From contig NZ_JAFIDN010000008.1 in the NCBI RefSeq assembly GCF_017921895.1, positions 62,001 through 126,000 on the forward strand: 64,000 nucleotides of DNA, given 5' to 3'. This stretch comes from Natronogracilivirga saccharolytica (GTDB lineage Bacteria > Bacteroidota > Rhodothermia > Balneolales > Natronogracilivirgulaceae). The notes beneath the pieces were generated by a model. It saw nothing but the letters and a program-made list of their open reading frames with translations. It made no database searches and was not told where the DNA came from. The stretch's first letter is position 1; each line of letters opens with the position of its first letter. Below, in pieces: positions 1 through 64,000 of the stretch. A program made the position numbers and the translations under genes.

Positions 1-198
1 GCCAATTCCGGATGTCGCTCCCGTTATCAGTACCACAGCATCCCGGAAGTGTGAGTAGTCCGATTCTCCGGGACTGGTTCTGGAAGCAGATGCTGTTCCG
101 GCTGAACCGCTGGCAGCTGAGCCGCCGAGTGCAAGTCCGGCCATTCCAAGGGCGCTGTTTTCAATGAAATTTTTCCGGCTGATTCCTTTTTTAGGCAT
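1..198 (-). CDS. Short-chain dehydrogenase/reductase with Tat-like signal (partial, cut by window start)
   Basis: Only the first 66 codons are present, read leftward from the ATG at 198 and cut at base 1. The start MPKKGISRKNF is followed by an Ala/Gly-rich hydrophobic stretch (about residues 15-35), resembling a twin-arginine signal in which Lys replaces the second Arg. The last visible residues, VLITGATSGIG (56-66), are the NAD(P)-binding TGxxxGIG turn at the start of a Rossmann-fold SDR. The protein is therefore probably an exported or membrane-attached oxidoreductase; the substrate cannot be told. It lies 99 bp downstream of menB on the same strand, with no clear terminator between. The family call is firm, the export inference moderate. 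Confidence 0.75.
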   Translation of the reverse strand, partial: MPKKGISRKNFIENSALGMAGLALGGSAASGSAGTASASRTSPGESDYSHFRDAVVLITGATSGIG

Positions 199-297
199 GA
201 CTGGAGATGGTTTGGTTTAGGTTCCGGGGATGAGCCTCTTACAGTTCTTACTCACACAACAAAAAATAGGTCTGATAATGTTTCAGCAGAAAACAGG

Positions 298-1125
298 TCA
301 CGGCAGCCAGGGATATTTACGGAAGTCCGGCTTTCGCTTTTCGTTATACGCATTTTTGCCCTCCTGGCCCTCTTCGCTCATGTAGTAGAGCAGTGTGGCA
401 TTTCCGGCCAGCTCCTGGATACCGGCCTGCCCGTCAATATCCGCATTGAAGGCAGATTTCAGGCAGCGAATCGCGATCGGACTTTTCTCCAGTATTTCCT
501 TTGCCCATTGAACTCCCTCTGCTTCAAGCTGATCAACGGGTACGACCTTGTTAACCAGCCCCATCTTTTCGGCTTCTTCGGCATTGTATTGACGGCATAA
601 ATACCAGATTTCACGCGCTTTTTTCTGGCCTACTATACTGGCAAGATAGCTTGAACCAAATCCGCCGTCAAAGCTGCCGACCTTGGGGCCGGTCTGACCG
701 AAAACGGCATTGTCCGCTGCAATGGTAAGGTCGCAGATCACATGCAGCACATGTCCGCCTCCGATAGCGTACCCCGCTACAAGTGCAATGACCGGTTTGG
801 GCATCGAACGTATCAGCTTTTGCAGATCCAGCACATTCAGTCTCGGAATGCCATCGTCACCGACATAACCGGCATCTCCCCGGATTTTCTGATCACCACC
901 GGAACTGAATGCATATTTTCCGTCGGCAGCAGGTCCTTCTCCCGTCAGCAGTACCACCCCGATTTCATTGTCCTCACGTGCATCGGTGAAAGCTTCGTAC
1001 ATTTCAAAAATGGTTTTGGGGCGGAATGCATTGCGGACTTCCGGACGGTTGAATGCAATCCGGGCGATACCGTCTGATTTTTTGTAGGTAATGTCCTCAA
1101 AATTTTTGACAGTGTTCCAGTTCAT
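298..1125 (-). CDS. menB: 1,4-dihydroxy-2-naphthoyl-CoA synthase MenB
   Basis: Crotonase-fold enzyme that closes the second ring of menaquinone by converting o-succinylbenzoyl-CoA to 1,4-dihydroxy-2-naphthoyl-CoA. The oxyanion-hole region FSSGGDQ (about residues 72-78), the GYAIGGG turn (118-124) and [12 protein letters not shown] (about 144-155) are diagnostic. Gly in QTG is the type I pattern that uses bicarbonate as catalytic base. An upstream ATG would extend the frame to 1200 and into menH. I chose the ATG at 1125 ([11 protein letters not shown]) because it gives 275 residues, the usual family length, and leaves a 49-bp gap to menH. It is the last gene of the visible menF-menD-menH-menB operon. 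Confidence 0.95.
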
Positions 1126-1174
1126 AAAAGGCAGATTTGTTTGGTAGTTTTTGAAAGTTATGCTGTATTCGGGA

Positions 1175-2119
1175 TTACTCCGGCCGGACAGAAAAGTCAA
1201 TCTTGTTATTCGTCCCGCAGGTGTTTAAAAAATCCCGAAGTGTTGAAATATAATGATCGGGTGAATCGATATGAACCCGGTGAGCGGCATCCGGTACAAT
1301 GGTGTGGTGAGCATCCGGCAGCTTTTTTGTCATCCGTCCGGCGATGTCACAAAATTTCGAATCCATCCGGCCGGTTATCATAATAACCGGGCATCTGATC
1401 CGGTCGAGTTGATCCCATACAGGCGGCATAACGCCGGCACCGAATCCTTCAAGCCAGGCAGCGGCGGTTTCGGGGTGTTGGCTTCGCTGAATGGTTTCCA
1501 GGCGGTTACGTGCTCCGGAGGTTACTTGTGTGCCGGAATTGTCCTTTTTTTGCCGGATATAACGCGGCACGGATGCCGCACTTCCGCCATCGTCTATCTG
1601 AAACAGCGGATTTTTTTCCCATTCATTCAGAAACGCGGGAAAATCGGCACGGATCCGGTCAGCATTTTCAGCATCCCGTATTCTCCGCTGCTCGCGTTTA
1701 CGCTCATCAAAAATACCAGCAGTGGTGCTTTCAAGAATCAGTCCCGAAAGATGTCCCGGAAACCGAGTTGCCCAGCTGAGAGCCAGCCGACCGCCCATGC
1801 TGTAACCTGCAACAAAAGGATGATCGAAATGATCGCCGCCATTCAGGTATCCGGACACGATCTGATGAATGCCGCGGCTCAGTGGTTCGGCAAGAGAACC
1901 GGCCGGACTGTGAGTCGGACCGGGGATGGAAATGTCTGCAGTTGCGGGATTTACGATATCAGATATGCCCGTGAAAAGATGCCTGAACTGCATTCCAGAA
2001 CCCATGAATCCATGCAGAAACAAAAGGTCAGGCAGGCGGGGGTTATCGACATATTTTCGGATATCAAACCGAAGTTCGGCTTCGTAATGCTTTTCCGTAT
2101 GGGTGAATTCGGTCACCAT
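1175..2119 (-). CDS. menH: MenH-type alpha/beta hydrolase (SHCHC synthase)
   Basis: Alpha/beta hydrolase of 314 residues. In menaquinone synthesis MenH removes pyruvate from the MenD product SEPHCHC to give SHCHC. The HGFMGSG oxyanion-hole motif is near residue 36, the nucleophile elbow GYSMGG has Ser107, and candidate acid and base residues are Asp in TGRMDSKF and His in DAAHRVHID. Hydrolases of this fold are hard to assign from sequence alone, but the position between menD (63 bp upstream) and menB makes MenH by far the likeliest identity. A middle segment (about residues 140-200) is longer and more charged than in compact MenH proteins, which are about 250 residues. Confidence 0.85.
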
Positions 2120-2182
2120 CGATTCATTTCCTCGACAGACACATCATTTTGAAATTTTGAAGGCCGGATCATGGCCCATTCG

Positions 2183-3907
2183 CTAAAACCCGCGTTTTTT
2201 CATAGAAATGACGGGGTCGGTCCGGCATTCCAGGATTCCTGACGGATGGACACTCAGCTTTTTCCACGCGTTCCGGATCTGATCTTCGGTCTCCGCAACT
2301 TCACAGGGCAGGCCATGCGCACGTGCAATATCCGGAATGGAGACCTGCTGCGGTGTTTCGACAAAGTCGGTAAAGACATCATCCCGCTTTTCAAAGGGAA
2401 GCATGCGGAAAATATTACCGCCGCGGTTGTTTACAACCACGATTTTCAGGGACAACTCCCGGAAAGTCAGATTATTTAGTCCTGATACATCATGCAAAAA
2501 AGCCAGATCTCCGGTAAACAATACGGTGGGAATTCCATCCGTCAAAGCTGCTCCAATTGCTGTTGAAGTCACGCCATCGATGCCGCTGCCGCCACGATTA
2601 TAAATAACCGGTATTTTTGTGACCTGCTCAGCCGGTCCGTACAGCAGATAGTCCCGGATTGGCATGGAGTTGGAAAGAACAATACGGCAGGCACCATTGT
2701 TGTCAACTACAGGCAAAAGCGTTCTGTACACATCCGGATCACCGAAACCGTTGATTTTTTTATTAGCGGATGTTTGCTCAGCAGTTGTTTGCCAAAACTC
2801 ATGCCATGACTGGTACTTATTGTCGTTATTACCGGTAGTGGATTCGCAGTTCCAGTCGTAAGAGGAGGCCGGTCCATTCACAATATGGGTGGATGAAAGC
2901 GTGGCATCATCCAGGTTCTCGTAGTCGCTGAAGATAATTTGATGACACTGCCATTTTTGCAGGGCATGTATGGTCGCAGTGTGTACCGGGCCGCTGCCGG
3001 TTCGGAAAACCAGGTCGGGATCAGGGTTTTTCGCATCTTTCAGTATCTCCGGGTGATGGGTGATCCCGGAAACCCCGCCGGTTTCACAGAGTATCGGAAT
3101 GGCTCTTGCCTGACACCATTGCCAGAATGCATCTTCATGTTCGGATCCCGGTCCGGCAATGGCAAGCGGACGCTGCGCTTGCTTCAGAAGGTCTGTGATT
3201 TCTCCGGGAACCGGATTGTTTTTTTGACCGGGGGGCACGATTAATTTGGCAGCATGATCCCGTACGTCCGGTTCGCTGCCACTGCCGAATCCGTATGCGT
3301 CAAGACAATCCGAAATTTCTTTTCCCGATGGCTCAAGCGGCTTGCGGAAGGGCAGGTTGATGTGAACCGGTCCCTGTTTATGCATTGCAAAATAAACTGA
3401 CTGTGCAGCGAGATGAGCCAGGCGGCGGGCATCCTGTGACGCAGTGAAGGACTCTCCGGTTTGCGTCATAACAGGTTCTCCGGTATCAAAGAAAAAAACC
3501 GGATAATCCCCGAAAATTTTAATCTGGTCGATGGTTTGAGATGATCCGATATCGCGGAGTGCGGGAGGCCGGTCGGCAGAAAGCACAATCAGCGGTGAAC
3601 CTGACTTGCGGGCTTCCACGACGGCAGGAAAGGCATTGGCAAGTGCTGTTCCGGAGGTGCATATGAAAAGAGCAGGTGAGCCGGATGCTTTTCCTGCTCC
3701 AAGAGCCATGAATGAAGCGGCCCGCTCATCCAGAACAGAATGGCATCGTATTTCGGGATGATGTACAAGTGCTGTCATTAGCGGCGTGGAACGGGACCCC
3801 GGACTGATAAAAGCTTCGCGCACCCCGTATTGAGATAAAGCATCGGCCAGATGGAAACACCATTGAAAAGAAATAGCGGCCTGGCTTCTGTTTATTTTCT
3901 CGGTCAT
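2183..3907 (-). CDS. menD: SEPHCHC synthase MenD
   Basis: Thiamine-diphosphate enzyme of 574 residues, within the normal MenD range. It decarboxylates 2-oxoglutarate and adds the product to isochorismate, the first committed step of menaquinone synthesis. Visible landmarks are SPGSRSTPL (about residues 34-42), the region VLDERAASFMALG carrying the conserved ThDP-activating Glu, CTSGTALAN, LSADRPP, and the C-terminal NNRGGNIFRMLP characteristic of MenD. The ATG at 3907 lies 45 bp after menF, so the two genes are almost certainly cotranscribed. No truncation or odd residue is seen. Confidence 0.96.
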   Translation of the reverse strand: MTEKINRSQAAISFQWCFHLADALSQYGVREAFISPGSRSTPLMTALVHHPEIRCHSVLDERAASFMALGAGKASGSPALFICTSGTALANAFPAVVEARKSGSPLIVLSADRPPALRDIGSSQTIDQIKIFGDYPVFFFDTGEPVMTQTGESFTASQDARRLAHLAAQSVYFAMHKQGPVHINLPFRKPLEPSGKEISDCLDAYGFGSGSEPDVRDHAAKLIVPPGQKNNPVPGEITDLLKQAQRPLAIAGPGSEHEDAFWQWCQARAIPILCETGGVSGITHHPEILKDAKNPDPDLVFRTGSGPVHTATIHALQKWQCHQIIFSDYENLDDATLSSTHIVNGPASSYDWNCESTTGNNDNKYQSWHEFWQTTAEQTSANKKINGFGDPDVYRTLLPVVDNNGACRIVLSNSMPIRDYLLYGPAEQVTKIPVIYNRGGSGIDGVTSTAIGAALTDGIPTVLFTGDLAFLHDVSGLNNLTFRELSLKIVVVNNRGGNIFRMLPFEKRDDVFTDFVETPQQVSIPDIARAHGLPCEVAETEDQIRNAWKKLSVHPSGILECRTDPVISMKKRGF

Positions 3908-3952
3908 TATCTCGTCCGGAATTATACCATAAATCTTTGCACTGCAGTTAAT

Positions 3953-5422
3953 TTACTCCAAAGCATATTCAAGTGCCTTTTGCATGGGTATGAATTTGAT
4001 ACGGGTCTCTTCCCACTCGGCTTCCGGATTGGAGTCTTCCACAATGCCGCAACCAGAAAAGAACTGGACGTGATTCCGGCGGATCAATCCGCTTCTGATA
4101 GCTACGGAAAATTCAGCCCTCCGGTTTGAGTTGAACCAGCCAACAGGTCCGGCATACCATCCCCGCTCAATCTGTTCAAGTTCCTGTATCTTCTGCATGG
4201 CATCAAGCTCCGGGTATCCTCCGACTGCAGGTGTCGGATGGAGTTGTTCAATGATGTCAACCGGATTCATGTTGTTCCGCAACGACGCGGCAACAGGTGT
4301 GCAAAGATGTTGTACATTGGCATACTTTTTTATTACCGGCTCGGGTGCATACTCAAGGGAATCACTAAGCATGCTCAGTTTGTCCTTTATGGCATCCAGC
4401 ACATAAGCATGCTCTTCACGGTTTTTGCTGCTTTCCTGCAGTTTTTTTTCAAGAATGGCGTCCTGGGTGGCTGTATTGCCCCGGGGGATACTGCCGGCCA
4501 GTGCTTCTGTCTTTATATACTGGGAGTGCAGTGAAAGCAGTTTTTCGGGGGTGCTTCCCAGAAATGTGGCATCTCCGTTAAGCTGGTACATGAAAGTATA
4601 GCAGGACGGATATTCTTTTCTGAGAAAATGGACAAGCTTGGTACTTGATACTTTGTTTTTTGTCCGCAGCTTAAGATCGCGGGCAATCACAATTTTACGG
4701 TAATGTCCCTCGCTGATATGCTGCCTGGCTTTGGTAACGTTATGAATCCATCTGATCCGTTCTGCCTCGGATTCAACAGGCATGATATCTCCGCCCGGAG
4801 TCACGGAATACCTTAGTATTCTGCTTCTTTCGATGTTGTTGCTCAAACGGCTCACGAACTGGTTAATCCAGTCAAGGAACCAGTTTTGAATTTCTTCCAG
4901 ACTGTCTTTTTTATTCCATGGCCTGGTGATATTGATCATAGAAAATTGTCCGTCCCGGACAAGAAGCCATTCAGGCAGAAAAAATGAGGCGTTGCCGAGT
5001 GAACTCCAGGATCCGGACATAGACTGATCAAAGAACGAAAAGCCACCCGCCAAATGGGCGCCCGCCATACTGTGATTGATTTCACTAAAATAGCGGACGG
5101 TTTGCAGCAAACTGTCTGACTGCCGGGAAATGTTTCTGAATCGCCCCGATCCGCTGTTGCGAAGGACAGCTACTTTGTTTCCTGCAGCAAGCGCCATTTC
5201 ATATTCCGGACGCTCCCAGTAAAAGCGTGTTCCGTCAGAATCCCCGTTGAGTTCCAGAACGGCAAGCGGGTCGATGTTCTCAAAAGGAACACCTAATGTT
5301 ACATAGGCAGTTTGGTCATCCTGGTGAAAGGCATGGTAAAAATCTGAAAATCTGTCGGACAGTACCAGAGATTCCATGAATGAAACCGGTTGTCTTGAAA
5401 TCTTGTCTGTGAAATCCGACAT
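3953..5422 (-). CDS. menF: Isochorismate synthase
   Basis: Chorismate-utilising enzyme of 489 residues that isomerises chorismate to isochorismate, the entry into the menaquinone branch. The C-terminal half carries the family landmarks STPEKLL, TEALAGSIPRG, HPTPAVGGYP, ERGWYAGPVGW and FSGCGIVEDSNPEAEWEET, with the Mg-binding acidic residues in the last. The N-terminal roughly 200 residues are poorly conserved, as usual for MenF/DhbC-type proteins. Anthranilate or aminodeoxychorismate synthase is the alternative fold-mate, but the adjacent menD-menH-menB settles the role. menC, menE and menA are not in the window. A 9-bp inverted repeat lies 25 bp upstream of the start. Confidence 0.94.
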   Translation of the reverse strand: MSDFTDKISRQPVSFMESLVLSDRFSDFYHAFHQDDQTAYVTLGVPFENIDPLAVLELNGDSDGTRFYWERPEYEMALAAGNKVAVLRNSGSGRFRNISRQSDSLLQTVRYFSEINHSMAGAHLAGGFSFFDQSMSGSWSSLGNASFFLPEWLLVRDGQFSMINITRPWNKKDSLEEIQNWFLDWINQFVSRLSNNIERSRILRYSVTPGGDIMPVESEAERIRWIHNVTKARQHISEGHYRKIVIARDLKLRTKNKVSSTKLVHFLRKEYPSCYTFMYQLNGDATFLGSTPEKLLSLHSQYIKTEALAGSIPRGNTATQDAILEKKLQESSKNREEHAYVLDAIKDKLSMLSDSLEYAPEPVIKKYANVQHLCTPVAASLRNNMNPVDIIEQLHPTPAVGGYPELDAMQKIQELEQIERGWYAGPVGWFNSNRRAEFSVAIRSGLIRRNHVQFFSGCGIVEDSNPEAEWEETRIKFIPMQKALEYALE

Positions 5423-5446
5423 GTTAAAATTAATTGTTTTCTTTGT

Positions 5447-5477
5447 AACCTGACAAGCCTGCCGGTATTGTCAGGTT
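5447..5477. promoter_or_regulatory. Inverted repeat upstream of menF
   Basis: Perfect 9-bp arms AACCTGACA and TGTCAGGTT separated by 13 nt, ending 25 bp before the menF start codon. There is no T-run on either side, so it does not look like a terminator. An operator or a 5'-UTR hairpin for the men operon is possible. I see no convincing -35/-10 pair to anchor it. Confidence 0.4.
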
Positions 5478-5603
5478 TGTAATGAACAATGTAAATGTAT
5501 ATGAGGTGAAAAAAGTTCGAATCACTGAATATGCAGGCGGAAATACGCCGAATTCGGGCTGCATGCCGGCTGGAATTCTCAGCGCAGTCCAGACAGTAGG
5601 TTC

Positions 5604-5879
5604 TTACAAGGCGTCATCAACCCCATCGACTTCGTATGGATTTTGGATGCCGTAGTCACGGGGATCGTATTCGGCCAGCCGGTAGAAATGAGTCCAGGCT
5701 TCCTCACTGCATCCGTTTTCATCTACCCAGCTGATATGGCTTTGTTTAATGAGTCCGACTATGCGTTTGGCATATTCAACACGTTTTTGTTCATCCTGAA
5801 TCCGGGGCAATGCCTCAATCATCAGATCGAGATTAAGCCCGCAATCATAATCTTTAGGTTTTCGTTTGGGAAGAAACAT
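5604..5879 (-). CDS. Small DUF4290-like protein
   Basis: A 91-residue acidic protein starting MFLPKRKPKDYDCG, with no signal peptide or membrane segment. The pattern of a helix with DEQKRVEYAKRIVGLI, then EEAWTHFYRLAEYD and a terminal NPYE resembles the N-terminal part of Bacteroidota DUF4290 proteins (EERNRxA...W.HL...PYP), which are normally about 200 residues. If related, this is a short form. It stands alone between menF and the divergent beta-synthase gene, 181 bp upstream of menF on the same strand, and may share transcription with the men operon. No biochemical function is known to me. The family link is a by-eye judgement. Confidence 0.55.
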   Translation of the reverse strand: MFLPKRKPKDYDCGLNLDLMIEALPRIQDEQKRVEYAKRIVGLIKQSHISWVDENGCSEEAWTHFYRLAEYDPRDYGIQNPYEVDGVDDAL

Positions 5880-6185
5880 AATTAATGGCTGATGTGTTAT
5901 AGAATAACATAGTAACAGAGGAAGTTATCGGCACAAGGACTGTCTTTAAATAACTGATTTCCTTGCATTTTGAAATATACCGCTATGTACTGTGCAATAA
6001 AAACCCGTAATATAGTATCTTTCTGAGTCTTTAACATCAATACAATGAACAGGAAATGCCATTATTGCCCAAACGTCACCCGCTGCAGTACCAAGGAAGC
6101 AGAAGCAACTTTTTGGCAAGAAATGAGCAGCATCATCACGTGATGAATCACATTCCGGCATTGAATGTATTAAAACAAAATAAAT
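5880..6185. other. Divergent intergenic region with 14-bp palindrome
   Basis: This 306-bp stretch separates the leftward DUF4290-like gene from the rightward beta-synthase gene. I find no gene or RNA in it. A perfect 14-bp palindrome TCATCACGTGATGA lies at 6133-6146 and is followed by arms CATTC/GAATG at 6150-6166. Both are within 55 bp of the downstream start codon and could be operators. Confidence 0.45.
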
Positions 6186-7568
6186 ATGTGGCACCATTCC
6201 ATTATTGATACCATCGGTAACACCCCTTTGGTTAAACTGAATACCTTTCATGTAGATCAGCCGGGTACCGTACTTGCCAAAGTGGAGTATTTTAATCCCG
6301 GACAAAGCGTTAAGGATCGCATAGCATTGAAAATGATTGAAGATGCTGAAAAAAGGGGAGAGCTGAAACCCGGTGGAACCATTATCGAGGGAACATCCGG
6401 AAACACCGGAATGGGTTTGGCTCTTGCTGCAGCCGTAAAGGGATACAAATGTGTTTTTACTACCACCGACAAGCAAAGCATGGAAAAGGTGAATTTGCTG
6501 CGGGCGCTGGGATGTGAAGTACAGATATGTCCGACAAATGTCGAACCCGATGATCCGCGCAGCTATTATTCCGTTGCCAAACGGTTGAATGATGAAATCC
6601 CGAATTCCTTCTACCCTGACCAGTACAACAATCTAAGCAACAAGGCATCACATTACGAGATGACCGGACCAGAAATCTGGGAACAAACGGAGGGTAAAAT
6701 TACCCATTTTGTTGCAGGCATCGGTACCGGCGGAACCATTTCCGGAACCGGACAGTATCTCAAGGAACAAAATCCGGATATTAAAATAATTGGTGTGGAC
6801 TCAGTCGGGTCCATTTTCAAATCCTATTTTGAAACCGGTGAATTTGACAAGCGCCACATCGCACCCTATCTGACAGAAGGAATCGGTGAGGACATCATCC
6901 CCGAAAACGTCGATTTTTCACTAATCGATGATATCATCCAGTGTCCGGACAGGGAAGCTTTTGTAACCACGCGCAAACTGGCACGGAAAGAGGGCCTGTT
7001 TGTCGGAGGTTCATGCGGAGCAGCTGTCTGGGGTGCAATGAACTATATAAAAAAGAATCCGCTCAAACCGGACGATCTGATGGTCATAATTCTTCCGGAC
7101 AGCGGTACCCGTTATATATCAAAGGTATACAACGACGAGTGGATGCGGACCAATGGCTTTCTTGACGACCGGCAGGTACCCGAACTCGATGAGGTCATCA
7201 AAGTAAATGACTCACGGGACCGCGGGCTGGTCACTGTGGATATGGATGAGACGCTTGACGATGCCATCAAGCGGATGAATGATCACAATATATCCCAGCT
7301 TCCTGTGAGTTCCGGGGACAAACTGGTCGGCAGTCTTACTGAAAATCAAATTCTGGGCTTGCTCACACAACAGACAAATGTTAGAAATAAAAAAGTAGGC
7401 GAGGTCATGGAAGAGCCTTTCCCGGTTGTTTCTGCCGACTTGAAAGTCGATCAGATTACCCGGATGTTGTCGGACGGTCAGCCGGCAGTGATCCTGCGCC
7501 TTGACGATGGCCGGCATACCATCATTACGCGCAGCGATCTGATCAATGCCATGTCAAAGTCCGGGTGA
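6186..7568 (+). CDS. Cystathionine beta-synthase-type PLP enzyme with CBS domain pair
   Basis: Fold-type II PLP enzyme of 460 residues. The catalytic Lys43 is in GQSVKDR, the phosphate-binding and substrate loops are EGTSGNTGMG (about 68-77) and GIGTGGTISGTG, and SGTRY follows. Residues about 335-460 form two CBS modules, a regulatory Bateman domain that usually binds adenosyl ligands. This is the architecture of cystathionine beta-synthase (serine plus homocysteine to cystathionine). Some bacterial members act instead as cysteine synthase or O-acetylserine sulfhydrylase, and sequence alone does not decide. No Shine-Dalgarno is seen; the start ATG follows an A-rich stretch. No other sulfur gene lies nearby. 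Confidence 0.9.
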   Translation: MWHHSIIDTIGNTPLVKLNTFHVDQPGTVLAKVEYFNPGQSVKDRIALKMIEDAEKRGELKPGGTIIEGTSGNTGMGLALAAAVKGYKCVFTTTDKQSMEKVNLLRALGCEVQICPTNVEPDDPRSYYSVAKRLNDEIPNSFYPDQYNNLSNKASHYEMTGPEIWEQTEGKITHFVAGIGTGGTISGTGQYLKEQNPDIKIIGVDSVGSIFKSYFETGEFDKRHIAPYLTEGIGEDIIPENVDFSLIDDIIQCPDREAFVTTRKLARKEGLFVGGSCGAAVWGAMNYIKKNPLKPDDLMVIILPDSGTRYISKVYNDEWMRTNGFLDDRQVPELDEVIKVNDSRDRGLVTVDMDETLDDAIKRMNDHNISQLPVSSGDKLVGSLTENQILGLLTQQTNVRNKKVGEVMEEPFPVVSADLKVDQITRMLSDGQPAVILRLDDGRHTIITRSDLINAMSKSG

Positions 7569-7614
7569 CAATCACCTGACAGAATTACTTCTCACTATTC
7601 AATACAAATGACTT

Positions 7615-7929
7615 ATGGAAAAGAAAAAAGATAAAAAAATGGAGATTGAGCTTACGAAAGAGGAGGCGCCTGGCACCTATGCCAACCTTGTCATGATTAC
7701 TCATTCTCCCTCGGAATTTGTTTTCGATTTTATTGCCATCATGCCGGGCCTGACAAAAGCGAAAGTAATGAAGCGCATGATTCTGACACCGGAGCACGCA
7801 AAACGATTTTCAAATGCTCTTCAGGATAATATCAAGCGCTATGAAGAGCTTCACGGGGAGATAAAATCCAAAAGCAAGAACGATCCCCATCAACCCTTCA
7901 AATATCGCGGTCCTCTGCCGGAAGCGTGA
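7615..7929 (+). CDS. DUF3467 family protein
   Basis: A 104-residue soluble protein with a lysine-rich N-terminus (MEKKKDKKME). The core YANLVMITHSPSEFVFDF followed by TPEHAKRFSNALQDNI is the hallmark of DUF3467, a small family widespread in Bacteroidota and neighbours. Its function is not established; it folds as a beta-sheet followed by a helix and lacks obvious catalytic residues. It lies 46 bp after the beta-synthase gene and is probably cotranscribed with it. Its stop is only 12 bp from the convergent lptG stop. Confidence 0.85.
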   Translation: MEKKKDKKMEIELTKEEAPGTYANLVMITHSPSEFVFDFIAIMPGLTKAKVMKRMILTPEHAKRFSNALQDNIKRYEELHGEIKSKSKNDPHQPFKYRGPLPEA

Positions 7930-7941
7930 AACTGCTTCGTT

Positions 7942-9024
7942 TTATTTTCTTGCTGAAAAAAGCAGGAAGAGAGCTACGATGAAGAAAATTCCGTGTGGTG
8001 CGATCGCCGCATGCATCGGATCCATGGCACCGGTGTAGCCGAAAGGCTCAAATAGTTTCATCAGTGCCAGGTAGAGAAAACTGATGACCAGTCCCACGGC
8101 GATGTGTACCCCGCGTCCGCCTTTTCGTCTTACCGAGGCAACGGCAACACCTATAATCGTAACCAGTATAATTGAAAACGGATAGCTTAATTTTCCGTAA
8201 TACTGAACCTTCGGCATGTCAATTCCGCCGGCACCGCTTCGTTCTATTGATTCGAGGTAGTCACGAATTTCCGGGTAGGTGAGCTGGTAGACATCCGAGG
8301 AGGTCCGGCCGAAATCCCGCGGATAGAGGTTGAGCGTTGTATCCCGCTCGTCGAAGGATATCTCTTCATACCCTCTGTCATTGAATTTTTTAATGGTGCC
8401 GTTGACCAGGCGCCATTTCTCTGTGCTGTCCTGCCAGGAAATGCGGCCAACTTCCATGGTTTCGGTAAGCTTGTCGTCATCAAACGTGTAAAAAGTCACC
8501 CTGTAGCCGGTTTTCTGGCGGATGTCGAAATAGTTCACAAGCATGAGCCGGTCCGGTGATTCCTGCCGGAAAATACGGTTGCGGTCAAGCCGCTCCGTCC
8601 GGTTCATTATATATTTCTGTTCGAATTCAGCCCTGATGGCATTGGAACGCGGCACGACATACCCGTCAAGGTAGCTGATGGTGGCTGCAACAAGAATGGC
8701 AAAGACCATGTAGGGGGCCAGCAGACGGTAGAGACTGATTCCGGCTGCACGCAGTGCGATGATTTCAAGCCGGTTGGCCATTTGCCCCGTAAGCCACAGA
8801 CAGGCTGCAAACACGGCTACCGGCGATACCAGCCTGATCATTTCGGGGATGTAATTCAAATAGTAATCATACCAGATCTCGCTCAGCGACGCTCCGCGAT
8901 CGGTGAATTCTCCGCTGTTTTCCGAAAAATCAATGATGATGAAAATGAAGATCAGCAGACCCACAACAAAGCTGCTGGTCAAAAGCATCCGGAAGAAGAT
9001 ATATTTATCGAATGTTTTGATCAT
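7942..9024 (-). CDS. lptG: LPS export ABC permease LptG
   Basis: YjgP/YjgQ-family inner-membrane permease of 360 residues. In the LptB2FG complex it extracts lipopolysaccharide from the inner membrane and passes it to the periplasmic bridge. A TM helix starts right after the N-terminus (IKTFDKYIFFRMLLTSSFVVGL), two more follow near residues 40-100, then a periplasmic beta domain (about 110-275) and three C-terminal helices. The frame stays open to 9090, but the ATG at 9024 overlaps the lptF stop by ATGA, the usual coupling, and begins at the family's conserved point. LptG and LptF are similar; the order F then G and the shorter length favour LptG. Confidence 0.88.
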   Translation of the reverse strand: MIKTFDKYIFFRMLLTSSFVVGLLIFIFIIIDFSENSGEFTDRGASLSEIWYDYYLNYIPEMIRLVSPVAVFAACLWLTGQMANRLEIIALRAAGISLYRLLAPYMVFAILVAATISYLDGYVVPRSNAIRAEFEQKYIMNRTERLDRNRIFRQESPDRLMLVNYFDIRQKTGYRVTFYTFDDDKLTETMEVGRISWQDSTEKWRLVNGTIKKFNDRGYEEISFDERDTTLNLYPRDFGRTSSDVYQLTYPEIRDYLESIERSGAGGIDMPKVQYYGKLSYPFSIILVTIIGVAVASVRRKGGRGVHIAVGLVISFLYLALMKLFEPFGYTGAMDPMHAAIAPHGIFFIVALFLLFSARK

Positions 9025-10511
9025 TTTTTCACGATAACAAGATACAGCAGGATGATTGCGGCAATCGCCATGGTGAAATTCGCAAACCACATGCCCACAA
9101 ACGGAGAAATGTACAGCCGGTCGGCAAGTTTTTCACCCTGTATGATACTGATCCAGTAATAGGTGAAAAGGACGGTGCTGATAATGGTATGGATACCCAT
9201 GTTTCCTTTTCTGACCAGCAGACCAAGTGGTGCACCAATCAACGCAAACAGAATGCATGCAACCGGAATGGATGCTTTTTTGTGCACTTCTACCATGAAC
9301 CGGGCAATGCGCTCATCACGCCATTGCAGGTTGTTTACAAGATTATCGGCCATGGTCTGGGTATTGCGTATCTGTGTGAGTCCCCTCATGGAAACTTCGC
9401 GCTGCTCCTGAGCGGATGAAAGATTGCGCAATGTTACGAAGGATAACGATTCAAGAGGTTTGAACTCCTCTTGTGCACCGATTGTGCGGTCCGGCCGGTC
9501 ATCACTGTGGTCATGGGCATCCCGGTCCTGCATATAGTCATATTCCTCATCCACACTGGCCGTTTCGACAGTGGTGTCCGGGTCTTCGTGGAGTGTGATG
9601 TGGGAAGCCAGCAGGGAGTTTTTGAAATTCCTGATCTCGCGCTGTTTGTCCTGCTCAAGTGAATCTACCAGCGCAAGCATGGCCTGGGCACGCATTGAGC
9701 GCCCGTCACGGCTTCGGTCTTCGGGATTTGTTCGCGAAAAAGTAAGATCTGACAAATCGAAAGATATCCGGTAAGAGTCAAATCCGGTCTCCTCATGCAA
9801 TGTACCCCCGGAACCCCGTCCGCGTTCAAGATACCGCATGATGGTGCCGTCAAACAAATTCAGCGTCAGGCTCATGTTGCGTTCGTCGCTTTCAAGCAAG
9901 CCTTTTTTTGCCTTGATGACGGCGCGGTCACGTCCTTTTTCCGGCCTTTGGAACAATGTGATATCAAACAGCGAATCGGAGTCCTGCGGGACATCCCTTA
10001 CCAGGAAGGTGTACCCTTCAATACCTTCATAAAAGGTGTTTTCCTGCAGATCAAATCCGGGTTTTTGCATTCGGATGTCCATGAACAGAGCCCTGGCCTT
10101 GTAGTTGGCCTCCGGCAGCACCTCATTTGAGAACCATCCGAGAAAGATAGTCATCATAATCGCAACTCCGAGAACAGGACGGATGATCCGGAAGGGGTGG
10201 ACACCGGCTGCACGAACGGCTGTATATTCATTCTGCTCTGAAAATTTCCCGTATGCGATGAGAGAGGCGGCAAGTATGGTCATCGGCACAGCCAGTACCA
10301 CCATGTAGGCAAGGTTGACCATGATCAGCTCTACGATAACGGTGAACGGAATACCCTTCCCGACAAGATGATCCATGAACTGGATGAGAAACTGCATCAG
10401 CAGCAGGAACATAATGGTAAAAAAGCAGAAAACGAAAGGCCCTATATGCTGCTTGAGCAAGTTTCGTTCGATACTGCCGGGTAATAACTTCTTCAGAAAA
10501 TTGACCGCCAT
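9021..10511 (-). CDS. lptF: LPS export ABC permease LptF (with enlarged periplasmic domain)
   Basis: YjgP/YjgQ-family permease of 496 residues, partner of LptG. The N-terminal NLLKQHIGPFVFCFFTIMFLL is the first membrane segment, and TM helices also fill about residues 55-125 and the last 100 residues. Proteobacterial LptF is near 366 residues. The extra length is in the periplasmic domain, where residues about 265-355 are charged and low-complexity (including EEYDYMQDRDAHDHSDDRPD). The gene overlaps lptG by 4 bp. Its upstream region is shared with the divergent sprA. The ATPase LptB is not in the window. Confidence 0.88.
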   Translation of the reverse strand: MAVNFLKKLLPGSIERNLLKQHIGPFVFCFFTIMFLLLMQFLIQFMDHLVGKGIPFTVIVELIMVNLAYMVVLAVPMTILAASLIAYGKFSEQNEYTAVRAAGVHPFRIIRPVLGVAIMMTIFLGWFSNEVLPEANYKARALFMDIRMQKPGFDLQENTFYEGIEGYTFLVRDVPQDSDSLFDITLFQRPEKGRDRAVIKAKKGLLESDERNMSLTLNLFDGTIMRYLERGRGSGGTLHEETGFDSYRISFDLSDLTFSRTNPEDRSRDGRSMRAQAMLALVDSLEQDKQREIRNFKNSLLASHITLHEDPDTTVETASVDEEYDYMQDRDAHDHSDDRPDRTIGAQEEFKPLESLSFVTLRNLSSAQEQREVSMRGLTQIRNTQTMADNLVNNLQWRDERIARFMVEVHKKASIPVACILFALIGAPLGLLVRKGNMGIHTIISTVLFTYYWISIIQGEKLADRLYISPFVGMWFANFTMAIAAIILLYLVIVKK

Positions 10512-10764
10512 TTTGAATAAAAATGCAGAATAATCGTTATTTTAGATATGTCTTTACACAAGATAACGGCAAAATATCAGAAATCTGTCGTATCCTGCCA
10601 ATTAATTAACGAATGGGCATTGATTCATTGTTGCAGGGGTTCTAATTTCCCTGTCTGAATATGACCAAGAATCTTGAAAACCTGTCAGCCTATAGACCAA
10701 TATTTACCGTTTGCTCACTTCAACCGTAGTATTTTTGGACCAGGGATAAACTGAGTTTTTTTCA

Positions 10765-13700
10765 TTGTATTTTGTAACGGTTTGTAATGGTTTGGCAGGC
10801 CTGCTGACAGGTATTGCCTTTTTGTTGTTCCTTCCGCTTTTGGTACTCGCGCAGGAAACGGATACGTTGCGGGAAAACGGTATTGATGATCGCATCAACA
10901 ACAGGGCTGCGTCTCAGATGGGGACGGATGTGGAGTCAAACCTGCCGCGGACCAGTCAGAAAAAGTTCCCCTCACCGCGCGGCTCCCGCGTTACCGATCC
11001 TTTTCCGCGCAAACGCTCCCCGCTGATTGAGATAGACCTGCCAAGAGATCGCGTGCTTACAACCCTTGATTCGCTTGATCATTATACTGTTCAAAGAGAA
11101 GTGTATGGTGTGCCCATTGGTTTTTCCAGGAAACTGGATTTTCAAACCATGTCGGAACTGAGTTTTGAACATACAGCCAGAGCCAACTGGAGACGTCTGG
11201 TAAATGAAATGCGACGCCAGAGAGATGCCCGGCGCGGCCTGCTGGATTTTACACTGGATCTGCCTGTTGGGGAGCGATCGGCATTCACCACCATTTTCGG
11301 GCGGCCCGAAGTGAATCTCCGTGTTACGGGAACGGCAAACATGAATGTGGGTGCAACTATCAGAGAAACCGAGGATCCGTCGCTGCCTCCTGATCAGCAA
11401 ACGCGCATCGACCCCGTATTTGAACAAAACCTGAGACTGAATATCCAGGGGTCGATAGGGGACAAGCTTACCATCCGGACTGACTGGGACACAGAGCGAT
11501 CGTTTGATTTTGAAAACCGGTTGAGCATACGTTATGAGGGTTATGAAGATGAAATACTGCAGAGTATCGAAATGGGAAATGTTTCGATGCAGACCGGAAA
11601 TTCCCTGATCCGGGGCGGAAGTTCGCTTTTCGGGATTAAATCGGAAGCCAAATTCGGTCCGCTTCGGCTGACTTCCGTTGTTTCTCAGCAAGAGGGGCAG
11701 AGCGAAACCCAGACCATTACAGGCGGTACTGAGGAAAGTACGATTGAGATACGACCTGCATCATATGATAATGACCGGCACTTTTTCCTGAGTTTCTATG
11801 CCAGGCAAGAGTTCGAAGATGCCATGTCTGATCCGCAAACCGACCGCCGGATGTTCAATATTGAACGTATGGATGTATATGTCCTGAATACTTCATCTAC
11901 CGAACAGTCCGGACAGCGCCGCGCTGTGGCACTGACGGATCTAGGGGTGGTCATGCAGGGTGACCGTTACATGCTGCCCGATACCGATGCCGATCCATTT
12001 GATGAAGATCTGATCGAATTTTACAGAGATCCGTCTGAAACTCCGTCAGCCTCGGATTTCGGTGTGGCCGGTGATGAGTTCGTAGAAGGGAACTTTGTTC
12101 CGCTCGAAGAGGGGGAAGACTACACGTTCAATGAGAGCAACGGGTACTTGTCGCTGGAGTCCAGGCTGAGTTCCAACCAGGCTCTGGCCATATCTTTTGC
12201 ATACTCATCGGGAGGCGAATATATTGATGTCGGTGACGAAAATATCGGCGATGAGCGCCGTCTGTTTCTCAAGCTCCTCCGCCCGTCCAATATGACATCG
12301 AGCAGCTCGGCATGGGGCCTGACCATGCGTAACGTGTACAGTCTGAATGCCACCGACCTCACTCCGGATGACCTGGAAGTGGACATTCTTTTTGACGGGG
12401 GAAATACCAGCCAGACCAATTTGCCGGGACTCAGCAACGTTCTGCTTCAGGATCTCGGACTTGACCGTGTAGGGTCGGACCAGTCTCTGGGGTCAAATAA
12501 TCAGATCGATTTTGGAACCGGTACGCTTGATGCCAGACGGGGCCGCATTATTTTTCCCTACCTGGAACCATTTGGCGGCCGGATTCGCGAAATTTACGAA
12601 AACAGCGATCTGCCTCAGGCCGAAATAGAGGAAAACATCAATCGATATGCGTTTACCGAGCTTTATGAGAGTTCGCAGGATAACGCCAGGCGCGAATCCG
12701 GAAATAATCTCTACTACATCGGCGGAGTGAGCACAGGCGCCGTTCAGGACAGCTATAACCTGGGTTTTGCTTTAGTCGAAGGCTCGGTCAGTGTAAGAGC
12801 CAATGGTGTGGAACTCTCCGAGGGGGTCGATTACGAAGTGGATTATTCCATTGGTAACATTGTCATTACAAACGACCGCTATCTGCAGAGCGGGCAGGAA
12901 ATAGTTATTGATTATGAGAGCAATCAGATGCTCCAGATTCAGCAAACCACATTTGCCGGTGTGAGGGCTGAGTACACGGTAAATGACAACATCCGTTTCG
13001 GCAGCACGTATTTTACCCTTCGCGAACGCCCCCTGCAGGACAAGATTCCGATCGGGGATGAACCTATCCAGAATTCCATCATCGGATTTGACGGATCTGC
13101 TGAATTTGATGCTCCCTGGCTTACAAGGGCCATCAACTGGATCCCGCTGCTTCAGACCAGGGCCGACTCGGACATCCGTATCAGTGGTGAGTTCGCCCAG
13201 CTTCGGCCAAATGTTGCACAAACGCGTGCGGTTTCACGGGCTGCTGACCGCGGTGAGCTGTACCCGGATGAAGAAACCGGCCTGTCATTTATTGACGATT
13301 TTGAAGGCTCCAAGACAACGATCAATTTCCTGAGTCCGGGACGCTGGAATATTGCCGCGGCACCTCATGCCATTCCGGGGTATGACTCCGACATGAATAC
13401 CGATGACAACAGCATGGGATCCCGCATCGCGCGGTCCGACATGCGCGGGAAGTTTTCATGGTACATGATTCCGCTTAATGTCGGGCGTGTTACCGATGCT
13501 GCAAGAACTCCGGAGTCACTGCCGGTTTCGGTATCGGATGTGTTCCCCAACCGGGAAGTGCTTCGTCAGGAAGACCGTCTGCAAACACTCGACATCCATT
13601 ACAATCCGCGCAAACGAGGTCCATATAACTACAATGAAAACCTCAGAGACCTGCTTGAAGGACGTCCGGAGGACACATGGGGTGGAATGACCGCCACACT

Positions 13701-16700
13701 TCCCAGCGGCCAGAGTGATCTGCGCCAGAACAACGTGGAATTTCTTGAGTTCTGGGTACAGCCCCTGCTTCCGGATGGCCGTACACCGTCAGCCGGTGAT
13801 CTCGAAGATTATGACGGCAAAATTTACATCGACCTTGGACTGGTTTCCGAGGATGTGATTCCCAATAATCAGCTTAACACCGAGGACGGTCTGGCACGCG
13901 CCCAGGACGGCAATAATATCAATGTAGGAAATGCCGGCCGGTCTTATGTTATTCCATCCGACAGAATCAATCTCACCGGTCAATTTTCCGTCGAAACACA
14001 GGAAAGAGAGGATGTCGGTCTGGATGGCGCCCACAGCACCGATGGTGAATTCAATGAGCAGACGCTGTTTGCCGATTGGCTCGAGCTCATGGAAGTTCAG
14101 TATTCAGACCAGCCGGAAATGCTGCAGCAGATACAGGAAGACCCCTCCAATGACCGGTACTACTATTTTAACCATCCTGCAGTAAGCGATCTGCCCCTTC
14201 ACGAGCGTTTTCACCGGATGTACGGTTTTCTGGAAGGCAACTCCCTGTCCGACGGGGACTCACGGTCCATAACCAACCGGCCGGATACCGAAGGTCTCGA
14301 AAATCCGGCACGTGTAAACCGGGACAATTCCTATTTCCAGTATGAAATACCGATGAATCCGGCAGATACCAGTTCCATGCAGGTCGGGAAAAACTACATT
14401 GTGGACCGCGTGGAAGGGAGCGATCCTACGGATCGCTGGTATTTGGTACGTGTTCCGCTTCGGGAAATCGCCCGGGAAGTTGGCACGATAGAAGATCTTG
14501 AGCGGGTTCAGCATATTCGTTTCTGGATGAGCGGCTACCGCGAACCAATGACCATGCGTTTTGCTACATTTGAGCTTGTCGGCAATCAGTGGCGTGAATT
14601 TGAAGAAATCAGCAGGGACGGATATCAAAATACCATTTTCGACGTGGCTACGGTAAACATCGAAGAAAACTCGAACCGTGAGCCTATCCCGTATCGTGTG
14701 CCCAACGGGGCAATCCGTGCCACTCAGCGAAGCGGACAGCAGGAGCAGGTGCTTGCTAACGAGCAGTCGCTGTCGATGCGGGTTGAGGACCTGCGTTCTG
14801 GTGAGTACCGGATGATTCAGCGTCTCTACCCAAGCGGACTTAATCTGTTGAATTTCTCCAATCTGAGAATGTTTGTTCACGGGGAAGGATACGAAAGGCG
14901 TTCGGATCTGGAAGTGGTCATCCGGATGGGCAACGACCTGACGGATAATTATTATGAATACAGGCAGCCGGTTTCACCGACCGATCCGGACTTCAACTTT
15001 ACACCGCTGGCACAGGATCCCGACCGCTCCATCCTGGAGGAAGAAACCGACCGCATCTGGATTCCGGACTCCAATAGTGTGAACATTGTACTATCATCGC
15101 TGAATGCGCTCAAGCAGGCCCGTGACCTTGAGGAATTTGATGCGGGCGAACTGTATGAGCGCACGGACTTGCCGGAAGACGCCCCTCCCGGAACCGTGAT
15201 CGGAATCAAAGGCAATCCGTCACTGCAGCGGGTCAGGGAAGTGGCTATTGGTATCCGGAATCCGCACGACAGTGAGAGCGGTGGAAGCGGAGGAGGCGGG
15301 AAGCCGTCACTGGATGCCGAGGTATGGGTCAATGAGCTGCGGGTTTCAGGAGCTGATGATGAAAAAGGCTGGGCTGCAAACATGTCTACAGACATCCGGT
15401 TTGCCGATCTGGCAACAGTCAGGGCCAGGTTCTCCCGGTCTACCGATGGGTTCGGCGCCCTGGATGCCAGTCTGGCTGACAGGCAGATGTATGATGATTA
15501 TTCGTATGACTTGTCAACTACCATCAACATGCACCGTTTCATTCCGGAGCGCTATGGCTGGAATATCCCGGTTCAGCTATCTGCCCGGAGAAGCCAGCGC
15601 ACCCCCCGCTTTCTGCCGCAGGAGGGCGACATCCGGTTTTCGGATTTTGAGGATGCCGTCAGAGCCAGTGACGAGCCGCAGGATGAGCAGGACCGGCTGA
15701 TTGACGAGATGCTCAGGCAAATCAGGACAGAAGACCGGCGGTACAGCGTAAATATTTCCAATGTGTCTAAAAGTGATTCCGAGTCGTGGTTTCTGAGAAA
15801 TACTGTTGATAACCTGACCCTGGGCTATGTCTACAATATTCGGGAAGAAAGCAGCGACCGGCTTGAATTCAGGGATTCCTGGGATTACCGGACGAGCTTG
15901 AATTACAGATTGAATATCCGTGATATCCGGGTGGTCAGGCCATTGATATTTCTGGAAAACGTGCCCGTTCTGAACTGGATTTCCGAAACTGGCTTCACGT
16001 TTGTACCCAGTCAGGTATCCTTTGGAGGAAACCTGAATCGCGATTACTCGGAAGAGCGTCGAAGAAGCTTCACGGATAGTCAGTTCGATCTGCAGCAGCG
16101 GCACAACTTTGACTTCCGGTCTAATGTGTCCGTTAATTACAATTTGACGCAAACCATTTCAACTTCGTTCAGCAACCAGACCCGGCTGAATCTGGAGTCT
16201 ATCGGACAAAGGCCTGTCTCGGAGACCATTGACACAGATTTTCCGTTGCAGCCGCCGGACGAGGATGAGGTGGAGTACCGGCTGAAACCAACGTTTGAAG
16301 TCATGGAAGACTGGCTTCTTGATCCGGCCGTGTCTCCGCGCCGCGACAATTACCAGGAGTCATGGACGGCATCGTGGCGTCCGCGGCTCAACCAGATCGA
16401 CGGGCTCGACTGGTTCAATTATTCTGCTTCCTACCGCGGACAGTTCCGCTGGCAGAACAGTCCGGAAGGATCGGGCCTTGGTGCCAATCTGACCAACCAG
16501 TACAGTCTGGATCAAAATCCGGAGATCAGAACCCAGAACCTGCTGGAACGGATTTCTCTCTACGAACGGGCAAAGCAGGCGGATGAGCAGGCTCAGCAGG
16601 AGCGAAGGAGAGAACGGCAGCAAAGCCGAGATAACGGAGAATCTGTTGACAGGGAGTTGAGCGAGCAGGTCGTCTACTATGGCCGGCGCTTTCTGCTTGG

Positions 16701-18033
16701 CATCTTGAGTATCCAGAATCTGAATATTTCCTATAATATTAGCGGCAGTTCCGCACAAAGCGGATATGACGGCGGTTCCCAGATTTACCACATGTTCGGT
16801 TCTGCGGATGATTCCAATTTTTCTCCACCATTCGCTTACCGCCTTGGCCTGCAAAGTGAGATACCCCGGAACAAACTGATCACCAATCCCGAACCCGGGA
16901 CCGAGTTATCGCTCAGGGCAACCAAGGATTCGCGCCAGCAGCTGAACGTCCGATCAGGATTGCGCCCGTTCAGTGACTTCACTGTGAATGTCGACTGGCG
17001 GACCAGCTGGCAGGATACCCGCACGCAAAATCAGACTCTTATTTTCCCGGATGAACTCAGTGTGCAAAGAGAGCACTCCGGAAGAGTGGAAACATCTGTA
17101 TGGGCATTCGGCGCGGGTTATGATGCGTTATTTGACCGGCAGCTGAGCAGAGCCCTGGATGAGTTCGGCGAAGATCCGGAAATTACCGATCTTGATGCGG
17201 ATGATGTCCCGCTGACATCAGGCAGCCTTGAAAAAGATTTTCGCCGCTCCTATCTCGGATTTGCATCGGGTACGATCGGCGAACGGGGGTATATGCCCAT
17301 ACCGCTGCCAAACTGGAGTATCAACTGGTCGGGCTGGGAGCGACGCCTGCAATTTCTGGATGATTTCATCCAGCGCGCGACCATCAATCACAGCTATTCC
17401 AGCCGCTATGAAACCGGATGGCAGCTCAATGCCAACAGAGGAGCAGACCGGTCCAGGTCACTTGGCGGGTATACATTTTTGTATGAACAGCCGGATTATT
17501 CAAGCCGCTCCATCAGTCTGCAACGCTCTTTCTCTCCGCTGATTGGTGTCAACATTACATGGGCAAACAACCTCAGGACCCAGATACAATACAATCGCAG
17601 CAAAAGGGTCAGCATAAGTTTTTCCAATAATACCATCACCGAGAGCAACAGTCAGGGAATCACCTCTACCTTCAGCTACTCAAAAAGAGGATTTCGGATC
17701 CCGTTTTTCCGGCAGCTTAACAACCAGATTGAATTGAATCTCTCAGTCAGTTACAGTGACGACCTGACCTATACGTTCCGCCTTAATCAGGACATCGCAG
17801 ATGCCCTTCAGCTTCCGCCTGATGAAATTGACCAGTTTACCCGGTCCACACCGGATGAAAGAGGAACAGCACAGTTTCAGCTCAGACCATCCGTCAAGTA
17901 TCAGTTCTCACGGACGATCAATGCCGGCCTGGAGTACAGTTATACCCGCCTGATGCCGAGATCCACAGGGACCTATCCCAGAACCGACCAGGATATCCGC
18001 TTCAATATCCAGGTATCGATCCGTTCAAACTAA
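10765..18033 (+). CDS. sprA: Type IX secretion translocon SprA (Sov)
   Basis: A giant outer-membrane protein of about 2,420 residues, the normal size for SprA/Sov, which forms the main beta-barrel translocon of the type IX secretion system. A hydrophobic signal sequence (about residues 10-29, ending VLAQ) is followed by DFTLDLPVGERSAFTTIFG and the repeated SprA N-terminal modules. The second half is rich in alternating aromatic and polar strands, ending FNIQVSIRSN, as expected of a barrel. No ATG exists in frame between the upstream stop at 10747-10749 and the signal peptide. Translation must begin at TTG 10765, TTG 10792 or another non-ATG codon, so the exact start is uncertain. A T9SS-tailed cargo is encoded at 42057-43316. 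Confidence 0.93.
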   Translation: MYFVTVCNGLAGLLTGIAFLLFLPLLVLAQETDTLRENGIDDRINNRAASQMGTDVESNLPRTSQKKFPSPRGSRVTDPFPRKRSPLIEIDLPRDRVLTTLDSLDHYTVQREVYGVPIGFSRKLDFQTMSELSFEHTARANWRRLVNEMRRQRDARRGLLDFTLDLPVGERSAFTTIFGRPEVNLRVTGTANMNVGATIRETEDPSLPPDQQTRIDPVFEQNLRLNIQGSIGDKLTIRTDWDTERSFDFENRLSIRYEGYEDEILQSIEMGNVSMQTGNSLIRGGSSLFGIKSEAKFGPLRLTSVVSQQEGQSETQTITGGTEESTIEIRPASYDNDRHFFLSFYARQEFEDAMSDPQTDRRMFNIERMDVYVLNTSSTEQSGQRRAVALTDLGVVMQGDRYMLPDTDADPFDEDLIEFYRDPSETPSASDFGVAGDEFVEGNFVPLEEGEDYTFNESNGYLSLESRLSSNQALAISFAYSSGGEYIDVGDENIGDERRLFLKLLRPSNMTSSSSAWGLTMRNVYSLNATDLTPDDLEVDILFDGGNTSQTNLPGLSNVLLQDLGLDRVGSDQSLGSNNQIDFGTGTLDARRGRIIFPYLEPFGGRIREIYENSDLPQAEIEENINRYAFTELYESSQDNARRESGNNLYYIGGVSTGAVQDSYNLGFALVEGSVSVRANGVELSEGVDYEVDYSIGNIVITNDRYLQSGQEIVIDYESNQMLQIQQTTFAGVRAEYTVNDNIRFGSTYFTLRERPLQDKIPIGDEPIQNSIIGFDGSAEFDAPWLTRAINWIPLLQTRADSDIRISGEFAQLRPNVAQTRAVSRAADRGELYPDEETGLSFIDDFEGSKTTINFLSPGRWNIAAAPHAIPGYDSDMNTDDNSMGSRIARSDMRGKFSWYMIPLNVGRVTDAARTPESLPVSVSDVFPNREVLRQEDRLQTLDIHYNPRKRGPYNYNENLRDLLEGRPEDTWGGMTATLPSGQSDLRQNNVEFLEFWVQPLLPDGRTPSAGDLEDYDGKIYIDLGLVSEDVIPNNQLNTEDGLARAQDGNNINVGNAGRSYVIPSDRINLTGQFSVETQEREDVGLDGAHSTDGEFNEQTLFADWLELMEVQYSDQPEMLQQIQEDPSNDRYYYFNHPAVSDLPLHERFHRMYGFLEGNSLSDGDSRSITNRPDTEGLENPARVNRDNSYFQYEIPMNPADTSSMQVGKNYIVDRVEGSDPTDRWYLVRVPLREIAREVGTIEDLERVQHIRFWMSGYREPMTMRFATFELVGNQWREFEEISRDGYQNTIFDVATVNIEENSNREPIPYRVPNGAIRATQRSGQQEQVLANEQSLSMRVEDLRSGEYRMIQRLYPSGLNLLNFSNLRMFVHGEGYERRSDLEVVIRMGNDLTDNYYEYRQPVSPTDPDFNFTPLAQDPDRSILEEETDRIWIPDSNSVNIVLSSLNALKQARDLEEFDAGELYERTDLPEDAPPGTVIGIKGNPSLQRVREVAIGIRNPHDSESGGSGGGGKPSLDAEVWVNELRVSGADDEKGWAANMSTDIRFADLATVRARFSRSTDGFGALDASLADRQMYDDYSYDLSTTINMHRFIPERYGWNIPVQLSARRSQRTPRFLPQEGDIRFSDFEDAVRASDEPQDEQDRLIDEMLRQIRTEDRRYSVNISNVSKSDSESWFLRNTVDNLTLGYVYNIREESSDRLEFRDSWDYRTSLNYRLNIRDIRVVRPLIFLENVPVLNWISETGFTFVPSQVSFGGNLNRDYSEERRRSFTDSQFDLQQRHNFDFRSNVSVNYNLTQTISTSFSNQTRLNLESIGQRPVSETIDTDFPLQPPDEDEVEYRLKPTFEVMEDWLLDPAVSPRRDNYQESWTASWRPRLNQIDGLDWFNYSASYRGQFRWQNSPEGSGLGANLTNQYSLDQNPEIRTQNLLERISLYERAKQADEQAQQERRRERQQSRDNGESVDRELSEQVVYYGRRFLLGILSIQNLNISYNISGSSAQSGYDGGSQIYHMFGSADDSNFSPPFAYRLGLQSEIPRNKLITNPEPGTELSLRATKDSRQQLNVRSGLRPFSDFTVNVDWRTSWQDTRTQNQTLIFPDELSVQREHSGRVETSVWAFGAGYDALFDRQLSRALDEFGEDPEITDLDADDVPLTSGSLEKDFRRSYLGFASGTIGERGYMPIPLPNWSINWSGWERRLQFLDDFIQRATINHSYSSRYETGWQLNANRGADRSRSLGGYTFLYEQPDYSSRSISLQRSFSPLIGVNITWANNLRTQIQYNRSKRVSISFSNNTITESNSQGITSTFSYSKRGFRIPFFRQLNNQIELNLSVSYSDDLTYTFRLNQDIADALQLPPDEIDQFTRSTPDERGTAQFQLRPSVKYQFSRTINAGLEYSYTRLMPRSTGTYPRTDQDIRFNIQVSIRSN

Positions 18034-18047
18034 CCTGACCGTTTCAA

Positions 18048-19619
18048 TTAAGGATTCCGCCGACCTGTCATCTTCGTCCTGCTCATCATGCCCGATGCGA
18101 TGAGTGTGAGAGCAAGTGACAGCCATCCGATCCAGTCCCCGTAACGGACATAAAACGTTTTGTGATCGTAAATCGGCACATCGTAGACAAACCGGTCCTG
18201 CGTCCAGTAGGTCGTTTTCACGGCGACATTCCCGTTGGCATGAATCACGCCGGACAATCCGTTATTGGCACTGCGCAGAACGGTCCGGCGCGTTTCGACG
18301 GCCCTGAGCCGTGCAAACTCATAGTGTTGAATATGTCCGCTTGTATTGCCCCACCAGCCGTCATTGGTGATGACCATCAGAAAGCCTGCGTTATTGTTGA
18401 CAAAACTGCGTACCCAGTCGGGATAAACCGAGTCGTAGCAGATAAGGGCAGGGACCTTGTGGCCGCCCACGTCGAACATATCTAACGTTTTTCCCTTGCC
18501 AAACATGGCCAGGCTGCTCCAGTCGATCCATCCGAACAGGTCGATCCGGTATAGCGTATGCAGAAACGGAACCCGCTCAACCATGGGCACCAGCTTGGCT
18601 TTTTTGTAGAAATCAAGCGAACCGTCCGGATAAAAACCAAGTGCGGAGTTGTAAATGTTGTAGGGACGCCCGCCAAATTCGCCGCGGACTACAGGCGGCT
18701 CCTGGCCGGGTTCGTATCTTCTGAGAAAGGATGACCCGGCAATGAGAGGGATATCCCATGATTCCACATAATCGCGGATGACGACATCCGCCTGTCCCGG
18801 ATCGTCTTGCCGGATCAGTGCTTTGATGGCATTTTCCGGCCAGAAGACGGCGCGTGTCTCGGATGTAATGGTTTCATCGCTCAGCTCAAGGAGTTCTTCA
18901 AGCGGTGTAATGGCATCGGGGTATCCTGAAAGATGGAGATAGGAGTCATAATTTGGCTGCATGACGGCGACTTCGGTTGTATCCACCGGTTTCAGTTCAT
19001 ACAAGTGGTACCATGCAGCTGAGCCCAGAGCCGGAACAGCCAGCACTGCAAGAACCAGGTAGCGATGAGCTTTGCGGAAGATCAGCCAGGCACATAAAAC
19101 TATCCAGAATGTGATACCAAGCATACCGGTCACCGAAATGTACTGCACGAGCCAGGGTGCGGTTGCAAAGCTGTTTCCCAGACTGATCCAGGGCCATGAC
19201 AGATCCCACCGGAAGTGCAGGAATTCGTAGGTGAGCCAGACGGCAGGGGTGCTCGGCGCAGTCAGCCAGAAGGGCAGCCTGCTGTGCCGGATCATCCATA
19301 TCAGCATGAGGGGCAACGTCATGATGGCACTGTTGGCCAGTATGGCGGCAATACCGCCGGCGATGGTGGCAAAGGTGAGCCAGTACGTTGTAATAATATT
19401 CCACAAGAGCAGACCCGCATAGGAAACATAGGCCATTTCCCGTGCGGACCCGGTAAGTTCGGTCAGACGGAGCATCAGCACAAAGGCGGGAATGATCAGC
19501 AATGGAAATGGAAAGGGAAACGGGGAGAAGCTGATGCCGAGCAACAGCCCGGAGACAAGGCTGGCTGTCCACTTCCGGTTCCAGATATGCAAAAAAAGGT
19601 TTGTAAGGCCTGCTGTCAT
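18048..19619 (-). CDS. lnt: Apolipoprotein N-acyltransferase
   Basis: Inner-membrane enzyme of 523 residues that N-acylates the lipid-modified cysteine of lipoproteins, the last step of lipoprotein maturation. Several TM helices occupy about residues 1-215, followed by a nitrilase-fold periplasmic domain. The expected Glu-Lys-Cys triad is visible in WPENAI, YKKAKLVPMVERVPF and ALICYDSVYPDWVR. A final TM helix (WIGWLSLALTLIAS) lies near the C-terminus, also typical. It lies 63 bp downstream of rsmI on the same strand, and its stop is only 14 bp from the convergent sprA stop. Confidence 0.93.
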   Translation of the reverse strand: MTAGLTNLFLHIWNRKWTASLVSGLLLGISFSPFPFPFPLLIIPAFVLMLRLTELTGSAREMAYVSYAGLLLWNIITTYWLTFATIAGGIAAILANSAIMTLPLMLIWMIRHSRLPFWLTAPSTPAVWLTYEFLHFRWDLSWPWISLGNSFATAPWLVQYISVTGMLGITFWIVLCAWLIFRKAHRYLVLAVLAVPALGSAAWYHLYELKPVDTTEVAVMQPNYDSYLHLSGYPDAITPLEELLELSDETITSETRAVFWPENAIKALIRQDDPGQADVVIRDYVESWDIPLIAGSSFLRRYEPGQEPPVVRGEFGGRPYNIYNSALGFYPDGSLDFYKKAKLVPMVERVPFLHTLYRIDLFGWIDWSSLAMFGKGKTLDMFDVGGHKVPALICYDSVYPDWVRSFVNNNAGFLMVITNDGWWGNTSGHIQHYEFARLRAVETRRTVLRSANNGLSGVIHANGNVAVKTTYWTQDRFVYDVPIYDHKTFYVRYGDWIGWLSLALTLIASGMMSRTKMTGRRNP

Positions 19620-19682
19620 GTTGTCTTAACTGATGAATTGGTTGCCGGGGTTAACATTAGGTTGTCACGTGAGAAGAGGTCA

Positions 19683-20402
19683 TTATAAGCCGGGCTTGTC
19701 TGCATCCGGGCTGACCGGATCTTCCCGGTAATTCTTGCCGGCAAGAATTATGACGAACTCTCCCTTCAGGTTCGCATGCTCCCGGAGCTTATTGCTTACA
19801 ACAGGTACCGGCCCGCGGATAATTTCCTCAAAGTGCTTGGAAAGTTCGCGGCAGACGGCGATCATCCTGTCCGGTGTGCAGCGCTCAGAGAGCTCTTCTG
19901 CAAGTTTTATCACACGATGAACGCTCTCGAAAAGCACAACCGTACATTCCTGATCAACAATGGCATCAATTCTGCCGGAGCGTCCCTTTTTTGCCGGCAG
20001 AAATCCTTCGAAAAGAAACCGGTCGCTCGGCAGTCCGCTGGCCGACAATGCGGTAATCAGGGCAGACGGTCCCGGAACGGCGCAAACCCGGTGACCATTT
20101 CTGTGAGCTTCCCTGGCAGGAAGAAAGCCGGGATCTGAGATTCCCGGTGTTCCGGCGTCACTGATCAGGGCGATGTCCTTGCCGGAATCCAGGTATTCAA
20201 TTACAGAAGCCGTTTTCCGGTGCTCGTTGTGCTGATGGAAAGAGAGGGTCGGTGTACCGATATTGAAGTGGCGCAAAAGCTGGCCGGAAGTCCGGGTGTC
20301 TTCGCAGGCAATGGCGTGAACCGAATTGAGTACGTCTATGGACCGGGGTGAAAAGTCGGAAAGATTGCCGATGGGTGTTGCTACAAGATACAGTGTGCTC
20401 AC
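19683..20402 (-). CDS. rsmI: 16S rRNA (cytidine-1402-2'-O)-methyltransferase RsmI
   Basis: A 239-residue tetrapyrrole-methylase-fold enzyme that 2'-O-methylates C1402 in the decoding centre of 16S rRNA. The N-terminal YLVATPIGNLSDFSPRS, CEDTRTSGQLL, HQHNEH, LISDAGTPGISDPG and VPGPSALITALSASGL motifs are specific for RsmI. The best start is GTG at 20402, because the conserved LYLVATPIGN begins four codons later and no in-frame ATG precedes it. RsmI proteins are often 230-290 residues. The gene is followed by lnt. Confidence 0.93.
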   Translation of the reverse strand: MSTLYLVATPIGNLSDFSPRSIDVLNSVHAIACEDTRTSGQLLRHFNIGTPTLSFHQHNEHRKTASVIEYLDSGKDIALISDAGTPGISDPGFLPAREAHRNGHRVCAVPGPSALITALSASGLPSDRFLFEGFLPAKKGRSGRIDAIVDQECTVVLFESVHRVIKLAEELSERCTPDRMIAVCRELSKHFEEIIRGPVPVVSNKLREHANLKGEFVIILAGKNYREDPVSPDADKPGL

Positions 20403-20551
20403 AGCGTTTTGTCTAATTTTTGGGAGAATACTGACCTAAAGTATGACTAAACTGAAATAAAGAAAAATGCGTTATATTAGGCGCGGCGGGTGATCACCGG
20501 CGGGTATTCAACGAAAACTATCTATTACAAACGACAACAGACTGAACAAAA

Positions 20552-20935
20552 ATGACAAAAAAAAGATTTAAAGGGCTTAATCATATTACACTCAGAGTAA
20601 ATAACATCGAGAAGGCAGAGGAGTTTTACGGGGAGGTGCTTGGATTTGAGGTTGAAAAGAAAATGGGCCGGAGCATGACGGTATACCGGATCGGGAAGGA
20701 TTCGCTGGTGCTTGTAGAGGCTGAAACAGAATACGAGCGCGCTTCCAAGGACTACCGCGTCGACCATTTCGGTTTTTTTGTGGATTCCCCGGAGGAGGTT
20801 GATCAGCTGGCAGAATATTTCAAGGAGCGGGAAGTGACCATTTTGAGCGGGCCGTCAAACAGGAAAACAGGTCGTTTTGTCTTCATATCGGATCCTGATG
20901 GTAACATGATTGAGATTTTCAACGAAGGCGGCTGA
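20552..20935 (+). CDS. VOC (glyoxalase/bleomycin-resistance) family protein
   Basis: A 127-residue vicinal-oxygen-chelate protein made of two beta-alpha-beta-beta-beta modules. Likely metal ligands are His in GLNHITL, a Glu in the middle strand LVLVEAE, His in VDHFGFF and Glu in NMIEIF near the C-terminus. The end FISDPDGNMIEIFNE is typical of glyoxalase-I-like and dioxygenase-like VOC proteins. The substrate cannot be assigned. The gene lies in a divergent region with rsmI; a 10-bp palindrome GGTGATCACC sits at 20489-20498. hrcA begins 86 bp downstream. Confidence 0.8.
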   Translation: MTKKRFKGLNHITLRVNNIEKAEEFYGEVLGFEVEKKMGRSMTVYRIGKDSLVLVEAETEYERASKDYRVDHFGFFVDSPEEVDQLAEYFKEREVTILSGPSNRKTGRFVFISDPDGNMIEIFNEGG

Positions 20936-20974
20936 ACTTGTGCAACTGGCCGGGTGATTTCAATTGGCTGTTTT

Positions 20975-21000
20975 TTTTGTTAACTTACCAAGTTACAAAA
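20975..21000. promoter_or_regulatory. Inverted repeat immediately upstream of hrcA
   Basis: Arms TTTTGTTAACTT (20975-20986) and AAGTTACAAAA (20990-21000) pair over 11 bp with one bulged T and a 3-nt spacer ACC, 21 bp before the hrcA start. This is where a CIRCE operator would be expected, but the sequence is not the CIRCE consensus TTAGCACTC-N9-GAGTGCTAA. It may be a lineage-specific operator or a 5'-UTR hairpin. Confidence 0.45.
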
Positions 21001-21021
21001 GAAAAATTAGCGACGACTGTG

Positions 21022-22077
21022 ATGAAACTGACAGGGTTTTCCGAACTGACAAACAGAGAGCAGGAGGTGCTCAGATACATTATCCAGAACTTCATTGTGA
21101 CGGCCAGTCCCGTTGCATCGAAGACACTGGTGGACAGGTATCGTCTGAATATCAGCTCCGCGACAGTCCGGAATGCAATGAACAGTCTGGAAAGCAAAGG
21201 GTTGCTGGATCATCCCCACACATCTTCGGGTCGCATACCCACCGAAGACGGGTACCGGCTGTATGTCAATTCCCTGATGCAGGTTTCCGAGCTGAGCAGG
21301 GAGGAGAAGCAAATTCTCGATACTATCCAGAACTTTCTGACCAATGATGTGGATGATGCGGTGCAGTCGGCGGCGCGCATCCTGGCCCGGCTGTCCAATC
21401 TGCTGGCTGTCGTCATCGCACCGAAACTCGGACACGGAGTATTCCGCAAAATTGAACTCGTATCCATCAGTTCGAACCGCATACTTGTGGTTTTGACTGT
21501 GGAAAGCGGCATCGTCAAAACGCTGTCCGTTGAAGTGCAGACCGAAATAAAGCCGGATGAGCTGGAACGTGTTGCCAGATTTCTAAACGAACGTCTTCAC
21601 GGTTACAAACTGAGCGAAATCGCTAAAAAGATCGACGAAATGCTGGCCAATTATGACCAAGGCGATTATTCCGGTCTAATAAGGGTGTTTATTGACAGCG
21701 CCGACACGATTTTTGATGATAACCATCTGCGCAGGTTTCATTTCGGTGGTGTGGAATACATGGCACTTCAGCCGGAGTTCAATGATCTCGGAAATTACAA
21801 GGGGATTGTAGAACTGCTGGAAAACGAAGACATGATTATCCACCTGTTTGACGATCCCCGGGTGGAAAGCAGCGAAAAGGATGTCCGTATCCGGATTGGA
21901 AAAGAGAATAAAATTCAGCAGGTGGAACAGTGCAGTGTCGTCTCTGCCAATTATCACTATGGCGGCATTAAGGGCACCATAGGACTGGTGGGGCCTACGA
22001 GAATGAATTACAGCAGGATGGTAGCTCTTGTTGAGCAGCTTGCCAACCGCTTTAATGTATACAATCCCGGAGCATAG
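21022..22077 (+). CDS. hrcA: Heat-inducible transcription repressor HrcA
   Basis: A 351-residue repressor that in most bacteria binds CIRCE operators of groE and dnaK operons, its activity depending on GroEL. The winged-helix domain includes LTNREQEVLRYIIQNFI, PVASKTLV and ISSATVRNAMNSLESKGLL, followed by the HTSSGRIPTEDGYRLYV signature. The C-terminal GAF-like dimerisation domain ends near GTIGLVGPTRMNYSRM. The frame could be read from a TTG at 20938. The ATG at 21022 (MKLTGFSELTNRE) gives the usual family start, so I use it. It heads hrcA-grpE-dnaJ; dnaK and groEL are not in the window. Confidence 0.94.
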   Translation: MKLTGFSELTNREQEVLRYIIQNFIVTASPVASKTLVDRYRLNISSATVRNAMNSLESKGLLDHPHTSSGRIPTEDGYRLYVNSLMQVSELSREEKQILDTIQNFLTNDVDDAVQSAARILARLSNLLAVVIAPKLGHGVFRKIELVSISSNRILVVLTVESGIVKTLSVEVQTEIKPDELERVARFLNERLHGYKLSEIAKKIDEMLANYDQGDYSGLIRVFIDSADTIFDDNHLRRFHFGGVEYMALQPEFNDLGNYKGIVELLENEDMIIHLFDDPRVESSEKDVRIRIGKENKIQQVEQCSVVSANYHYGGIKGTIGLVGPTRMNYSRMVALVEQLANRFNVYNPGA

Positions 22078-22140
22078 ATCATGCCGGTAAGGTTTGCAGG
22101 GTTCCGGTATCCAATAGAATAAAAACGGTTTCGTTAACTG

Positions 22141-22245
22141 GTGTTTGCGGAAGGAATTGTGAATTACAGGGCAGTCGCCGGAATCAACGAAATCAAGGAT
22201 ATAGATCAACAGAAATTTTTCGAAGAGTTTACAAGTTATTTATGA
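22141..22245 (+). CDS. Possible 34-residue leader ORF coupled to grpE
   Basis: A GTG-started frame (VFAEGIVNYRAVAGINEIK...) runs 34 codons and ends in a TGA that overlaps the grpE ATG as ATGA. The overlap is the arrangement expected of translational coupling, and the peptide composition is protein-like. It is short, has a non-ATG start and no recognised relatives, so it may be chance. Confidence 0.25.
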   Translation: MFAEGIVNYRAVAGINEIKDIDQQKFFEEFTSYL

Positions 22246-22940
22246 ACACGATTGACAATGAAAAAATGAAAGCAAATTCTTCTGAACAGGCAGGTAATTC
22301 GGCTGATATGAATGAAAACAGCGATCATCTGAATGAATCAGGTAATTCAGCCGGCAGTCGCGGCGCATCCTCTGAATCAGGGGACCAGTCAAAAACGCAG
22401 GAACAGGAGCTGAATTCCGGAAATAAAAAGGATGATGAAGCAGCATCCTCAGATCAGGCCGGTCAACAGGCAGCAGATGAGAAAGACGAAAAAATCGCGC
22501 AGCTGGAAGAGGAGCTTCAGAAAACCCGTGACAGCATGCTCCGTAAGGCTGCCGAATTCGAAAATCTGAAGCGGCGCACTCAGAAGGAAAAGGAGCACAT
22601 ATACGATGAGGCCCGCGCGGCTTCCATATCAAAATTCTTAAGTATACGTGAAGATCTCAAACGAAGCATTGAGCTGTCCCGCGAAAAAAACGTGGATAAA
22701 GGGTTTCACGACGGACTGAAAATGCTTCTGAATAATTTTGACCGGATTCTGGAGGAGTACAATGTGGAACCTGTAGAAGAGACCGGTGTTCCTTTTGATG
22801 TGGACAAGCATGATGCCATGCTGACACAACCTGCCGAAGATGATTCTGTCGAAAGCAATACAGTCCTCCAGGTCCTCGAACCGGGGTACATGATGGGAGA
22901 CCGCGTAATCAAGCACGCCAAAGTTATAGTCAGTCAATAA
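22242..22940 (+). CDS. grpE: DnaK nucleotide-exchange factor GrpE
   Basis: A 232-residue cochaperone that promotes ADP release from DnaK. The N-terminal 75 or so residues are polar, acidic and probably disordered (Ser/Asp/Gln-rich). A long coiled coil follows (KIAQLEEELQKTRDSMLRKAAEFENLKRR split over about 81-110). The C-terminal beta domain ends with the conserved pattern VLQVLEPGYMMGDRVIKHAKV. The gene is 164 bp after hrcA and 9 bp before dnaJ. There is a nearby alternative ATG at codon 9; I kept the first. Confidence 0.94.
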   Translation: MNTIDNEKMKANSSEQAGNSADMNENSDHLNESGNSAGSRGASSESGDQSKTQEQELNSGNKKDDEAASSDQAGQQAADEKDEKIAQLEEELQKTRDSMLRKAAEFENLKRRTQKEKEHIYDEARAASISKFLSIREDLKRSIELSREKNVDKGFHDGLKMLLNNFDRILEEYNVEPVEETGVPFDVDKHDAMLTQPAEDDSVESNTVLQVLEPGYMMGDRVIKHAKVIVSQ

Positions 22941-22949
22941 TCGTAACAC

Positions 22950-24110
22950 ATGTCTAAACGAGATTACTACGAAGTTTTAGGAGTTGATAAAGGTGCCGGC
23001 GAAGCCGAGCTCAAACGGGCATACCGCAAGCTCGCCATGAAATACCACCCTGACCGCAACTCCGATAACCCGGATGCAGAACAAAAATTCAAGGAAGCTG
23101 CTGAAGCTTTTGAAGTCCTCAAAGATCCGGATAAAAGGGCACGATATGACCAGTTCGGTCATGACGGACTCCGCAATGCCGGTGGATTCGGAGCAGACTT
23201 CGAAGACATCAGTTTTGATGATATTTTCAGCCGCTTCAGTGACATTTTCGGCGGTGACATATTCGGAGGTATGGGAGGAGCGCAGGGCAGAAGCCGGCGC
23301 CGTTCCGGTACCGGACGCCCGGGTGATGATATGAAAATATCGCTGAACCTGACCCTCGAAGAGATCGCTTTCGGAACGGATAAAGAGGTCAAGGTCAAAA
23401 AATTTGTGGTCTGTGATTCCTGTGAAGGTTCCGGTGCGGAGACCGAAGATGATTACATGACCTGCGATGCCTGTAATGGTGTCGGAGAAGTACGCCAGGT
23501 AACCAAAACCATGTTCGGACAGTTTGTGAATGTGCAGCCCTGCCCAACCTGTCAGGGAGAAGGCCGCACTATTCGTGACAAATGCAACTCCTGCAAGGGT
23601 GAAGGTCGCGTAAGGGGTGAAGAGACAGTGAAAATTCAGATCCCGAGCGGAGTAACCAAAGGAAACTATATCAGCCTGCGCGGACAGGGACATGCCGGGA
23701 TTCGCGGAGGCGATGCCGGTACACTAATCGTACTGATCGAAGAGAAAGAGCATGAACATTTCAAGCGTGACGGAGACAACATCCTCTACGATCTGAATGT
23801 CAGTATACCGGATGTCATCCTCGGCACGACGACCGAGGTGCCCACGCTCAGAGGCAAAGCCCGGATCAAAATTGATCCCGGTACGCAACCCGGCAAGATG
23901 CTCCGCATGCGTGAAAAAGGTATCAAAGGGCTGAACACCAAAAGATTCGGTGATCAGTATGTCCGGATAAATGTATTTGTTCCGACATCAGTTTCTGAAG
24001 AGGAGAAACAGATGATTGAGTCGCTGAAAGAATCCAGCAATTTTGATCCTGCCGAGAGTAAGGAAGTCCGGGAAAATCTGTTTGAACGGGTGAAATCGGT
24101 GTTTACCTGA
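22950..24110 (+). CDS. dnaJ: Chaperone DnaJ
   Basis: A type I Hsp40 of 386 residues that delivers substrates to DnaK and stimulates its ATPase. It contains the J domain with HPD at 33-35, a Gly/Phe-rich linker (about 70-120), and four zinc-binding repeats [24 protein letters not shown] and CNSCKGEG (about 151-220). The C-terminal substrate-binding domains include GDLYV-like [19 protein letters not shown]. All parts are intact. It is the last gene of hrcA-grpE-dnaJ, and a hairpin terminator follows 3 bp after its stop. Confidence 0.97.
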
Positions 24111-24113
24111 ATG

Positions 24114-24137
24114 TGACAGAAGGTATTTCTGTCATTT
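24114..24137. terminator. Bidirectional terminator between dnaJ and purE
   Basis: Perfect 8-bp stem TGACAGAA/TTCTGTCA with a 5-nt loop GGTAT, followed by TTT on the plus strand. It lies between two convergent genes and could serve both, although the T-run is short. Confidence 0.6.
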
Positions 24138-24142
24138 AAGCC

Positions 24143-24634
24143 TTACTGAAGCAGATCGCTTTTTTTGACCGAAGCCTCTTGCTGTTCCTTGCGCCATGCA
24201 GACAGATGTTCTGCCAGTTTCTGATCCTGAAGTGAGAGAATTTGCAGCGCCAGGAGTCCGGCATTCATGGCATTGTCGATGGCTACCGTGGCAACGGGAA
24301 CTCCCCGGGGCATCTGGACTATGGAAAGCAGGCTGTCCATTCCCTTGAGATGACGCGTGGATACCGGAACACCAATAACCGGCAATGTGGTGTGTGCAGC
24401 AACCATACCCGGCAGATGTGCGGCACCACCTGCACCTGCTATGATAACTCCAATGCCTCTTTCCCTGGCAGTGCGGGCATACTCTGCCATAAGATCCGGA
24501 GTACGATGCGCTGAAACGACCTTTTTCTCGATATCCGCATCAAACTGCCCGCAAATTTCAGCAGCTGCCTTCATGACAGGCCAGTCAGAATCGCTGCCCA
24601 TAATAATACCAATCCGGAAGTTTTTTTCTTTCAT
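24143..24634 (-). CDS. purE: N5-carboxyaminoimidazole ribonucleotide mutase PurE
   Basis: A 163-residue class I PurE, which moves the carboxyl group of N5-CAIR to give CAIR in purine synthesis. The motifs [25 protein letters not shown] (with the catalytic His), [24 protein letters not shown] and [19 protein letters not shown] are all present. It pairs functionally with PurK, encoded upstream on the same strand. The 212-bp gap to purK is unusually long for this pair and holds a copy of the intergenic repeat. Confidence 0.96.
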
Positions 24635-24677
24635 GCGTCTGGGAATTTCGGTTTATAATGACAGATGAAATGAACAT

Positions 24678-24771
24678 GACCGGGCTGTCGCAGAGTCACA
24701 CAGGCTCATGATAAACATGGTCATGGAATTACATCTGACCATATGAATCTGAAAAACTAAACAGATGAAAT
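24678..24771 (+). repeat. Intergenic repeat, copy A (purK-purE gap)
   Basis: By eye about 70% identical to 48693-48790, including GACCGG, CGCAG, ACACA, ATGGTCAT, GAATT, TGACC, AAAA, TAAAC and ATGAAAT in the same order. The part upstream, 24661-24673 (ACAGATGAAATGA), repeats the element's own end at 24761-24773, suggesting a partial tandem unit. Inside is a hairpin ATGGTCA/TGACCAT (24717-24742). It lies antisense to the leftward pur genes. Confidence 0.55.
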
Positions 24772-24846
24772 GACATTGCATTTTTTTTGACTCGCCTGTG
24801 TGTGTCCGGACGCCGGACCGGTCACGGGTATTCCAAATATTTCAGT

Positions 24847-26100
24847 TTAAATTCTGATTTGTTGCGCAAGATCTGAAACTGCAGATAGGGTTTGCTTATG
24901 CTGCTCTCCAAGCAGGGTTATATGGCCCATTTTGCGGCCTTTTTTGCTGTCACGTTTGCCGTAGATGTGCAAATGGGCATCTGGGCTCTTGAAAAGATCA
25001 CTGGAGTTTTCAACAACAGCCGGTGCATCGGCAAAACCCAGCAGATTCTCCATCACGGCCACCGGCCTGCGCATTTCGGTTGAACCCAGCGGCAAGCCCA
25101 TAACAGCCCGGATGTGATTTTCGAACTGGGACGTAACACATCCTTCAATGCTGTAGTGTCCCGAATTGTGGGGCCTGGGCGCCGATTCGTTGAGCAGCAG
25201 CCTGCCATCATCCGAAAGAAAAAACTCGAAGGCAAACAAACCCCTTCCGTCAATCGCTTCAACAGCATCAACGGAAATCCGGCAGGCTTCATCACGGATT
25301 CCCGGGTCAATATCGGCGGGAGCAATGACCGTTTTACAGATGTGTCCCTGCTGTATGGTTTCACAGCAGGGGTAAACGGCGGTTCCGTGATGATTGCGCG
25401 CCACCTGTACGGCAAGCTCTTTTCTGAAAGGAATAAATGCTTCGGCTATAAGCTCGCGGTTATCATCACCGCCAAGTGACTGGAATGCAGAAACAGCCTG
25501 ATCTTCGGAACGGATAGTTACGTTTCCGTATCCGTCATATCCGCCTTTTGATGATTTCAGAACCCATGGGTACCCGAATGCATTGCCTGCTTCTTTCAGA
25601 TCATCCCGGCAGGTTACTTTCCTGTAGGGCGTTACCGGAATTCCGGCCTTACTGAACGTCTCTTTCTCAATCCATTTGGACTCAAGAAGTGAAAATGTTT
25701 TCGGGGACGGGTAAATAGGGGTGCCCGAGGCCTGTTCCACATCAGCCAGCAAGGATCCGTCAAGGAACTCATTTTCCAGGGTTACAATAGTGCATTGACG
25801 TGCAAAGCGGATGAGCGCATCCCGGTCATCAAATGCACCGGGCGTCCTCAGCGGCGTCATCCACTCCAGAGGCTGGAAATTGCCGGTATTTTCAGATTTG
25901 TTGTCTGATTCATCGGAATCAGTTGGGTCAGTAATTCTGCCCGAGCCGCCGGTGCTGCTGCGGGATGCAGTTCCGGGGTAAGCTGACACTTTCATACCCA
26001 TCCGGAAGACCTCGGCTGCCGACATCCTGGCAAGCTGTCCTGCACCAAGAAATCCGATTGTGGTATTTGCCGATATTTCAATATGGTTGCTGCTGTTCAT
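24847..26100 (-). CDS. purK: N5-carboxyaminoimidazole ribonucleotide synthetase PurK
   Basis: ATP-grasp enzyme that carboxylates AIR with ATP and bicarbonate to form N5-CAIR, the substrate of PurE. Visible motifs are IGFLGAGQLARMSA (about 12-25), ENEFLDG, PWVLKSSKGGYDGYGN, LIAEAFIPFRKELAVQVAR, FEFFLSDDGRLLLNESAPRPHNSGHY and the C-terminal HLHIYGKRDSKKGRKMGHIT. At 417 residues it is longer than the usual 355-390. The excess is a Ser/Asp/Gly-rich insert at about residues 45-75, between the first strand region and the next conserved block, probably a disordered surface loop. Confidence 0.95.
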   Translation of the reverse strand: MNSSNHIEISANTTIGFLGAGQLARMSAAEVFRMGMKVSAYPGTASRSSTGGSGRITDPTDSDESDNKSENTGNFQPLEWMTPLRTPGAFDDRDALIRFARQCTIVTLENEFLDGSLLADVEQASGTPIYPSPKTFSLLESKWIEKETFSKAGIPVTPYRKVTCRDDLKEAGNAFGYPWVLKSSKGGYDGYGNVTIRSEDQAVSAFQSLGGDDNRELIAEAFIPFRKELAVQVARNHHGTAVYPCCETIQQGHICKTVIAPADIDPGIRDEACRISVDAVEAIDGRGLFAFEFFLSDDGRLLLNESAPRPHNSGHYSIEGCVTSQFENHIRAVMGLPLGSTEMRRPVAVMENLLGFADAPAVVENSSDLFKSPDAHLHIYGKRDSKKGRKMGHITLLGEQHKQTLSAVSDLAQQIRI

Positions 26101-26228
26101 GCGAATGAAGAATAATGCTTGGAAATTGCCTATTTTGCTCCGGCCGAAAAATACAGTAAAACCGGCACAAAAGAATCATTTGATTATTTCCCGCGTTAGG
26201 AAAGAAAACAGAGGATTACAGAGACATC

Positions 26229-27302
26229 ATGGATATTGAAAAAAAACTGGAGCAGCTGAAATCCCGCTACGAAGAACTTGCAGTGGCGTTGAGTGACCCG
26301 GGTATATACGATCAGCCTGAAAAGCTTACCGAGGTCACCAAGGAACACAGTTCTCTGAAATCTCTGGTTGAAGATTTTGAAAAATGGAAGAATCTGAAAA
26401 ACCAGATTCGTGGTAACGAAGAGGTAATCGCCCAGAATGAGGATCCGGAACTGACGGAAATGGCTCGGATGGAACTAAAGGAGCTGAAGCAGGAGCTGGA
26501 GTCACTGGAGGAGAAGATCCGGATGGATCTGATCCCGAAAGATCCCGAGGACTCCAAAAATGCCATAATGGAAATCAGGGCCGGAACCGGCGGTGATGAA
26601 GCTGCAATATTCGCCGGGGACCTGTTCGAGATGTACCGCCGCTATGCTGATGAGCGCAAATGGAAAATTGAGCTGATGGACCTTCATGAATCGGAAAAGG
26701 GCGGATATAAAGATATTGTTTTCAAGCTGACCGGACAGGATGTGTTTGCCGAGATGAAGTATGAAAGCGGAGTCCACAGGGTGCAGCGGGTTCCGGAGAC
26801 GGAATCCCAGGGGCGGGTTCACACCTCGGCAGCAACGGTCGCCGTACTTCCGGAGGCCGAAGAAGTTGATGTTAAAATCAATCCGGCGGATCTTGAATTT
26901 GAAGCGTACCGGGCGAGCGGAGCCGGCGGGCAGCATGTTAACACTACGGATTCGGCTGTCCGTATCCGGCATGTTCCGTCCGGCGTGGTGGTGACCTGCC
27001 AGCAGGAGCGCTCTCAGCATAAAAACCGGGAGAAGGCCATGGCGATGCTGCGTTCCAAACTCTATGAACACGAACTTAAAAAAACACACTCGGAACGGGC
27101 CGAAGCAAGAAAATCACAGGTGTCAACCGGTGACCGCAGTGCCAAAATACGGACCTATAATTTCCCGCAAGGCCGTCTGACGGATCACAGAATCGGGCTT
27201 ACGCTTTACAATCTGGATGCCATCATGAAAGGAAATCTCGGCGAGGTGATCAAAGCTCTGCGTATCCAGGACAACCTGGAACGGATGGAACAGGTATCCT
27301 GA
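26229..27302 (+). CDS. prfA: Peptide chain release factor 1
   Basis: RF1 of 357 residues, which terminates translation at UAA and UAG. The codon-recognition tripeptide region reads [13 protein letters not shown] (PxT, the RF1 type, not SPF), and the peptidyl-transferase GGQ is at 233-235 in [15 protein letters not shown]. Domain 1 is a long coiled coil (residues 1-100). No frameshift is present, as normal for prfA. A gene for the PrmC methyltransferase does not follow. A weak hairpin CTCTAT/ATAGAG at 27363-27377 separates it from the convergent kinase gene. Confidence 0.96.
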
Positions 27303-27362
27303 AGATTGAGAACAGTCGGGTTTGCATCATTAAAAGCTCTGACAAAAAACAATACGAAAAGA

Positions 27363-27377
27363 CTCTATAGAATAGAG
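27363..27377. terminator. Weak hairpin between prfA and anti-sigma kinase gene
   Basis: A 6-bp perfect stem CTCTAT/ATAGAG with loop AGA in the short region between convergent genes. It lacks a good T-run, so termination is only a guess. Confidence 0.3.
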
Positions 27378-27384
27378 CGATTTA

Positions 27385-27789
27385 TCAGAGAAGAAAACGC
27401 AGTTCCACACTGTTTCCTTTTTTGTTGTAATTCACTTCATCAGCAAATTCAGACAGCAGCCAGACACCTCTGCCACCGGTTTTCATCAGGTTCTCTTTTT
27501 TTCTGGGATCCGGAATGGCGTCCGGGTCAAAACCGTCACCCTGATCAGTCACTGTCACGGTTACGTCCTGTCTGCTTATCACTGCCGTGACTCGCACTAC
27601 CTTGGCCGGATCCTGTTTGTTCCCATGCAGTATCGCATTGGTTACTGCTTCATTCAGTGCAAGATGCAGATTGTGCTTTTTATCTTCGTCAGCTCCGGAA
27701 GCGACAGCAATTTCGTTGACAAATTCAGCCAGCCGATCCATTTCTCCGGGATCGGATGCCAGTTGAATAGAATACTTTTTGTCCGTCAT
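27385..27789 (-). CDS. RsbW/SpoIIAB-like serine kinase (anti-sigma factor family)
   Basis: A 134-residue GHKL ATPase domain standing alone. The N box is LNEAVTNAILHGN, the G1 box DQGDGFDP and the G2 box TGGRGVWLL. In characterised relatives this domain binds an alternative sigma factor and phosphorylates a STAS antagonist. I start it at the ATG 27789; a TTG six codons upstream is also possible. No sigma factor, STAS protein or PP2C phosphatase is encoded nearby, so the partner is unknown and the role may be something other than sigma control. It lies 32 bp downstream of the dehydrogenase gene on the same strand. Confidence 0.82.
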   Translation of the reverse strand: MTDKKYSIQLASDPGEMDRLAEFVNEIAVASGADEDKKHNLHLALNEAVTNAILHGNKQDPAKVVRVTAVISRQDVTVTVTDQGDGFDPDAIPDPRKKENLMKTGGRGVWLLSEFADEVNYNKKGNSVELRFLL

Positions 27790-27821
27790 TCTGTTGTTAC
27801 TGTGCAACGAATAATTGCCAA

Positions 27822-29129
27822 TTAAGCGTAAATACCCCGGATCTTCAATGTTTTTGAAACTTTTTCGATGGCATGAACATATGCGGCCTGCCGCAAGGTA
27901 ATATTGTACTTCTGTTTTACATCATAAAGGAGCTGGAATGCATCACCCATCATCCTGTTCAGCCGCCGGTTTACGCGATCTTCGGTCCAGAAATATCCGT
28001 GCCGGTCCTGAACCCATTCGAAGTAGGAGACGGTTACACCCCCGGCATTGGCAAGTATGTCCGGAATAATAAGAATGCCCATATCATCAAGCATGGCGTC
28101 GGCATTTGCCGTAACCGGTCCGTTCGCGCCTTCCACAATAGCCCTGGCCTTTATTTTGCGCGCATTGTCCTTGTTTATCTGATCCTGAAGAGCGGCAGGT
28201 ATCAGCACATCACATGGCAGCTCGAGCAGCTCCTTGTTCGAGATCCGGTCGGCCCCGTCAAATCCATCGAGGGTACCTTTATTGTTCTGCACATACTTCA
28301 GGGCATAATCGATGTCTATTCCATCGGCATTGTAGTAACCGCCTGAAATATCGCTGATACCTGTAATACAGGTGCCTCGCTCATAGAGAAGCCGCGCTGT
28401 CACGGAGCCGACATTCCCGAAACCCTGAATAACTGCCCGGCACTTGTTGGGCATGATACTCAGCTTGTTAAGAGCAGCAAGCGTAACTGTCACGACTCCG
28501 CGGCCGGTTGCTTCTTTTCGCCCTTTTGATCCACCCAGGATTACCGGTTTGCCGGTCACCACCGCATTTTCCGTTCTGCGGGCATGCATGCTGTAGGTGT
28601 CCATCATCCAGGCCATAATCTGCTCATTGGTATTCATGTCGGGTGCGGGGATATCCCGGTCGGGTCCGATAACTTCTATCATTTCCGCTGTGTACCTTCT
28701 TGTGATTTGCTCAAGCTCCCGGCCGGACAGATGTTTCGGGTTGCATTTGACGCCCCCCTTTGCGCCCCCGAAAGGAACATTGACGACGGCACACTTCCAT
28801 GTCATCCATGCCGCAAGTGCCTTGACTTCTTCAAGAGTCACACCGGGCGTAAAACGGATGCCGCCCTTTGACGGTCCCAGAACATTGTCATGTATGACAC
28901 GATACCCCTCAAAAACCCTGACTTCTCCGTTATCCATGATAATCGGTATGGAAACAATAACGGTTTTTACCGGGTTCGAAAGATACTGAAACATTCCCTC
29001 ATCAAGATCGAGTATTCTGGCGGCAAACCGGAACCGCTCCATCATTGACTCAAAAGGTGATTCTTTATCCAGTGCAGGACCCGGTTCCTTGTAGTACGGT
29101 GAGCTGTAGCTTTCTTCTTTTTTAGTCAT
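27822..29129 (-). CDS. Glu/Leu/Phe/Val-type dehydrogenase (glutamate dehydrogenase)
   Basis: A 435-residue amino-acid dehydrogenase, about the length of hexameric NAD(P)-dependent glutamate dehydrogenase. The substrate and catalytic Lys region is [16 protein letters not shown], preceded by [24 protein letters not shown] split across about 90-115. The Rossmann motif GFGNVGS begins near residue 230, and EGANGPVT and [19 protein letters not shown] follow. These features fit the GDH branch better than leucine or phenylalanine dehydrogenase, which are about 360 residues. It would link 2-oxoglutarate and ammonia to glutamate. A 16-bp inverted repeat lies about 30 bp upstream of the start. Confidence 0.9.
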
Positions 29130-29161
29130 GTAATCCAGGGATATTTGATTGACTCTCTCAC

Positions 29162-29177
29162 TTCAGGTATTCCTGAA
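29162..29177. promoter_or_regulatory. Palindrome between divergent dehydrogenase and NlpC/P60 genes
   Basis: TTCAGG-TATT-CCTGAA, perfect 6-bp arms, 32 bp upstream of the leftward dehydrogenase start and 122 bp upstream of the rightward NlpC/P60 start. It could be an operator for the dehydrogenase gene. A TATATA-like stretch at 29226-29231 may be a -10 element for the rightward gene. Confidence 0.3.
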
Positions 29178-29299
29178 ATATACCAAGTGCAACTGAAAGA
29201 GAAAGAAAAAAAAGTGACATTCGTTATATAACTTTTCAAGTGACGTTGCATCAAAAACAAGGCTTTTCGATATTATGCCGAAATATAAGTTCAGATCCT

Positions 29300-30121
29300 A
29301 TGAATGAATCCAACCGCCATGGGGTAGCCCGGATTGGGGTTGTTCCGGTTCGCAACACTCCTTCAGAGACCTCTGAGATGGTCAATCAGCTCCTTCTTGG
29401 AGAAACGATGCGCATCGTCTCCGGGGATGAGGTGTGGACCCGGGTGGTTGCTGATTTTGATGGTTACGAAGGATGGGTGAGCAGCAATCAGATAACCAGT
29501 TTGACATCATCAGAATTCGAGGAATGGACCCAACACCCTGCACGCAAGCGTTTTCCCTTTCACAGTACTCTGGCTGTACGACCGTCGCACCGATATGTAC
29601 AGGTGCCGGCCGGTGCTTATGTTCCACTCACTGAAAACGGGATAGAATGGTTTGGCGATGAATTCCGTTTTCAGTCGGAACCGGATACCCTTGCCGGCAA
29701 AACGGTCATTGAAACAGCAATGGGATTTTTGGGTGTATCCTATTTGTGGGGTGGCCGGACAGACAACGGAATAGACTGCTCCGGTTTCATCCAGACAGCT
29801 CACATGCTTCATGACATCACTGTTCCGCGTGACAGTTCAGATCAGTATGAGGCCGGGCACAGAAAGGGTGTTTTTTTAAACGAAGCGGATCCGGGTGACA
29901 TCATTTTTTTTAAATACCAGGATCGTCCGGTTACACATATCGGTTTTTATCTTGGAGAAGGATTGCTTCTGCACGCATCAGGCCAGGTCCGCATTGATCA
30001 AATTAATACCGACTTCAGGTCTGATGAACGTTTTCAGTTTAATGAGTCGCTGTCAGAAGGCCTTGTCGGAATCATCCGGCCGTTCCAGGCTCATTCACTT
30101 AATGACAACCTAAAACAATGA
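29300..30121 (+). CDS. SH3b plus NlpC/P60 cysteine endopeptidase, apparently cytoplasmic
   Basis: A 273-residue protein with an N-terminal SH3b-like domain (IGVVPVRNTPSETSEMV ... WTRVV ... YEGWVSSNQI, about 10-75), a second short module, and an NlpC/P60 domain from about 135. Catalytic Cys160 is in GIDCSGFIQTA; His213 is in VTHIGFYLG and a further His in LLLHASG. Relatives cleave the gamma-D-Glu to diamino-acid bond of peptidoglycan peptides. Starting at ATG 29300 there is no signal peptide, so it may recycle imported muropeptides, as the YkfC type does. A GTG at 29240 would add 20 residues without creating a signal. Its stop overlaps the HNH gene start by 4 bp. Confidence 0.85.
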   Translation: MNESNRHGVARIGVVPVRNTPSETSEMVNQLLLGETMRIVSGDEVWTRVVADFDGYEGWVSSNQITSLTSSEFEEWTQHPARKRFPFHSTLAVRPSHRYVQVPAGAYVPLTENGIEWFGDEFRFQSEPDTLAGKTVIETAMGFLGVSYLWGGRTDNGIDCSGFIQTAHMLHDITVPRDSSDQYEAGHRKGVFLNEADPGDIIFFKYQDRPVTHIGFYLGEGLLLHASGQVRIDQINTDFRSDERFQFNESLSEGLVGIIRPFQAHSLNDNLKQ

Positions 30122-30621
30122 TACTCAACGGAAATGTTCTGGTTCTGAATCAGGACTATCAGCCGCTCAGCATCTGCAATGTAAAGAAGTCGATGGTGCT
30201 GTTGCTGATGGAAAAGGCGGAAATGCTGCATGACCATCCCAGAAAAAAAATCCGGACCATCCGGGATGAGTTTGACTATCCTACCGTTATCCGTCTCAGA
30301 AAATATGCCCGGATTCCATACAAAAACATTGTCATGTCGCGAAAAAATATTTTGAAGCGCGACAGCCACACGTGCATGTATTGCGGGGTGCGTGACAGGC
30401 TTACCATAGATCACGTCATCCCCAGAAGCCGGGGCGGTGACGATTCCTGGGAAAATCTGGTTTCCGCATGTACCACGTGCAATCACAGAAAAGGCAACCG
30501 GACCCCCCGTGAGGCCGGCATGAAGCTGCGGTCGAAACCGTTCCGGCCTAATCACATCATTTATCTCAGAGATTTTTACGGTAATGTCCACGAAAGTTGG
30601 AAACCGTATTTATACTATTAA
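30118..30621 (+). CDS. HNH endonuclease family protein
   Basis: A 167-residue protein starting MILNGNVLVLNQDYQPLSIC, with the HNH zinc-finger nuclease motif at about residues 86-128: CMYC (86-89), IDHVIPRSRGGDD with Asp98-His99, ENLVSACTTCNHRKGNRTP. Proteins of this length and N-terminal sequence are common single-copy genes in Bacteroidota and Cyanobacteria and are not linked to restriction modules; their role is unknown. No methylase, phage or toxin gene is adjacent. The ATGA overlap with the NlpC/P60 gene implies cotranslation. Confidence 0.85.
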   Translation: MILNGNVLVLNQDYQPLSICNVKKSMVLLLMEKAEMLHDHPRKKIRTIRDEFDYPTVIRLRKYARIPYKNIVMSRKNILKRDSHTCMYCGVRDRLTIDHVIPRSRGGDDSWENLVSACTTCNHRKGNRTPREAGMKLRSKPFRPNHIIYLRDFYGNVHESWKPYLYY

Positions 30622-30959
30622 CAGGGAAATGCCGGATGCTCCGGAAAGCATGCGAATTTTGAGCTAAATATTTGTAACTTCTCTGCTCAAATGCTGACCC
30701 GTATCATGTTCTGAAATATGTGGATTTGGCGACGGGTAATGTTCTGACGGGCACCGGAATGACAAGGACTGTACGGGCTTCCCGCAGGACTCATACCTTT
30801 AGAGCCGGTTTTGCAGCAGGATCATGGGGGGACGGGTCGCATGTTTTGTTTTAAACAAAGTAACAGAGTGTCATCCATCCTGTAAAAGAAATCACGGCAT
30901 GCCCGCTGATTGTATTTCCGGATGGATATAAGTCATAGTGAATTATAATTTCAGTGAAA
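30622..30959 (+). other. Intergenic leader region upstream of thrA
   Basis: This stretch of 338 bp holds no recognised gene. It contains hairpins CCGGA/TCCGG (30632-30644) and TTTGAGC/GCTCAAA (30658-30691), and a 15-bp near-perfect palindrome TTTGTTT-T-AAACAAA (30845-30859). A 31-codon frame at 30759-30854 has four Thr codons among its first 13 and could be a leader peptide, but no clear attenuator follows. Confidence 0.35.
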
Positions 30960-33410
30960 ATGCAAGTATTTAAATTTGGCGGATCTTCGGTTGGTACACC
31001 GGAACGTATTCAGGAAATAGCATCCTGGTTTCCAGATGCTGTCGGGAAACAGCAGTGCGGGGGAGTGGTTTTCTCTGCTTTCCAGGGAGTGACCGATCAG
31101 CTTATATCAATGGCCGAGCGGGCCGGGGCAGGTGACGACAGCTACACTACCGACCTGGGCAGTATGGAAGGCCGGCATATCGATGCCATCCGCAAAATGC
31201 TTCCTTCATCCCAGCAGAGTCAGGCTATTGCCGGGGTGAAATTTCTGCTCAATGACCTGGAAGACATCCTGCAGGGAGTGTATCTGGTAAAAGAGCTTAC
31301 TCCGCGCAGCATGGATTTTATTACCAGCTTTGGTGAGCAGCTATCCAATTACATCATCCATCTGGTTTTTCGCCATCACGGAATCGACTGTGATTATCTG
31401 GATGCCCGGACCGTCATTGTAACCGATGATCAGTTCGGAAATGCCGAGGTGGACATGGATGCCACTCTTCAAAATATCCGCAATCATTACAAAAACCGGG
31501 ATAACCGGCTGCAGGTGATCACCGGATTTATTGCCGCTACCGAAACCGGTGTTACCACCACACTCGGAAGAGGTGGGTCCGACTACACCGCATCCATTTT
31601 TGCCGCTGCTCTTGAAGCAGAAGAACTGCAGATCTGGACCGATGTTGACGGTGTGCTCACATCGGATCCGCGCGTGGTCAAAGAGGCTTTCACGATGGAT
31701 GTCCTCTCATATGAAGAGGCCATGGAGCTTTCCCATTTCGGTGCGAAAGTCATCCATCCACCGACAATTGAACCGGCCATGAGCCGGGAGATACCCATCC
31801 GCATCAAAAATACCATGAATCCGTCTTTCCCCGGTACCGTGATCGGGAAGATGGAATCAAAGCAGGAGCACATCATCAAGGGGATATCTTCCATTGATAA
31901 TGTCGCGCTGATCCGTGTTCAGGGGAGCGGACTTGTGGGAATGGCCGGTGTCGCCCAGAGAATTTTCGGTGCACTTGCAGCCGGCAGGATCAATATTATT
32001 CTCATTACCCAGGCTTCATCCGAACATTCTGTGTGTCTGGCAGTAATGCCGAAAGATGCCGCCAAGGCGAAAAAGCTGCTTGAAAAGGAGCTTCGCCATG
32101 AACTTTCCATCAGGAAGGTCGCCGATATCATAGTTGAAAAGGATCTGAGCATCATTGCCGTCGTTGGTGAAAACATGCGCAATACTCCCGGAATTGCAGG
32201 CAAGATATTTCAGGCTCTGGGCCGCAGCCGGATCAACATATCGGCCATTGCCCAGGGCTCATCGGAGCTTAACATTTCGGCTGTCATACAGCAGCGCGAT
32301 AAAGCCAAGGCACTGCGTGTCATTCATGATGCCTTTTTCTACGGCCCCCGCAAAACAGCCAATATCTATGTATTCGGAGCGGGACTTATCGGCGGCCAGC
32401 TGCTTAACGATATCAGGGATAAACAGGACTGGTTTCTCACCAGCCGGCACCTTGATCTCAGAGTCAACGGCATCATGAACAGCAAGAAGCTGCTGCTGGA
32501 TGAGGATGGAATTGAGCTGGGGGGATGGGAGAAAAAACTGGCCTCCACGCGGAAACAGGCTGATCCCGGTGCGCTGCTGGAATTCGTGAAGAAAAATCAG
32601 TCACCCAATACGATCATAGTAGATGCAACGGCTGATGAAGCCATCGTTGAATGGTATGATGCCTTTCTGAAACAGGGAGTTGCCGTAGTCACTCCCAACA
32701 AGAAAGCCAACACGAATGACTGGGAACAGTACCGGAGGCTCTCCGATCTCGCAAGAGACAACGACACACAGTTTCTGTATGAAACCAATGTAGGTGCAGG
32801 GCTGCCGTTTGTTGAGGCCGTGAAGCAGCGTGTGGCAAGCGGAGATGAAATCCACCGCATTGAGGGTGTTTTCTCCGGAACCCTGAGCTATCTGTTCAAC
32901 AAATTTGACGGAAGCAAGCCATTCAGCGAGCTGGTGCGTGTTGCAAGGGAAAACGGATACACTGAACCGGATCCGCGCGATGATCTGAATGGAATGGATG
33001 CTGCCCGGAAACTGCTGATTCTTGCGCGTACTCAGGGCAAGGCTCTTTCACTCGATGACATTGAGGTTGAAAATCTCGTGCCGGAGGAGTTGCGCGGCGA
33101 CATGGATCCGGACACGTTTCTTGAAAAGCTTAAGGTATATGACGAAGCCTTTGAACAACGGCTTGATCAGGCTAAAAAGGAAGGGAAGCTGCTGCGCTAT
33201 CTCGCCATTCTGGACGATGGAACACCGCGGGTCCGGCTGGAAGCTGTGGACTCCGGACATCCGGTCTCAGGACTTGAAGGTTCAGAAAATATGCTTAACA
33301 TAACAACGGATGCCTATTCGGAAACACCACTCGTTATAAAGGGACCGGGTGCCGGGCCGGTCGTGACGGCAAACGGCGTGCTGAACGACATCCTGAAAAC
33401 GATCAAATAG
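30960..33410 (+). CDS. thrA: Bifunctional aspartate kinase / homoserine dehydrogenase
   Basis: An 816-residue fusion, close to the 820 residues of E. coli ThrA. The N-terminal kinase (1-300) has MQVFKFGGSSVGTPERI, FGEQLSNYI, TLGRGGSDYTA and WTDVDGVLTSDPRVV. Two ACT domains (about 310-460) would bind the feedback inhibitor. The dehydrogenase begins at YVFGAGLIGGQLL (about 470), with TPNKKAN and the catalytic region EGVFSGTLSYLFN, EPDPRDDLNGMDAARKL. It catalyses the first and third steps from aspartate to threonine. GTG at 30954 is possible, but ATG 30960 matches the family start. thrB and thrC follow directly. Confidence 0.96.
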   Translation: MQVFKFGGSSVGTPERIQEIASWFPDAVGKQQCGGVVFSAFQGVTDQLISMAERAGAGDDSYTTDLGSMEGRHIDAIRKMLPSSQQSQAIAGVKFLLNDLEDILQGVYLVKELTPRSMDFITSFGEQLSNYIIHLVFRHHGIDCDYLDARTVIVTDDQFGNAEVDMDATLQNIRNHYKNRDNRLQVITGFIAATETGVTTTLGRGGSDYTASIFAAALEAEELQIWTDVDGVLTSDPRVVKEAFTMDVLSYEEAMELSHFGAKVIHPPTIEPAMSREIPIRIKNTMNPSFPGTVIGKMESKQEHIIKGISSIDNVALIRVQGSGLVGMAGVAQRIFGALAAGRINIILITQASSEHSVCLAVMPKDAAKAKKLLEKELRHELSIRKVADIIVEKDLSIIAVVGENMRNTPGIAGKIFQALGRSRINISAIAQGSSELNISAVIQQRDKAKALRVIHDAFFYGPRKTANIYVFGAGLIGGQLLNDIRDKQDWFLTSRHLDLRVNGIMNSKKLLLDEDGIELGGWEKKLASTRKQADPGALLEFVKKNQSPNTIIVDATADEAIVEWYDAFLKQGVAVVTPNKKANTNDWEQYRRLSDLARDNDTQFLYETNVGAGLPFVEAVKQRVASGDEIHRIEGVFSGTLSYLFNKFDGSKPFSELVRVARENGYTEPDPRDDLNGMDAARKLLILARTQGKALSLDDIEVENLVPEELRGDMDPDTFLEKLKVYDEAFEQRLDQAKKEGKLLRYLAILDDGTPRVRLEAVDSGHPVSGLEGSENMLNITTDAYSETPLVIKGPGAGPVVTANGVLNDILKTIK

Positions 33411-33446
33411 ATCACCCTGGCAGCAGAATCTTTACATGCATCCGGA

Positions 33447-34421
33447 ATGACTGAATATTTCGACAACAAAATACGGGTTTTTGCTCCGGCAACGGTGGCC
33501 AATGTTGCCTGCGGTTTCGACTCTCTGGGCTTCGCTATAAATCAGCCAGGGGATATTGTCGAAGCTGTACTGCAGGATGAACCGGGTGTGCGGATAAGTG
33601 AAATTACCGGTGAAAACGGACGTTTGCCTACTGAACCGGAAAAAAATACGGCCGGTGTGGCGGTTCTGGCTTTGCTGGAACACCTTGAAGAAACCCGCGG
33701 CATCGAAATGTCACTGCACAAGCGAATGCCTCTCGGCAGTGGTCTCGGGTCCAGTGCAGCCAGTTCTGTTGCCGCTCTGTTTGCTGCGAACGAATTGCTG
33801 GGACGGCCCCTGAAAAAAGGGGAGATGCTTCCGTTTGCCATGAAAGCCGAAGCAAGTGCCTGCGGATCGCCGCATGCAGACAATGTCGCCCCGGGACTGC
33901 TCGGCGGCTTTGCCTTGATACGCAGTTACGATCCGCTTGATGTTGTTTCAATAGAATATCCGGAAAACCTTTGCTGTACCGTATTGCACCCGCATATTGA
34001 ACTGCGTACAGAAGACTCCCGCAGAATACTCAGAAAACATATAAAGCTTCAGGATGCGGTTATTCAGTGGAGCAATCTTGCCGGACTCATAGCAGGGCTG
34101 GCAAAATCCGACTTTGATCTGATCAGCCGGTCGCTGAACGACATCATCTTTGAACCTGTGCGCTCACTTTTGATCCCCGGATTTGACAACGTCAAGGGAG
34201 CCGCCATTGAGGCCGGAGCACTGGGATGCAGTATCTCCGGATCGGGTCCCTCCGTCTTTGCCCTGAGCACAACCATGGACAAGGCTTATGAAGTTGGCGC
34301 GGCCATGAAGGAGGCTTTTTCAGAGTTGCAGCTCGACAGTGACATATATGTCTCAGCAGTCAACAAAAAAGGCCCCAGAGTACTTCAGCCGGAAGAAGAT
34401 CCCGTTCAGCCGGATCTCTGA
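33447..34421 (+). CDS. thrB: Homoserine kinase
   Basis: GHMP-family kinase of 324 residues that phosphorylates homoserine. The N-terminal VFAPATVANVACGFDSLGFA and the ATP-binding PLGSGLGSSAASSVAAL motif (about residues 95-111) are diagnostic, and GCSISGSGPSVFAL is the third GHMP motif. It follows thrA by 36 bp and precedes thrC by 31 bp, so the three genes form one operon for threonine. Length is slightly above the usual 310 because of a polar C-terminal tail. Confidence 0.96.
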   Translation: MTEYFDNKIRVFAPATVANVACGFDSLGFAINQPGDIVEAVLQDEPGVRISEITGENGRLPTEPEKNTAGVAVLALLEHLEETRGIEMSLHKRMPLGSGLGSSAASSVAALFAANELLGRPLKKGEMLPFAMKAEASACGSPHADNVAPGLLGGFALIRSYDPLDVVSIEYPENLCCTVLHPHIELRTEDSRRILRKHIKLQDAVIQWSNLAGLIAGLAKSDFDLISRSLNDIIFEPVRSLLIPGFDNVKGAAIEAGALGCSISGSGPSVFALSTTMDKAYEVGAAMKEAFSELQLDSDIYVSAVNKKGPRVLQPEEDPVQPDL

Positions 34422-34452
34422 CCGCCGGGAAATCTGATTTTTTTTCTTTTAC

Positions 34453-35757
34453 ATGAGACTACACAGCACTTCCGATAATAAAGTTACTGCTGACTTCAGG
34501 ACAGCCGTAAAACAGGGACTGGCACCGGATGGCGGGCTCTACATGCCGGATTCTCTTCCGGTGCTGCCCGACACATTCTGGGTGGATGCGGGAAAGAAAG
34601 ACATCGCTTCGGTGGCTCAGCACGTATTTGACACGTTGCTGAAAGACGATTTTTCTGACGCAGAAAGGAAAGAGATCGTAGATCGTGCCTTCACATTCGA
34701 TGCCCCGGTTGTCTCACTTGACGACACATTCCACATTCTGGAACTGTTCCATGGCCCGACCCTGGCATTCAAGGATTTCGGCGCCCGTACCATGGCTGCC
34801 ATTCTTTCCGTCATAGCAGAAAAGGAGGGAGAAAAGCTGACCATAGTTACCGCCACATCGGGTGACACCGGTGCCGCCGTGGCGCACGGCTTTCACAAGA
34901 CCCCCGGCGTTGAAGTATTCGTCCTTTATCCCCGTGGACAGGTTAGTCCGCTTCAGGAAAAGCAATTCACCACACTGGGGGATAATATTATAGCCCTTGA
35001 AGTAAATGGCACCTTTGATGACTGCCAGCGCCTGGTAAAAGCCTGTTTCAGTGATGATCAGATCAGGGCTCAGAAACAGCTGAGCACGGCAAACTCTATC
35101 AATATTGCCCGGCTTTTGCCGCAGATGATTTATTACATGCATGCCGTATCCGTTCTGATTGCGGAAAAAGGGTCCGGCAACCCGATAGTCTGTTCCGTGC
35201 CAAGCGGCAATTTCGGCAATTTGACAGCCGGACTGATGGCACACAGGATGGGACTTCCGGTTGACCGTTTTGTCGCCGCAACAAATTGCAACCACGTTGT
35301 GCCGGACTATCTTGAGGAAGGAGAATTTATCCCCAAACCATCCATGCGCACCCTGTCCAACGCCATGGATGTCGGCAACCCCAGCAACTTCGACCGAATG
35401 CAGTCACTGTATAACCACGACCATGAAGCCATGTCGCGCGATATAAAAGGGGCGTGGTTCGATGATTTTCAGACACAGTCAGCCATTGTAGATATCTGGG
35501 TAAAGCACGGTTACCTGATGGATCCGCATACGGCTGTCGGCTACCTTGGCTGCCGGGAGTATCTGCAGGAGGGGGAGACCGGGCTTGTCCTTGCAACGGC
35601 GCATCCGGCCAAATTCCCGGAATCGATCGAAAAATTTGTGCCCGGCGCTCTGGAAACGCCGGAGCAGCTGAAGCGCCTGGCTGATCGGGACAAGAAATCC
35701 ATCCCGGTTTCGGCCGGGATCGAATCCGTACGGGATGCCATCCTCCGGGTTGTTTAA
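34453..35757 (+). CDS. thrC: Threonine synthase
   Basis: PLP enzyme of 434 residues that converts O-phosphohomoserine to threonine. The PLP Lys107 sits in LAFKDFGAR, with SGDTGAAVAHGF and CSVPSGNFGNLTAGL as the other cofactor loops. The N-terminus (MRLHSTSDNKVTADFRTAVKQGLAPDGGLYMP) is the thrC pattern of Gram-negative bacteria, spread over residues 1-32. It ends the operon. Two hairpins follow immediately, CTGCAT/ATGCAG (35758-35775) and a longer one at 35777-35811. Confidence 0.96.
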   Translation: MRLHSTSDNKVTADFRTAVKQGLAPDGGLYMPDSLPVLPDTFWVDAGKKDIASVAQHVFDTLLKDDFSDAERKEIVDRAFTFDAPVVSLDDTFHILELFHGPTLAFKDFGARTMAAILSVIAEKEGEKLTIVTATSGDTGAAVAHGFHKTPGVEVFVLYPRGQVSPLQEKQFTTLGDNIIALEVNGTFDDCQRLVKACFSDDQIRAQKQLSTANSINIARLLPQMIYYMHAVSVLIAEKGSGNPIVCSVPSGNFGNLTAGLMAHRMGLPVDRFVAATNCNHVVPDYLEEGEFIPKPSMRTLSNAMDVGNPSNFDRMQSLYNHDHEAMSRDIKGAWFDDFQTQSAIVDIWVKHGYLMDPHTAVGYLGCREYLQEGETGLVLATAHPAKFPESIEKFVPGALETPEQLKRLADRDKKSIPVSAGIESVRDAILRVV

Positions 35758-35776
35758 CTGCATTCTGTTATGCAGA

Positions 35777-35811
35777 TAAAACTAAACACGTATAACATGC
35801 GTTTAGTTTTA
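35777..35811. terminator. Long hairpin between thrC and mnmA
   Basis: Perfect 11-bp arms TAAAACTAAAC and GTTTAGTTTTA around a 13-nt loop, 20 bp after the thrC stop and 47 bp before mnmA. The A/T-rich arms and the T-rich 3' side fit an intrinsic terminator in either direction. It could also act on mnmA expression. Confidence 0.6.
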
Positions 35812-35858
35812 GTAATATAGTGGACAAAATTTTCTAAACGGCTTTTAATTCTGTTAAA

Positions 35859-36995
35859 ATGAGTAGAAAAGGACGCGTACTGGTGGCAATGAGCGGCGGA
35901 GTTGATTCTTCGGTTGCTGCCGTTATGCTCAGAGAGCAGGGCTATGAAGTGATCGGCATCACCATGAAAACATGGGATTATGCCCAAAGCGGAGGCAATT
36001 CAGACAAAGAAACCGGCTGCTGTACACTTGAGTCGATGAACGATGCCCGCCAGGTATCCATGCGCTTCGGATTCAACCACTTTATCGTTGATATCAGAGA
36101 TGAGTTCGGAGACTGGGTGATCGACCGGTTCGTCGATGAATATATGCAGGGGCGCACCCCCAACCCGTGCGTTCTTTGCAATACCCACATTAAATGGGCC
36201 GCCCTGCTAAAGCGCGCGGACAAGCTGAACTGTGACTTCATCGCCACAGGACACTACGCAAATGTCCGCGAACAGGACGGGCAGTATGTCATATCCCGCG
36301 GAAAAGATGCGCACAAAGACCAGTCCTATGCGCTCTGGGGTGTAGACCAGAAACATCTTGCCCGGACAAGGTTTCCGCTAGGAAGTTATCACAAAAGTGA
36401 GATCCGCCGGTTTGCTGAAGAGTTTGAGCTTTTCAACGTAGCCAATAAAAAGGATTCGTACGAAATATGCTTTGTGCCGGATAACGACTACCGCCGGTTT
36501 CTCCGGGACCGTGTCGACGGGCTTGAAGAAAAAGTGGACGGCGGATTGTTTGTGGACCGCCGGGGCAATGTACTTGGCAAACACAAGGGATATCCATTTT
36601 ATACCATCGGGCAGAGGAGGGGGTTGCATCTTGCGCTTGGAAAGCCAGTGTATGTAACTCATATTGATCCTGAAACCAATACCATTACGGTCGGAGAAGA
36701 ATCCGAACTTGTAAACACCACCGCTGTTGTCCGCAATGTCGTAATGGGAAAATATGACCGCATCACCGAAGAGGAAATGCCGGTAAATGCCGCAATTCGA
36801 TATAATGACAGGGGGGAGCCCGGCTTTCTGACGCAGAATGGTGAAGATGAAATTACTGTACGGTTCCCGGAAGGGCGTTCTGCCATCACTCCCGGCCAGG
36901 CCCTTGTTGCATACGAAGGTGACGATGTACTGGCAGGCGGATGGATTCATAAGGCTACCGAACCTGTTTTCAATGACATAATTGAATCGCAATGA
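35859..36995 (+). CDS. mnmA: tRNA-specific 2-thiouridylase MnmA
   Basis: A 378-residue enzyme that thiolates U34 of Glu, Gln and Lys tRNAs. The ATP pyrophosphatase P-loop SGGVDSS is at 12-18. The two catalytic cysteines are Cys104 in NPCVLCN and Cys204 in YEICFVPD. Also present are ATGHYANV, KDQSYALWG and GQRRGLHLALGKP. The length is normal. The stop overlaps the next gene's ATG as ATGA, so the exported protein downstream is cotranscribed. Confidence 0.96.
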   Translation: MSRKGRVLVAMSGGVDSSVAAVMLREQGYEVIGITMKTWDYAQSGGNSDKETGCCTLESMNDARQVSMRFGFNHFIVDIRDEFGDWVIDRFVDEYMQGRTPNPCVLCNTHIKWAALLKRADKLNCDFIATGHYANVREQDGQYVISRGKDAHKDQSYALWGVDQKHLARTRFPLGSYHKSEIRRFAEEFELFNVANKKDSYEICFVPDNDYRRFLRDRVDGLEEKVDGGLFVDRRGNVLGKHKGYPFYTIGQRRGLHLALGKPVYVTHIDPETNTITVGEESELVNTTAVVRNVVMGKYDRITEEEMPVNAAIRYNDRGEPGFLTQNGEDEITVRFPEGRSAITPGQALVAYEGDDVLAGGWIHKATEPVFNDIIESQ

Positions 36996-37837
36996 AAAAA
37001 AACACCACTTCTCCTGTTTTATCCGGTAACCGTTTGCCCGTTTCCGCAAGGGGCAGCATGTTCAACCTTCTTATGATCCTGATCGTCACCGGGGCGTTCA
37101 CATTTTCTTTTCTGAAACCGGCTCAGGCAGAGTCGGCATCAGACGAGGCCGCTTTCCAGGGCAAGGTCACCCTGGCCCGGTACAGTGTGGATGCCGCCGG
37201 AGAACGGGAGATCAAATCGCGCACACCGCTGATCGTTCATCCCGATTACATCCTTCTGGAGCAGTCTGATGGCTCCTCCGTGGATCTGCTCGGCAATGTA
37301 CAGGCTTCGGGCATCATTGTAAGACAAAAACAGGAAGATTTCGTATTTCTCACAACAGACCGCAATGCCGTGGTCATGAACAAGCAGGAACTGCAGCAGA
37401 TGATTAATATGCTGGACTCCATGAGAGGAAACAACAATCAGTCACGCAGTGAAGCCGATGACATTAAGCTCGAACCTACCGGCGAGCAGAAAGAACTTGA
37501 CGGCTATACTGTGAAAAAATGGAAACTGATTCCCGACGGAGGTGTGGCAGAATGGCACATATGGGTGACCGATGAGCTGGTGATCCCCTGGGGTTTGCTG
37601 GCGGAAAACTGGCTGACCCGAAGAACACTGTTTTCCGGCCTTCCAGTCGAAGAATGGCTGGAGGAAAAAAAACTGCCGCTGCAGGCAGAGTTCTGGAATG
37701 GCGGCAAACTTGCCGAAGTGATAAAAATAGAGGATATTGAGCACGAAAGTATTGATCATACCCGCTTTCAGATACCTGACGGGTATAAGCAAATTAACTT
37801 TCAGCAGATGCTTTTTGACCGGATGAGAAACCGGTAG
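36992..37837 (+). CDS. Exported protein of unknown function
   Basis: A 281-residue protein I do not recognise with confidence. A long basic N-terminus precedes a hydrophobic segment (about residues 24-42, MFNLLMILIVTGAFTFSF) and a likely signal peptidase site near AQAES. The mature part is beta-rich and charged, with a Gln/Asn-rich stretch near 130-150 and the segment DGYTVKKWKLIPDGGVAEWHIW followed by TDELVIPWG. The pattern of a peptide that tracks whether a value is locked to a periplasmic salt or metal resembles DUF4412-type periplasmic proteins, but this is weak. It overlaps mnmA by 4 bp. Confidence 0.6.
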   Translation: MKKNTTSPVLSGNRLPVSARGSMFNLLMILIVTGAFTFSFLKPAQAESASDEAAFQGKVTLARYSVDAAGEREIKSRTPLIVHPDYILLEQSDGSSVDLLGNVQASGIIVRQKQEDFVFLTTDRNAVVMNKQELQQMINMLDSMRGNNNQSRSEADDIKLEPTGEQKELDGYTVKKWKLIPDGGVAEWHIWVTDELVIPWGLLAENWLTRRTLFSGLPVEEWLEEKKLPLQAEFWNGGKLAEVIKIEDIEHESIDHTRFQIPDGYKQINFQQMLFDRMRNR

Positions 37838-37876
37838 GTACATCGACACCCATTGAATAATATTGATTTACAGCAG

Positions 37877-38632
37877 ATGTCATCCATGAACAAGTACATC
37901 CGAATGCTGCTGCTCCTGATATTTTTCGCCTTTTATTCAGGATGCGGCACTACTGAGTATACATACGAATCCGTCGAAGATGATGATGTTCATATTTATT
38001 ATGACATCGATGAAGATATTGAAGATGATGAGGCCATGAGTGCATTCATCCGTCCGTATGTCCGCGAACTGGAAAAGACGATGAACCGGGTGATAACGGT
38101 CAGTGAAGGCCCGTTTGAAAGAGCTCATCCTGAAGGCACTCTGGGTAATCTGACTGCTGATATCGTGCGCTACCGGGCGACGGCAGAAATGAGGGAGAAA
38201 GTGGATGTCTGCATAATGAATAACGGAGGTCTGCGCGTCCCGCTGCCGGAAGGCGAGATCACCGTTGGCCATATTTACGAACTGATGCCGTTTGAAAATC
38301 ATATTGCAGTGCTGCGATTCAGCGGTGAACAGGTCAGGCAGATAGCCGGTGAGCTGGCGGAAGTTAACGGAGAGGCGGTCAGCGGCATGCGGTTCCGGAT
38401 TGATGACGGTCAGGCCCGTGATATACTTGTTGATTCCATGAGCGTCCGGCCGGAGGAATATTACTGGGTGGCAACCAACAACTGGATGGCGGACGGCGGC
38501 GGTGCATCTGAAACCCTGTGGGATCCCGTAGAACGAAGAGATCTGGACGTGCTCATCCGGGATGCCATTATTGAATATCTTGACAGAAAAGAATCCATAG
38601 CGCCCTATCTCGACCAGCGCATCAGAAATTAA
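37877..38632 (+). CDS. Lipoprotein with 5'-nucleotidase C-terminal domain
   Basis: A 251-residue lipoprotein equivalent to the C-terminal, substrate-binding half of UshA-type 5'-nucleotidases. A hydrophobic signal ends in FYSGC, an imperfect lipobox with Tyr at -3. The domain motifs are GTLGNLTADIVRYRA, CIMNNGGLRVPLPEG, HIYELMPFENHIAVLRFSG and TNNWMADGGG. The metal-binding catalytic half is missing here and is encoded by the next gene but one element downstream (38750-39688). Starts at ATG 37877 or 37886 are both plausible; a TTG at 37853 is less likely. The two products probably act together at the cell envelope. Confidence 0.85.
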   Translation: MSSMNKYIRMLLLLIFFAFYSGCGTTEYTYESVEDDDVHIYYDIDEDIEDDEAMSAFIRPYVRELEKTMNRVITVSEGPFERAHPEGTLGNLTADIVRYRATAEMREKVDVCIMNNGGLRVPLPEGEITVGHIYELMPFENHIAVLRFSGEQVRQIAGELAEVNGEAVSGMRFRIDDGQARDILVDSMSVRPEEYYWVATNNWMADGGGASETLWDPVERRDLDVLIRDAIIEYLDRKESIAPYLDQRIRN

Positions 38633-38644
38633 TGGTTATGCTAT

Positions 38645-38752
38645 GACCGCAACCGGGCTGGCTCCGAAAGATACAGTATTTGATAATAACCGGCCGGGAC
38701 AAACGGGCATGACATCGCATCTGACATTGTAAATCGAAAATATAAAAAGATG
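38645..38752 (+). repeat. Intergenic repeat, copy C (before metallophosphatase gene)
   Basis: The 3' part CATCTGAC...AATCGAAAATATAAAAAGATGAA aligns with copy A at 24733-24769, and ACCGGGCTG (38652-38660) matches 24679-24687. The element ends at the ATG of the downstream gene (38750). The middle is more divergent than in the other copies, so this is the weakest member. Confidence 0.4.
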
Positions 38753-39688
38753 AACCGAAGAGATTTTCTCAGAAACAGCGCCGTTATCGGAACAGGTCTG
38801 GGCGTCGGCGGATTCATTCCGTTCAAAGATGCTCTTGGTGATGACCGGTCCCGGGTAACCATTCTGCATACCAATGATACCCATGCCCGGATCGAGCCTT
38901 TCCCCGATTCTGCACCGGACCACGCCGGCATGGGCGGAGTGGCCCGGCGTGCGACGCTGGTCAATCAGCTGCGGGCTGAAAATCCGGACAGCCTGCTGCT
39001 CGATGCCGGCGATGTGTTTCAGGGAACACCCTATTTCAACAAATACAACGGTGCCCTGGATTTTGAGGTTATGTCAAAAATGGGCTATGACGCCACTACC
39101 ATCGGCAATCATGAATTTGACAACGGTGTGGACGGTTTTGAGAAAGTGATGGGAAAGGCAAACTTTCCTTTCGTTTCTTCCAACTATGACTTCGGGACCA
39201 CCATAATGGGACAGCGTGTACAGGACTTCATCGTCCGTAAAGTTGCCGGTATTAAAATCGGCATTTTCGGGATTGGCGTAGCCTTTGAAAATCTGGTCCT
39301 GCCGCATCTGCACAAAGGGGTAACCTACCTTGACCCTGTGGATGTGTCAGCCGACATGGTTGCCCGGCTCAGGCGCCATCACCATTGTGACATGATTATT
39401 TGCCTGAGTCATATCGGTTACCGGTACGATGACAACCGTGTCAGTGACCGTGTTGTTGCACAGCAGGTAGACGGTATTGATCTGATCGTCGGCGGACATA
39501 CCCACACGTTCATGCCCGAACCTGAGTTGATAGAACGAGAAAACGGAGGACGCACCTGGATTTCGCAGGTAGGTTTTGCCGGTGTGGTACTTGGGAGAAT
39601 GGACTTTTATTTTGACAGGCAGCGAGCGATTGCGGGTGTGCAGCATCATCAGTATCCGGTAACAGAAAAGCTCGATAACAAGGTTTGA
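38750..39688 (+). CDS. Tat-exported metallophosphoesterase (5'-nucleotidase N-terminal domain)
   Basis: A 312-residue calcineurin-like phosphoesterase matching the catalytic N-terminal half of UshA-type nucleotidases. It begins MNRRDFLRNSAVIG, a twin-arginine signal, so the folded metalloprotein is exported by Tat. Dimetal ligands are in HTNDTHARIEP, DAGDVFQGTPYF, TIGNHEFDNG, CLSHIGYR and GGHTHTF. The C-terminal substrate domain is absent; the lipoprotein encoded just upstream supplies it. The likely reaction is dephosphorylation of extracytoplasmic nucleotides or UDP-sugars. It is followed 2 bp later by the aldo/keto reductase. Confidence 0.9.
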   Translation: MNRRDFLRNSAVIGTGLGVGGFIPFKDALGDDRSRVTILHTNDTHARIEPFPDSAPDHAGMGGVARRATLVNQLRAENPDSLLLDAGDVFQGTPYFNKYNGALDFEVMSKMGYDATTIGNHEFDNGVDGFEKVMGKANFPFVSSNYDFGTTIMGQRVQDFIVRKVAGIKIGIFGIGVAFENLVLPHLHKGVTYLDPVDVSADMVARLRRHHHCDMIICLSHIGYRYDDNRVSDRVVAQQVDGIDLIVGGHTHTFMPEPELIERENGGRTWISQVGFAGVVLGRMDFYFDRQRAIAGVQHHQYPVTEKLDNKV

Positions 39689-39690
39689 CT

Positions 39691-40605
39691 ATGAGTAAAA
39701 AAAGGATGGCAATGGGGGAGGAGGGCCCGGATTGTTCACGAATAATTGCCGGGTTCTGGCGGCTAAGGCACTGGGGTATATCCAGAAACCAGCTGACGGA
39801 TTTCGTCCATGAATGTATTGATATGGGAGTGACAACCTTTGACCACGCCGATATCTATGGTGATTATACGTGTGAGCAGCTGTTTGGTGACGCCGTCGCG
39901 GGCAATAACGGTCTCCGCGGCAAAATGCAGCTTGTTACCAAGTGCGGTATCCGGCTCCAGAACTCAGAAACGCGTCCGGGAATTTCCCATCAGCATTACA
40001 ATACCGACTACGACTACATCATTGCAAGTGCCGAACGGTCTTTGAAGCTGCTTGGCACAGACCGCATTGATGTGCTGCTTATACATCGGCCCGACGCACT
40101 TATGAATGCCGATGAGACAGCCCGCGCATTTCAGCAGCTCAAAAAAGACGGAAAGGTGCTGCACTTTGGTGTTTCCAATTTCACTCCTTCCCAGGTTTCA
40201 TTGCTTCAGAGCCGGTTGCCGTTTCAGCTTGTAACCAATCAGATTGAGTGTTCCGTACTTCGTATTGATCCGCTTCACGATGGAACACTTGACCAGTCCC
40301 AGCAGATGCGCATGAATCCCATGGCATGGTCACCTCTTGGTGGAGGCAGCCTGTTTACCGGTGATGGTGAAAAAGAGAAGAGGCTTAGAAACGAGCTGGC
40401 TGCCATAGGAGATGAAACCGGCGGCTACGGTATCGATCAGGTAGCACTGGCATGGCTTCTGTGCCATCCATCCGGAATATTTCCGGTAGTTGGCTCCGGA
40501 AAGCTGGCCAGGATACAGGATGCCGTTGCATCACTTGGCATTGCATTATCCCGGGAGCAGTGGTACCGCATCTGGAGTGCATCAACGGGAACACCGGTAC
40601 CCTGA
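39691..40605 (+). CDS. Aldo/keto reductase, YdhF type
   Basis: A 304-residue TIM-barrel oxidoreductase using NADPH. The order MAMGEEGPDCSRIIAGFWRL, GVTTFDHADIYGDYTCE, KLLGTDRIDVLLIHRPD, GKVLHFGVSNFTPSQ and NPMAWSPLGGGSLF closely follows E. coli YdhF. The catalytic tetrad is Asp and Tyr in FDHADIYG, Lys in LVTKCG and His in LLIHRPD. The physiological substrate is unknown. A TTG two codons upstream overlaps the previous stop, but I prefer the ATG at 39691. A Shine-Dalgarno for the next gene lies after its stop. Confidence 0.9.
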   Translation: MSKKRMAMGEEGPDCSRIIAGFWRLRHWGISRNQLTDFVHECIDMGVTTFDHADIYGDYTCEQLFGDAVAGNNGLRGKMQLVTKCGIRLQNSETRPGISHQHYNTDYDYIIASAERSLKLLGTDRIDVLLIHRPDALMNADETARAFQQLKKDGKVLHFGVSNFTPSQVSLLQSRLPFQLVTNQIECSVLRIDPLHDGTLDQSQQMRMNPMAWSPLGGGSLFTGDGEKEKRLRNELAAIGDETGGYGIDQVALAWLLCHPSGIFPVVGSGKLARIQDAVASLGIALSREQWYRIWSASTGTPVP

Positions 40606-40625
40606 ATTCATGGTGCGGAGAAAAT

Positions 40626-41390
40626 ATGGGCTGGCTGCAATCCTGGCAACGAAAAAAACTCGACCGAAAACCGTTTCCCGATGACTGGAGACGGATCCTG
40701 GTATCCAGGGTGCCTTCATACCGGCAGCTTGATTCTGCGAAAAAGGAAAAGCTCAGGCAGCTTGTCCGATATTTTCTTTCGGAAAAAAGCTTTGAAGGAT
40801 GCGCCGGACTCGAACTTACGGATGATCATTTGGTCGTTGTTGCAGCCATGTCATGCATACCGCTTCTCGGCGGAGTTTCGGATCTTTATCCCAACTTGCG
40901 TGCCGTTCTGATTTATCCGGGACGATATCATGCCTATTACAGTGAATCAGGAGTGGACGGCGTGGTGACCGAAGGCGTGGAAAGCCGGAGCGGAGAGTCA
41001 TGGGACCAGGGTGTAATCGTTTACTCCTGGGATGAAATCCTGTTTGACCTCAGGAATCCGGGGGATGGTTCCAATATCGTCTATCACGAATGTGCTCATC
41101 AACTCGATTATGAATGGGGTGCCACAATGGAGGGATTTTCCTGGCAAAAGCGCAATAAGGACGGAAAAGAAAGCATAGGAACCGTGATGAAAAGAGAGTA
41201 CGCGGCATTTCTGAAACAAATGGATAAAGGATTGCCTGTGCATATTGATGACTATGCAGCTACCAACATTCATGAATTCTTTGCCGTGCTGACCGAAACA
41301 TGGTTTGAAAAACCCGGAGTGGTGCGGACACATTACCCGGCTATAAACAGCGTTTTTCGCGAATTTTACAATCTGGATCCGGGCTTTTGA
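40626..41390 (+). CDS. mtfA: MtfA-like zinc metallopeptidase
   Basis: A 254-residue protein related to E. coli MtfA, a zinc aminopeptidase that binds the Mlc repressor. The zinc motif HECAHQLD is at 154-161 with the third-ligand region NIHEFFAVLTETWFEKP downstream. The N-terminal WRRILVSRVPSYRQLD is also typical. Frame length upstream would allow a longer protein inside the reductase gene, but the ATG at 40626 has a good GGAG about 7 nt before it and gives the normal family length. Whether an Mlc-type target exists in this organism cannot be told. A terminator-like hairpin follows. Confidence 0.9.
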   Translation: MGWLQSWQRKKLDRKPFPDDWRRILVSRVPSYRQLDSAKKEKLRQLVRYFLSEKSFEGCAGLELTDDHLVVVAAMSCIPLLGGVSDLYPNLRAVLIYPGRYHAYYSESGVDGVVTEGVESRSGESWDQGVIVYSWDEILFDLRNPGDGSNIVYHECAHQLDYEWGATMEGFSWQKRNKDGKESIGTVMKREYAAFLKQMDKGLPVHIDDYAATNIHEFFAVLTETWFEKPGVVRTHYPAINSVFREFYNLDPGF

Positions 41391-41406
41391 TGTAACCTTT
41401 TTTCTG

Positions 41407-41434
41407 CCGGCCCTGTAATGCCCCGGGCCGGTTT
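41407..41434 (+). terminator. Terminator-like hairpin after mtfA
   Basis: CCGGCCC/GGGCCGG, a 7-bp GC-rich stem with an 11-nt loop, 16 bp after the mtfA stop and followed by TTT. It probably ends the transcript running from mnmA or from the nucleotidase genes. Confidence 0.55.
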
Positions 41435-41551
41435 CCAGCTGCTTTAATCATTAGTGCTTCTTAAGCTGTACCATTCTCTCCCGTCCGTTTTTTTTGTACA
41501 TTGTCATATAGAGGCAGGTGTACCTTAAAAATATTACCCGGAGGTACTCTT

Positions 41552-42007
41552 ATGGCTACATACAGTATTACATCTCTGAATCAGACTATTGTAGAACACC
41601 GGCATTACTGGATTGAGGGGCTTCGCATCTTCCTTGGACTGCTGCTAATTTACAAAGGCTACTATTTTGTGGAAAATCTGGAGGATATCTATCATTACAT
41701 AGATGAAAACTACAGATTGTCTGCCTTTGTGATTTCACATTATGTGGTCTTTGCACACCTTGCAGGTGGCGTGATGATTGTATTCGGGATATTGACCAGG
41801 ATCGGGGTGTTTGTCCAGATACCCATTGTGATCATTGGAGCGATCTATTTTACCGGAGAAGGCGGCACCTTTTTCGGTCCGACCACAGAGCTTGAGTATT
41901 CACTGCTTATCCTCGCACTGCTGATCGTATTTCTCTTCTACGGATCAGGAAAATGGTCGGTGGATCACTGCGTTTTAAGGAAAAAGGAGAGTGATGACCA
42001 GCAATAG
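41552..42007 (+). CDS. DoxX-like membrane protein
   Basis: A 151-residue inner-membrane protein with four TM helices: about 26-46 (GLRIFLGLLLIYKGYYF), 64-87, 90-108 and 118-138. The arrangement and the HLAGGVMIVFGILTRIGVFVQIP segment are typical of DoxX/DoxD-like proteins, whose function is mostly unknown (some relate to quinone or thiol redox chemistry). A strong GGAGG at 41540-41544 lies 7 nt before ATG 41552, which fixes the start although the frame opens earlier. It stands alone, convergent with the deacetylase gene. Confidence 0.75.
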   Translation: MATYSITSLNQTIVEHRHYWIEGLRIFLGLLLIYKGYYFVENLEDIYHYIDENYRLSAFVISHYVVFAHLAGGVMIVFGILTRIGVFVQIPIVIIGAIYFTGEGGTFFGPTTELEYSLLILALLIVFLFYGSGKWSVDHCVLRKKESDDQQ

Positions 42008-42056
42008 CTGAACTGTTCGGATATGATACTGTGCTTCATGGCAATACAGCCCGGTG

Positions 42057-43316
42057 CTACTTGACAAGCAGCATCCGTCCGGTCTGTGTTTGTCCCGAAG
42101 TCACAAGCCGGTACATGTAAACACCGCTCGGCAATCCCGAAGCGTCAAAAATCACCTCGTGATTTCCTGCGGAGTGCATTTCATCCTTGAGCAATGTAAC
42201 CTTGCGGCCCAGTGCGTCAAAGACTTCCAGTCTTGCGTTCATGGACGCGGGCAGCTCGTAACGTATGGTGGTTTCCGGATTGAAAGGATTGGGATAATTG
42301 TCCCCAACCCTGACATTATCCGGCAATTCCGAGGCAAATTCCTGATCGTCACCGGCTGAAGTAGGCTCACGATCGTAAAGAATGTCGGCGGCTTCTGTAA
42401 GTGTGACAAATCTGATGCGGTCACCGTAATATTCTGTCAGGTAATCCAGCAGCTCCTCAATCCATTCAATGATCAACCCATCCTTGTAGCCGGGTCGGAT
42501 AAAGGGATCGTGCAGCATCAGATTGTAAAAACCATCGGCTTCGCCCCGGTCTTTTATATCGGCTATAGCTGTGTCCAATGATTCCTGGTAATCCCAGCTT
42601 TCCGTAACCCATGTATACTCCTGATGTACAGGAACATCGATTAAACCTTCGGTTACCTCTTTGGGATACTGTCCATCGCTGCTGCGGAAATTGGATACGA
42701 CATGCAGGTCAAAGTCGACAAGGACCTCATAGGTTGTCTGATCAAGACTATGTCCCGGGGCAATGAATGAGGTCAGAGGCACATCCATGTAATCACTCAA
42801 TGTTTGGATGGCATTTTCAAGGATTTCTGCCTGCTCTTCATAGGAAAAGTTGTAGTCAAGTGTGGGGCAGTACATTTCATGACCAAATGGACCGCTGTCA
42901 CAATCGAGCGGACAATAATGCGTGTATCCGTGAACGGATATTTCATGTCCCCGGTCGGCGCTCTTCTGAAGATCGCGTTCCATGTGTCCACCCTCGTTGA
43001 GCCCCTCTTTCAGCCTGTGCGGAATGACGCCCCACGTCACCTTGCCGCCAAAAGCTTCGACGGCATCCTGAAAAGCAGTAAAATTGTGCGGAACGTTCCA
43101 TCCGGCGTAGCTGTCCGACCGGAAATAGATATCATCCACCCGCAGCAGAAAGTAAAGGGTGTCGGATTTTTCCTGTTCAATTTGGTTGCCGGAGTCATGA
43201 TAACCTGAATCAATGGCATCGGCGGGTGATGCAGTGAGAATGGAAATGAAAAAGAGCATGGACATTATGAAGAATGTCCGGATCGATGTTTGCTTTCCGG
43301 TTGTAAGTGGATTCAT
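42057..43316 (-). CDS. Secreted polysaccharide deacetylase (DUF2334-like) with T9SS sorting tail
   Basis: A 419-residue exported protein. A signal peptide (about residues 12-35, ending SPADA) is followed by a NodB-fold domain (about 48-300) with the metal Asp in LLRVDDIYF, HGYTHY and FIAPGHSLD. This resembles DUF2334/polysaccharide deacetylase proteins that act on cell-surface or environmental glycans. Residues about 335-419 are a type IX sorting domain: NYPNPFNPETTIRYELP, VFDALGRKV, GLPSGVYMYRLV and a terminal Lys. The product should therefore leave the cell through SprA. It is the last gene of the leftward run, 86 bp after ftsE. Confidence 0.88.
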   Translation of the reverse strand: MNPLTTGKQTSIRTFFIMSMLFFISILTASPADAIDSGYHDSGNQIEQEKSDTLYFLLRVDDIYFRSDSYAGWNVPHNFTAFQDAVEAFGGKVTWGVIPHRLKEGLNEGGHMERDLQKSADRGHEISVHGYTHYCPLDCDSGPFGHEMYCPTLDYNFSYEEQAEILENAIQTLSDYMDVPLTSFIAPGHSLDQTTYEVLVDFDLHVVSNFRSSDGQYPKEVTEGLIDVPVHQEYTWVTESWDYQESLDTAIADIKDRGEADGFYNLMLHDPFIRPGYKDGLIIEWIEELLDYLTEYYGDRIRFVTLTEAADILYDREPTSAGDDQEFASELPDNVRVGDNYPNPFNPETTIRYELPASMNARLEVFDALGRKVTLLKDEMHSAGNHEVIFDASGLPSGVYMYRLVTSGQTQTGRMLLVK

Positions 43317-43402
43317 TGGTCTGTATTCAGTTGCAGATTGTCCCTGTTATGTTGCAACTTGGCCCTTCTAAGCTACAGATTTCCCCGTTATGTTCCTGTT
43401 TG

Positions 43403-44077
43403 TTATGTTCCCGCTTCAACAATATTTTCATTCTGGATCCGAACAGTGCGGGCCGGATACTTTTTTACCATGTCGTAGTTGTGCGTGACCATAAGCACTG
43501 CCATGCCGCGGTTGTTGATCTGGCGGAAGAGGTCCATGATCGAATGGGCGGCCTCCGGATCCAGGTTGCCGGTCGGCTCATCAGCAAGCATCAGTTTGGG
43601 TTCGTTGGCAAGGGCCCGGGCTATGACGACACGCTGCTGTTCGCCCCCGGATAGTTCTTCGGGCATGTCATAGCGACGGTGGCTGAGTCCGACCATGGAA
43701 AGAACTTCCATTACCCGCTGTTTGATTTTGCTGCGCCGTGTACCGGTAACCTCGAGCGCAAAAGCTACATTTTCGTATACGTTCCGGTCCGGCAAAAGCT
43801 GGAAATCCTGGAAAACAATTCCGACACTGCGTCTCAGTTCAGGCACCTTGCGTTCACTAAGTGAAGTTACCTCTGTTCCTGCAACATAGACTTCACCTTC
43901 ATCGGGAAGCAGATCCCTGTAAATTAATTTTAAAAAGGAGCTTTTCCCGGACCCGGTGGAACCGATCAGATAAGTGAATTCCCCCCGGTCGAGAGTGAAA
44001 TTCAGATCATCGAACAGCGTCCGGTCGTCAAACCGTACGGTAATATTTTTAAAGGAAATAACGGGCTGCTCATCCAT
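43403..44077 (-). CDS. ftsE: Cell-division ABC ATPase FtsE
   Basis: A 224-residue ATPase that with FtsX controls peptidoglycan hydrolases at the septum. Walker [13 protein letters not shown] (about 38-49), Q-loop [17 protein letters not shown], signature [16 protein letters not shown], Walker [14 protein letters not shown] and a switch His in VTHNYD are all intact. The [10 protein letters not shown] segment is typical of FtsE as against LolD or MacB. No ftsX is adjacent, which is common in Bacteroidota. It overlaps the methyltransferase gene by 8 bp. Confidence 0.88.
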
Positions 44078-44864
44078 GCGAAACCACCATGGTTATTCGG
44101 TCACTGTTGTCTGTGGCGTCTTCAAGTTCGAAATCTTCATAAGCGGCAGAGATTTGCAGGCCGCACGCTTCCACAAGGGCAGCGATTTCATGGAGGCGCC
44201 AGATCTTCTGCCGGTGAACTTCCTCGAATTCCTCGGAAACAACACCTGTTTCCGGGTCTTTTTTCCGGACTTCGAAGTGGTTGGTGTGCACTGCGTTTTT
44301 GCTGTTGTAGGAACTTCTGCGATAGAATGTCCAGGTTTTTCCGATGCTTCGTTCACCATTCAAAAGAGGGGCAACTTTCGGAGAAAAGTTGGGTGTGGTA
44401 AAATCAAAAATGAAAAAACCATTTTCTTTGAGGCATCGGGCGGCACTTTTCAACAGCGAGCGTATTTCTTCAGGTTCATGCAGATAATTCATACTGTCAA
44501 AAACCATAAAAATGATATCGAAGGATTTTCCAGGATTTAAAGTGCGCATATCCTGAACTTGCCATTCAATGCTGCTGCCGCGGACAGCCGCCTTGTTCCT
44601 GGCTATTTCTATCATTTCAGCAGATACATCGGTAGCGGTAATCCTGTAATCATCAAAACGTTCCATCATCAGCGCCATGGTTCCGGTCCCGCATGCCAGC
44701 TCAAGAAGGGATTCGGCAGCAGGGTGGTGGTACTGAATGATGCTGTCAATATATTCCGTCCACTCCTCGTAATCGACGTCTTTCATGATTTCGTCATACA
44801 CAGGAGCAATCCTCCGATATATATTGTTGTTATAGGATTTGTGACGCGTAGCGGCTGATTGCAT
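44070..44864 (-). CDS. Class I SAM-dependent methyltransferase
   Basis: A 264-residue Rossmann-fold methyltransferase. The SAM-binding motif I is LLELACGTGTMAL (about residues 53-65), with an acidic residue in TATDVSAEMIEIAR and a Phe/Asp-rich strand SFDIIFMVFDSMNYL. The N-terminal YRRIAPVYDEIMKDVDYEEW is shared with small-molecule methyltransferases of the UbiE-like superfamily. The substrate is unknown. It lies between pdxA and ftsE and overlaps the latter by 8 bp, so coexpression is likely although no shared function is evident. Confidence 0.82.
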   Translation of the reverse strand: MQSAATRHKSYNNNIYRRIAPVYDEIMKDVDYEEWTEYIDSIIQYHHPAAESLLELACGTGTMALMMERFDDYRITATDVSAEMIEIARNKAAVRGSSIEWQVQDMRTLNPGKSFDIIFMVFDSMNYLHEPEEIRSLLKSAARCLKENGFFIFDFTTPNFSPKVAPLLNGERSIGKTWTFYRRSSYNSKNAVHTNHFEVRKKDPETGVVSEEFEEVHRQKIWRLHEIAALVEACGLQISAAYEDFELEDATDNSDRITMVVSHG

Positions 44865-44963
44865 GGTGATCGAGCAGGAAAAATTCCGAACCGGTTATCA
44901 TATGCGGCCGGATGTTGTCAAAGCCATTTCAAGCGATGCAATATATCTTTTTTCGAAGCAATC

Positions 44964-46013
44964 TTACAGTGCTTTTTTCCTGCGCGAGGTTCTTTTTTCC
45001 GCCAGTTCCCTGGCCAGATGCAGTGCCTTTTCCATGGATCCGGCATCAGCCTGATTTTGTCCTGCCAGGGAGAAAGCCGTACCGTGATCTGGGGAGGTCC
45101 GGATGATGGGCAGGCCGGTGGTGATATTGACGCCGCCACCGAAACCGGTCATTTTCAGGGGAATCAGCCCCTGGTCATGGTACATTGCCAAAACCATATC
45201 AGTGTTTTCATATGATTTGCTTGCAAAAAAACCATCAGCAGGCCATGGACCGGTGATATCCATGCCTTTGTTTTCAAGTGTCCGGATGACGGGGGATATA
45301 ATATCGGCTTCCTCATTACCGATGACCCCGCCGTCTCCGGCATGCGGATTAAGTCCGAGAACGGCAATGCGGGGCGATTGTATCGAGAACGAATCCGCGA
45401 GGTAACGGTGAAACAGCAGCAGTTTCTCTTCGAGCAGCTCCGGGGTCAGAGCCGAAGGGACATCCCGCAGAGGAATGTGAATGGTGGCAAGACCGACACG
45501 CATGATGTCATTTACCAGCATCATTCCGACACTGCTGCTCCCCGTGTGTTCGGCAAGAAACTCGGTATGGCCGGGGACATTGTACCCCGCAAGATGAATG
45601 GCCTCTTTGGATATCGGTGCCGTAACCAGTGCGTCGGCCGTTCCGTCCATGCAGCAATCTACAGCGGATGCTATGGCTGTCATGGCCGCTTTTCCGGCAA
45701 GGGCGGTTATTTCCCCGGGTCTGATTTCGACAGGAGATGAGGAGACGGATATCAAATGAACATGCCCGGATTCAGGAGCAACGGTGCCAGTACTTTCTTT
45801 CCAGAATATGGGTATCTCCAGTTTCTCTGCGTAGAATTTCAGGGTTTCCGGGCATGCGAAAATCATGAAGCCGGGCAAATTTTGACCGCCCGGGTTATTA
45901 TGATCCGGTCCCAATAATTTGTGCAGTGATTTAAGGATGATTTCCGGTCCGATGCCGTTCCCGTCACCCATGGATACGGCCAGAACCGGAGTTTTTTTAA
46001 CGCTGCTGCCCAT
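44964..46013 (-). CDS. pdxA: 4-hydroxythreonine-4-phosphate dehydrogenase PdxA
   Basis: A 349-residue NAD-dependent enzyme of vitamin B6 synthesis that oxidises 4-phosphohydroxythreonine. Landmarks are SMGDGNGIGPEIILK, ALVTAPISKEAI, VPGHTEFLAE with a metal His, LNPHAGDGGVIG, AMYHDQGLIPLKM and GLPIIRTSPDHGTA. PdxA-based synthesis uses PdxJ as the ring-closing partner, which is not in the window. The ATG at 46013 is preferred over GTG 46019, which abuts the upstream stop. The gene begins 6 bp after the GWxTD gene and is clearly in its operon. Confidence 0.95.
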   Translation of the reverse strand: MGSSVKKTPVLAVSMGDGNGIGPEIILKSLHKLLGPDHNNPGGQNLPGFMIFACPETLKFYAEKLEIPIFWKESTGTVAPESGHVHLISVSSSPVEIRPGEITALAGKAAMTAIASAVDCCMDGTADALVTAPISKEAIHLAGYNVPGHTEFLAEHTGSSSVGMMLVNDIMRVGLATIHIPLRDVPSALTPELLEEKLLLFHRYLADSFSIQSPRIAVLGLNPHAGDGGVIGNEEADIISPVIRTLENKGMDITGPWPADGFFASKSYENTDMVLAMYHDQGLIPLKMTGFGGGVNITTGLPIIRTSPDHGTAFSLAGQNQADAGSMEKALHLARELAEKRTSRRKKAL

Positions 46014-46019
46014 AATCAC

Positions 46020-47459
46020 TTATCTCTGTTCTATGAGCCGGAAATCACCGAATCCGGTTGTGGCTTCAAACACAAACTGTTTATCACCATAATGCCAGAC
46101 CTCCCGGGTTGCCTGGTTGGGTGGAAATGTTCGCTCTTTTCTATCGGGTTCGCCGTTGCGGATATACACCATGCCTTGATCTGACTCATATCCGGGTTTC
46201 TGAGGTGTAGTGAAATTGTCATAAGCGTAATCTATTCTGCGGTAATACTCAACCATCAGCTCATTGTATTCCCGGTCAGGACTGGGATCACGCTCCGCCC
46301 AAAATTCACGGAAACGCCGTTCCCGGTCTTCCCGGCTTCCTCTTCGCAGAGAGCGCATTTCACTGTCATCCGCAATGTATTCCATCATATTGATGGCAAC
46401 ATCAAGGTTTAGAAGACTTTTCGGCATATCAAGCCAGTAATTCTGATACGTTCGGCTTGCTATGGTATGTTCTTGTCCGTCAGCATCGGTTTTTTTCAGC
46501 CGGATCCGGTAGTGTGCATTCTGAAAAGTGCTGTTAGGGATTTTGAGTACATAAAATGATCCGATATCAGCGGTCTTTTCTGGTTTTTCAAGTCTGAAAT
46601 AGGGCCGGTCATCATTCATGTAAATTTCAGGAAGATATCCTTTGCGAATCTCTTCTTGATTGATCGAATACTCCATCATTTTTTCCCGGTCGGTCGTATC
46701 GCTCCCGCTGATTCTGACTCTTGTTATATCAAGTTCGTAACCGGCGTCATCCGTTGCTTCCGGAAACCAGATGCCAAGATTGTGATCTCTTCCGTAAAAC
46801 ACATTATTTCCCATATTGGCAAGGGGTGTATCAAACGGTGCTTCCAGAGAATTCTCATCATCCAGGAAATAGAAATATGCGATATGGCTGTCTGATGTAT
46901 CAGCGATTTTAAAACGGGACTCAAGACCGCGCCGGGTTCTTCCGCCGGCCGTTGTCGTTGTTTCGATGCGATAAGTCCCGGGTTCAAGGGATGTGGTGAT
47001 CATATTCTGCACGAACTCCAGAGGGGAACTGGCCTGTTCATAGGTTTCAGCAAAGACGGTTTCATTCCAGCGGACGGTTTTGACGGCATCACGGTCGGAT
47101 TGTGAATCACCGTCTGAGGCTCCTTTAAACACACGTACATTTACATCGGGCTCGGCATAGAAATTTCTCCGGCTTTCAGGATCGTCGCGGTCGCGATAGC
47201 GGCGAAAGGAAAGAAAGTTGTTCTGAATACGAAAAAGAGAAACCAGTGTGGATTCATGTGATGAGGTATCAGGGATTACCAGCTGTTCGGAAAACACCCG
47301 GGCGTCGCGGTCACGCATGCGAAGTGATTCGTATGTTATCCGCTGTGCATATAAGTCTGAAGCGCACAATAATAATATGACAAGGGTTACAGTAAATGCG
47401 GCAGTGTACTGCAGCGGGAGCAGGCGTTGAAGAAGAGACGTAATAAGGGTCAGGTGCAT
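46020..47459 (-). CDS. GWxTD-domain exported protein
   Basis: A 479-residue protein with an N-terminal signal (TAAFTVTLVILLLCASDLYAQ) and a long beta-rich domain (about 40-365). A C-terminal GWxTD-type module follows, with FREFWAERDPSPDREYNE, YYRRIDYAYDNF and the core GYESDQGMVYIRNGEPD. In this copy Trp of the motif is Tyr and Thr is Ser (GYESD). The family is common in Bacteroidota, Chlorobi and Acidobacteria; its role is unknown. I start at ATG 47459, preceded by CCGGAG at the right distance; an ATG at 47489 is also in frame. It lies between merC and pdxA on one strand. Confidence 0.82.
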   Translation of the reverse strand: MHLTLITSLLQRLLPLQYTAAFTVTLVILLLCASDLYAQRITYESLRMRDRDARVFSEQLVIPDTSSHESTLVSLFRIQNNFLSFRRYRDRDDPESRRNFYAEPDVNVRVFKGASDGDSQSDRDAVKTVRWNETVFAETYEQASSPLEFVQNMITTSLEPGTYRIETTTTAGGRTRRGLESRFKIADTSDSHIAYFYFLDDENSLEAPFDTPLANMGNNVFYGRDHNLGIWFPEATDDAGYELDITRVRISGSDTTDREKMMEYSINQEEIRKGYLPEIYMNDDRPYFRLEKPEKTADIGSFYVLKIPNSTFQNAHYRIRLKKTDADGQEHTIASRTYQNYWLDMPKSLLNLDVAINMMEYIADDSEMRSLRRGSREDRERRFREFWAERDPSPDREYNELMVEYYRRIDYAYDNFTTPQKPGYESDQGMVYIRNGEPDRKERTFPPNQATREVWHYGDKQFVFEATTGFGDFRLIEQR

Positions 47460-47582
47460 GATATCTCCGGATTGATGTTGACAATACATAACCTATAAGA
47501 TACGGCCGTAATTCCCAAAAATTATCCTTATTGACCGGCAATTGGCTGATATATCAAACACCCATGCAAATCAGCAGATTGC

Positions 47583-48059
47583 TCAGATCTGACCCGGAGG
47601 TGTTTCGGGTCTTGGCCTGGCTTCATCCTGATGATGATGCGGGTGCGTGCAGTAATGGGTGTGTCGGTTGTTGCGAAAGACGGTCCAGGCAAGCAGCAGT
47701 GCTCCGGCGAAAGTTACCGAAGTCCGCACCCAGGCCATGGCCGGAACAGAACCTCCGGAAATCTGGTCATGACTGACATGCAGGAAAAACTGGCTGAACA
47801 GAATCAGAACCAGACTCGTCACATAAAGCCCCAGCAACCGGTAATCTTTATGGCGCAGCCAGGTAGGTGCAAATCCGGCAAGGCTGATCGGGACAACGGA
47901 TATTACCAGGATTTGTTCAATTGTCTCTGAAAAAAAAGTGGATATCGCAGGCAGCAGCAGAAGAACCAGAGGTGTTGCCATGCAGTGTACAACGCACAAA
48001 GAAGACAGGATAATACTTAATCTGACAAACAGAGAACGTTTTTGAAATAGTTTTGTCAT
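47583..48059 (-). CDS. MerC-domain membrane protein with His-rich tail
   Basis: A 158-residue inner-membrane protein with four hydrophobic helices (about 11-38, 45-62, 72-92 and 108-128). The segment SLCVVHCMATPLVLLLLP carries the paired Cys of MerC-type metal transporters, and the cytoplasmic or periplasmic tail is rich in His (HTHYCTHPHHHQDE, about 133-146). MerC proteins carry mercuric or other divalent soft metals inward. Coupling to a Fur-family repressor (4-bp gap) suggests a zinc, iron or similar metal as the normal substrate rather than mercury resistance; no merA or merR is present. Confidence 0.8.
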   Translation of the reverse strand: MTKLFQKRSLFVRLSIILSSLCVVHCMATPLVLLLLPAISTFFSETIEQILVISVVPISLAGFAPTWLRHKDYRLLGLYVTSLVLILFSQFFLHVSHDQISGGSVPAMAWVRTSVTFAGALLLAWTVFRNNRHTHYCTHPHHHQDEARPRPETPPGQI

Positions 48060-48063
48060 ATGG

Positions 48064-48498
48064 TCAGTTGCATTCCGGACAGGTACCGTGAAGTCTGAAT
48101 TCCTGGGATTTGATTATAAATCCCCGGTCACTGGGAACTGCCGGTTTAAGGTATTCCGCGTCCATAGGAAGACAATATATTCGTTCACACTCATCACAGA
48201 TAAAGTGTGCGTGATCATCAGGCTGCATGGATGTTCCGCCGTCGTGCATTTGAAGTGCGTATAACCAGTTTCTGTCTTCAGTAGCTACTTTGTGCGCCAG
48301 TCCGCACGAAACGAAAGCGTTCAATGTTCTGTATAGTGTGACTTTATCCGGGCTGGCATCATCAAGACGCTCTGTAATATCATTGTGAGACAATGCAATG
48401 TCGGAGTTCATCAGGACCTCCAGCACCCGGATTCTGGTGGCTGTTGCTTTAAGTCCATGCTTCTGAAGTACTTCCCTTTGTTTTGCTTCTGTATTCAT
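48064..48498 (-). CDS. Fur-family metalloregulator (Fur/Zur type)
   Basis: A 144-residue repressor. The N-terminal winged helix contains KATATRIRVLEVLM, LSHNDITERL and DKVTLYRTLNAFVSCGLAHKV. The dimerisation domain has a His-rich metal site (DDHAHFIC) and two structural-zinc CxxC pairs, CDEC (about 100-103) and CPEC at the C-terminus. Fur, Zur and PerR cannot be separated safely from sequence; the link to a His-rich MerC-like transporter leans toward zinc. A perfect 7-1-7 palindrome overlaps its own promoter 20 bp upstream, so autoregulation with merC is likely. Confidence 0.9.
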   Translation of the reverse strand: MNTEAKQREVLQKHGLKATATRIRVLEVLMNSDIALSHNDITERLDDASPDKVTLYRTLNAFVSCGLAHKVATEDRNWLYALQMHDGGTSMQPDDHAHFICDECERIYCLPMDAEYLKPAVPSDRGFIIKSQEFRLHGTCPECN

Positions 48499-48503
48499 AA
48501 TTT

Positions 48504-48533
48504 AAAATATAACAAAAGTGCAACTCAGTTGCA
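48504..48533 (-). promoter_or_regulatory. fur-merC promoter with Fur-type 7-1-7 operator
   Basis: Read on the minus strand, TTGCAA and TATATT are spaced by exactly 17 nt. Across the -35 and spacer lies TGCAACT-C-AGTTGCA (48519-48533 on the plus strand), a perfect 15-bp palindrome with 7-1-7 geometry, the layout of Fur, Zur and PerR boxes. The start codon follows 20 bp later. Confidence 0.7.
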
Positions 48534-48540
48534 ATACCTT

Positions 48541-48877
48541 GACAAGGAAACATCAGTCCGGAATACCTCTCTGATCTGCAATAATAATACTTTTTATATC
48601 TTGTTTAAATCATTTGCCGGAAGTTTCAGCACCACTTATCTTAGATTCGATTGTTTGCAGGAAACGTTCAAGGCAAACAGGCTTATTCAACGGACCGGAT
48701 CTGGCGCAGGTACACACAAGCGCATGGTTAAATATGGTCATAGAATTTCACTTCGTGACCTTGGAAATTAAAAGATTAAACGCATGAAATACCCATGGTG
48801 GCTTACCGTCACACAGGAGCATGATTATAGCCAGCACGGGTACTGCATGTGACGTCAGAATCATAAAATATAAACGC
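48541..48877. other. Intergenic region between fur and the oxidoreductase gene
   Basis: A stretch of 337 bp without a recognisable gene. Its right two thirds consist of two tandem copies of the intergenic repeat (48693-48790 and 48784-48881). The left 150 bp, next to the fur promoter, show nothing notable. Confidence 0.6.
48693..48790 (+). repeat. Intergenic repeat, copy B1
   Basis: Aligns with 24678-24771 over its whole length at about 70% identity by eye. It contains a hairpin GGTCA/TGACC (48736-48760) at the place where copy A has ATGGTCA/TGACCAT. It ends CGCATGAAAT, the same 3' end as copy B2 directly downstream (94-bp period). Confidence 0.55.
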
Positions 48878-48881
48878 ATGA
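48784..48881 (+). repeat. Intergenic repeat, copy B2
   Basis: Second tandem unit. It shares GTCACACAGG and CATGAT with copy A, and TAAACGCATGAAA with B1. The arms CGTCACA (48807-48813) and TGTGACG (48848-48854) could form a 7-bp stem. Its final ATG (48878) is the start codon of the oxidoreductase gene. Confidence 0.5.
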
Positions 48882-49915
48882 AAATAGGAATTATCGGAGC
48901 CGGGATTTCCGGACTCACCGCTGGCAGGGAGTTGGTAAGAGCAGGGCACGATGTTGTAGTTTTTGAGAAAAGCAATGCTCCCGGAGGCAGAATTGCTACC
49001 CGCAGAAGCAATACCCCCACGGTCTATACTTTTGATCACGGGTCACCCTACCTCTCCGGTTCCAGCAGTGAATTTACAGTATTCATCAACGAGCTGAAAG
49101 AAAACGGCATTGTTCGTGAATGGACCGACTCGGTATCTTATTACAAGGATGGAAAAATTCTTCCTGAAATACCCGGACGCGACCGTGAGACGCTTTATAT
49201 AGCCCCTGAGGGTATGAACAGGATAGGCAAGTATATGGCCAGGTGGCTTGATTTCCATTTTTCCGAAAAAGTCGGCGGACTGACTCATATTGGCGGATCG
49301 CGCATCAAAAAAAGCCCCTGGATGATAAACTCCAGTACTATCAATGTGTTTGAAGCTGATGCTGTTATAATTGCAACTCCGGCAATACAGGCTTATGGCC
49401 TTGTTTCAACTGCGCAGGACGAGTTAGATCTGCGAAAAATGATTTCTGTACTCGATGAAATCCCATACAATTCCACTTATTCGTTTATGGCAGGGTATGG
49501 CAAGCGGGATCTTCCAGATTGGTCACTCGTCAGCTGCCAGCATCCGGTGATATCATGGTTGAGCAATGAAAGCCGGAAAAAAGTCAATATGGATGAGCTT
49601 GCAATTGTTGCTCACACTACACATGAATTCACCCGGGAGCATATTGAAGACGAGTCGCCTGAGGCGACCGACCGGGAAATAAAAAAAGGGCTGGGGGAAG
49701 TCCTCGGATCATGGGCATCGAGACCGGAATGGTCGCAGTCGCATTTATGGCGCTACAAGCGTCCGAGAAAGAGCCTGGGTATGCCATTTCTGGAGTCGGA
49801 AAACGATTTGGCTCCACTGGCTGTTATTGGAGATTACTTTCAGGGAACAACCCTTGAAGCCGCTTATCTGTCCGGTTTGCGACTCGGCAAGCACTGGGCA
49901 GAGAAACTTACCTGA
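48878..49915 (+). CDS. NAD(P)/FAD-dependent oxidoreductase (renalase/amine oxidase-like)
   Basis: A 345-residue flavoprotein. MKIGIIGAGISGLTAGREL (residues 1-19) is the dinucleotide-binding fold, followed by the acidic residue in VVVFEKSNAPGGRIATRR. The C-terminal FAD contact is LAVIGDYFQGTTLEAAYLSGLRLG. The size and motif layout match renalase-like bacterial proteins rather than large amine oxidases. The substrate is unknown. The start at 48878 matches the conserved N-terminus. The gene runs 14 bp into the first ABC exporter gene and may be cotranscribed with it. Confidence 0.85.
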   Translation: MKIGIIGAGISGLTAGRELVRAGHDVVVFEKSNAPGGRIATRRSNTPTVYTFDHGSPYLSGSSSEFTVFINELKENGIVREWTDSVSYYKDGKILPEIPGRDRETLYIAPEGMNRIGKYMARWLDFHFSEKVGGLTHIGGSRIKKSPWMINSSTINVFEADAVIIATPAIQAYGLVSTAQDELDLRKMISVLDEIPYNSTYSFMAGYGKRDLPDWSLVSCQHPVISWLSNESRKKVNMDELAIVAHTTHEFTREHIEDESPEATDREIKKGLGEVLGSWASRPEWSQSHLWRYKRPRKSLGMPFLESENDLAPLAVIGDYFQGTTLEAAYLSGLRLGKHWAEKLT

Positions 49916-49929
49916 AAACAGCCTGATTT

Positions 49930-51750
49930 GTGAAGGAACTTCGCAAGCTTAATCGCTTCTTTCTGAATTATAAGTGGACCCTGCTCCTGGGTACCATTCT
50001 GCTTGTTGCAGCCAATTTCTTTCTTATCTGGATACCCATTCTGATACGGCGGACCATGGATCAGATTGAGAAGGTTGCAGAGGAGATGGACGTGCCTTAT
50101 GAAAGTGCGGTCGCCACCCTGTTTTCGGACGAGGCCGGATGGTTTTTGCTGCAGAACACGGCCATGCTTGTCACAGCCGTTCTGATTTACGGATTTCTTC
50201 TGTTTGCGACCCGTCAGACGCTTATAGTTACATCCCGGAAAATTGAGTTCGATCTGCGAAACGAGATTTACCGGCATCTTCAGAAACTCCCGAAATCTTT
50301 TTTCGACACCAACAAGACGGGAGATATCTACACCCGGACAACGGAGGATGTTGTACGTGTCAGGGAGTATTTTGGCCCGGCATTCATGTACACGATCAAT
50401 ACCATGTCACGGGCCGGAATTATCATAACCATCATGATAATGGTTCATCCGGGCCTGACTTTCTGGGCTCTGCTGCCACTGCCGTTTCTGGCTGCAATGG
50501 CCTACTGGGTGAGCCGCTATATTAACCGCCGGTCCGCTGAAATTCAGCAGCAGTATGCCCTTATGGCAGGAAAAATTCAGGAAGTGTTTTCGAGCATCCG
50601 GATGATCAAGGCTTTCAACCGAGAAAACCATCAATCCGAACAGTTTCTCAGAGAAAGCAGTCGTTACCGGCGGAAAAAGCTTCGTCTGGATGTCGTTGAA
50701 GCTTTGTTTCATCCCATGCTGCTGTTTCTTATCGGTCTTTCAATTGTTCTGGTAGTCTGGCAGGGCGGGCTCATGGTGATGGCCGGAGCAGTGACTGTGG
50801 GAAATATCGCCGAATTTGTGATCTATGTCACTTATCTGACATGGCCGGTGGCATCGCTCGGATATACTCTGAATCTTCTGCAGCGCTCTGCCGCATCCAA
50901 TTCCAGAATACAAAAACTGCTGAGTATCCCGGCAGAAACAAGCGGACGCGAAATTACCGGTCACGAAGCGTCGGGCGCCGGCCAGGAACCTGCAGGATTC
51001 AATAAAGAGCTTGTTTTCGAAAATGTGACCTTTACGTATCCGGGAGCGGATGATCCCGCACTGAAAAATATCAGTTTCAAAGTAAAACCCGGCGAAAGAA
51101 TCGGTATAGTGGGCAGGACAGGATCCGGAAAAACGACTCTGGTGCAGCTAATTCCAAGAATGTATGACCCTGACAGCGGCCGGATAGTGATTGACGGCAC
51201 GGATATCCGTAAATGGGACCTGTCACATCTGCGTTCAATGATTGGTTTTGTACCTCAGGAAAATTTTCTATTTTCAGATACCATCCAGGAAAATATCGCC
51301 TTTGGCAAAGATGGTGCATCCGGGGAGGAAGTTCAGGATGCTGCAGAAAAAGCCGAAGTTCTTGAAAATATTTTGGAATTTGAAAAAAAATTCGACACTA
51401 TACTTGGAGAACGTGGTATCACGTTGTCCGGGGGACAAAAACAGCGTACCAGCATAGCTCGTGCTCTCATACGCAAACCCGGAATCCTTGTTTTGGACGA
51501 TTCACTAAGTGCTGTGGACACAAAAACAGAAGAATACATTATACAAAATCTGGAGACTGAGTCCCACCACATGACGATGTTTATCATTTGCCACAGGTTG
51601 TCTTCGCTCAGACATGTTGACAGAATTTTAGTATTGGATGATGGAAGGATTGTAGAAAACGGTGCTCATGAGGACTTGATGGCAAAGAACGGATATTTTG
51701 CAAACATGTACCGTAAACAACTGATTGAAAAAGAACTGGAACAAATATAA
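49930..51750 (+). CDS. ABC half-exporter with degenerate Walker B (MdlA-like subunit)
   Basis: A 606-residue type IV exporter half with six TM helices (about 15-300) and an ATPase domain. Walker A GRTGSGKTT (about 392) and signature LSGGQKQR (about 499) are canonical. Walker B reads ILVLDDSLSAVD (about 518), with Asp in place of the catalytic Glu; the switch is FIICHRLSS. This is the pattern of the non-catalytic-site subunit in heterodimeric exporters such as MdlA, BmrC and TM287. The start is GTG (49930), 14 bp after the oxidoreductase stop. The partner subunit is the gene at 53021-54841. The substrate (lipid, peptide or drug) is unknown. Confidence 0.9.
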   Translation: MKELRKLNRFFLNYKWTLLLGTILLVAANFFLIWIPILIRRTMDQIEKVAEEMDVPYESAVATLFSDEAGWFLLQNTAMLVTAVLIYGFLLFATRQTLIVTSRKIEFDLRNEIYRHLQKLPKSFFDTNKTGDIYTRTTEDVVRVREYFGPAFMYTINTMSRAGIIITIMIMVHPGLTFWALLPLPFLAAMAYWVSRYINRRSAEIQQQYALMAGKIQEVFSSIRMIKAFNRENHQSEQFLRESSRYRRKKLRLDVVEALFHPMLLFLIGLSIVLVVWQGGLMVMAGAVTVGNIAEFVIYVTYLTWPVASLGYTLNLLQRSAASNSRIQKLLSIPAETSGREITGHEASGAGQEPAGFNKELVFENVTFTYPGADDPALKNISFKVKPGERIGIVGRTGSGKTTLVQLIPRMYDPDSGRIVIDGTDIRKWDLSHLRSMIGFVPQENFLFSDTIQENIAFGKDGASGEEVQDAAEKAEVLENILEFEKKFDTILGERGITLSGGQKQRTSIARALIRKPGILVLDDSLSAVDTKTEEYIIQNLETESHHMTMFIICHRLSSLRHVDRILVLDDGRIVENGAHEDLMAKNGYFANMYRKQLIEKELEQI

Positions 51751-51813
51751 TTGCAAAGGGTTCTTGCGTTTGAAAGCGGAAGACCCGAAATCTAATATAA
51801 TGGAGAGGAAACC

Positions 51814-53040
51814 ATGATAGTAATTCCACTTGGTGTGTCATCTGCGACGCCTACAGCTGTCAGGCATCTGCCTTCAGTAGCGCTATGGAGAGAAGGCTCG
51901 GTCTTCTTGTTTGATTGTGGAGAAAATGCTCAGATGAGATTGCTGCAGGCAGGAATCAAACGTTCCAAAGTAGACACCATTTTTATTTCTCATCTCGACG
52001 GAGACCATATATTCGGCTTGTTCGGACTTTTGAGTACACTCCAGCTCCAGAGAAGAGACAAAACGCTGCACATTGTGGGTCCTCAGGGACTGAAGAAAAT
52101 GGTTGATACTGTTTTCAAGACAACGGAAGTCGAGCTTGAGTTTGACATAAAATACAAAGAGCTGAAAGACGGATTCGAGCATGAGGTCGTACTCGAGGAT
52201 GAAGAGTACTATGTCGAAGCGCGGCCGCTGAAACATACCAAACTCTGTATTGGCTACCGTTTCCAGGAAAAGGACAAACCGGGCAAGGTTGATGCAGAAA
52301 AAGCTGAAACAGCCGGTATTTCCGAGGATGCCCAGTTTAAGGCGCTGAAAAACGGAGAAGATGTCACACTTGAAGATGGCACCGTCGTTCACTCAGCTGA
52401 TATTGTAGGTGATCCCAGACCGGGGCAGAGCTTTGTTTATGTAACTGACACCGAGTTTTGTGAAAATGCCATCCGCCTGGCAGAGAACGCTACCATCCTG
52501 TACCACGAAGCCACCTTTGGCGAGCCGCTAAAGGAAAAAGCAGAAGATACAGGTCACTCCAGTGCCCAGGATGCCGCCATCGTTGCCAAAACTGCAAAAG
52601 TGGAACGACTGGTTATCGGTCACTTCTCGGCCAGGTACTCAAACCAGTTCCTTTTGCTTAAGGAAGCAAGGGGCGTATTTGAAAAAACATGGCTTGCTTA
52701 TGAGCTTCGTCCGATCTTTACAAATCCGGCACAGGAAAAGGATATCATCAGCCCGCGTGTTGAAATCATTGACCTGAAAGATAAACGTGCTCAGAAATCC
52801 AGAAAGACATTCAAACCCGAAGCAAAGCGGAAAGGCAGCTTTAAGAAAAGGAGATTCAAACGGAAACCGGCGAACGCGCGTTACTACAAAAGCGATTCGG
52901 ATCAGTCCAGACGCGGACGTTATAAAAAACCTTACAAGCAGCGTCCCGAAGAAGACCAGTCCAAATCAAGTCCGCACCGCCCGGGCAAGCCTTTACCCAT
53001 AACACCTCGAACTCCGTTTGATGACTTCGACCGCTTCTGA
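51814..53040 (+). CDS. rnz: Ribonuclease Z with altered metal motif and basic tail
   Basis: A metallo-beta-lactamase-fold nuclease of 408 residues; bacterial RNase Z (tRNA 3'-end processing) is normally near 307. The family motif HxHxDH appears as HLDGDH at residues 60-65, so the second His is Asp62. The other metal ligands look intact: His in RPLKHTKL, Asp in YVTDTEF and His in VIGHFSARYSN; GHSSAQDAA is also present. Residues about 325-408 form an extra Lys/Arg-rich, probably disordered tail, which may bind RNA. A GGAGAGG precedes the ATG. The gene lies between two exporter genes and overlaps the second by 20 bp. Confidence 0.88.
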   Translation: MIVIPLGVSSATPTAVRHLPSVALWREGSVFLFDCGENAQMRLLQAGIKRSKVDTIFISHLDGDHIFGLFGLLSTLQLQRRDKTLHIVGPQGLKKMVDTVFKTTEVELEFDIKYKELKDGFEHEVVLEDEEYYVEARPLKHTKLCIGYRFQEKDKPGKVDAEKAETAGISEDAQFKALKNGEDVTLEDGTVVHSADIVGDPRPGQSFVYVTDTEFCENAIRLAENATILYHEATFGEPLKEKAEDTGHSSAQDAAIVAKTAKVERLVIGHFSARYSNQFLLLKEARGVFEKTWLAYELRPIFTNPAQEKDIISPRVEIIDLKDKRAQKSRKTFKPEAKRKGSFKKRRFKRKPANARYYKSDSDQSRRGRYKKPYKQRPEEDQSKSSPHRPGKPLPITPRTPFDDFDRF

Positions 53041-54841
53041 CAAGCGTTCCGGAAATAATAAATCAGCACAAGGTAAAGCCGTCGACAGCTATCTGATACG
53101 ACGGCTTTACTACTTTTTGGCACCGTACAAGTGGTTCATGGTCCTGGCGCTTGTACTGACACTTTCAGTTGCCTTTCTGGGGCCGTTACGGCCATATCTG
53201 ACCCAGATAGCAGTTGATGATTATATTGCCGACCGGGATGCCGGCGGACTGGCCCGGCTGATGCTTCTGTATCTCGGTGTGCTGATGCTGGAGACGATCA
53301 TATTGATCGGAAACACCTATCTGATGCGGTGGGTCGGTCAGGGAGCGCTCTTCAGGCTGCGAAATGCCGTTTTTGAAAAGATTCAGAATCTGCATGTCCA
53401 GTTTTTCGACAAAAATCCGATTGGGCGGCTGATTACCAGAACCACCAGCGACATTGAAGCGCTCAACGATCTTCTTTCAACCGGTGTCGTCAATATTATC
53501 GGAGACCTCTTTCGGATCGTATTCATCATAGGTTTCATGCTCAGCATGAGCTGGGAGCTCTCCATCGTAAGTCTTAGTGTTCTTCCGGTCCTCGTGTATG
53601 CCACATTCTGGTTCAAAGCCAAAGTCAGAGTCGCATTTCTCAATGTCCGGGATCAGATCGCGCGCCTGCACTCATTCATCCAGGAGCACATCAACGGAAT
53701 GAATATTGTGCAGCTGTTCGGAAGGGGGGAAAAAGAAGCAGAAAAATTTGCATCTATAAACAAGGACCACACCGATGCACATATCCGTACTATCTTCTAT
53801 TTTGCGCTTTTCTGGCCTGCTGTTGAGGTTATCGCTTCACTGGCGATGGCACTTGTCATTTGGTATGGAGGAGCACAGGCCCTTTCCGGCCAGGTGACGT
53901 TTGGTGTGCTGCTGGCATTTATTCAGTATGTCCGTCAGTTTTTTGTGCCTATCCGTGACCTTTCTGAGAAGTTTAATACCCTGCAGAGCGCACTGGCTTC
54001 CTCCGAGCGTATTTTTGGTGTACTGGATACTGAAAATGAAATCACCGATGCGGAACACCCCGTTACACCGGCAAAGCAGGACGGACACATCCGCTTTGAG
54101 GATGTATCATTCCGGTACAATGAAAACGAAACGGAAGGGGATGTTCTCAAGAACGCCTCTTTTGAGGTTCGGCCCGGTGAGGTCGTTGCAATTGTTGGTG
54201 CCACGGGTGCCGGAAAAACGACAATCATCAATTTGCTGATGCGTTTTTATGATGTCTCAGCCGGCAGGATAACCATTGATGGCGTTGACATTCGACAAAT
54301 GAGCCAGTCCTGTCTCCGGTCCTACTTCGGTCTGGTCCTTCAGGATAACCTGCTTTTTGAAGGCACAATTATGGATAATATCACACTCGGAAATAATGAT
54401 ATTACGAGAGAGCAGGTAATGCAGGCATCGCAGGCGGTTCAGGCAGACCGTTTTATCCGGAAACTGCCCGGCGGGTACATGCACCGCATAGCGGAGCGGG
54501 GTGCGTCACTGTCAATGGGACAACGCCAGCTGATCTGCTTTGTCCGGGCAATTGTATTTGATCCCAAAGTGCTTGTTCTGGACGAAGCTACCTCAAATGT
54601 AGACTCCGAAACTGAGTATCTGGTATCGCGGGCACTGGACTCCATAATGGAAGGCAGAACAACCCTGGTCATTGCGCATCGTCTTTCAACCATACAGCAT
54701 GCCGATAACATACTGGTAATGCATAAAGGCCGGATACGGGAAACAGGCACCCATGAGCAGCTGCTGGCAAAGACCGATGGCATATACCGCAGGCTGTATG
54801 AACTGCAATACCGCGATCAAAAAGTCAACCCGTTGACGTAG
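53021..54841 (+). CDS. ABC half-exporter, catalytic partner (MdlB-like subunit)
   Basis: A 606-residue exporter half with a basic Ser/Lys/Asn-rich N-terminus (1-25), six TM helices (about 35-320) and an ATPase domain. Walker A is GATGAGKTT (about 392), and Walker B LVLDEATSNVD (about 518) has the canonical Glu. The signature is altered to LSMGQRQL (about 496), as in MdlB, BmrD and TM288-type subunits. Together with the upstream Asp-type subunit this gives one complete and one degenerate ATP site, the mark of a heterodimer. The ATG at 53021 overlaps the rnz end by 20 bp. The stop runs 25 bp into the convergent IMPase-family gene. Confidence 0.9.
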   Translation: MTSTASDKRSGNNKSAQGKAVDSYLIRRLYYFLAPYKWFMVLALVLTLSVAFLGPLRPYLTQIAVDDYIADRDAGGLARLMLLYLGVLMLETIILIGNTYLMRWVGQGALFRLRNAVFEKIQNLHVQFFDKNPIGRLITRTTSDIEALNDLLSTGVVNIIGDLFRIVFIIGFMLSMSWELSIVSLSVLPVLVYATFWFKAKVRVAFLNVRDQIARLHSFIQEHINGMNIVQLFGRGEKEAEKFASINKDHTDAHIRTIFYFALFWPAVEVIASLAMALVIWYGGAQALSGQVTFGVLLAFIQYVRQFFVPIRDLSEKFNTLQSALASSERIFGVLDTENEITDAEHPVTPAKQDGHIRFEDVSFRYNENETEGDVLKNASFEVRPGEVVAIVGATGAGKTTIINLLMRFYDVSAGRITIDGVDIRQMSQSCLRSYFGLVLQDNLLFEGTIMDNITLGNNDITREQVMQASQAVQADRFIRKLPGGYMHRIAERGASLSMGQRQLICFVRAIVFDPKVLVLDEATSNVDSETEYLVSRALDSIMEGRTTLVIAHRLSTIQHADNILVMHKGRIRETGTHEQLLAKTDGIYRRLYELQYRDQKVNPLT

Positions 54842-55635
54842 TCGATGATGTCGGACGGCGTATCTGGCGGAAGACAATAAAAACGGTCACAGAATATGTT
54901 GCCGTCATGGTAGGATGCAGGCTCACCATTAGAGAATATCCTGGTCTGAAATCCGGCCGCCTCCATGATGGCTGCAGGTGCCGCCAAATCCCAGTATGCA
55001 GTTTTACGGAAACTTAAAAACCCGGTATTCGGCCCGTTCAGCGGTCCTATGATATTGTGAGCTGCTGCAGATGTACGCTTGACCGGCAGGTGGGTAAGCT
55101 CTTCCAGCCTGTTTCTCAATGCGGGTTCGGCTCCTTTGACAACAAGCGGCATTTGATGGCGCCAGCTTATTGTGTGATGAATTTCACGATACTCATGCAG
55201 TGATGTGTAAAGTCTTGTGCGAACATATGGGTTTCCGTAAAGGATGCAATTGCGCTCGGGCTGATAAAGCATGCCGAATCGCGCTTCGCCCTCAACGCAC
55301 AGGCTTATAAGCACAAAATAGTTCGGTGAGCCGTCAACGAACTTGCTGGTTCCGTCAATGGGATCGATATACCAGACCAGCCTGCTTTTTGAATGGTAGG
55401 AATGAGAAGATTCATCTTCTTCACTTACAACGGTTTCGCCCGGGAAAGCCCGGTTGAGCAGCTCCAGCCAGTATTCACTCATCTCCTCATCCACACTCGT
55501 GACTTTTGAACCGTCCTTCTTATACCGTGTTTCAAAGTTTTTGTTGTGACGATACAACCTGAGCTTGCGTCCGGCCTCCTCAAGATGCGGGTACAGCCAC
55601 TTGAACCGTAAATTAAACTCCTTTTCAGACATCAT
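54817..55635 (-). CDS. Inositol monophosphatase-family phosphatase
   Basis: A 272-residue Li-sensitive metal-dependent phosphatase. Metal ligands are Glu-Glu-Asp in VVSEEDES (about 70-75), the DPIDGTSKF motif (about 91-99) and Asp in YWDLAAPAAI (about 218). Family members dephosphorylate inositol phosphate, histidinol phosphate (HisN) or PAP (CysQ); the sequence does not choose clearly. The start is one of two adjacent ATGs (55635 or 55632). Its 3' end overlaps the convergent exporter gene by 25 bp, so the two transcripts must be partly antisense. Confidence 0.88.
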   Translation of the reverse strand: MMSEKEFNLRFKWLYPHLEEAGRKLRLYRHNKNFETRYKKDGSKVTSVDEEMSEYWLELLNRAFPGETVVSEEDESSHSYHSKSRLVWYIDPIDGTSKFVDGSPNYFVLISLCVEGEARFGMLYQPERNCILYGNPYVRTRLYTSLHEYREIHHTISWRHQMPLVVKGAEPALRNRLEELTHLPVKRTSAAAHNIIGPLNGPNTGFLSFRKTAYWDLAAPAAIMEAAGFQTRIFSNGEPASYHDGNIFCDRFYCLPPDTPSDIIDYVNGLTF

Positions 55636-55767
55636 CGGTCAATCCGTTTATCAACATTTGCTTCAAGCAGCTCCATTTCGAACAAACTCGCCTGTTTCCT
55701 GTAAAAGGAAAATTTATATATTTCAGAGTCAGAAAAATTTGAAACCATAAATCAACCGGGTAACAAT

Positions 55768-56013
55768 ATGGAAGAAGATAAGGGCAATGAACAAGTTAAG
55801 TTTGATGATTTGTCAAAAAAATTTGACAGTACATACAAGGATATTATTGAAAAGCTGAATGAAGAAAAAGACCGGCTTGAAAATGAGTTGCGGCAGGAGT
55901 ACCGGTCCGCAAGGAAATATGTGCGTTCACATCCGGAAGAAGGACTGGCCTACTCATTTCTCGGCGGCCTTGTGGCAGGCGTCATCATAGCAAAAATTTT
56001 TTCCAGAAGGTGA
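55768..56013 (+). CDS. Small membrane-anchored protein (ElaB/YqjD/DUF883-like)
   Basis: An 81-residue protein with a charged amphipathic helix (about 10-50, coiled-coil-like: DIIEKLNEEKDRLENEL) followed by RKYVRSHPEEGLAYSFLGG and a C-terminal membrane helix ending AKIFSRR. The YV..HP....(hydrophobic)...SRR pattern is that of ElaB/YqjD/DUF883 tail-anchored proteins, some of which bind ribosomes or respond to stationary phase in E. coli. The upstream 130 bp is AT-rich with no sure promoter. A strong terminator follows. Confidence 0.72.
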   Translation: MEEDKGNEQVKFDDLSKKFDSTYKDIIEKLNEEKDRLENELRQEYRSARKYVRSHPEEGLAYSFLGGLVAGVIIAKIFSRR

Positions 56014-56023
56014 CGTTCCCTGC

Positions 56024-56062
56024 AAAGGAACCGGGTTGATATTTCCCGGCTTCCTTTTATTA
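56024..56062 (+). terminator. Terminator after the DUF883-like gene
   Basis: Stem AAAGGAACCGGG / CCCGGCTTCCTTT with one bulged base, 9-nt loop, followed by TTTTATT, beginning 10 bp after the stop codon. Confidence 0.8.
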
Positions 56063-56093
56063 CAGGACAAATACTTTTATCTTTCATTATAAG

Positions 56094-56124
56094 CGGTTGC
56101 TCCTGCGGGGTAACCGTTTTTTTT
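56094..56124 (+). terminator. Second strong intrinsic terminator, upstream of prfB
   Basis: CGGTTGCTCC-TGC-GGGGTAACCG followed by eight T. The 10-bp stem has two G-T wobbles. It ends 74 nt before the prfB start, so it is either a second stop for the upstream gene or an attenuator in the prfB leader. Confidence 0.75.
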
Positions 56125-56198
56125 GGGATGCAATCGATTTTTATATTTAAATAACCCGGATGCTGCAACACGCATCCAAACGATCCATAGGAGTTGAC

Positions 56199-57315
56199 AT
56201 GGCAGAGCTGAATTATACATCAGACCAGATAAACGAATTGCTGCAGCGCGTAGATGCGCTGAGGAGGTATCTTTGACTATGACGGACGCAAAGAAAGGAT
56301 AGGTGAACTGGAATACAAGGCTCAGCAACCAGGATTCTGGGACGATGCCGATCAGGCCCAAAAGCTGATGCAGGATCTGAATCATGAAAAATCATGGGTG
56401 CAGCAATGGGATGAAATTGATGAAAAGAGGCAGAATATTCTGCTTTTTCAGGAGATTCTGGCGGAAGGAGATGACGTGACCGATGATCTGAACTCCGAAA
56501 TAACCAGCCTGAAAGAACAGGTCGAAGACCTTGAATTCAAAAACATGCTTGATGAGGCAGATGACCGCAGGGATGCATTGCTGACTATCAATCCGGGTGC
56601 CGGCGGAACCGAAAGCCAGGACTGGGCGGAAATGCTGTACCGCATGTATGTACGATGGGCAGATGACAATGATTTTGATGCAACCGTTCTTGAATATCAG
56701 CCGGGCGATGTAGCTGGTATCAAAAGTGCAACAATAGAGGTAAAGGGAAGTTTTGCATACGGATATCTGAAAGCTGAAAACGGTGTGCACCGGCTGGTCC
56801 GGATATCTCCGTTTGACAGCAACGCCCGCCGGCATACCTCGTTTTGCTCGGTATTTGTCACACCCCTTGTAGACGATGAAATTGAAGTCGATCTGAATCA
56901 GGATGATATCGAAATGCAGCGGTTTCATGCCGGCGGCAAAGGCGGCCAGAATGTCAACAAGGTTGAAACAGGTGTCCGCCTGATATGGACCGGAACACTG
57001 TCAAATGGAAAAGAGGAGCGCGTAGTGGCTGAATGTCAGCAGGAGCGTTCGCAGCTTCAGAATCGCGAAAAAGCCATGGTGATGCTCAAGTCAAGAGTTT
57101 ATGATCTTGAAAAAAAGATCAAGGAGGAGGAAAAGGACAAAATCGAAAGCAGTAAAATGAAAAATGAGTGGGGCTCCCAGATTCGCTCCTATGTCTTCCA
57201 TCCGTACAACATGGTCAAAGATCATCGCACAGGACATGAAACATCCAATGTGGAGTCTGTGATGGATGGAGATATTGACCCGTTTATTAAAGCCTACCTG
57301 ATGTCCAATGCCTGA
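56199..57315 (+). CDS. prfB: Peptide chain release factor 2, read by programmed +1 frameshift
   Basis: RF2 recognises UGA and UAA. The zero frame starts at ATG 56199 and meets an in-frame TGA at codon 26 (56274-56276). A Shine-Dalgarno-like AGGAGG (56262-56267) precedes CTT-TGA-C, the classic slippery signal, so ribosomes shift +1 onto GAC at 56275 and continue to 57315, giving about 371 residues. The codon-recognition motif is SPF (RISPFDSNARRHTSF), and GGQ is at about 248-250 in GGKGGQNVNKVETGVR. RF2 thus regulates its own synthesis: low RF2 favours the shift. The stop overlaps nadB by 8 bp. Confidence 0.97.
56262..56277 (+). promoter_or_regulatory. Programmed +1 frameshift signal in prfB
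   Basis: AGGAGG-TAT-CTT-TGA-C. The internal Shine-Dalgarno lies 3 nt before the slippery CTT, exactly the spacing of the E. coli prfB site, with the stop at the same codon number (26). Confidence 0.96.
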
Positions 57316-58894
57316 TAGATTTGATTTTCTTGTTCTTGGCAGTGGCGGTGCGGGCTTGTCGTATGCCTTGCGTGTGGCAAAGTTCGGAAGCGTAGCCATT
57401 ATTACAAAAAAAGAGTCGGCCGAATCCAATACGAATTATGCCCAGGGCGGACTGGCAAGTGTTATTGATAAAAACGACACTTTTGAGTCACACATTCAGG
57501 ATACTCTGACAGCAGGTGCCGGTCTGTGTGACCCGGAAATTGTGGAGATTGTTGTCAGGCAGGGGCCTGATGTGGTTCGCGAGCTTCTGGAATGGGGGGC
57601 GCAGTTCACATCGAAAGACGGAGAGCTGGATCTGGGCCGTGAAGGCGGACACTCCCGCAACAGAATCGTCCATGCTGCTGACCGTACCGGAAAAGAAATT
57701 GAACAGGCACTGCTCTCAGCTGTTGAGAAGCACCCGAATATCAGTATGTATGAGCACCATTTCGCCCTTGAACTGATTACCGAACATCATCTTGGGAAAA
57801 AAGTCACCAGACATGACAATGATATCCACTGTTTCGGCTCTTATGTACTCAACACACAAACGGGTAAGGTGGAAACGATTCTGGCAAAGTCTACACTTAT
57901 TGCAACCGGTGGTGTAGGTGAGGCCTATTTGCACAGTACCAATCCGTCGATTGCCACCGGTGACGGTATTGCAATGGCATATCGCGCCAAAGCCAGAATC
58001 GGCAATATGGAATTCATGCAGTTTCATCCGACCACATTGAATGTTCCGGGAGCCGGGTCGTTTTTGATTTCGGAGGCGGTGCGTGGCAAGGGCGGAATTC
58101 TGCGATCACGCGACGGGCGTGCCTTTATGTCCGATTACGATGAACGCGCCGAGCTTGCACCGAGAGATATTGTTGCCCGTGCGATTGATGATCATTTAAA
58201 AAAGACCGGTGATGAGAGTGTTTATCTTGATGTGACTCATATTGACAAGGAGACTCTTGACCGTAATTTTCCGCACATTTCGGCTACTTGTCTGAGGCAT
58301 GGTGTTGATATTTCCGAACAGTGGATTCCTGTTGTACCGGCTGCTCATTACCTTTGCGGAGGAGTCATGACTGATCAAAATGGCAGAACATCCATTCATG
58401 GATTGTATTGTACCGGGGAGGCCTCATGCACCGGGCTGCATGGTGCCAACCGGCTCGCATCAAACAGCTTGCTGGAGGCAATCGTTTTATCAAAAAGGGC
58501 TGCTGAAGATGCCGCGAAATATGTGCTGGAGATAAATGAACACACGCCAGTTCCGGAGTGGGACGAAAGCGGCACCGTGAATGCCGAAGAGGCTGTTCTG
58601 ATTTATCACAACAGGAATGAGCTCCAGAATGTGATGTGGAATTATGTGGGAATTGTACGAAGTGACCTGCGCCTGAAACGCGCTTTCCGGCGGACCAGAC
58701 TTCTCTACGAGGAGACGGAGGATTTCTACCAGCGTACCCGCGTTAGTGTTCCCCTGTGTGAGCTTAGAAATCTTATAGCTAATTCATATGTCATAATTTC
58801 CTCAGCACTTTCCCGCAAAGAGAGCAGGGGACTGCATTATACCACAGATTATCCGAAACCCGTTGAAAGATTCAGAAAGAACACCGTAATTTGA
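57308..58894 (+). CDS. nadB: L-aspartate oxidase
   Basis: A 528-residue FAD enzyme that oxidises aspartate to iminoaspartate, the first step of de novo NAD synthesis. FAD binding: FLVLGSGGAGLSYALRVAK (about 7-25); then NTNYAQGGLASV, EGGHSRNRIVHAADRTGKEI, MEFMQFHPT, LRSRDGRAFM and GLHGANRLASNSLLE. These separate it from succinate dehydrogenase flavoprotein, the nearest relative, which has a His for covalent FAD. nadA and nadC, usual partners, are not nearby. It overlaps prfB by 8 bp and is followed after 49 bp by coaE. Confidence 0.95.
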   Translation: MPDRFDFLVLGSGGAGLSYALRVAKFGSVAIITKKESAESNTNYAQGGLASVIDKNDTFESHIQDTLTAGAGLCDPEIVEIVVRQGPDVVRELLEWGAQFTSKDGELDLGREGGHSRNRIVHAADRTGKEIEQALLSAVEKHPNISMYEHHFALELITEHHLGKKVTRHDNDIHCFGSYVLNTQTGKVETILAKSTLIATGGVGEAYLHSTNPSIATGDGIAMAYRAKARIGNMEFMQFHPTTLNVPGAGSFLISEAVRGKGGILRSRDGRAFMSDYDERAELAPRDIVARAIDDHLKKTGDESVYLDVTHIDKETLDRNFPHISATCLRHGVDISEQWIPVVPAAHYLCGGVMTDQNGRTSIHGLYCTGEASCTGLHGANRLASNSLLEAIVLSKRAAEDAAKYVLEINEHTPVPEWDESGTVNAEEAVLIYHNRNELQNVMWNYVGIVRSDLRLKRAFRRTRLLYEETEDFYQRTRVSVPLCELRNLIANSYVIISSALSRKESRGLHYTTDYPKPVERFRKNTVI

Positions 58895-58943
58895 ATCTGT
58901 AAGACCTTTTCCTGGCTAACACAAAACAAAAACTGCTTTTGTC

Positions 58944-59552
58944 ATGCTGCACATCGGAGTAACAGGAGGTATCGGGAGCGGAAAAAGCCTGTTCCTTAAG
59001 GAATGGGAGAAAATGGGAGCACGAGTTGTATATTCCGATGACCTTGCTCAAAAACTGATGCTTGAAAATGCCGATCTGAAAAGCGAAATTATTCGCATTT
59101 TCGGCGAGCAGGCCTATAACGAAGACGGATCGCTCAACCGGGAGTTTCTTGCTGCTGAAGCGTTCGGAAAAGGCCGCATTTCAGAACTGAACACTCTTGT
59201 TCATCCCGTTGTGGTCAATGAGCTCACCATGCTTAAGGAGCAGGCGGAACGTGAGGGCTTCGGATTATTCGCTCATGAGTCGGCACTCTTACTTGATTCT
59301 CCAACTGCCGAAATGTGTGATGTGATCATCATGGTTGCCAGTGAGCCTGAAGAGCGTATCCGGCGGGTTGTCAAAAGGGACAAATCAAGTGAAGAGGCGG
59401 TACGCCACCGGATGGATAAGCAGCCTGATTTTGATGCGCTTTCCGACCGGGCAAATCTCGTTATCCACAATGATGGTGATGAAAAGCAGCTGAAACGGAA
59501 GGCTGAAGAAGTATATAAAGAGCTCGAAGCGGTTGCAGCCGGTCAGACCTGA
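58944..59552 (+). CDS. coaE: Dephospho-CoA kinase
   Basis: A 202-residue P-loop kinase that phosphorylates dephospho-CoA, the last step of CoA synthesis. GVTGGIGSGKSLFLKEW (residues 5-21) is the ATP-binding loop, and ARVVYSDDLAQKLM carries the conserved Asp. HPVVVNELTMLK and RIRRVVKRDKSSEEAVRHRMDKQ (lid) are also typical. The length and motif order are normal. A weak hairpin lies 163 bp downstream, and the following gene is on the opposite strand. Confidence 0.95.
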   Translation: MLHIGVTGGIGSGKSLFLKEWEKMGARVVYSDDLAQKLMLENADLKSEIIRIFGEQAYNEDGSLNREFLAAEAFGKGRISELNTLVHPVVVNELTMLKEQAEREGFGLFAHESALLLDSPTAEMCDVIIMVASEPEERIRRVVKRDKSSEEAVRHRMDKQPDFDALSDRANLVIHNDGDEKQLKRKAEEVYKELEAVAAGQT

Positions 59553-59715
59553 TCATCCTGCAAGAATTTATCATTCAATCTCAAAACCGGCTCACGTACA
59601 ATGCCGGTCTGCACCACGGGCATCGGGGGGGCAAGCTCATTCAAACTGGCACACTGGATCAGAACAACGGTGAATTCATACTAACGTATGATGATAACCG
59701 CTTCTTGAACGGCAA

Positions 59716-59735
59716 ACGCCGACTTCATCCGGCGT
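59716..59735. terminator. Weak hairpin downstream of coaE
   Basis: ACGCCG/CGGCGT with an 8-nt loop, followed by CTTATTCC. It may end the prfB-nadB-coaE transcript or that of the convergent DUF192 gene. The rest of the 246-bp gap shows only a small palindrome TCATAC-TAAC-GTATGA (59676-59691). Confidence 0.35.
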
Positions 59736-59798
59736 CTTATTCCTGATGCCGGAAGTGACAATGGCATGGCAGAGCAGCGGAGCCGGTTTATTCCTGCG

Positions 59799-60293
59799 TC
59801 ACTGATTCAGAACAACATGCATGCCTTCCCGGATATCATACTCCCTCACAAATCCGGCATTAACCTCCAGAACATACTGGGCCGGTGATTCAGATGGAAT
59901 CTGCCGGTCTGAATACGGTGTGGTGTTGGTGTGGATGCGCACAATCCGGTCATTGCTGTCCATATAAATAATATCAAGGGACAGAGGCGTATTGACCATC
60001 CAGAAACTTCGCTCTCTTTCGTCTTCAAAAATGAAGTACATTCCGGTGTCAAAGTCCATCTCCTGAACCTCCATCAGACCTCTGTTACGCTCATTTTCGG
60101 TCTGGGCAAGAGCGACATTGACCTCAGCCACGGTCTCCTGGCGGTCTTCCGTAAGAATTTCGACGGTGTGTGTCGGATCGATGGTCCTGCCGTTGCTTTC
60201 GGTATCTCGGATTCTTTCGGGTGAATCATCATTCCCGCAGGAAATGAGAAACGGCAGTAATATCAACAATGCAGAACATCGGAATATCTTCAT
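59799..60293 (-). CDS. DUF192-family lipoprotein
   Basis: A 164-residue lipoprotein. The signal CSALLILLPFLISC ends in a good lipobox (LISC, Cys19). The DUF192 core is EVNVALAQTENERNRGLMEVQEMDFDTGMYFIFEDE..., split here over about 57-95, with SFWMVNTPLSLDIIYMD and QYVLEVNAGFVREYDIREG typical of the family. DUF192 proteins are small exported beta-barrels of unknown role. It is monocistronic, with divergent neighbours rimP and an intergenic promoter region to its right. Confidence 0.85.
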   Translation of the reverse strand: MKIFRCSALLILLPFLISCGNDDSPERIRDTESNGRTIDPTHTVEILTEDRQETVAEVNVALAQTENERNRGLMEVQEMDFDTGMYFIFEDERERSFWMVNTPLSLDIIYMDSNDRIVRIHTNTTPYSDRQIPSESPAQYVLEVNAGFVREYDIREGMHVVLNQ

Positions 60294-60432
60294 AATCGTA
60301 ATAAATCGGGGTGCAGGGTAGTCTTTTATCTTCGGTTAATGTGTTGCCGGATAAAATACCCAATCATTAACAAAATTACAGTTGTCAATGTTGACGGAAC
60401 CGTTCAGAAAGTGTTATTGAAGGGGTTCGTTT

Positions 60433-60461
60433 TTGGCTATTGTTAAATTTTGCCGTATATT
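60433..60461 (+). promoter_or_regulatory. Candidate promoter of rimP-nusA-infB
   Basis: TTGGCT (60433-60438) and TATATT (60456-60461) are separated by 17 nt, the standard sigma-70 geometry. It lies about 70 bp before the rimP start and just ahead of the leader hairpin. Confidence 0.5.
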
Positions 60462-60471
60462 TCCTTCTTGT

Positions 60472-60501
60472 AAGTGAGCTCTTGGCGGGCTCACTTTTTT
60501 T
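60472..60501 (+). terminator. Terminator-like leader hairpin upstream of rimP
   Basis: AAGTGAGC / GCTCACTT, a perfect 8-bp stem with a 9-nt loop followed by T7. It starts about 10 nt after the proposed -10 box and ends 31 nt before the rimP start. No rightward gene lies close upstream, so it probably attenuates the rimP operon rather than ending another transcript. Confidence 0.65.
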
Positions 60502-60532
60502 GTATCAGGAAACAGGTAAAACGGAGTCCCTG

Positions 60533-60997
60533 ATGGAAGAACATAATGAAATAAAGTCATTGACAGAACAGGTTCTGCAGAATTTCGACCTGTTTCTTGT
60601 TGATATTGAACTGAAAGGTTCTCAGGGAAATCGTATCGTCTGGATTTTTGTCGAATCTGAGCATGGCAATGTATCGCTGGACGCCTGTGCGGAGGTGAGT
60701 CGTGAACTTGAGTTTTTACTTGATGCAGCCGGCTGGCGTGGTAAAAAGTATACGCTGAATGTCTCTTCGCCGGGACTCGATCGGCCACTGAAGGATATCA
60801 GGCAATATGTTAACAACCTGGGACGTAAAGCAACTGTAATCTATGAAAAAAGTGGCGAAAACGTTCAGGAAGAAGGAAAACTTGTCAGTGCTGACGGGGA
60901 CAGCATCGTGCTGCAAAAAGACAGCAAGCAGCAGATCAGCATCCCGTTTGAGAACATCGTAGAAACCATGATACAACCAGTTTTTAACAAACAATAA
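60533..60997 (+). CDS. rimP: Ribosome maturation factor RimP
   Basis: A 154-residue protein needed for 30S subunit assembly. The N-terminal alpha-beta domain includes FLVDIELKGSQGNRIVWIFVE and VSLDACAEVSRELEFLLD, and VSSPGLDRPLKDIRQYVNNLGRKATV marks the start of the SH3-like C-terminal domain. The frame opens earlier (60440), but the ATG at 60533 has GGAG (60522-60525) at a proper distance and the normal family start. It heads rimP-nusA-infB, the conserved translation-transcription operon, with nusA 23 bp downstream. Confidence 0.93.
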   Translation: MEEHNEIKSLTEQVLQNFDLFLVDIELKGSQGNRIVWIFVESEHGNVSLDACAEVSRELEFLLDAAGWRGKKYTLNVSSPGLDRPLKDIRQYVNNLGRKATVIYEKSGENVQEEGKLVSADGDSIVLQKDSKQQISIPFENIVETMIQPVFNKQ

Positions 60998-61020
60998 CGG
61001 CAGGCTCGAAACACAGTTAC

Positions 61021-62277
61021 ATGCAAACGGATATTTCAAAACAGATTATTCAGTCTTTTGCCGAAATTGCAAAAGACAAGGGAATTGACAGGGATCTGCT
61101 TCTGTCGATTCTGGAAGACGTATTTCGGTCCATGATCAAGAAAAAGTACGAATCGGATGATGCGTTTTCCGTTATTCTGAATCCCGACCGCGGTGAAATT
61201 CAGATTATGCATATCCGTGAAGTGGTCCCGGATGAGGAGCTCAATGACCCGGTCAACGAAATCGGCATTACCGAAGCCAAAAAGCTGGATCCCGACCTGG
61301 AGTTGTATGATGAATTTGCCCAGGAGATCAGAATCGAAGATTTTGGTCGCCGTGCAGTGATGATGGCCAGGCAGACACTTGCCCAGCGCATACGTGAAAT
61401 AGAGAAGGACAACATTTTCGAAGATTACAGCGATCGTATCGGCGAAATCGTTCTGGGGGATGTTTACCAGGTCCGGAACCGGGACATCCTGGTAAATCAT
61501 AACGGTGTTGAACTGATTCTGCCCAAGGGGCATCAGATTTACAAGGACAGATACCGAAAGGGGGATACCATCCGCGCTGTGGTTGTTGAGGTGAAGCGGC
61601 AGGAAGGGAATCCGGCGGTAATCATATCCCGAACGTCACCGCTTTTTCTTGAACGCCTGTTTGAGAATGAAATCCCCGAGGTATTTGACGGGGTGATAGA
61701 AATAATCAAAACGGTTCGTGAACCGGGTGACCGGTCGAAGGTGGCCGTTGTTTCCCATGATGAGAGGGTGGATCCCGTAGGTGCCTGCGTCGGAATGAAG
61801 GGTATCCGCATTCACTCCATTGTCAGGGAGCTTTGCAACGAGAATATTGATGTGATCAACTTCACCGAAGATGATCACGAATTTATAAAACGGGCACTGC
61901 AGCCCGCTCATGTCCAGTCAGTTGAGATTGACAAGGGTAAAAAGCGGGCAAAAGTTGTTGTCCCCGCCGACCAGGTTTCCAAGGCTATAGGCAAGGGCGG
62001 TGTCAATATCAGGCTGGCAACGCAGCTTACCGGGTTTGAGATTGATGTATACAGAGAAGTGGAAGATGAGGATGACATTGACATTTTCGAGTTTGCCGAT
62101 GACTTCGGAGACGAAATCGTGCAGATGCTCTTTGATATCGGATGCGATACAGCGCGTGCCGTCCTCGATCTCAGCCCTGAAGAGTTGCAGCGGCGAACGG
62201 AAGGCAAACTTGAACTGAAGGATGCCAAACACATCATCCGTACCATAGAAGAAGAGTTCGAAGAAGACGAGGCCTGA
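61021..62277 (+). CDS. nusA: Transcription termination/antitermination factor NusA
   Basis: A 418-residue RNA polymerase factor that affects pausing, termination and antitermination. Domains in order: RNAP-binding N-terminal domain (about 1-130), S1 (about 135-200), KH1 (about 200-275, with VGACVGMKGIRIHSIVREL), KH2 (about 280-345, with VSKAIGKGGVNIRLATQLTG), then an acidic tail ending EEEFEEDEA that contains one helix-hairpin-like repeat. It lacks the two full acidic repeats of E. coli NusA, as is usual outside the gammaproteobacteria. It sits between rimP and infB. Confidence 0.95.
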   Translation: MQTDISKQIIQSFAEIAKDKGIDRDLLLSILEDVFRSMIKKKYESDDAFSVILNPDRGEIQIMHIREVVPDEELNDPVNEIGITEAKKLDPDLELYDEFAQEIRIEDFGRRAVMMARQTLAQRIREIEKDNIFEDYSDRIGEIVLGDVYQVRNRDILVNHNGVELILPKGHQIYKDRYRKGDTIRAVVVEVKRQEGNPAVIISRTSPLFLERLFENEIPEVFDGVIEIIKTVREPGDRSKVAVVSHDERVDPVGACVGMKGIRIHSIVRELCNENIDVINFTEDDHEFIKRALQPAHVQSVEIDKGKKRAKVVVPADQVSKAIGKGGVNIRLATQLTGFEIDVYREVEDEDDIDIFEFADDFGDEIVQMLFDIGCDTARAVLDLSPEELQRRTEGKLELKDAKHIIRTIEEEFEEDEA

Positions 62278-62322
62278 CGAAAGCCAATTAGCGAAGACAA
62301 TACAACAGAATAATAGATCTAT

Positions 62323-64000
62323 ATGACAGCAGCTGGTAAACCGAAACGCTTATTCAAGGTGGCATCGGAATTCAATGTTTCCACACAATCTATCGTGGAT
62401 TCACTGAATGACAATGGGTTTCCTATAGAAAACAAACCCAATGCCAAAATCACACCTGAAATGTACTCAGCTTTGGAGTCGGTTTACGGGGAAGATAAAG
62501 CAAAGAGCAGGGATCATGTCAGGGCAAGAGAGGAATACGAAGAACGCAGAAGTACCTTTCGGACAAGCAGAAATGAATCTGTTACCATTGACAGTTTTCT
62601 GGAACCGCTGGATGATCTGGAGCCTGCCGATGAGAAGACTGAAAAGGACGAGGATCTGCCTCTCAAGCCCGCCGATGATGCTGAGAGCAGTGAAGACCAG
62701 CTGAAACCATCCGATTCAGAAACACAGGAGGAAGAAGACGTACCGGTACCTGCAAGGGATGAGCAGAGAGAAGATGATACTGCCGGGTCAGATGCAGGAA
62801 AAGAGGCACCGGAAGTTTCTGAAACCGAACCTGCAGAAAAGCAGGAAGTGGCAGAAGATGAAGAGACTGCGGAAGCCGGATCAGATCAGGATTTCGAACC
62901 GGAAGAAGAGGTCGAGACAGACGATGAGCCGGAAGAAGAGGTCGAACCTGCCGGAAAAGAAGCGATACAGTTGCCCGAAGCGGATGACGAGCTGGATATT
63001 GTTGAAGGTGATGATGAAGAAGAGGAACAGGAACCGCATGAAATAATCCGCGGGCGGAAGGAAAAGCTTGCCGGGACAAGAGTTCTTGGAAAAATCCAGA
63101 TTGCTGACCCTGCCGAAGAAGGCAAAAAGAAAAAGAAGAAAAAGGGTAAAAAGGCCAAGAAAGAAGAGACGAAGCAGGCTGATGCGGTTGAAGCGGATGA
63201 AAAGGAAAAGCCCAAAAAGAAAAAAATTGCCGCAAAGCGGGTGAAGGGAGACAGTCCGGCAGCCGATGTTACAGAGGAAGCTCCGAAGTCCAAGAAGAAG
63301 AAAAAACGGATAAAAGCGCGGAAGGCACCGAAGGTTGATGACTCGGATGTTGAATCCAAGCTCAAAGAGACCATGGCCATGCTGAACACCGGCGGTTCTG
63401 TCGGCAGAAAACGTCAGAAGAGAAGAAAACAAAAGCGTGAGGAGATGGCCGCCGAGCGTGAAATCCTTGAGACGGAAAAGTCGGAACAGGAACAAAAGAT
63501 ACTTGAAGTCACCGAGTTTATAACCGTAAGTGATCTGGCAGATCTTCTGGATGTATCGCCTAATGAAATCATCATGCACTGCATGAATCTGGGCATGGTT
63601 GTTTCGATCAATCAGCGGCTTGAGGCCAGTACCATTGAACTGCTTGCCGAGCAGTATGACAGAGAAGTGGTCTTCGTTGACGCCGAAGAACTGACGGATG
63701 ATATTGAAGAAGATGATGATGACGACCCGGCAGATCTGGAGCCGAGATCCCCGGTTGTCACCGTAATGGGGCACGTAGATCACGGAAAAACATCACTGCT
63801 TGATTTTATCAGGGAGGCCAAGGTAACTGCCGGTGAAGCAGGCGGAATAACGCAGCATATTGGTGCCTACGAAGTCAGACTGCCTGACAAGCGGAATATT
63901 ACTTTCCTTGACACACCAGGCCACGAGGCATTCACAGCCATGCGTGCCAGAGGTGCCCAGGTGACCGATATGGTGATCCTTGTTGTTGCGGCAGATGATG
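62323..64000 (+). CDS. infB: Translation initiation factor IF-2 (partial, cut by window end)
   Basis: The first 559 codons of IF-2, which brings initiator tRNA to the 30S subunit. Residues 1-50 form an IF2_N domain ([21 protein letters not shown]). About residues 90-370 are a long acidic then Lys-rich low-complexity linker (EE, DD and KKKKK runs). A second IF2_N module follows near 395-445. The GTPase begins at [19 protein letters not shown] with G1 at 483-490 and G3 DTPGHEAF. The C-terminal domains lie beyond the window. It is preceded by nusA (45-bp gap). Confidence 0.96.

Follow-up and report, generated by a model that had tools for sequence, protein, structure and literature searches.

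What role does a palindrome play in the promoter of an operon that joins a Fur-family regulator gene to a gene for a MerC-like membrane protein? The locus lies within a 64,000-nucleotide stretch of the Natronogracilivirga saccharolytica genome (the window). An earlier note had seen in the palindrome a 7-1-7 operator of the Fur/Zur/PerR type, and had suggested that it may define the recognition sequence of a distinct metalloregulator controlling a His-rich MerC-like transporter. Our analysis makes it highly probable that a zinc-sensing, Zur-type repressor of the Fur family uses the palindrome as its autoregulatory operator. The zinc-loaded dimer would silence zur-merC, and zinc shortage would derepress zur-merC together with a ZnuD-like operon.

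Architecture of the fur-merC promoter

Read on the minus strand, the -35 box TTGCAA is followed after 17 bp by the -10 box TATATT and, 7 bp further on, by the ATG of the fur-family gene (48498-48496; Table 1). The promoter TTGCAA-N17-TATATT and the 20 bp between palindrome and ATG are as the earlier note had described them. The perfect palindrome is present as well, and the interval 48504-48533 assigned to it there comprises the palindrome and most of the -10 region. The palindrome begins one base within TTGCAA, one operator arm being the -35 box and the other lying in the promoter spacer. A gap of 4 bp separates the regulator gene from merC. From this anatomy we infer repression by occlusion, with the -35 site under the bound dimer.

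Table 1. Features of the fur-merC locus (positions in the window)
Feature	Position	Strand	Basis
Operator palindrome TGCAACTCAGTTGCA, conserved unit TGCAAC-N3-GTTGCA	48519..48533	.	window sequence and ortholog conservation
-35 box TTGCAA, overlapped by one operator arm	48529..48534	-	TTG retained in 29/30 loci
-10 box TATATT, 17 bp past the -35 box	48506..48511	-	TA...T at same spacing in 28/30 loci
fur-family regulator gene, proposed zur, 144 aa	48064..48498	-	PF01475; invariant Cys4 and His
merC-family membrane protein gene, 158 aa, His-rich C-terminus	47583..48059	-	PF03203

The operator core is conserved at orthologous loci

A search with the regulator across 59 genomes gave matches in 40 at E <= 1e-12, and the best 30 places, the locus of this genome among them, were fetched for alignment. 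TGCAA-N5-TTGCA stands directly upstream of fur in 29 of these loci, and in the remaining one (L032) the copy stands in the same register but has one mismatch. The earlier note had staked its proposal on the motif being present upstream of orthologous fur-merC operons, and there it recurs. The outer T that completes the TTG of the -35 box is found on one side only, in 29/30 loci, and the promoter geometry is fixed, with TA...T exactly 17 bp beyond TTGCAA in 28 of them. The ortholog sequences are related and not independent samples; the conservation argument rests on the contrast between the core and its unconserved flanks. The twelve core positions reach an information content of 1.6-2.0 bits in the site alignment, against 0.9, 0.2, and 0.6 bits for the middle three positions and 0-0.5 bits for the flank from -25 to -5 upstream of the site. 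Among the 29 ortholog sites, 27 are perfect 6-3-6 palindromes, eight are perfect 7-1-7 palindromes, and nine carry the inner T-n-A. The selected unit is TGCAAC-N3-GTTGCA and not 7-1-7: the latter geometry is present at this locus, as the note had said, but the form conserved among orthologs is 6-3-6. The conserved site also differs from the Fur box GATAATGATnATCATTATC, in agreement with the view that this is not a classical Fur core.

Bare palindrome statistics were dropped as evidence, since the window holds eight perfect 7-1-7 palindromes against a mean of 4.05 in 20 mononucleotide shuffles; the palindrome word with up to three mismatches occurs twice, with 2.93 occurrences expected. The significance of the palindrome was derived solely from its conservation across orthologs. 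A chance palindrome whose conservation is limited to the -35 box would fit this abundance, and the hexamer accounts for the conservation of one arm, but the second arm, in the promoter spacer, is equally strongly conserved, and many genomes have TGCAAC-N3-GTTGCA at zinc genes (see below). We give this explanation virtually no credence and regard it as already refuted by the conservation.

Two lower-scoring regulator places (G022, G031) have both site and merC, and two more distant ones (G020, G047) carry one-mismatch copies near the start of fur, with merC next after it. The fur ortholog of G005, another lower-scoring place, has no operator (best match with four mismatches), and no site within one mismatch was found at the second fur copies of G003 and G004. 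In three genomes of family f3 (G048, G035, and the C6 copy of G049), a one-mismatch site lies just behind the fur relative and not before it; at the C1 copy of G049, such a site lies 440 bp behind. The sequence TGCAATTGAGTTGCA, one mismatch off the core, was seen ∼35 bp behind a distant fur relative in f3 genomes (L333:1947, L335:2249, L336:2242).

The regulator is a member of the Fur superfamily

The protein matches the FUR domain PF01475 over residues 13-132 with 46.1 bits (cut-off 23.1), which places it in the Fur superfamily. The CxxC...CxxC pattern of this superfamily is formed by C100, C103, C139, and C142, which do not vary among 16 aligned homologs and are presumably its structural zinc site. 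The NCBIfam model of E. coli-type Zur (NF008646) gave 38.3 bits against a cut-off of 167, and the regulator was therefore not filed under that subfamily. With the PerR and Fur models, the score is as good as with the Zur model or almost so. All three matches being weak and similar, we abandoned the protein models as a guide to the metal. Sensing ligands of E. coli Zur include His77 and Cys88. In a pairwise alignment, His77 is partnered by H68, which is invariant, and Cys88 has no Cys partner. One other Fur-family gene was found in this genome; no such operator lies nearby (best match with four mismatches).

Genes behind the core point to zinc

Among the 59 relatives, 38 contain the exact core TGCAACNNNGTTGCA, with 67 occurrences in all, compared to five of the backwards pattern. 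We sorted these sites by homologs of the downstream genes, with gene calls taken as simple open reading frames. About half (34/67) lie at fur-merC loci: 31 before fur-merC, including two promoters with two sites each, and three in another family, with a short fur to one side and a divergent merC to the other. Two more precede a lone merC (G005, G036), 11 a COG0523/CobW GTPase, and one an ABC ATPase of the type found after COG0523. Eight are located at lipoprotein/TonB-receptor genes (six lipoprotein/TonB-receptor pairs and two lipoprotein-ZnuD-like operons). Five stand at other genes (two amino-acid permease, from two close genomes, two cytidylyltransferase, one S46 peptidase), and six were left without gene assignment. 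The site loci themselves supplied the reference proteins used to assign permease, cytidylyltransferase, and S46 peptidase, as well as several of those for lipoproteins and receptors, which makes these assignments partly circular. A search upstream of transport genes, which the earlier note had proposed as a check, revealed recurrence in the relatives, for instance at TonB receptors and lone merC genes.

By sequence, the genes behind the operator are a zinc-starvation set as expected of a functional Zur: COG0523, ZnuD-like receptors, and the regulator. The operator itself is of a known Zur type in that it has the core of the Desulfovibrio ZUR site, itself a prediction. It is the regulon genes that name zinc as the metal, the protein being uninformative, and the predicted regulon of TGCAAC-N3-GTTGCA is a zinc regulon. 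Alternatively, the regulator could sense iron, manganese, or peroxide like Fur, Mur, or PerR, with MerC carrying the matching metal. Its best NCBIfam match is indeed the PerR model (44.5 bits, under the cut-off of 180), its best PDB match is a Fur, and for the operator-linked TonB receptor of L108 the nearest matches, though weak, are ferric enterobactin receptors. But the core is that of a predicted Zur box, the Fur box quoted in PMC545781 is a different sequence, and COG0523 GTPases and ZnuD-like receptors are co-regulated, so we consider this alternative unlikely. These co-regulated genes point to zinc and not to an unknown metal.

Neither is the core itself new. In two Desulfovibrio genomes, Rodionov et al. 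(2004; PMC545781) predicted ATGCAACnnnGTTGCAT as ZUR site ahead of znuABC-zur, with the same twelve-base core at the same spacing and likewise a Fur-family gene in the operon. The idea that this core defines a new recognition sequence therefore found no support. The operons differ (znuABC-zur there, zur-merC here), and in the present site, where one arm is also the -35 box, the outer base kept on that side is T and not A. Control of COG0523 genes by Zur is established (Haas et al. 2009, PMC2770081; Cupriavidus metallidurans, PMC11340326). As predicted for the relatives studied here, COG0523 is under Zur there, as is the regulator itself in Cupriavidus, and some promoters have two sites, as here. 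In the passages considered, no box of the present sequence appears and merC is not a target; the COG0523 target is missing in this genome. Of the logos treated in a review (PMC6103462), the passage considered lists those of actinobacteria, Bacillales, enterobacteria, and cyanobacteria; the word Bacteroidetes does not occur in the review. A literature search for the operator motif turned up PMC545781 alone. So the operator type is old and already in print, the Desulfovibrio ZUR site being a prediction.

Across the phylum, the exact core was found in 102 of 395 genomes, and 30 new loci among the matches listed were fetched. The core lies directly upstream of merC in four of them (L289, L290, L302, L312), before a ZnuD-like receptor in five (L295, L300, L301, L303, L304), and before COG0523 in one (L311). 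At L287 it precedes a fur relative, as it does on its other side at L312, and at L307 and L308 an ABC ATPase follows 626-692 bp beyond the core. Seventeen of the 30 loci have none of the reference genes downstream. A wider scan of named genomes kept 80 loci from at least 443 relatives, and many of these loci showed no core. Exact cores near fur relatives occur also in Planctomycetota, in one Omnitrophota genome, and in Betaproteobacteria such as Methylobacillus. In the Omnitrophota locus (L160), the core precedes fur, followed by genes that by eye resemble znuA and ABC partners. Zinc regulons of Bacteroidota can be searched for with TGCAAC-N3-GTTGCA.

Some further arrangements were observed. 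The core stands directly before a cytidylyltransferase-like gene at L110:4353 (G026) and L113:4035 (G005), in two families with proteins 52% alike (PF01467 for L110); a zinc-starvation change of lipids or envelope is possible. The operator-linked COG0523 gene is followed by genes for an ABC ATPase and a DUF3526 ABC-2 permease at L108:970-4456 and L112:151-5000, and in some genomes by a gene for an FAD-type oxidoreductase.

The predicted regulon in this genome

Two exact cores were found in this genome, the fur-merC site and one on contig C17. The latter (C17:5795-5809, L002:1501-1515) lies near a RadC-domain gene, with no zinc gene within 1.5 kb. A loose search with TGCAANNNNNTTGCA and up to one mismatch was set aside, its 118 hits (37 with the pattern reversed) being too many for individual inspection. 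Seven places match TGCAANNNNNTTGCA exactly; no zinc gene adjoining those on C1, C14 (two), and C17 was seen by eye. Two imperfect operator copies are located at C3:427568 and C3:427595, ahead of two lipoprotein-like genes and then the gene for an 805-aa TonB receptor. A weight matrix built from the fur sites scored these copies 17.2 and 15.0, compared to 2.7 for the next best place in a 14-kb stretch. The best solved relative of the receptor is the zinc receptor ZnuD (PDB 4rdr and others; E 3.1e-30, next 5.3e-11); the receptor gene here comes after the two lipoprotein-like genes, for which no Pfam match was found. We re-fetched ten homologous lipoprotein-ZnuD-like operons with extra upstream DNA. 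Eight have at least one copy over the 95% level of composition shuffles; there is none in G007, and G046 is interrupted by a contig end. So the predicted regulon comprises at least zur-merC and the ZnuD-like operon, with the best site on the regulator itself. The operator-linked COG0523 gene has no close relative in this genome.

According to the proposed mechanism, the regulator would bind TGCAAC-N3-GTTGCA as a zinc-loaded dimer when zinc is plentiful, with the metal as co-repressor. Since the operator contains the -35 box and occupies most of the promoter spacer, RNA polymerase would be blocked and zur-merC switched off. When zinc is short, the repressor would leave the DNA, allowing regulator and MerC to be made, and the lipoprotein-ZnuD-like operon with its two weaker operator copies would be derepressed along with them. 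Against the Zur reading stand the Zur-model score, the lack of a Cys partner for Cys88, the G005 fur gene lacking a site, the missing COG0523 target, and the C17 core away from zinc genes.

MerC as a candidate zinc importer

The second gene of the operon encodes a member of the MerC family (PF03203; 72.8 bits, cut-off 27.6). It is next after fur in 28 of the 30 loci, the other two (L025, L041) ending at contig ends. A C-x-x-H-C motif in the first hydrophobic stretch is kept in all 28 aligned proteins, and MerC of the fur-merC operon has an additional tail with His and a Cys. The earlier note had very probably been right about an operator of the Fur-family regulator within the promoter of a fur-merC operon with a His-rich MerC-like product; transport by this product is a prediction from sequence.

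The shared PF03203 domain and the gene name could suggest that the operon confers resistance to mercury or heavy metals and that the Fur-type protein senses the toxic metal, and a related plasmid-borne merC in Tolypothrix is indeed adjoined by genes for an ArsR-type regulator and a heavy-metal ATPase. Unlike in mercury-resistance operons, the operon-mate of merC here encodes a Fur-family regulator and MerC has a C-terminal His-rich tail. We rejected identity with a mer operon because no MerA lies above the cut-off in this genome (seven matches, the best with 314.5 bits against 454). MerC was found in 57 of the 59 relatives, which looks like housekeeping, and the same operator precedes uptake-type receptors. 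A resistance operon is therefore very improbable.

The recurrence of merC in the zinc regulon suggests that MerC-family proteins import zinc. We base this proposal on the core recurring before merC, on the wide distribution of MerC, and on ZIP not being found in this genome (it is over the cut-off in 34/59 genomes). The sole ZnuA-type gene (C8:172342-173151, L211, outside the window) follows a gene for a DtxR-family regulator that also matches FeoA. This arrangement suggests manganese or iron as substrate of the ABC importer, a zinc role also being possible, and probably places it outside the Zur regulon. We tentatively propose, as a reading with somewhat less than even chances, that Bacteroidota MerC proteins are inner-membrane importers for zinc starvation, an unrecognised class of Zur-controlled permeases that would stand in for ZIP and ZnuABC in this Balneolales family. 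Zinc would pass from the ZnuD-like receptor via the lipoproteins to MerC with its C-x-x-H-C motif and His-rich tail. The Tolypothrix plasmid context counts against an importer role, as may the fact that Zur regulons can include non-importer genes.

No link of MerC to Zur or zinc was found in a search of literature titles and abstract openings. Compared to the operator, an element of an ordinary kind and well supported, merC as a recurrent member of a predicted zinc regulon appears new, not having been found in print, and MerC as a Zur-controlled zinc permease is a testable new idea. The widespread and misleadingly named MerC family is placed inside the predicted zinc-starvation response; if MerC imports zinc, it would supply the missing inner-membrane step in genomes without ZIP.

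In two f3 genomes (L234 in G057, L250 in G050), merC lies without operator beside genes for a small protein and a COG0523-like protein. By eye, the small protein has the look of a ribbon-helix-helix regulator (no Pfam match was found), and this arrangement may be an alternative means of controlling the same set of zinc genes.
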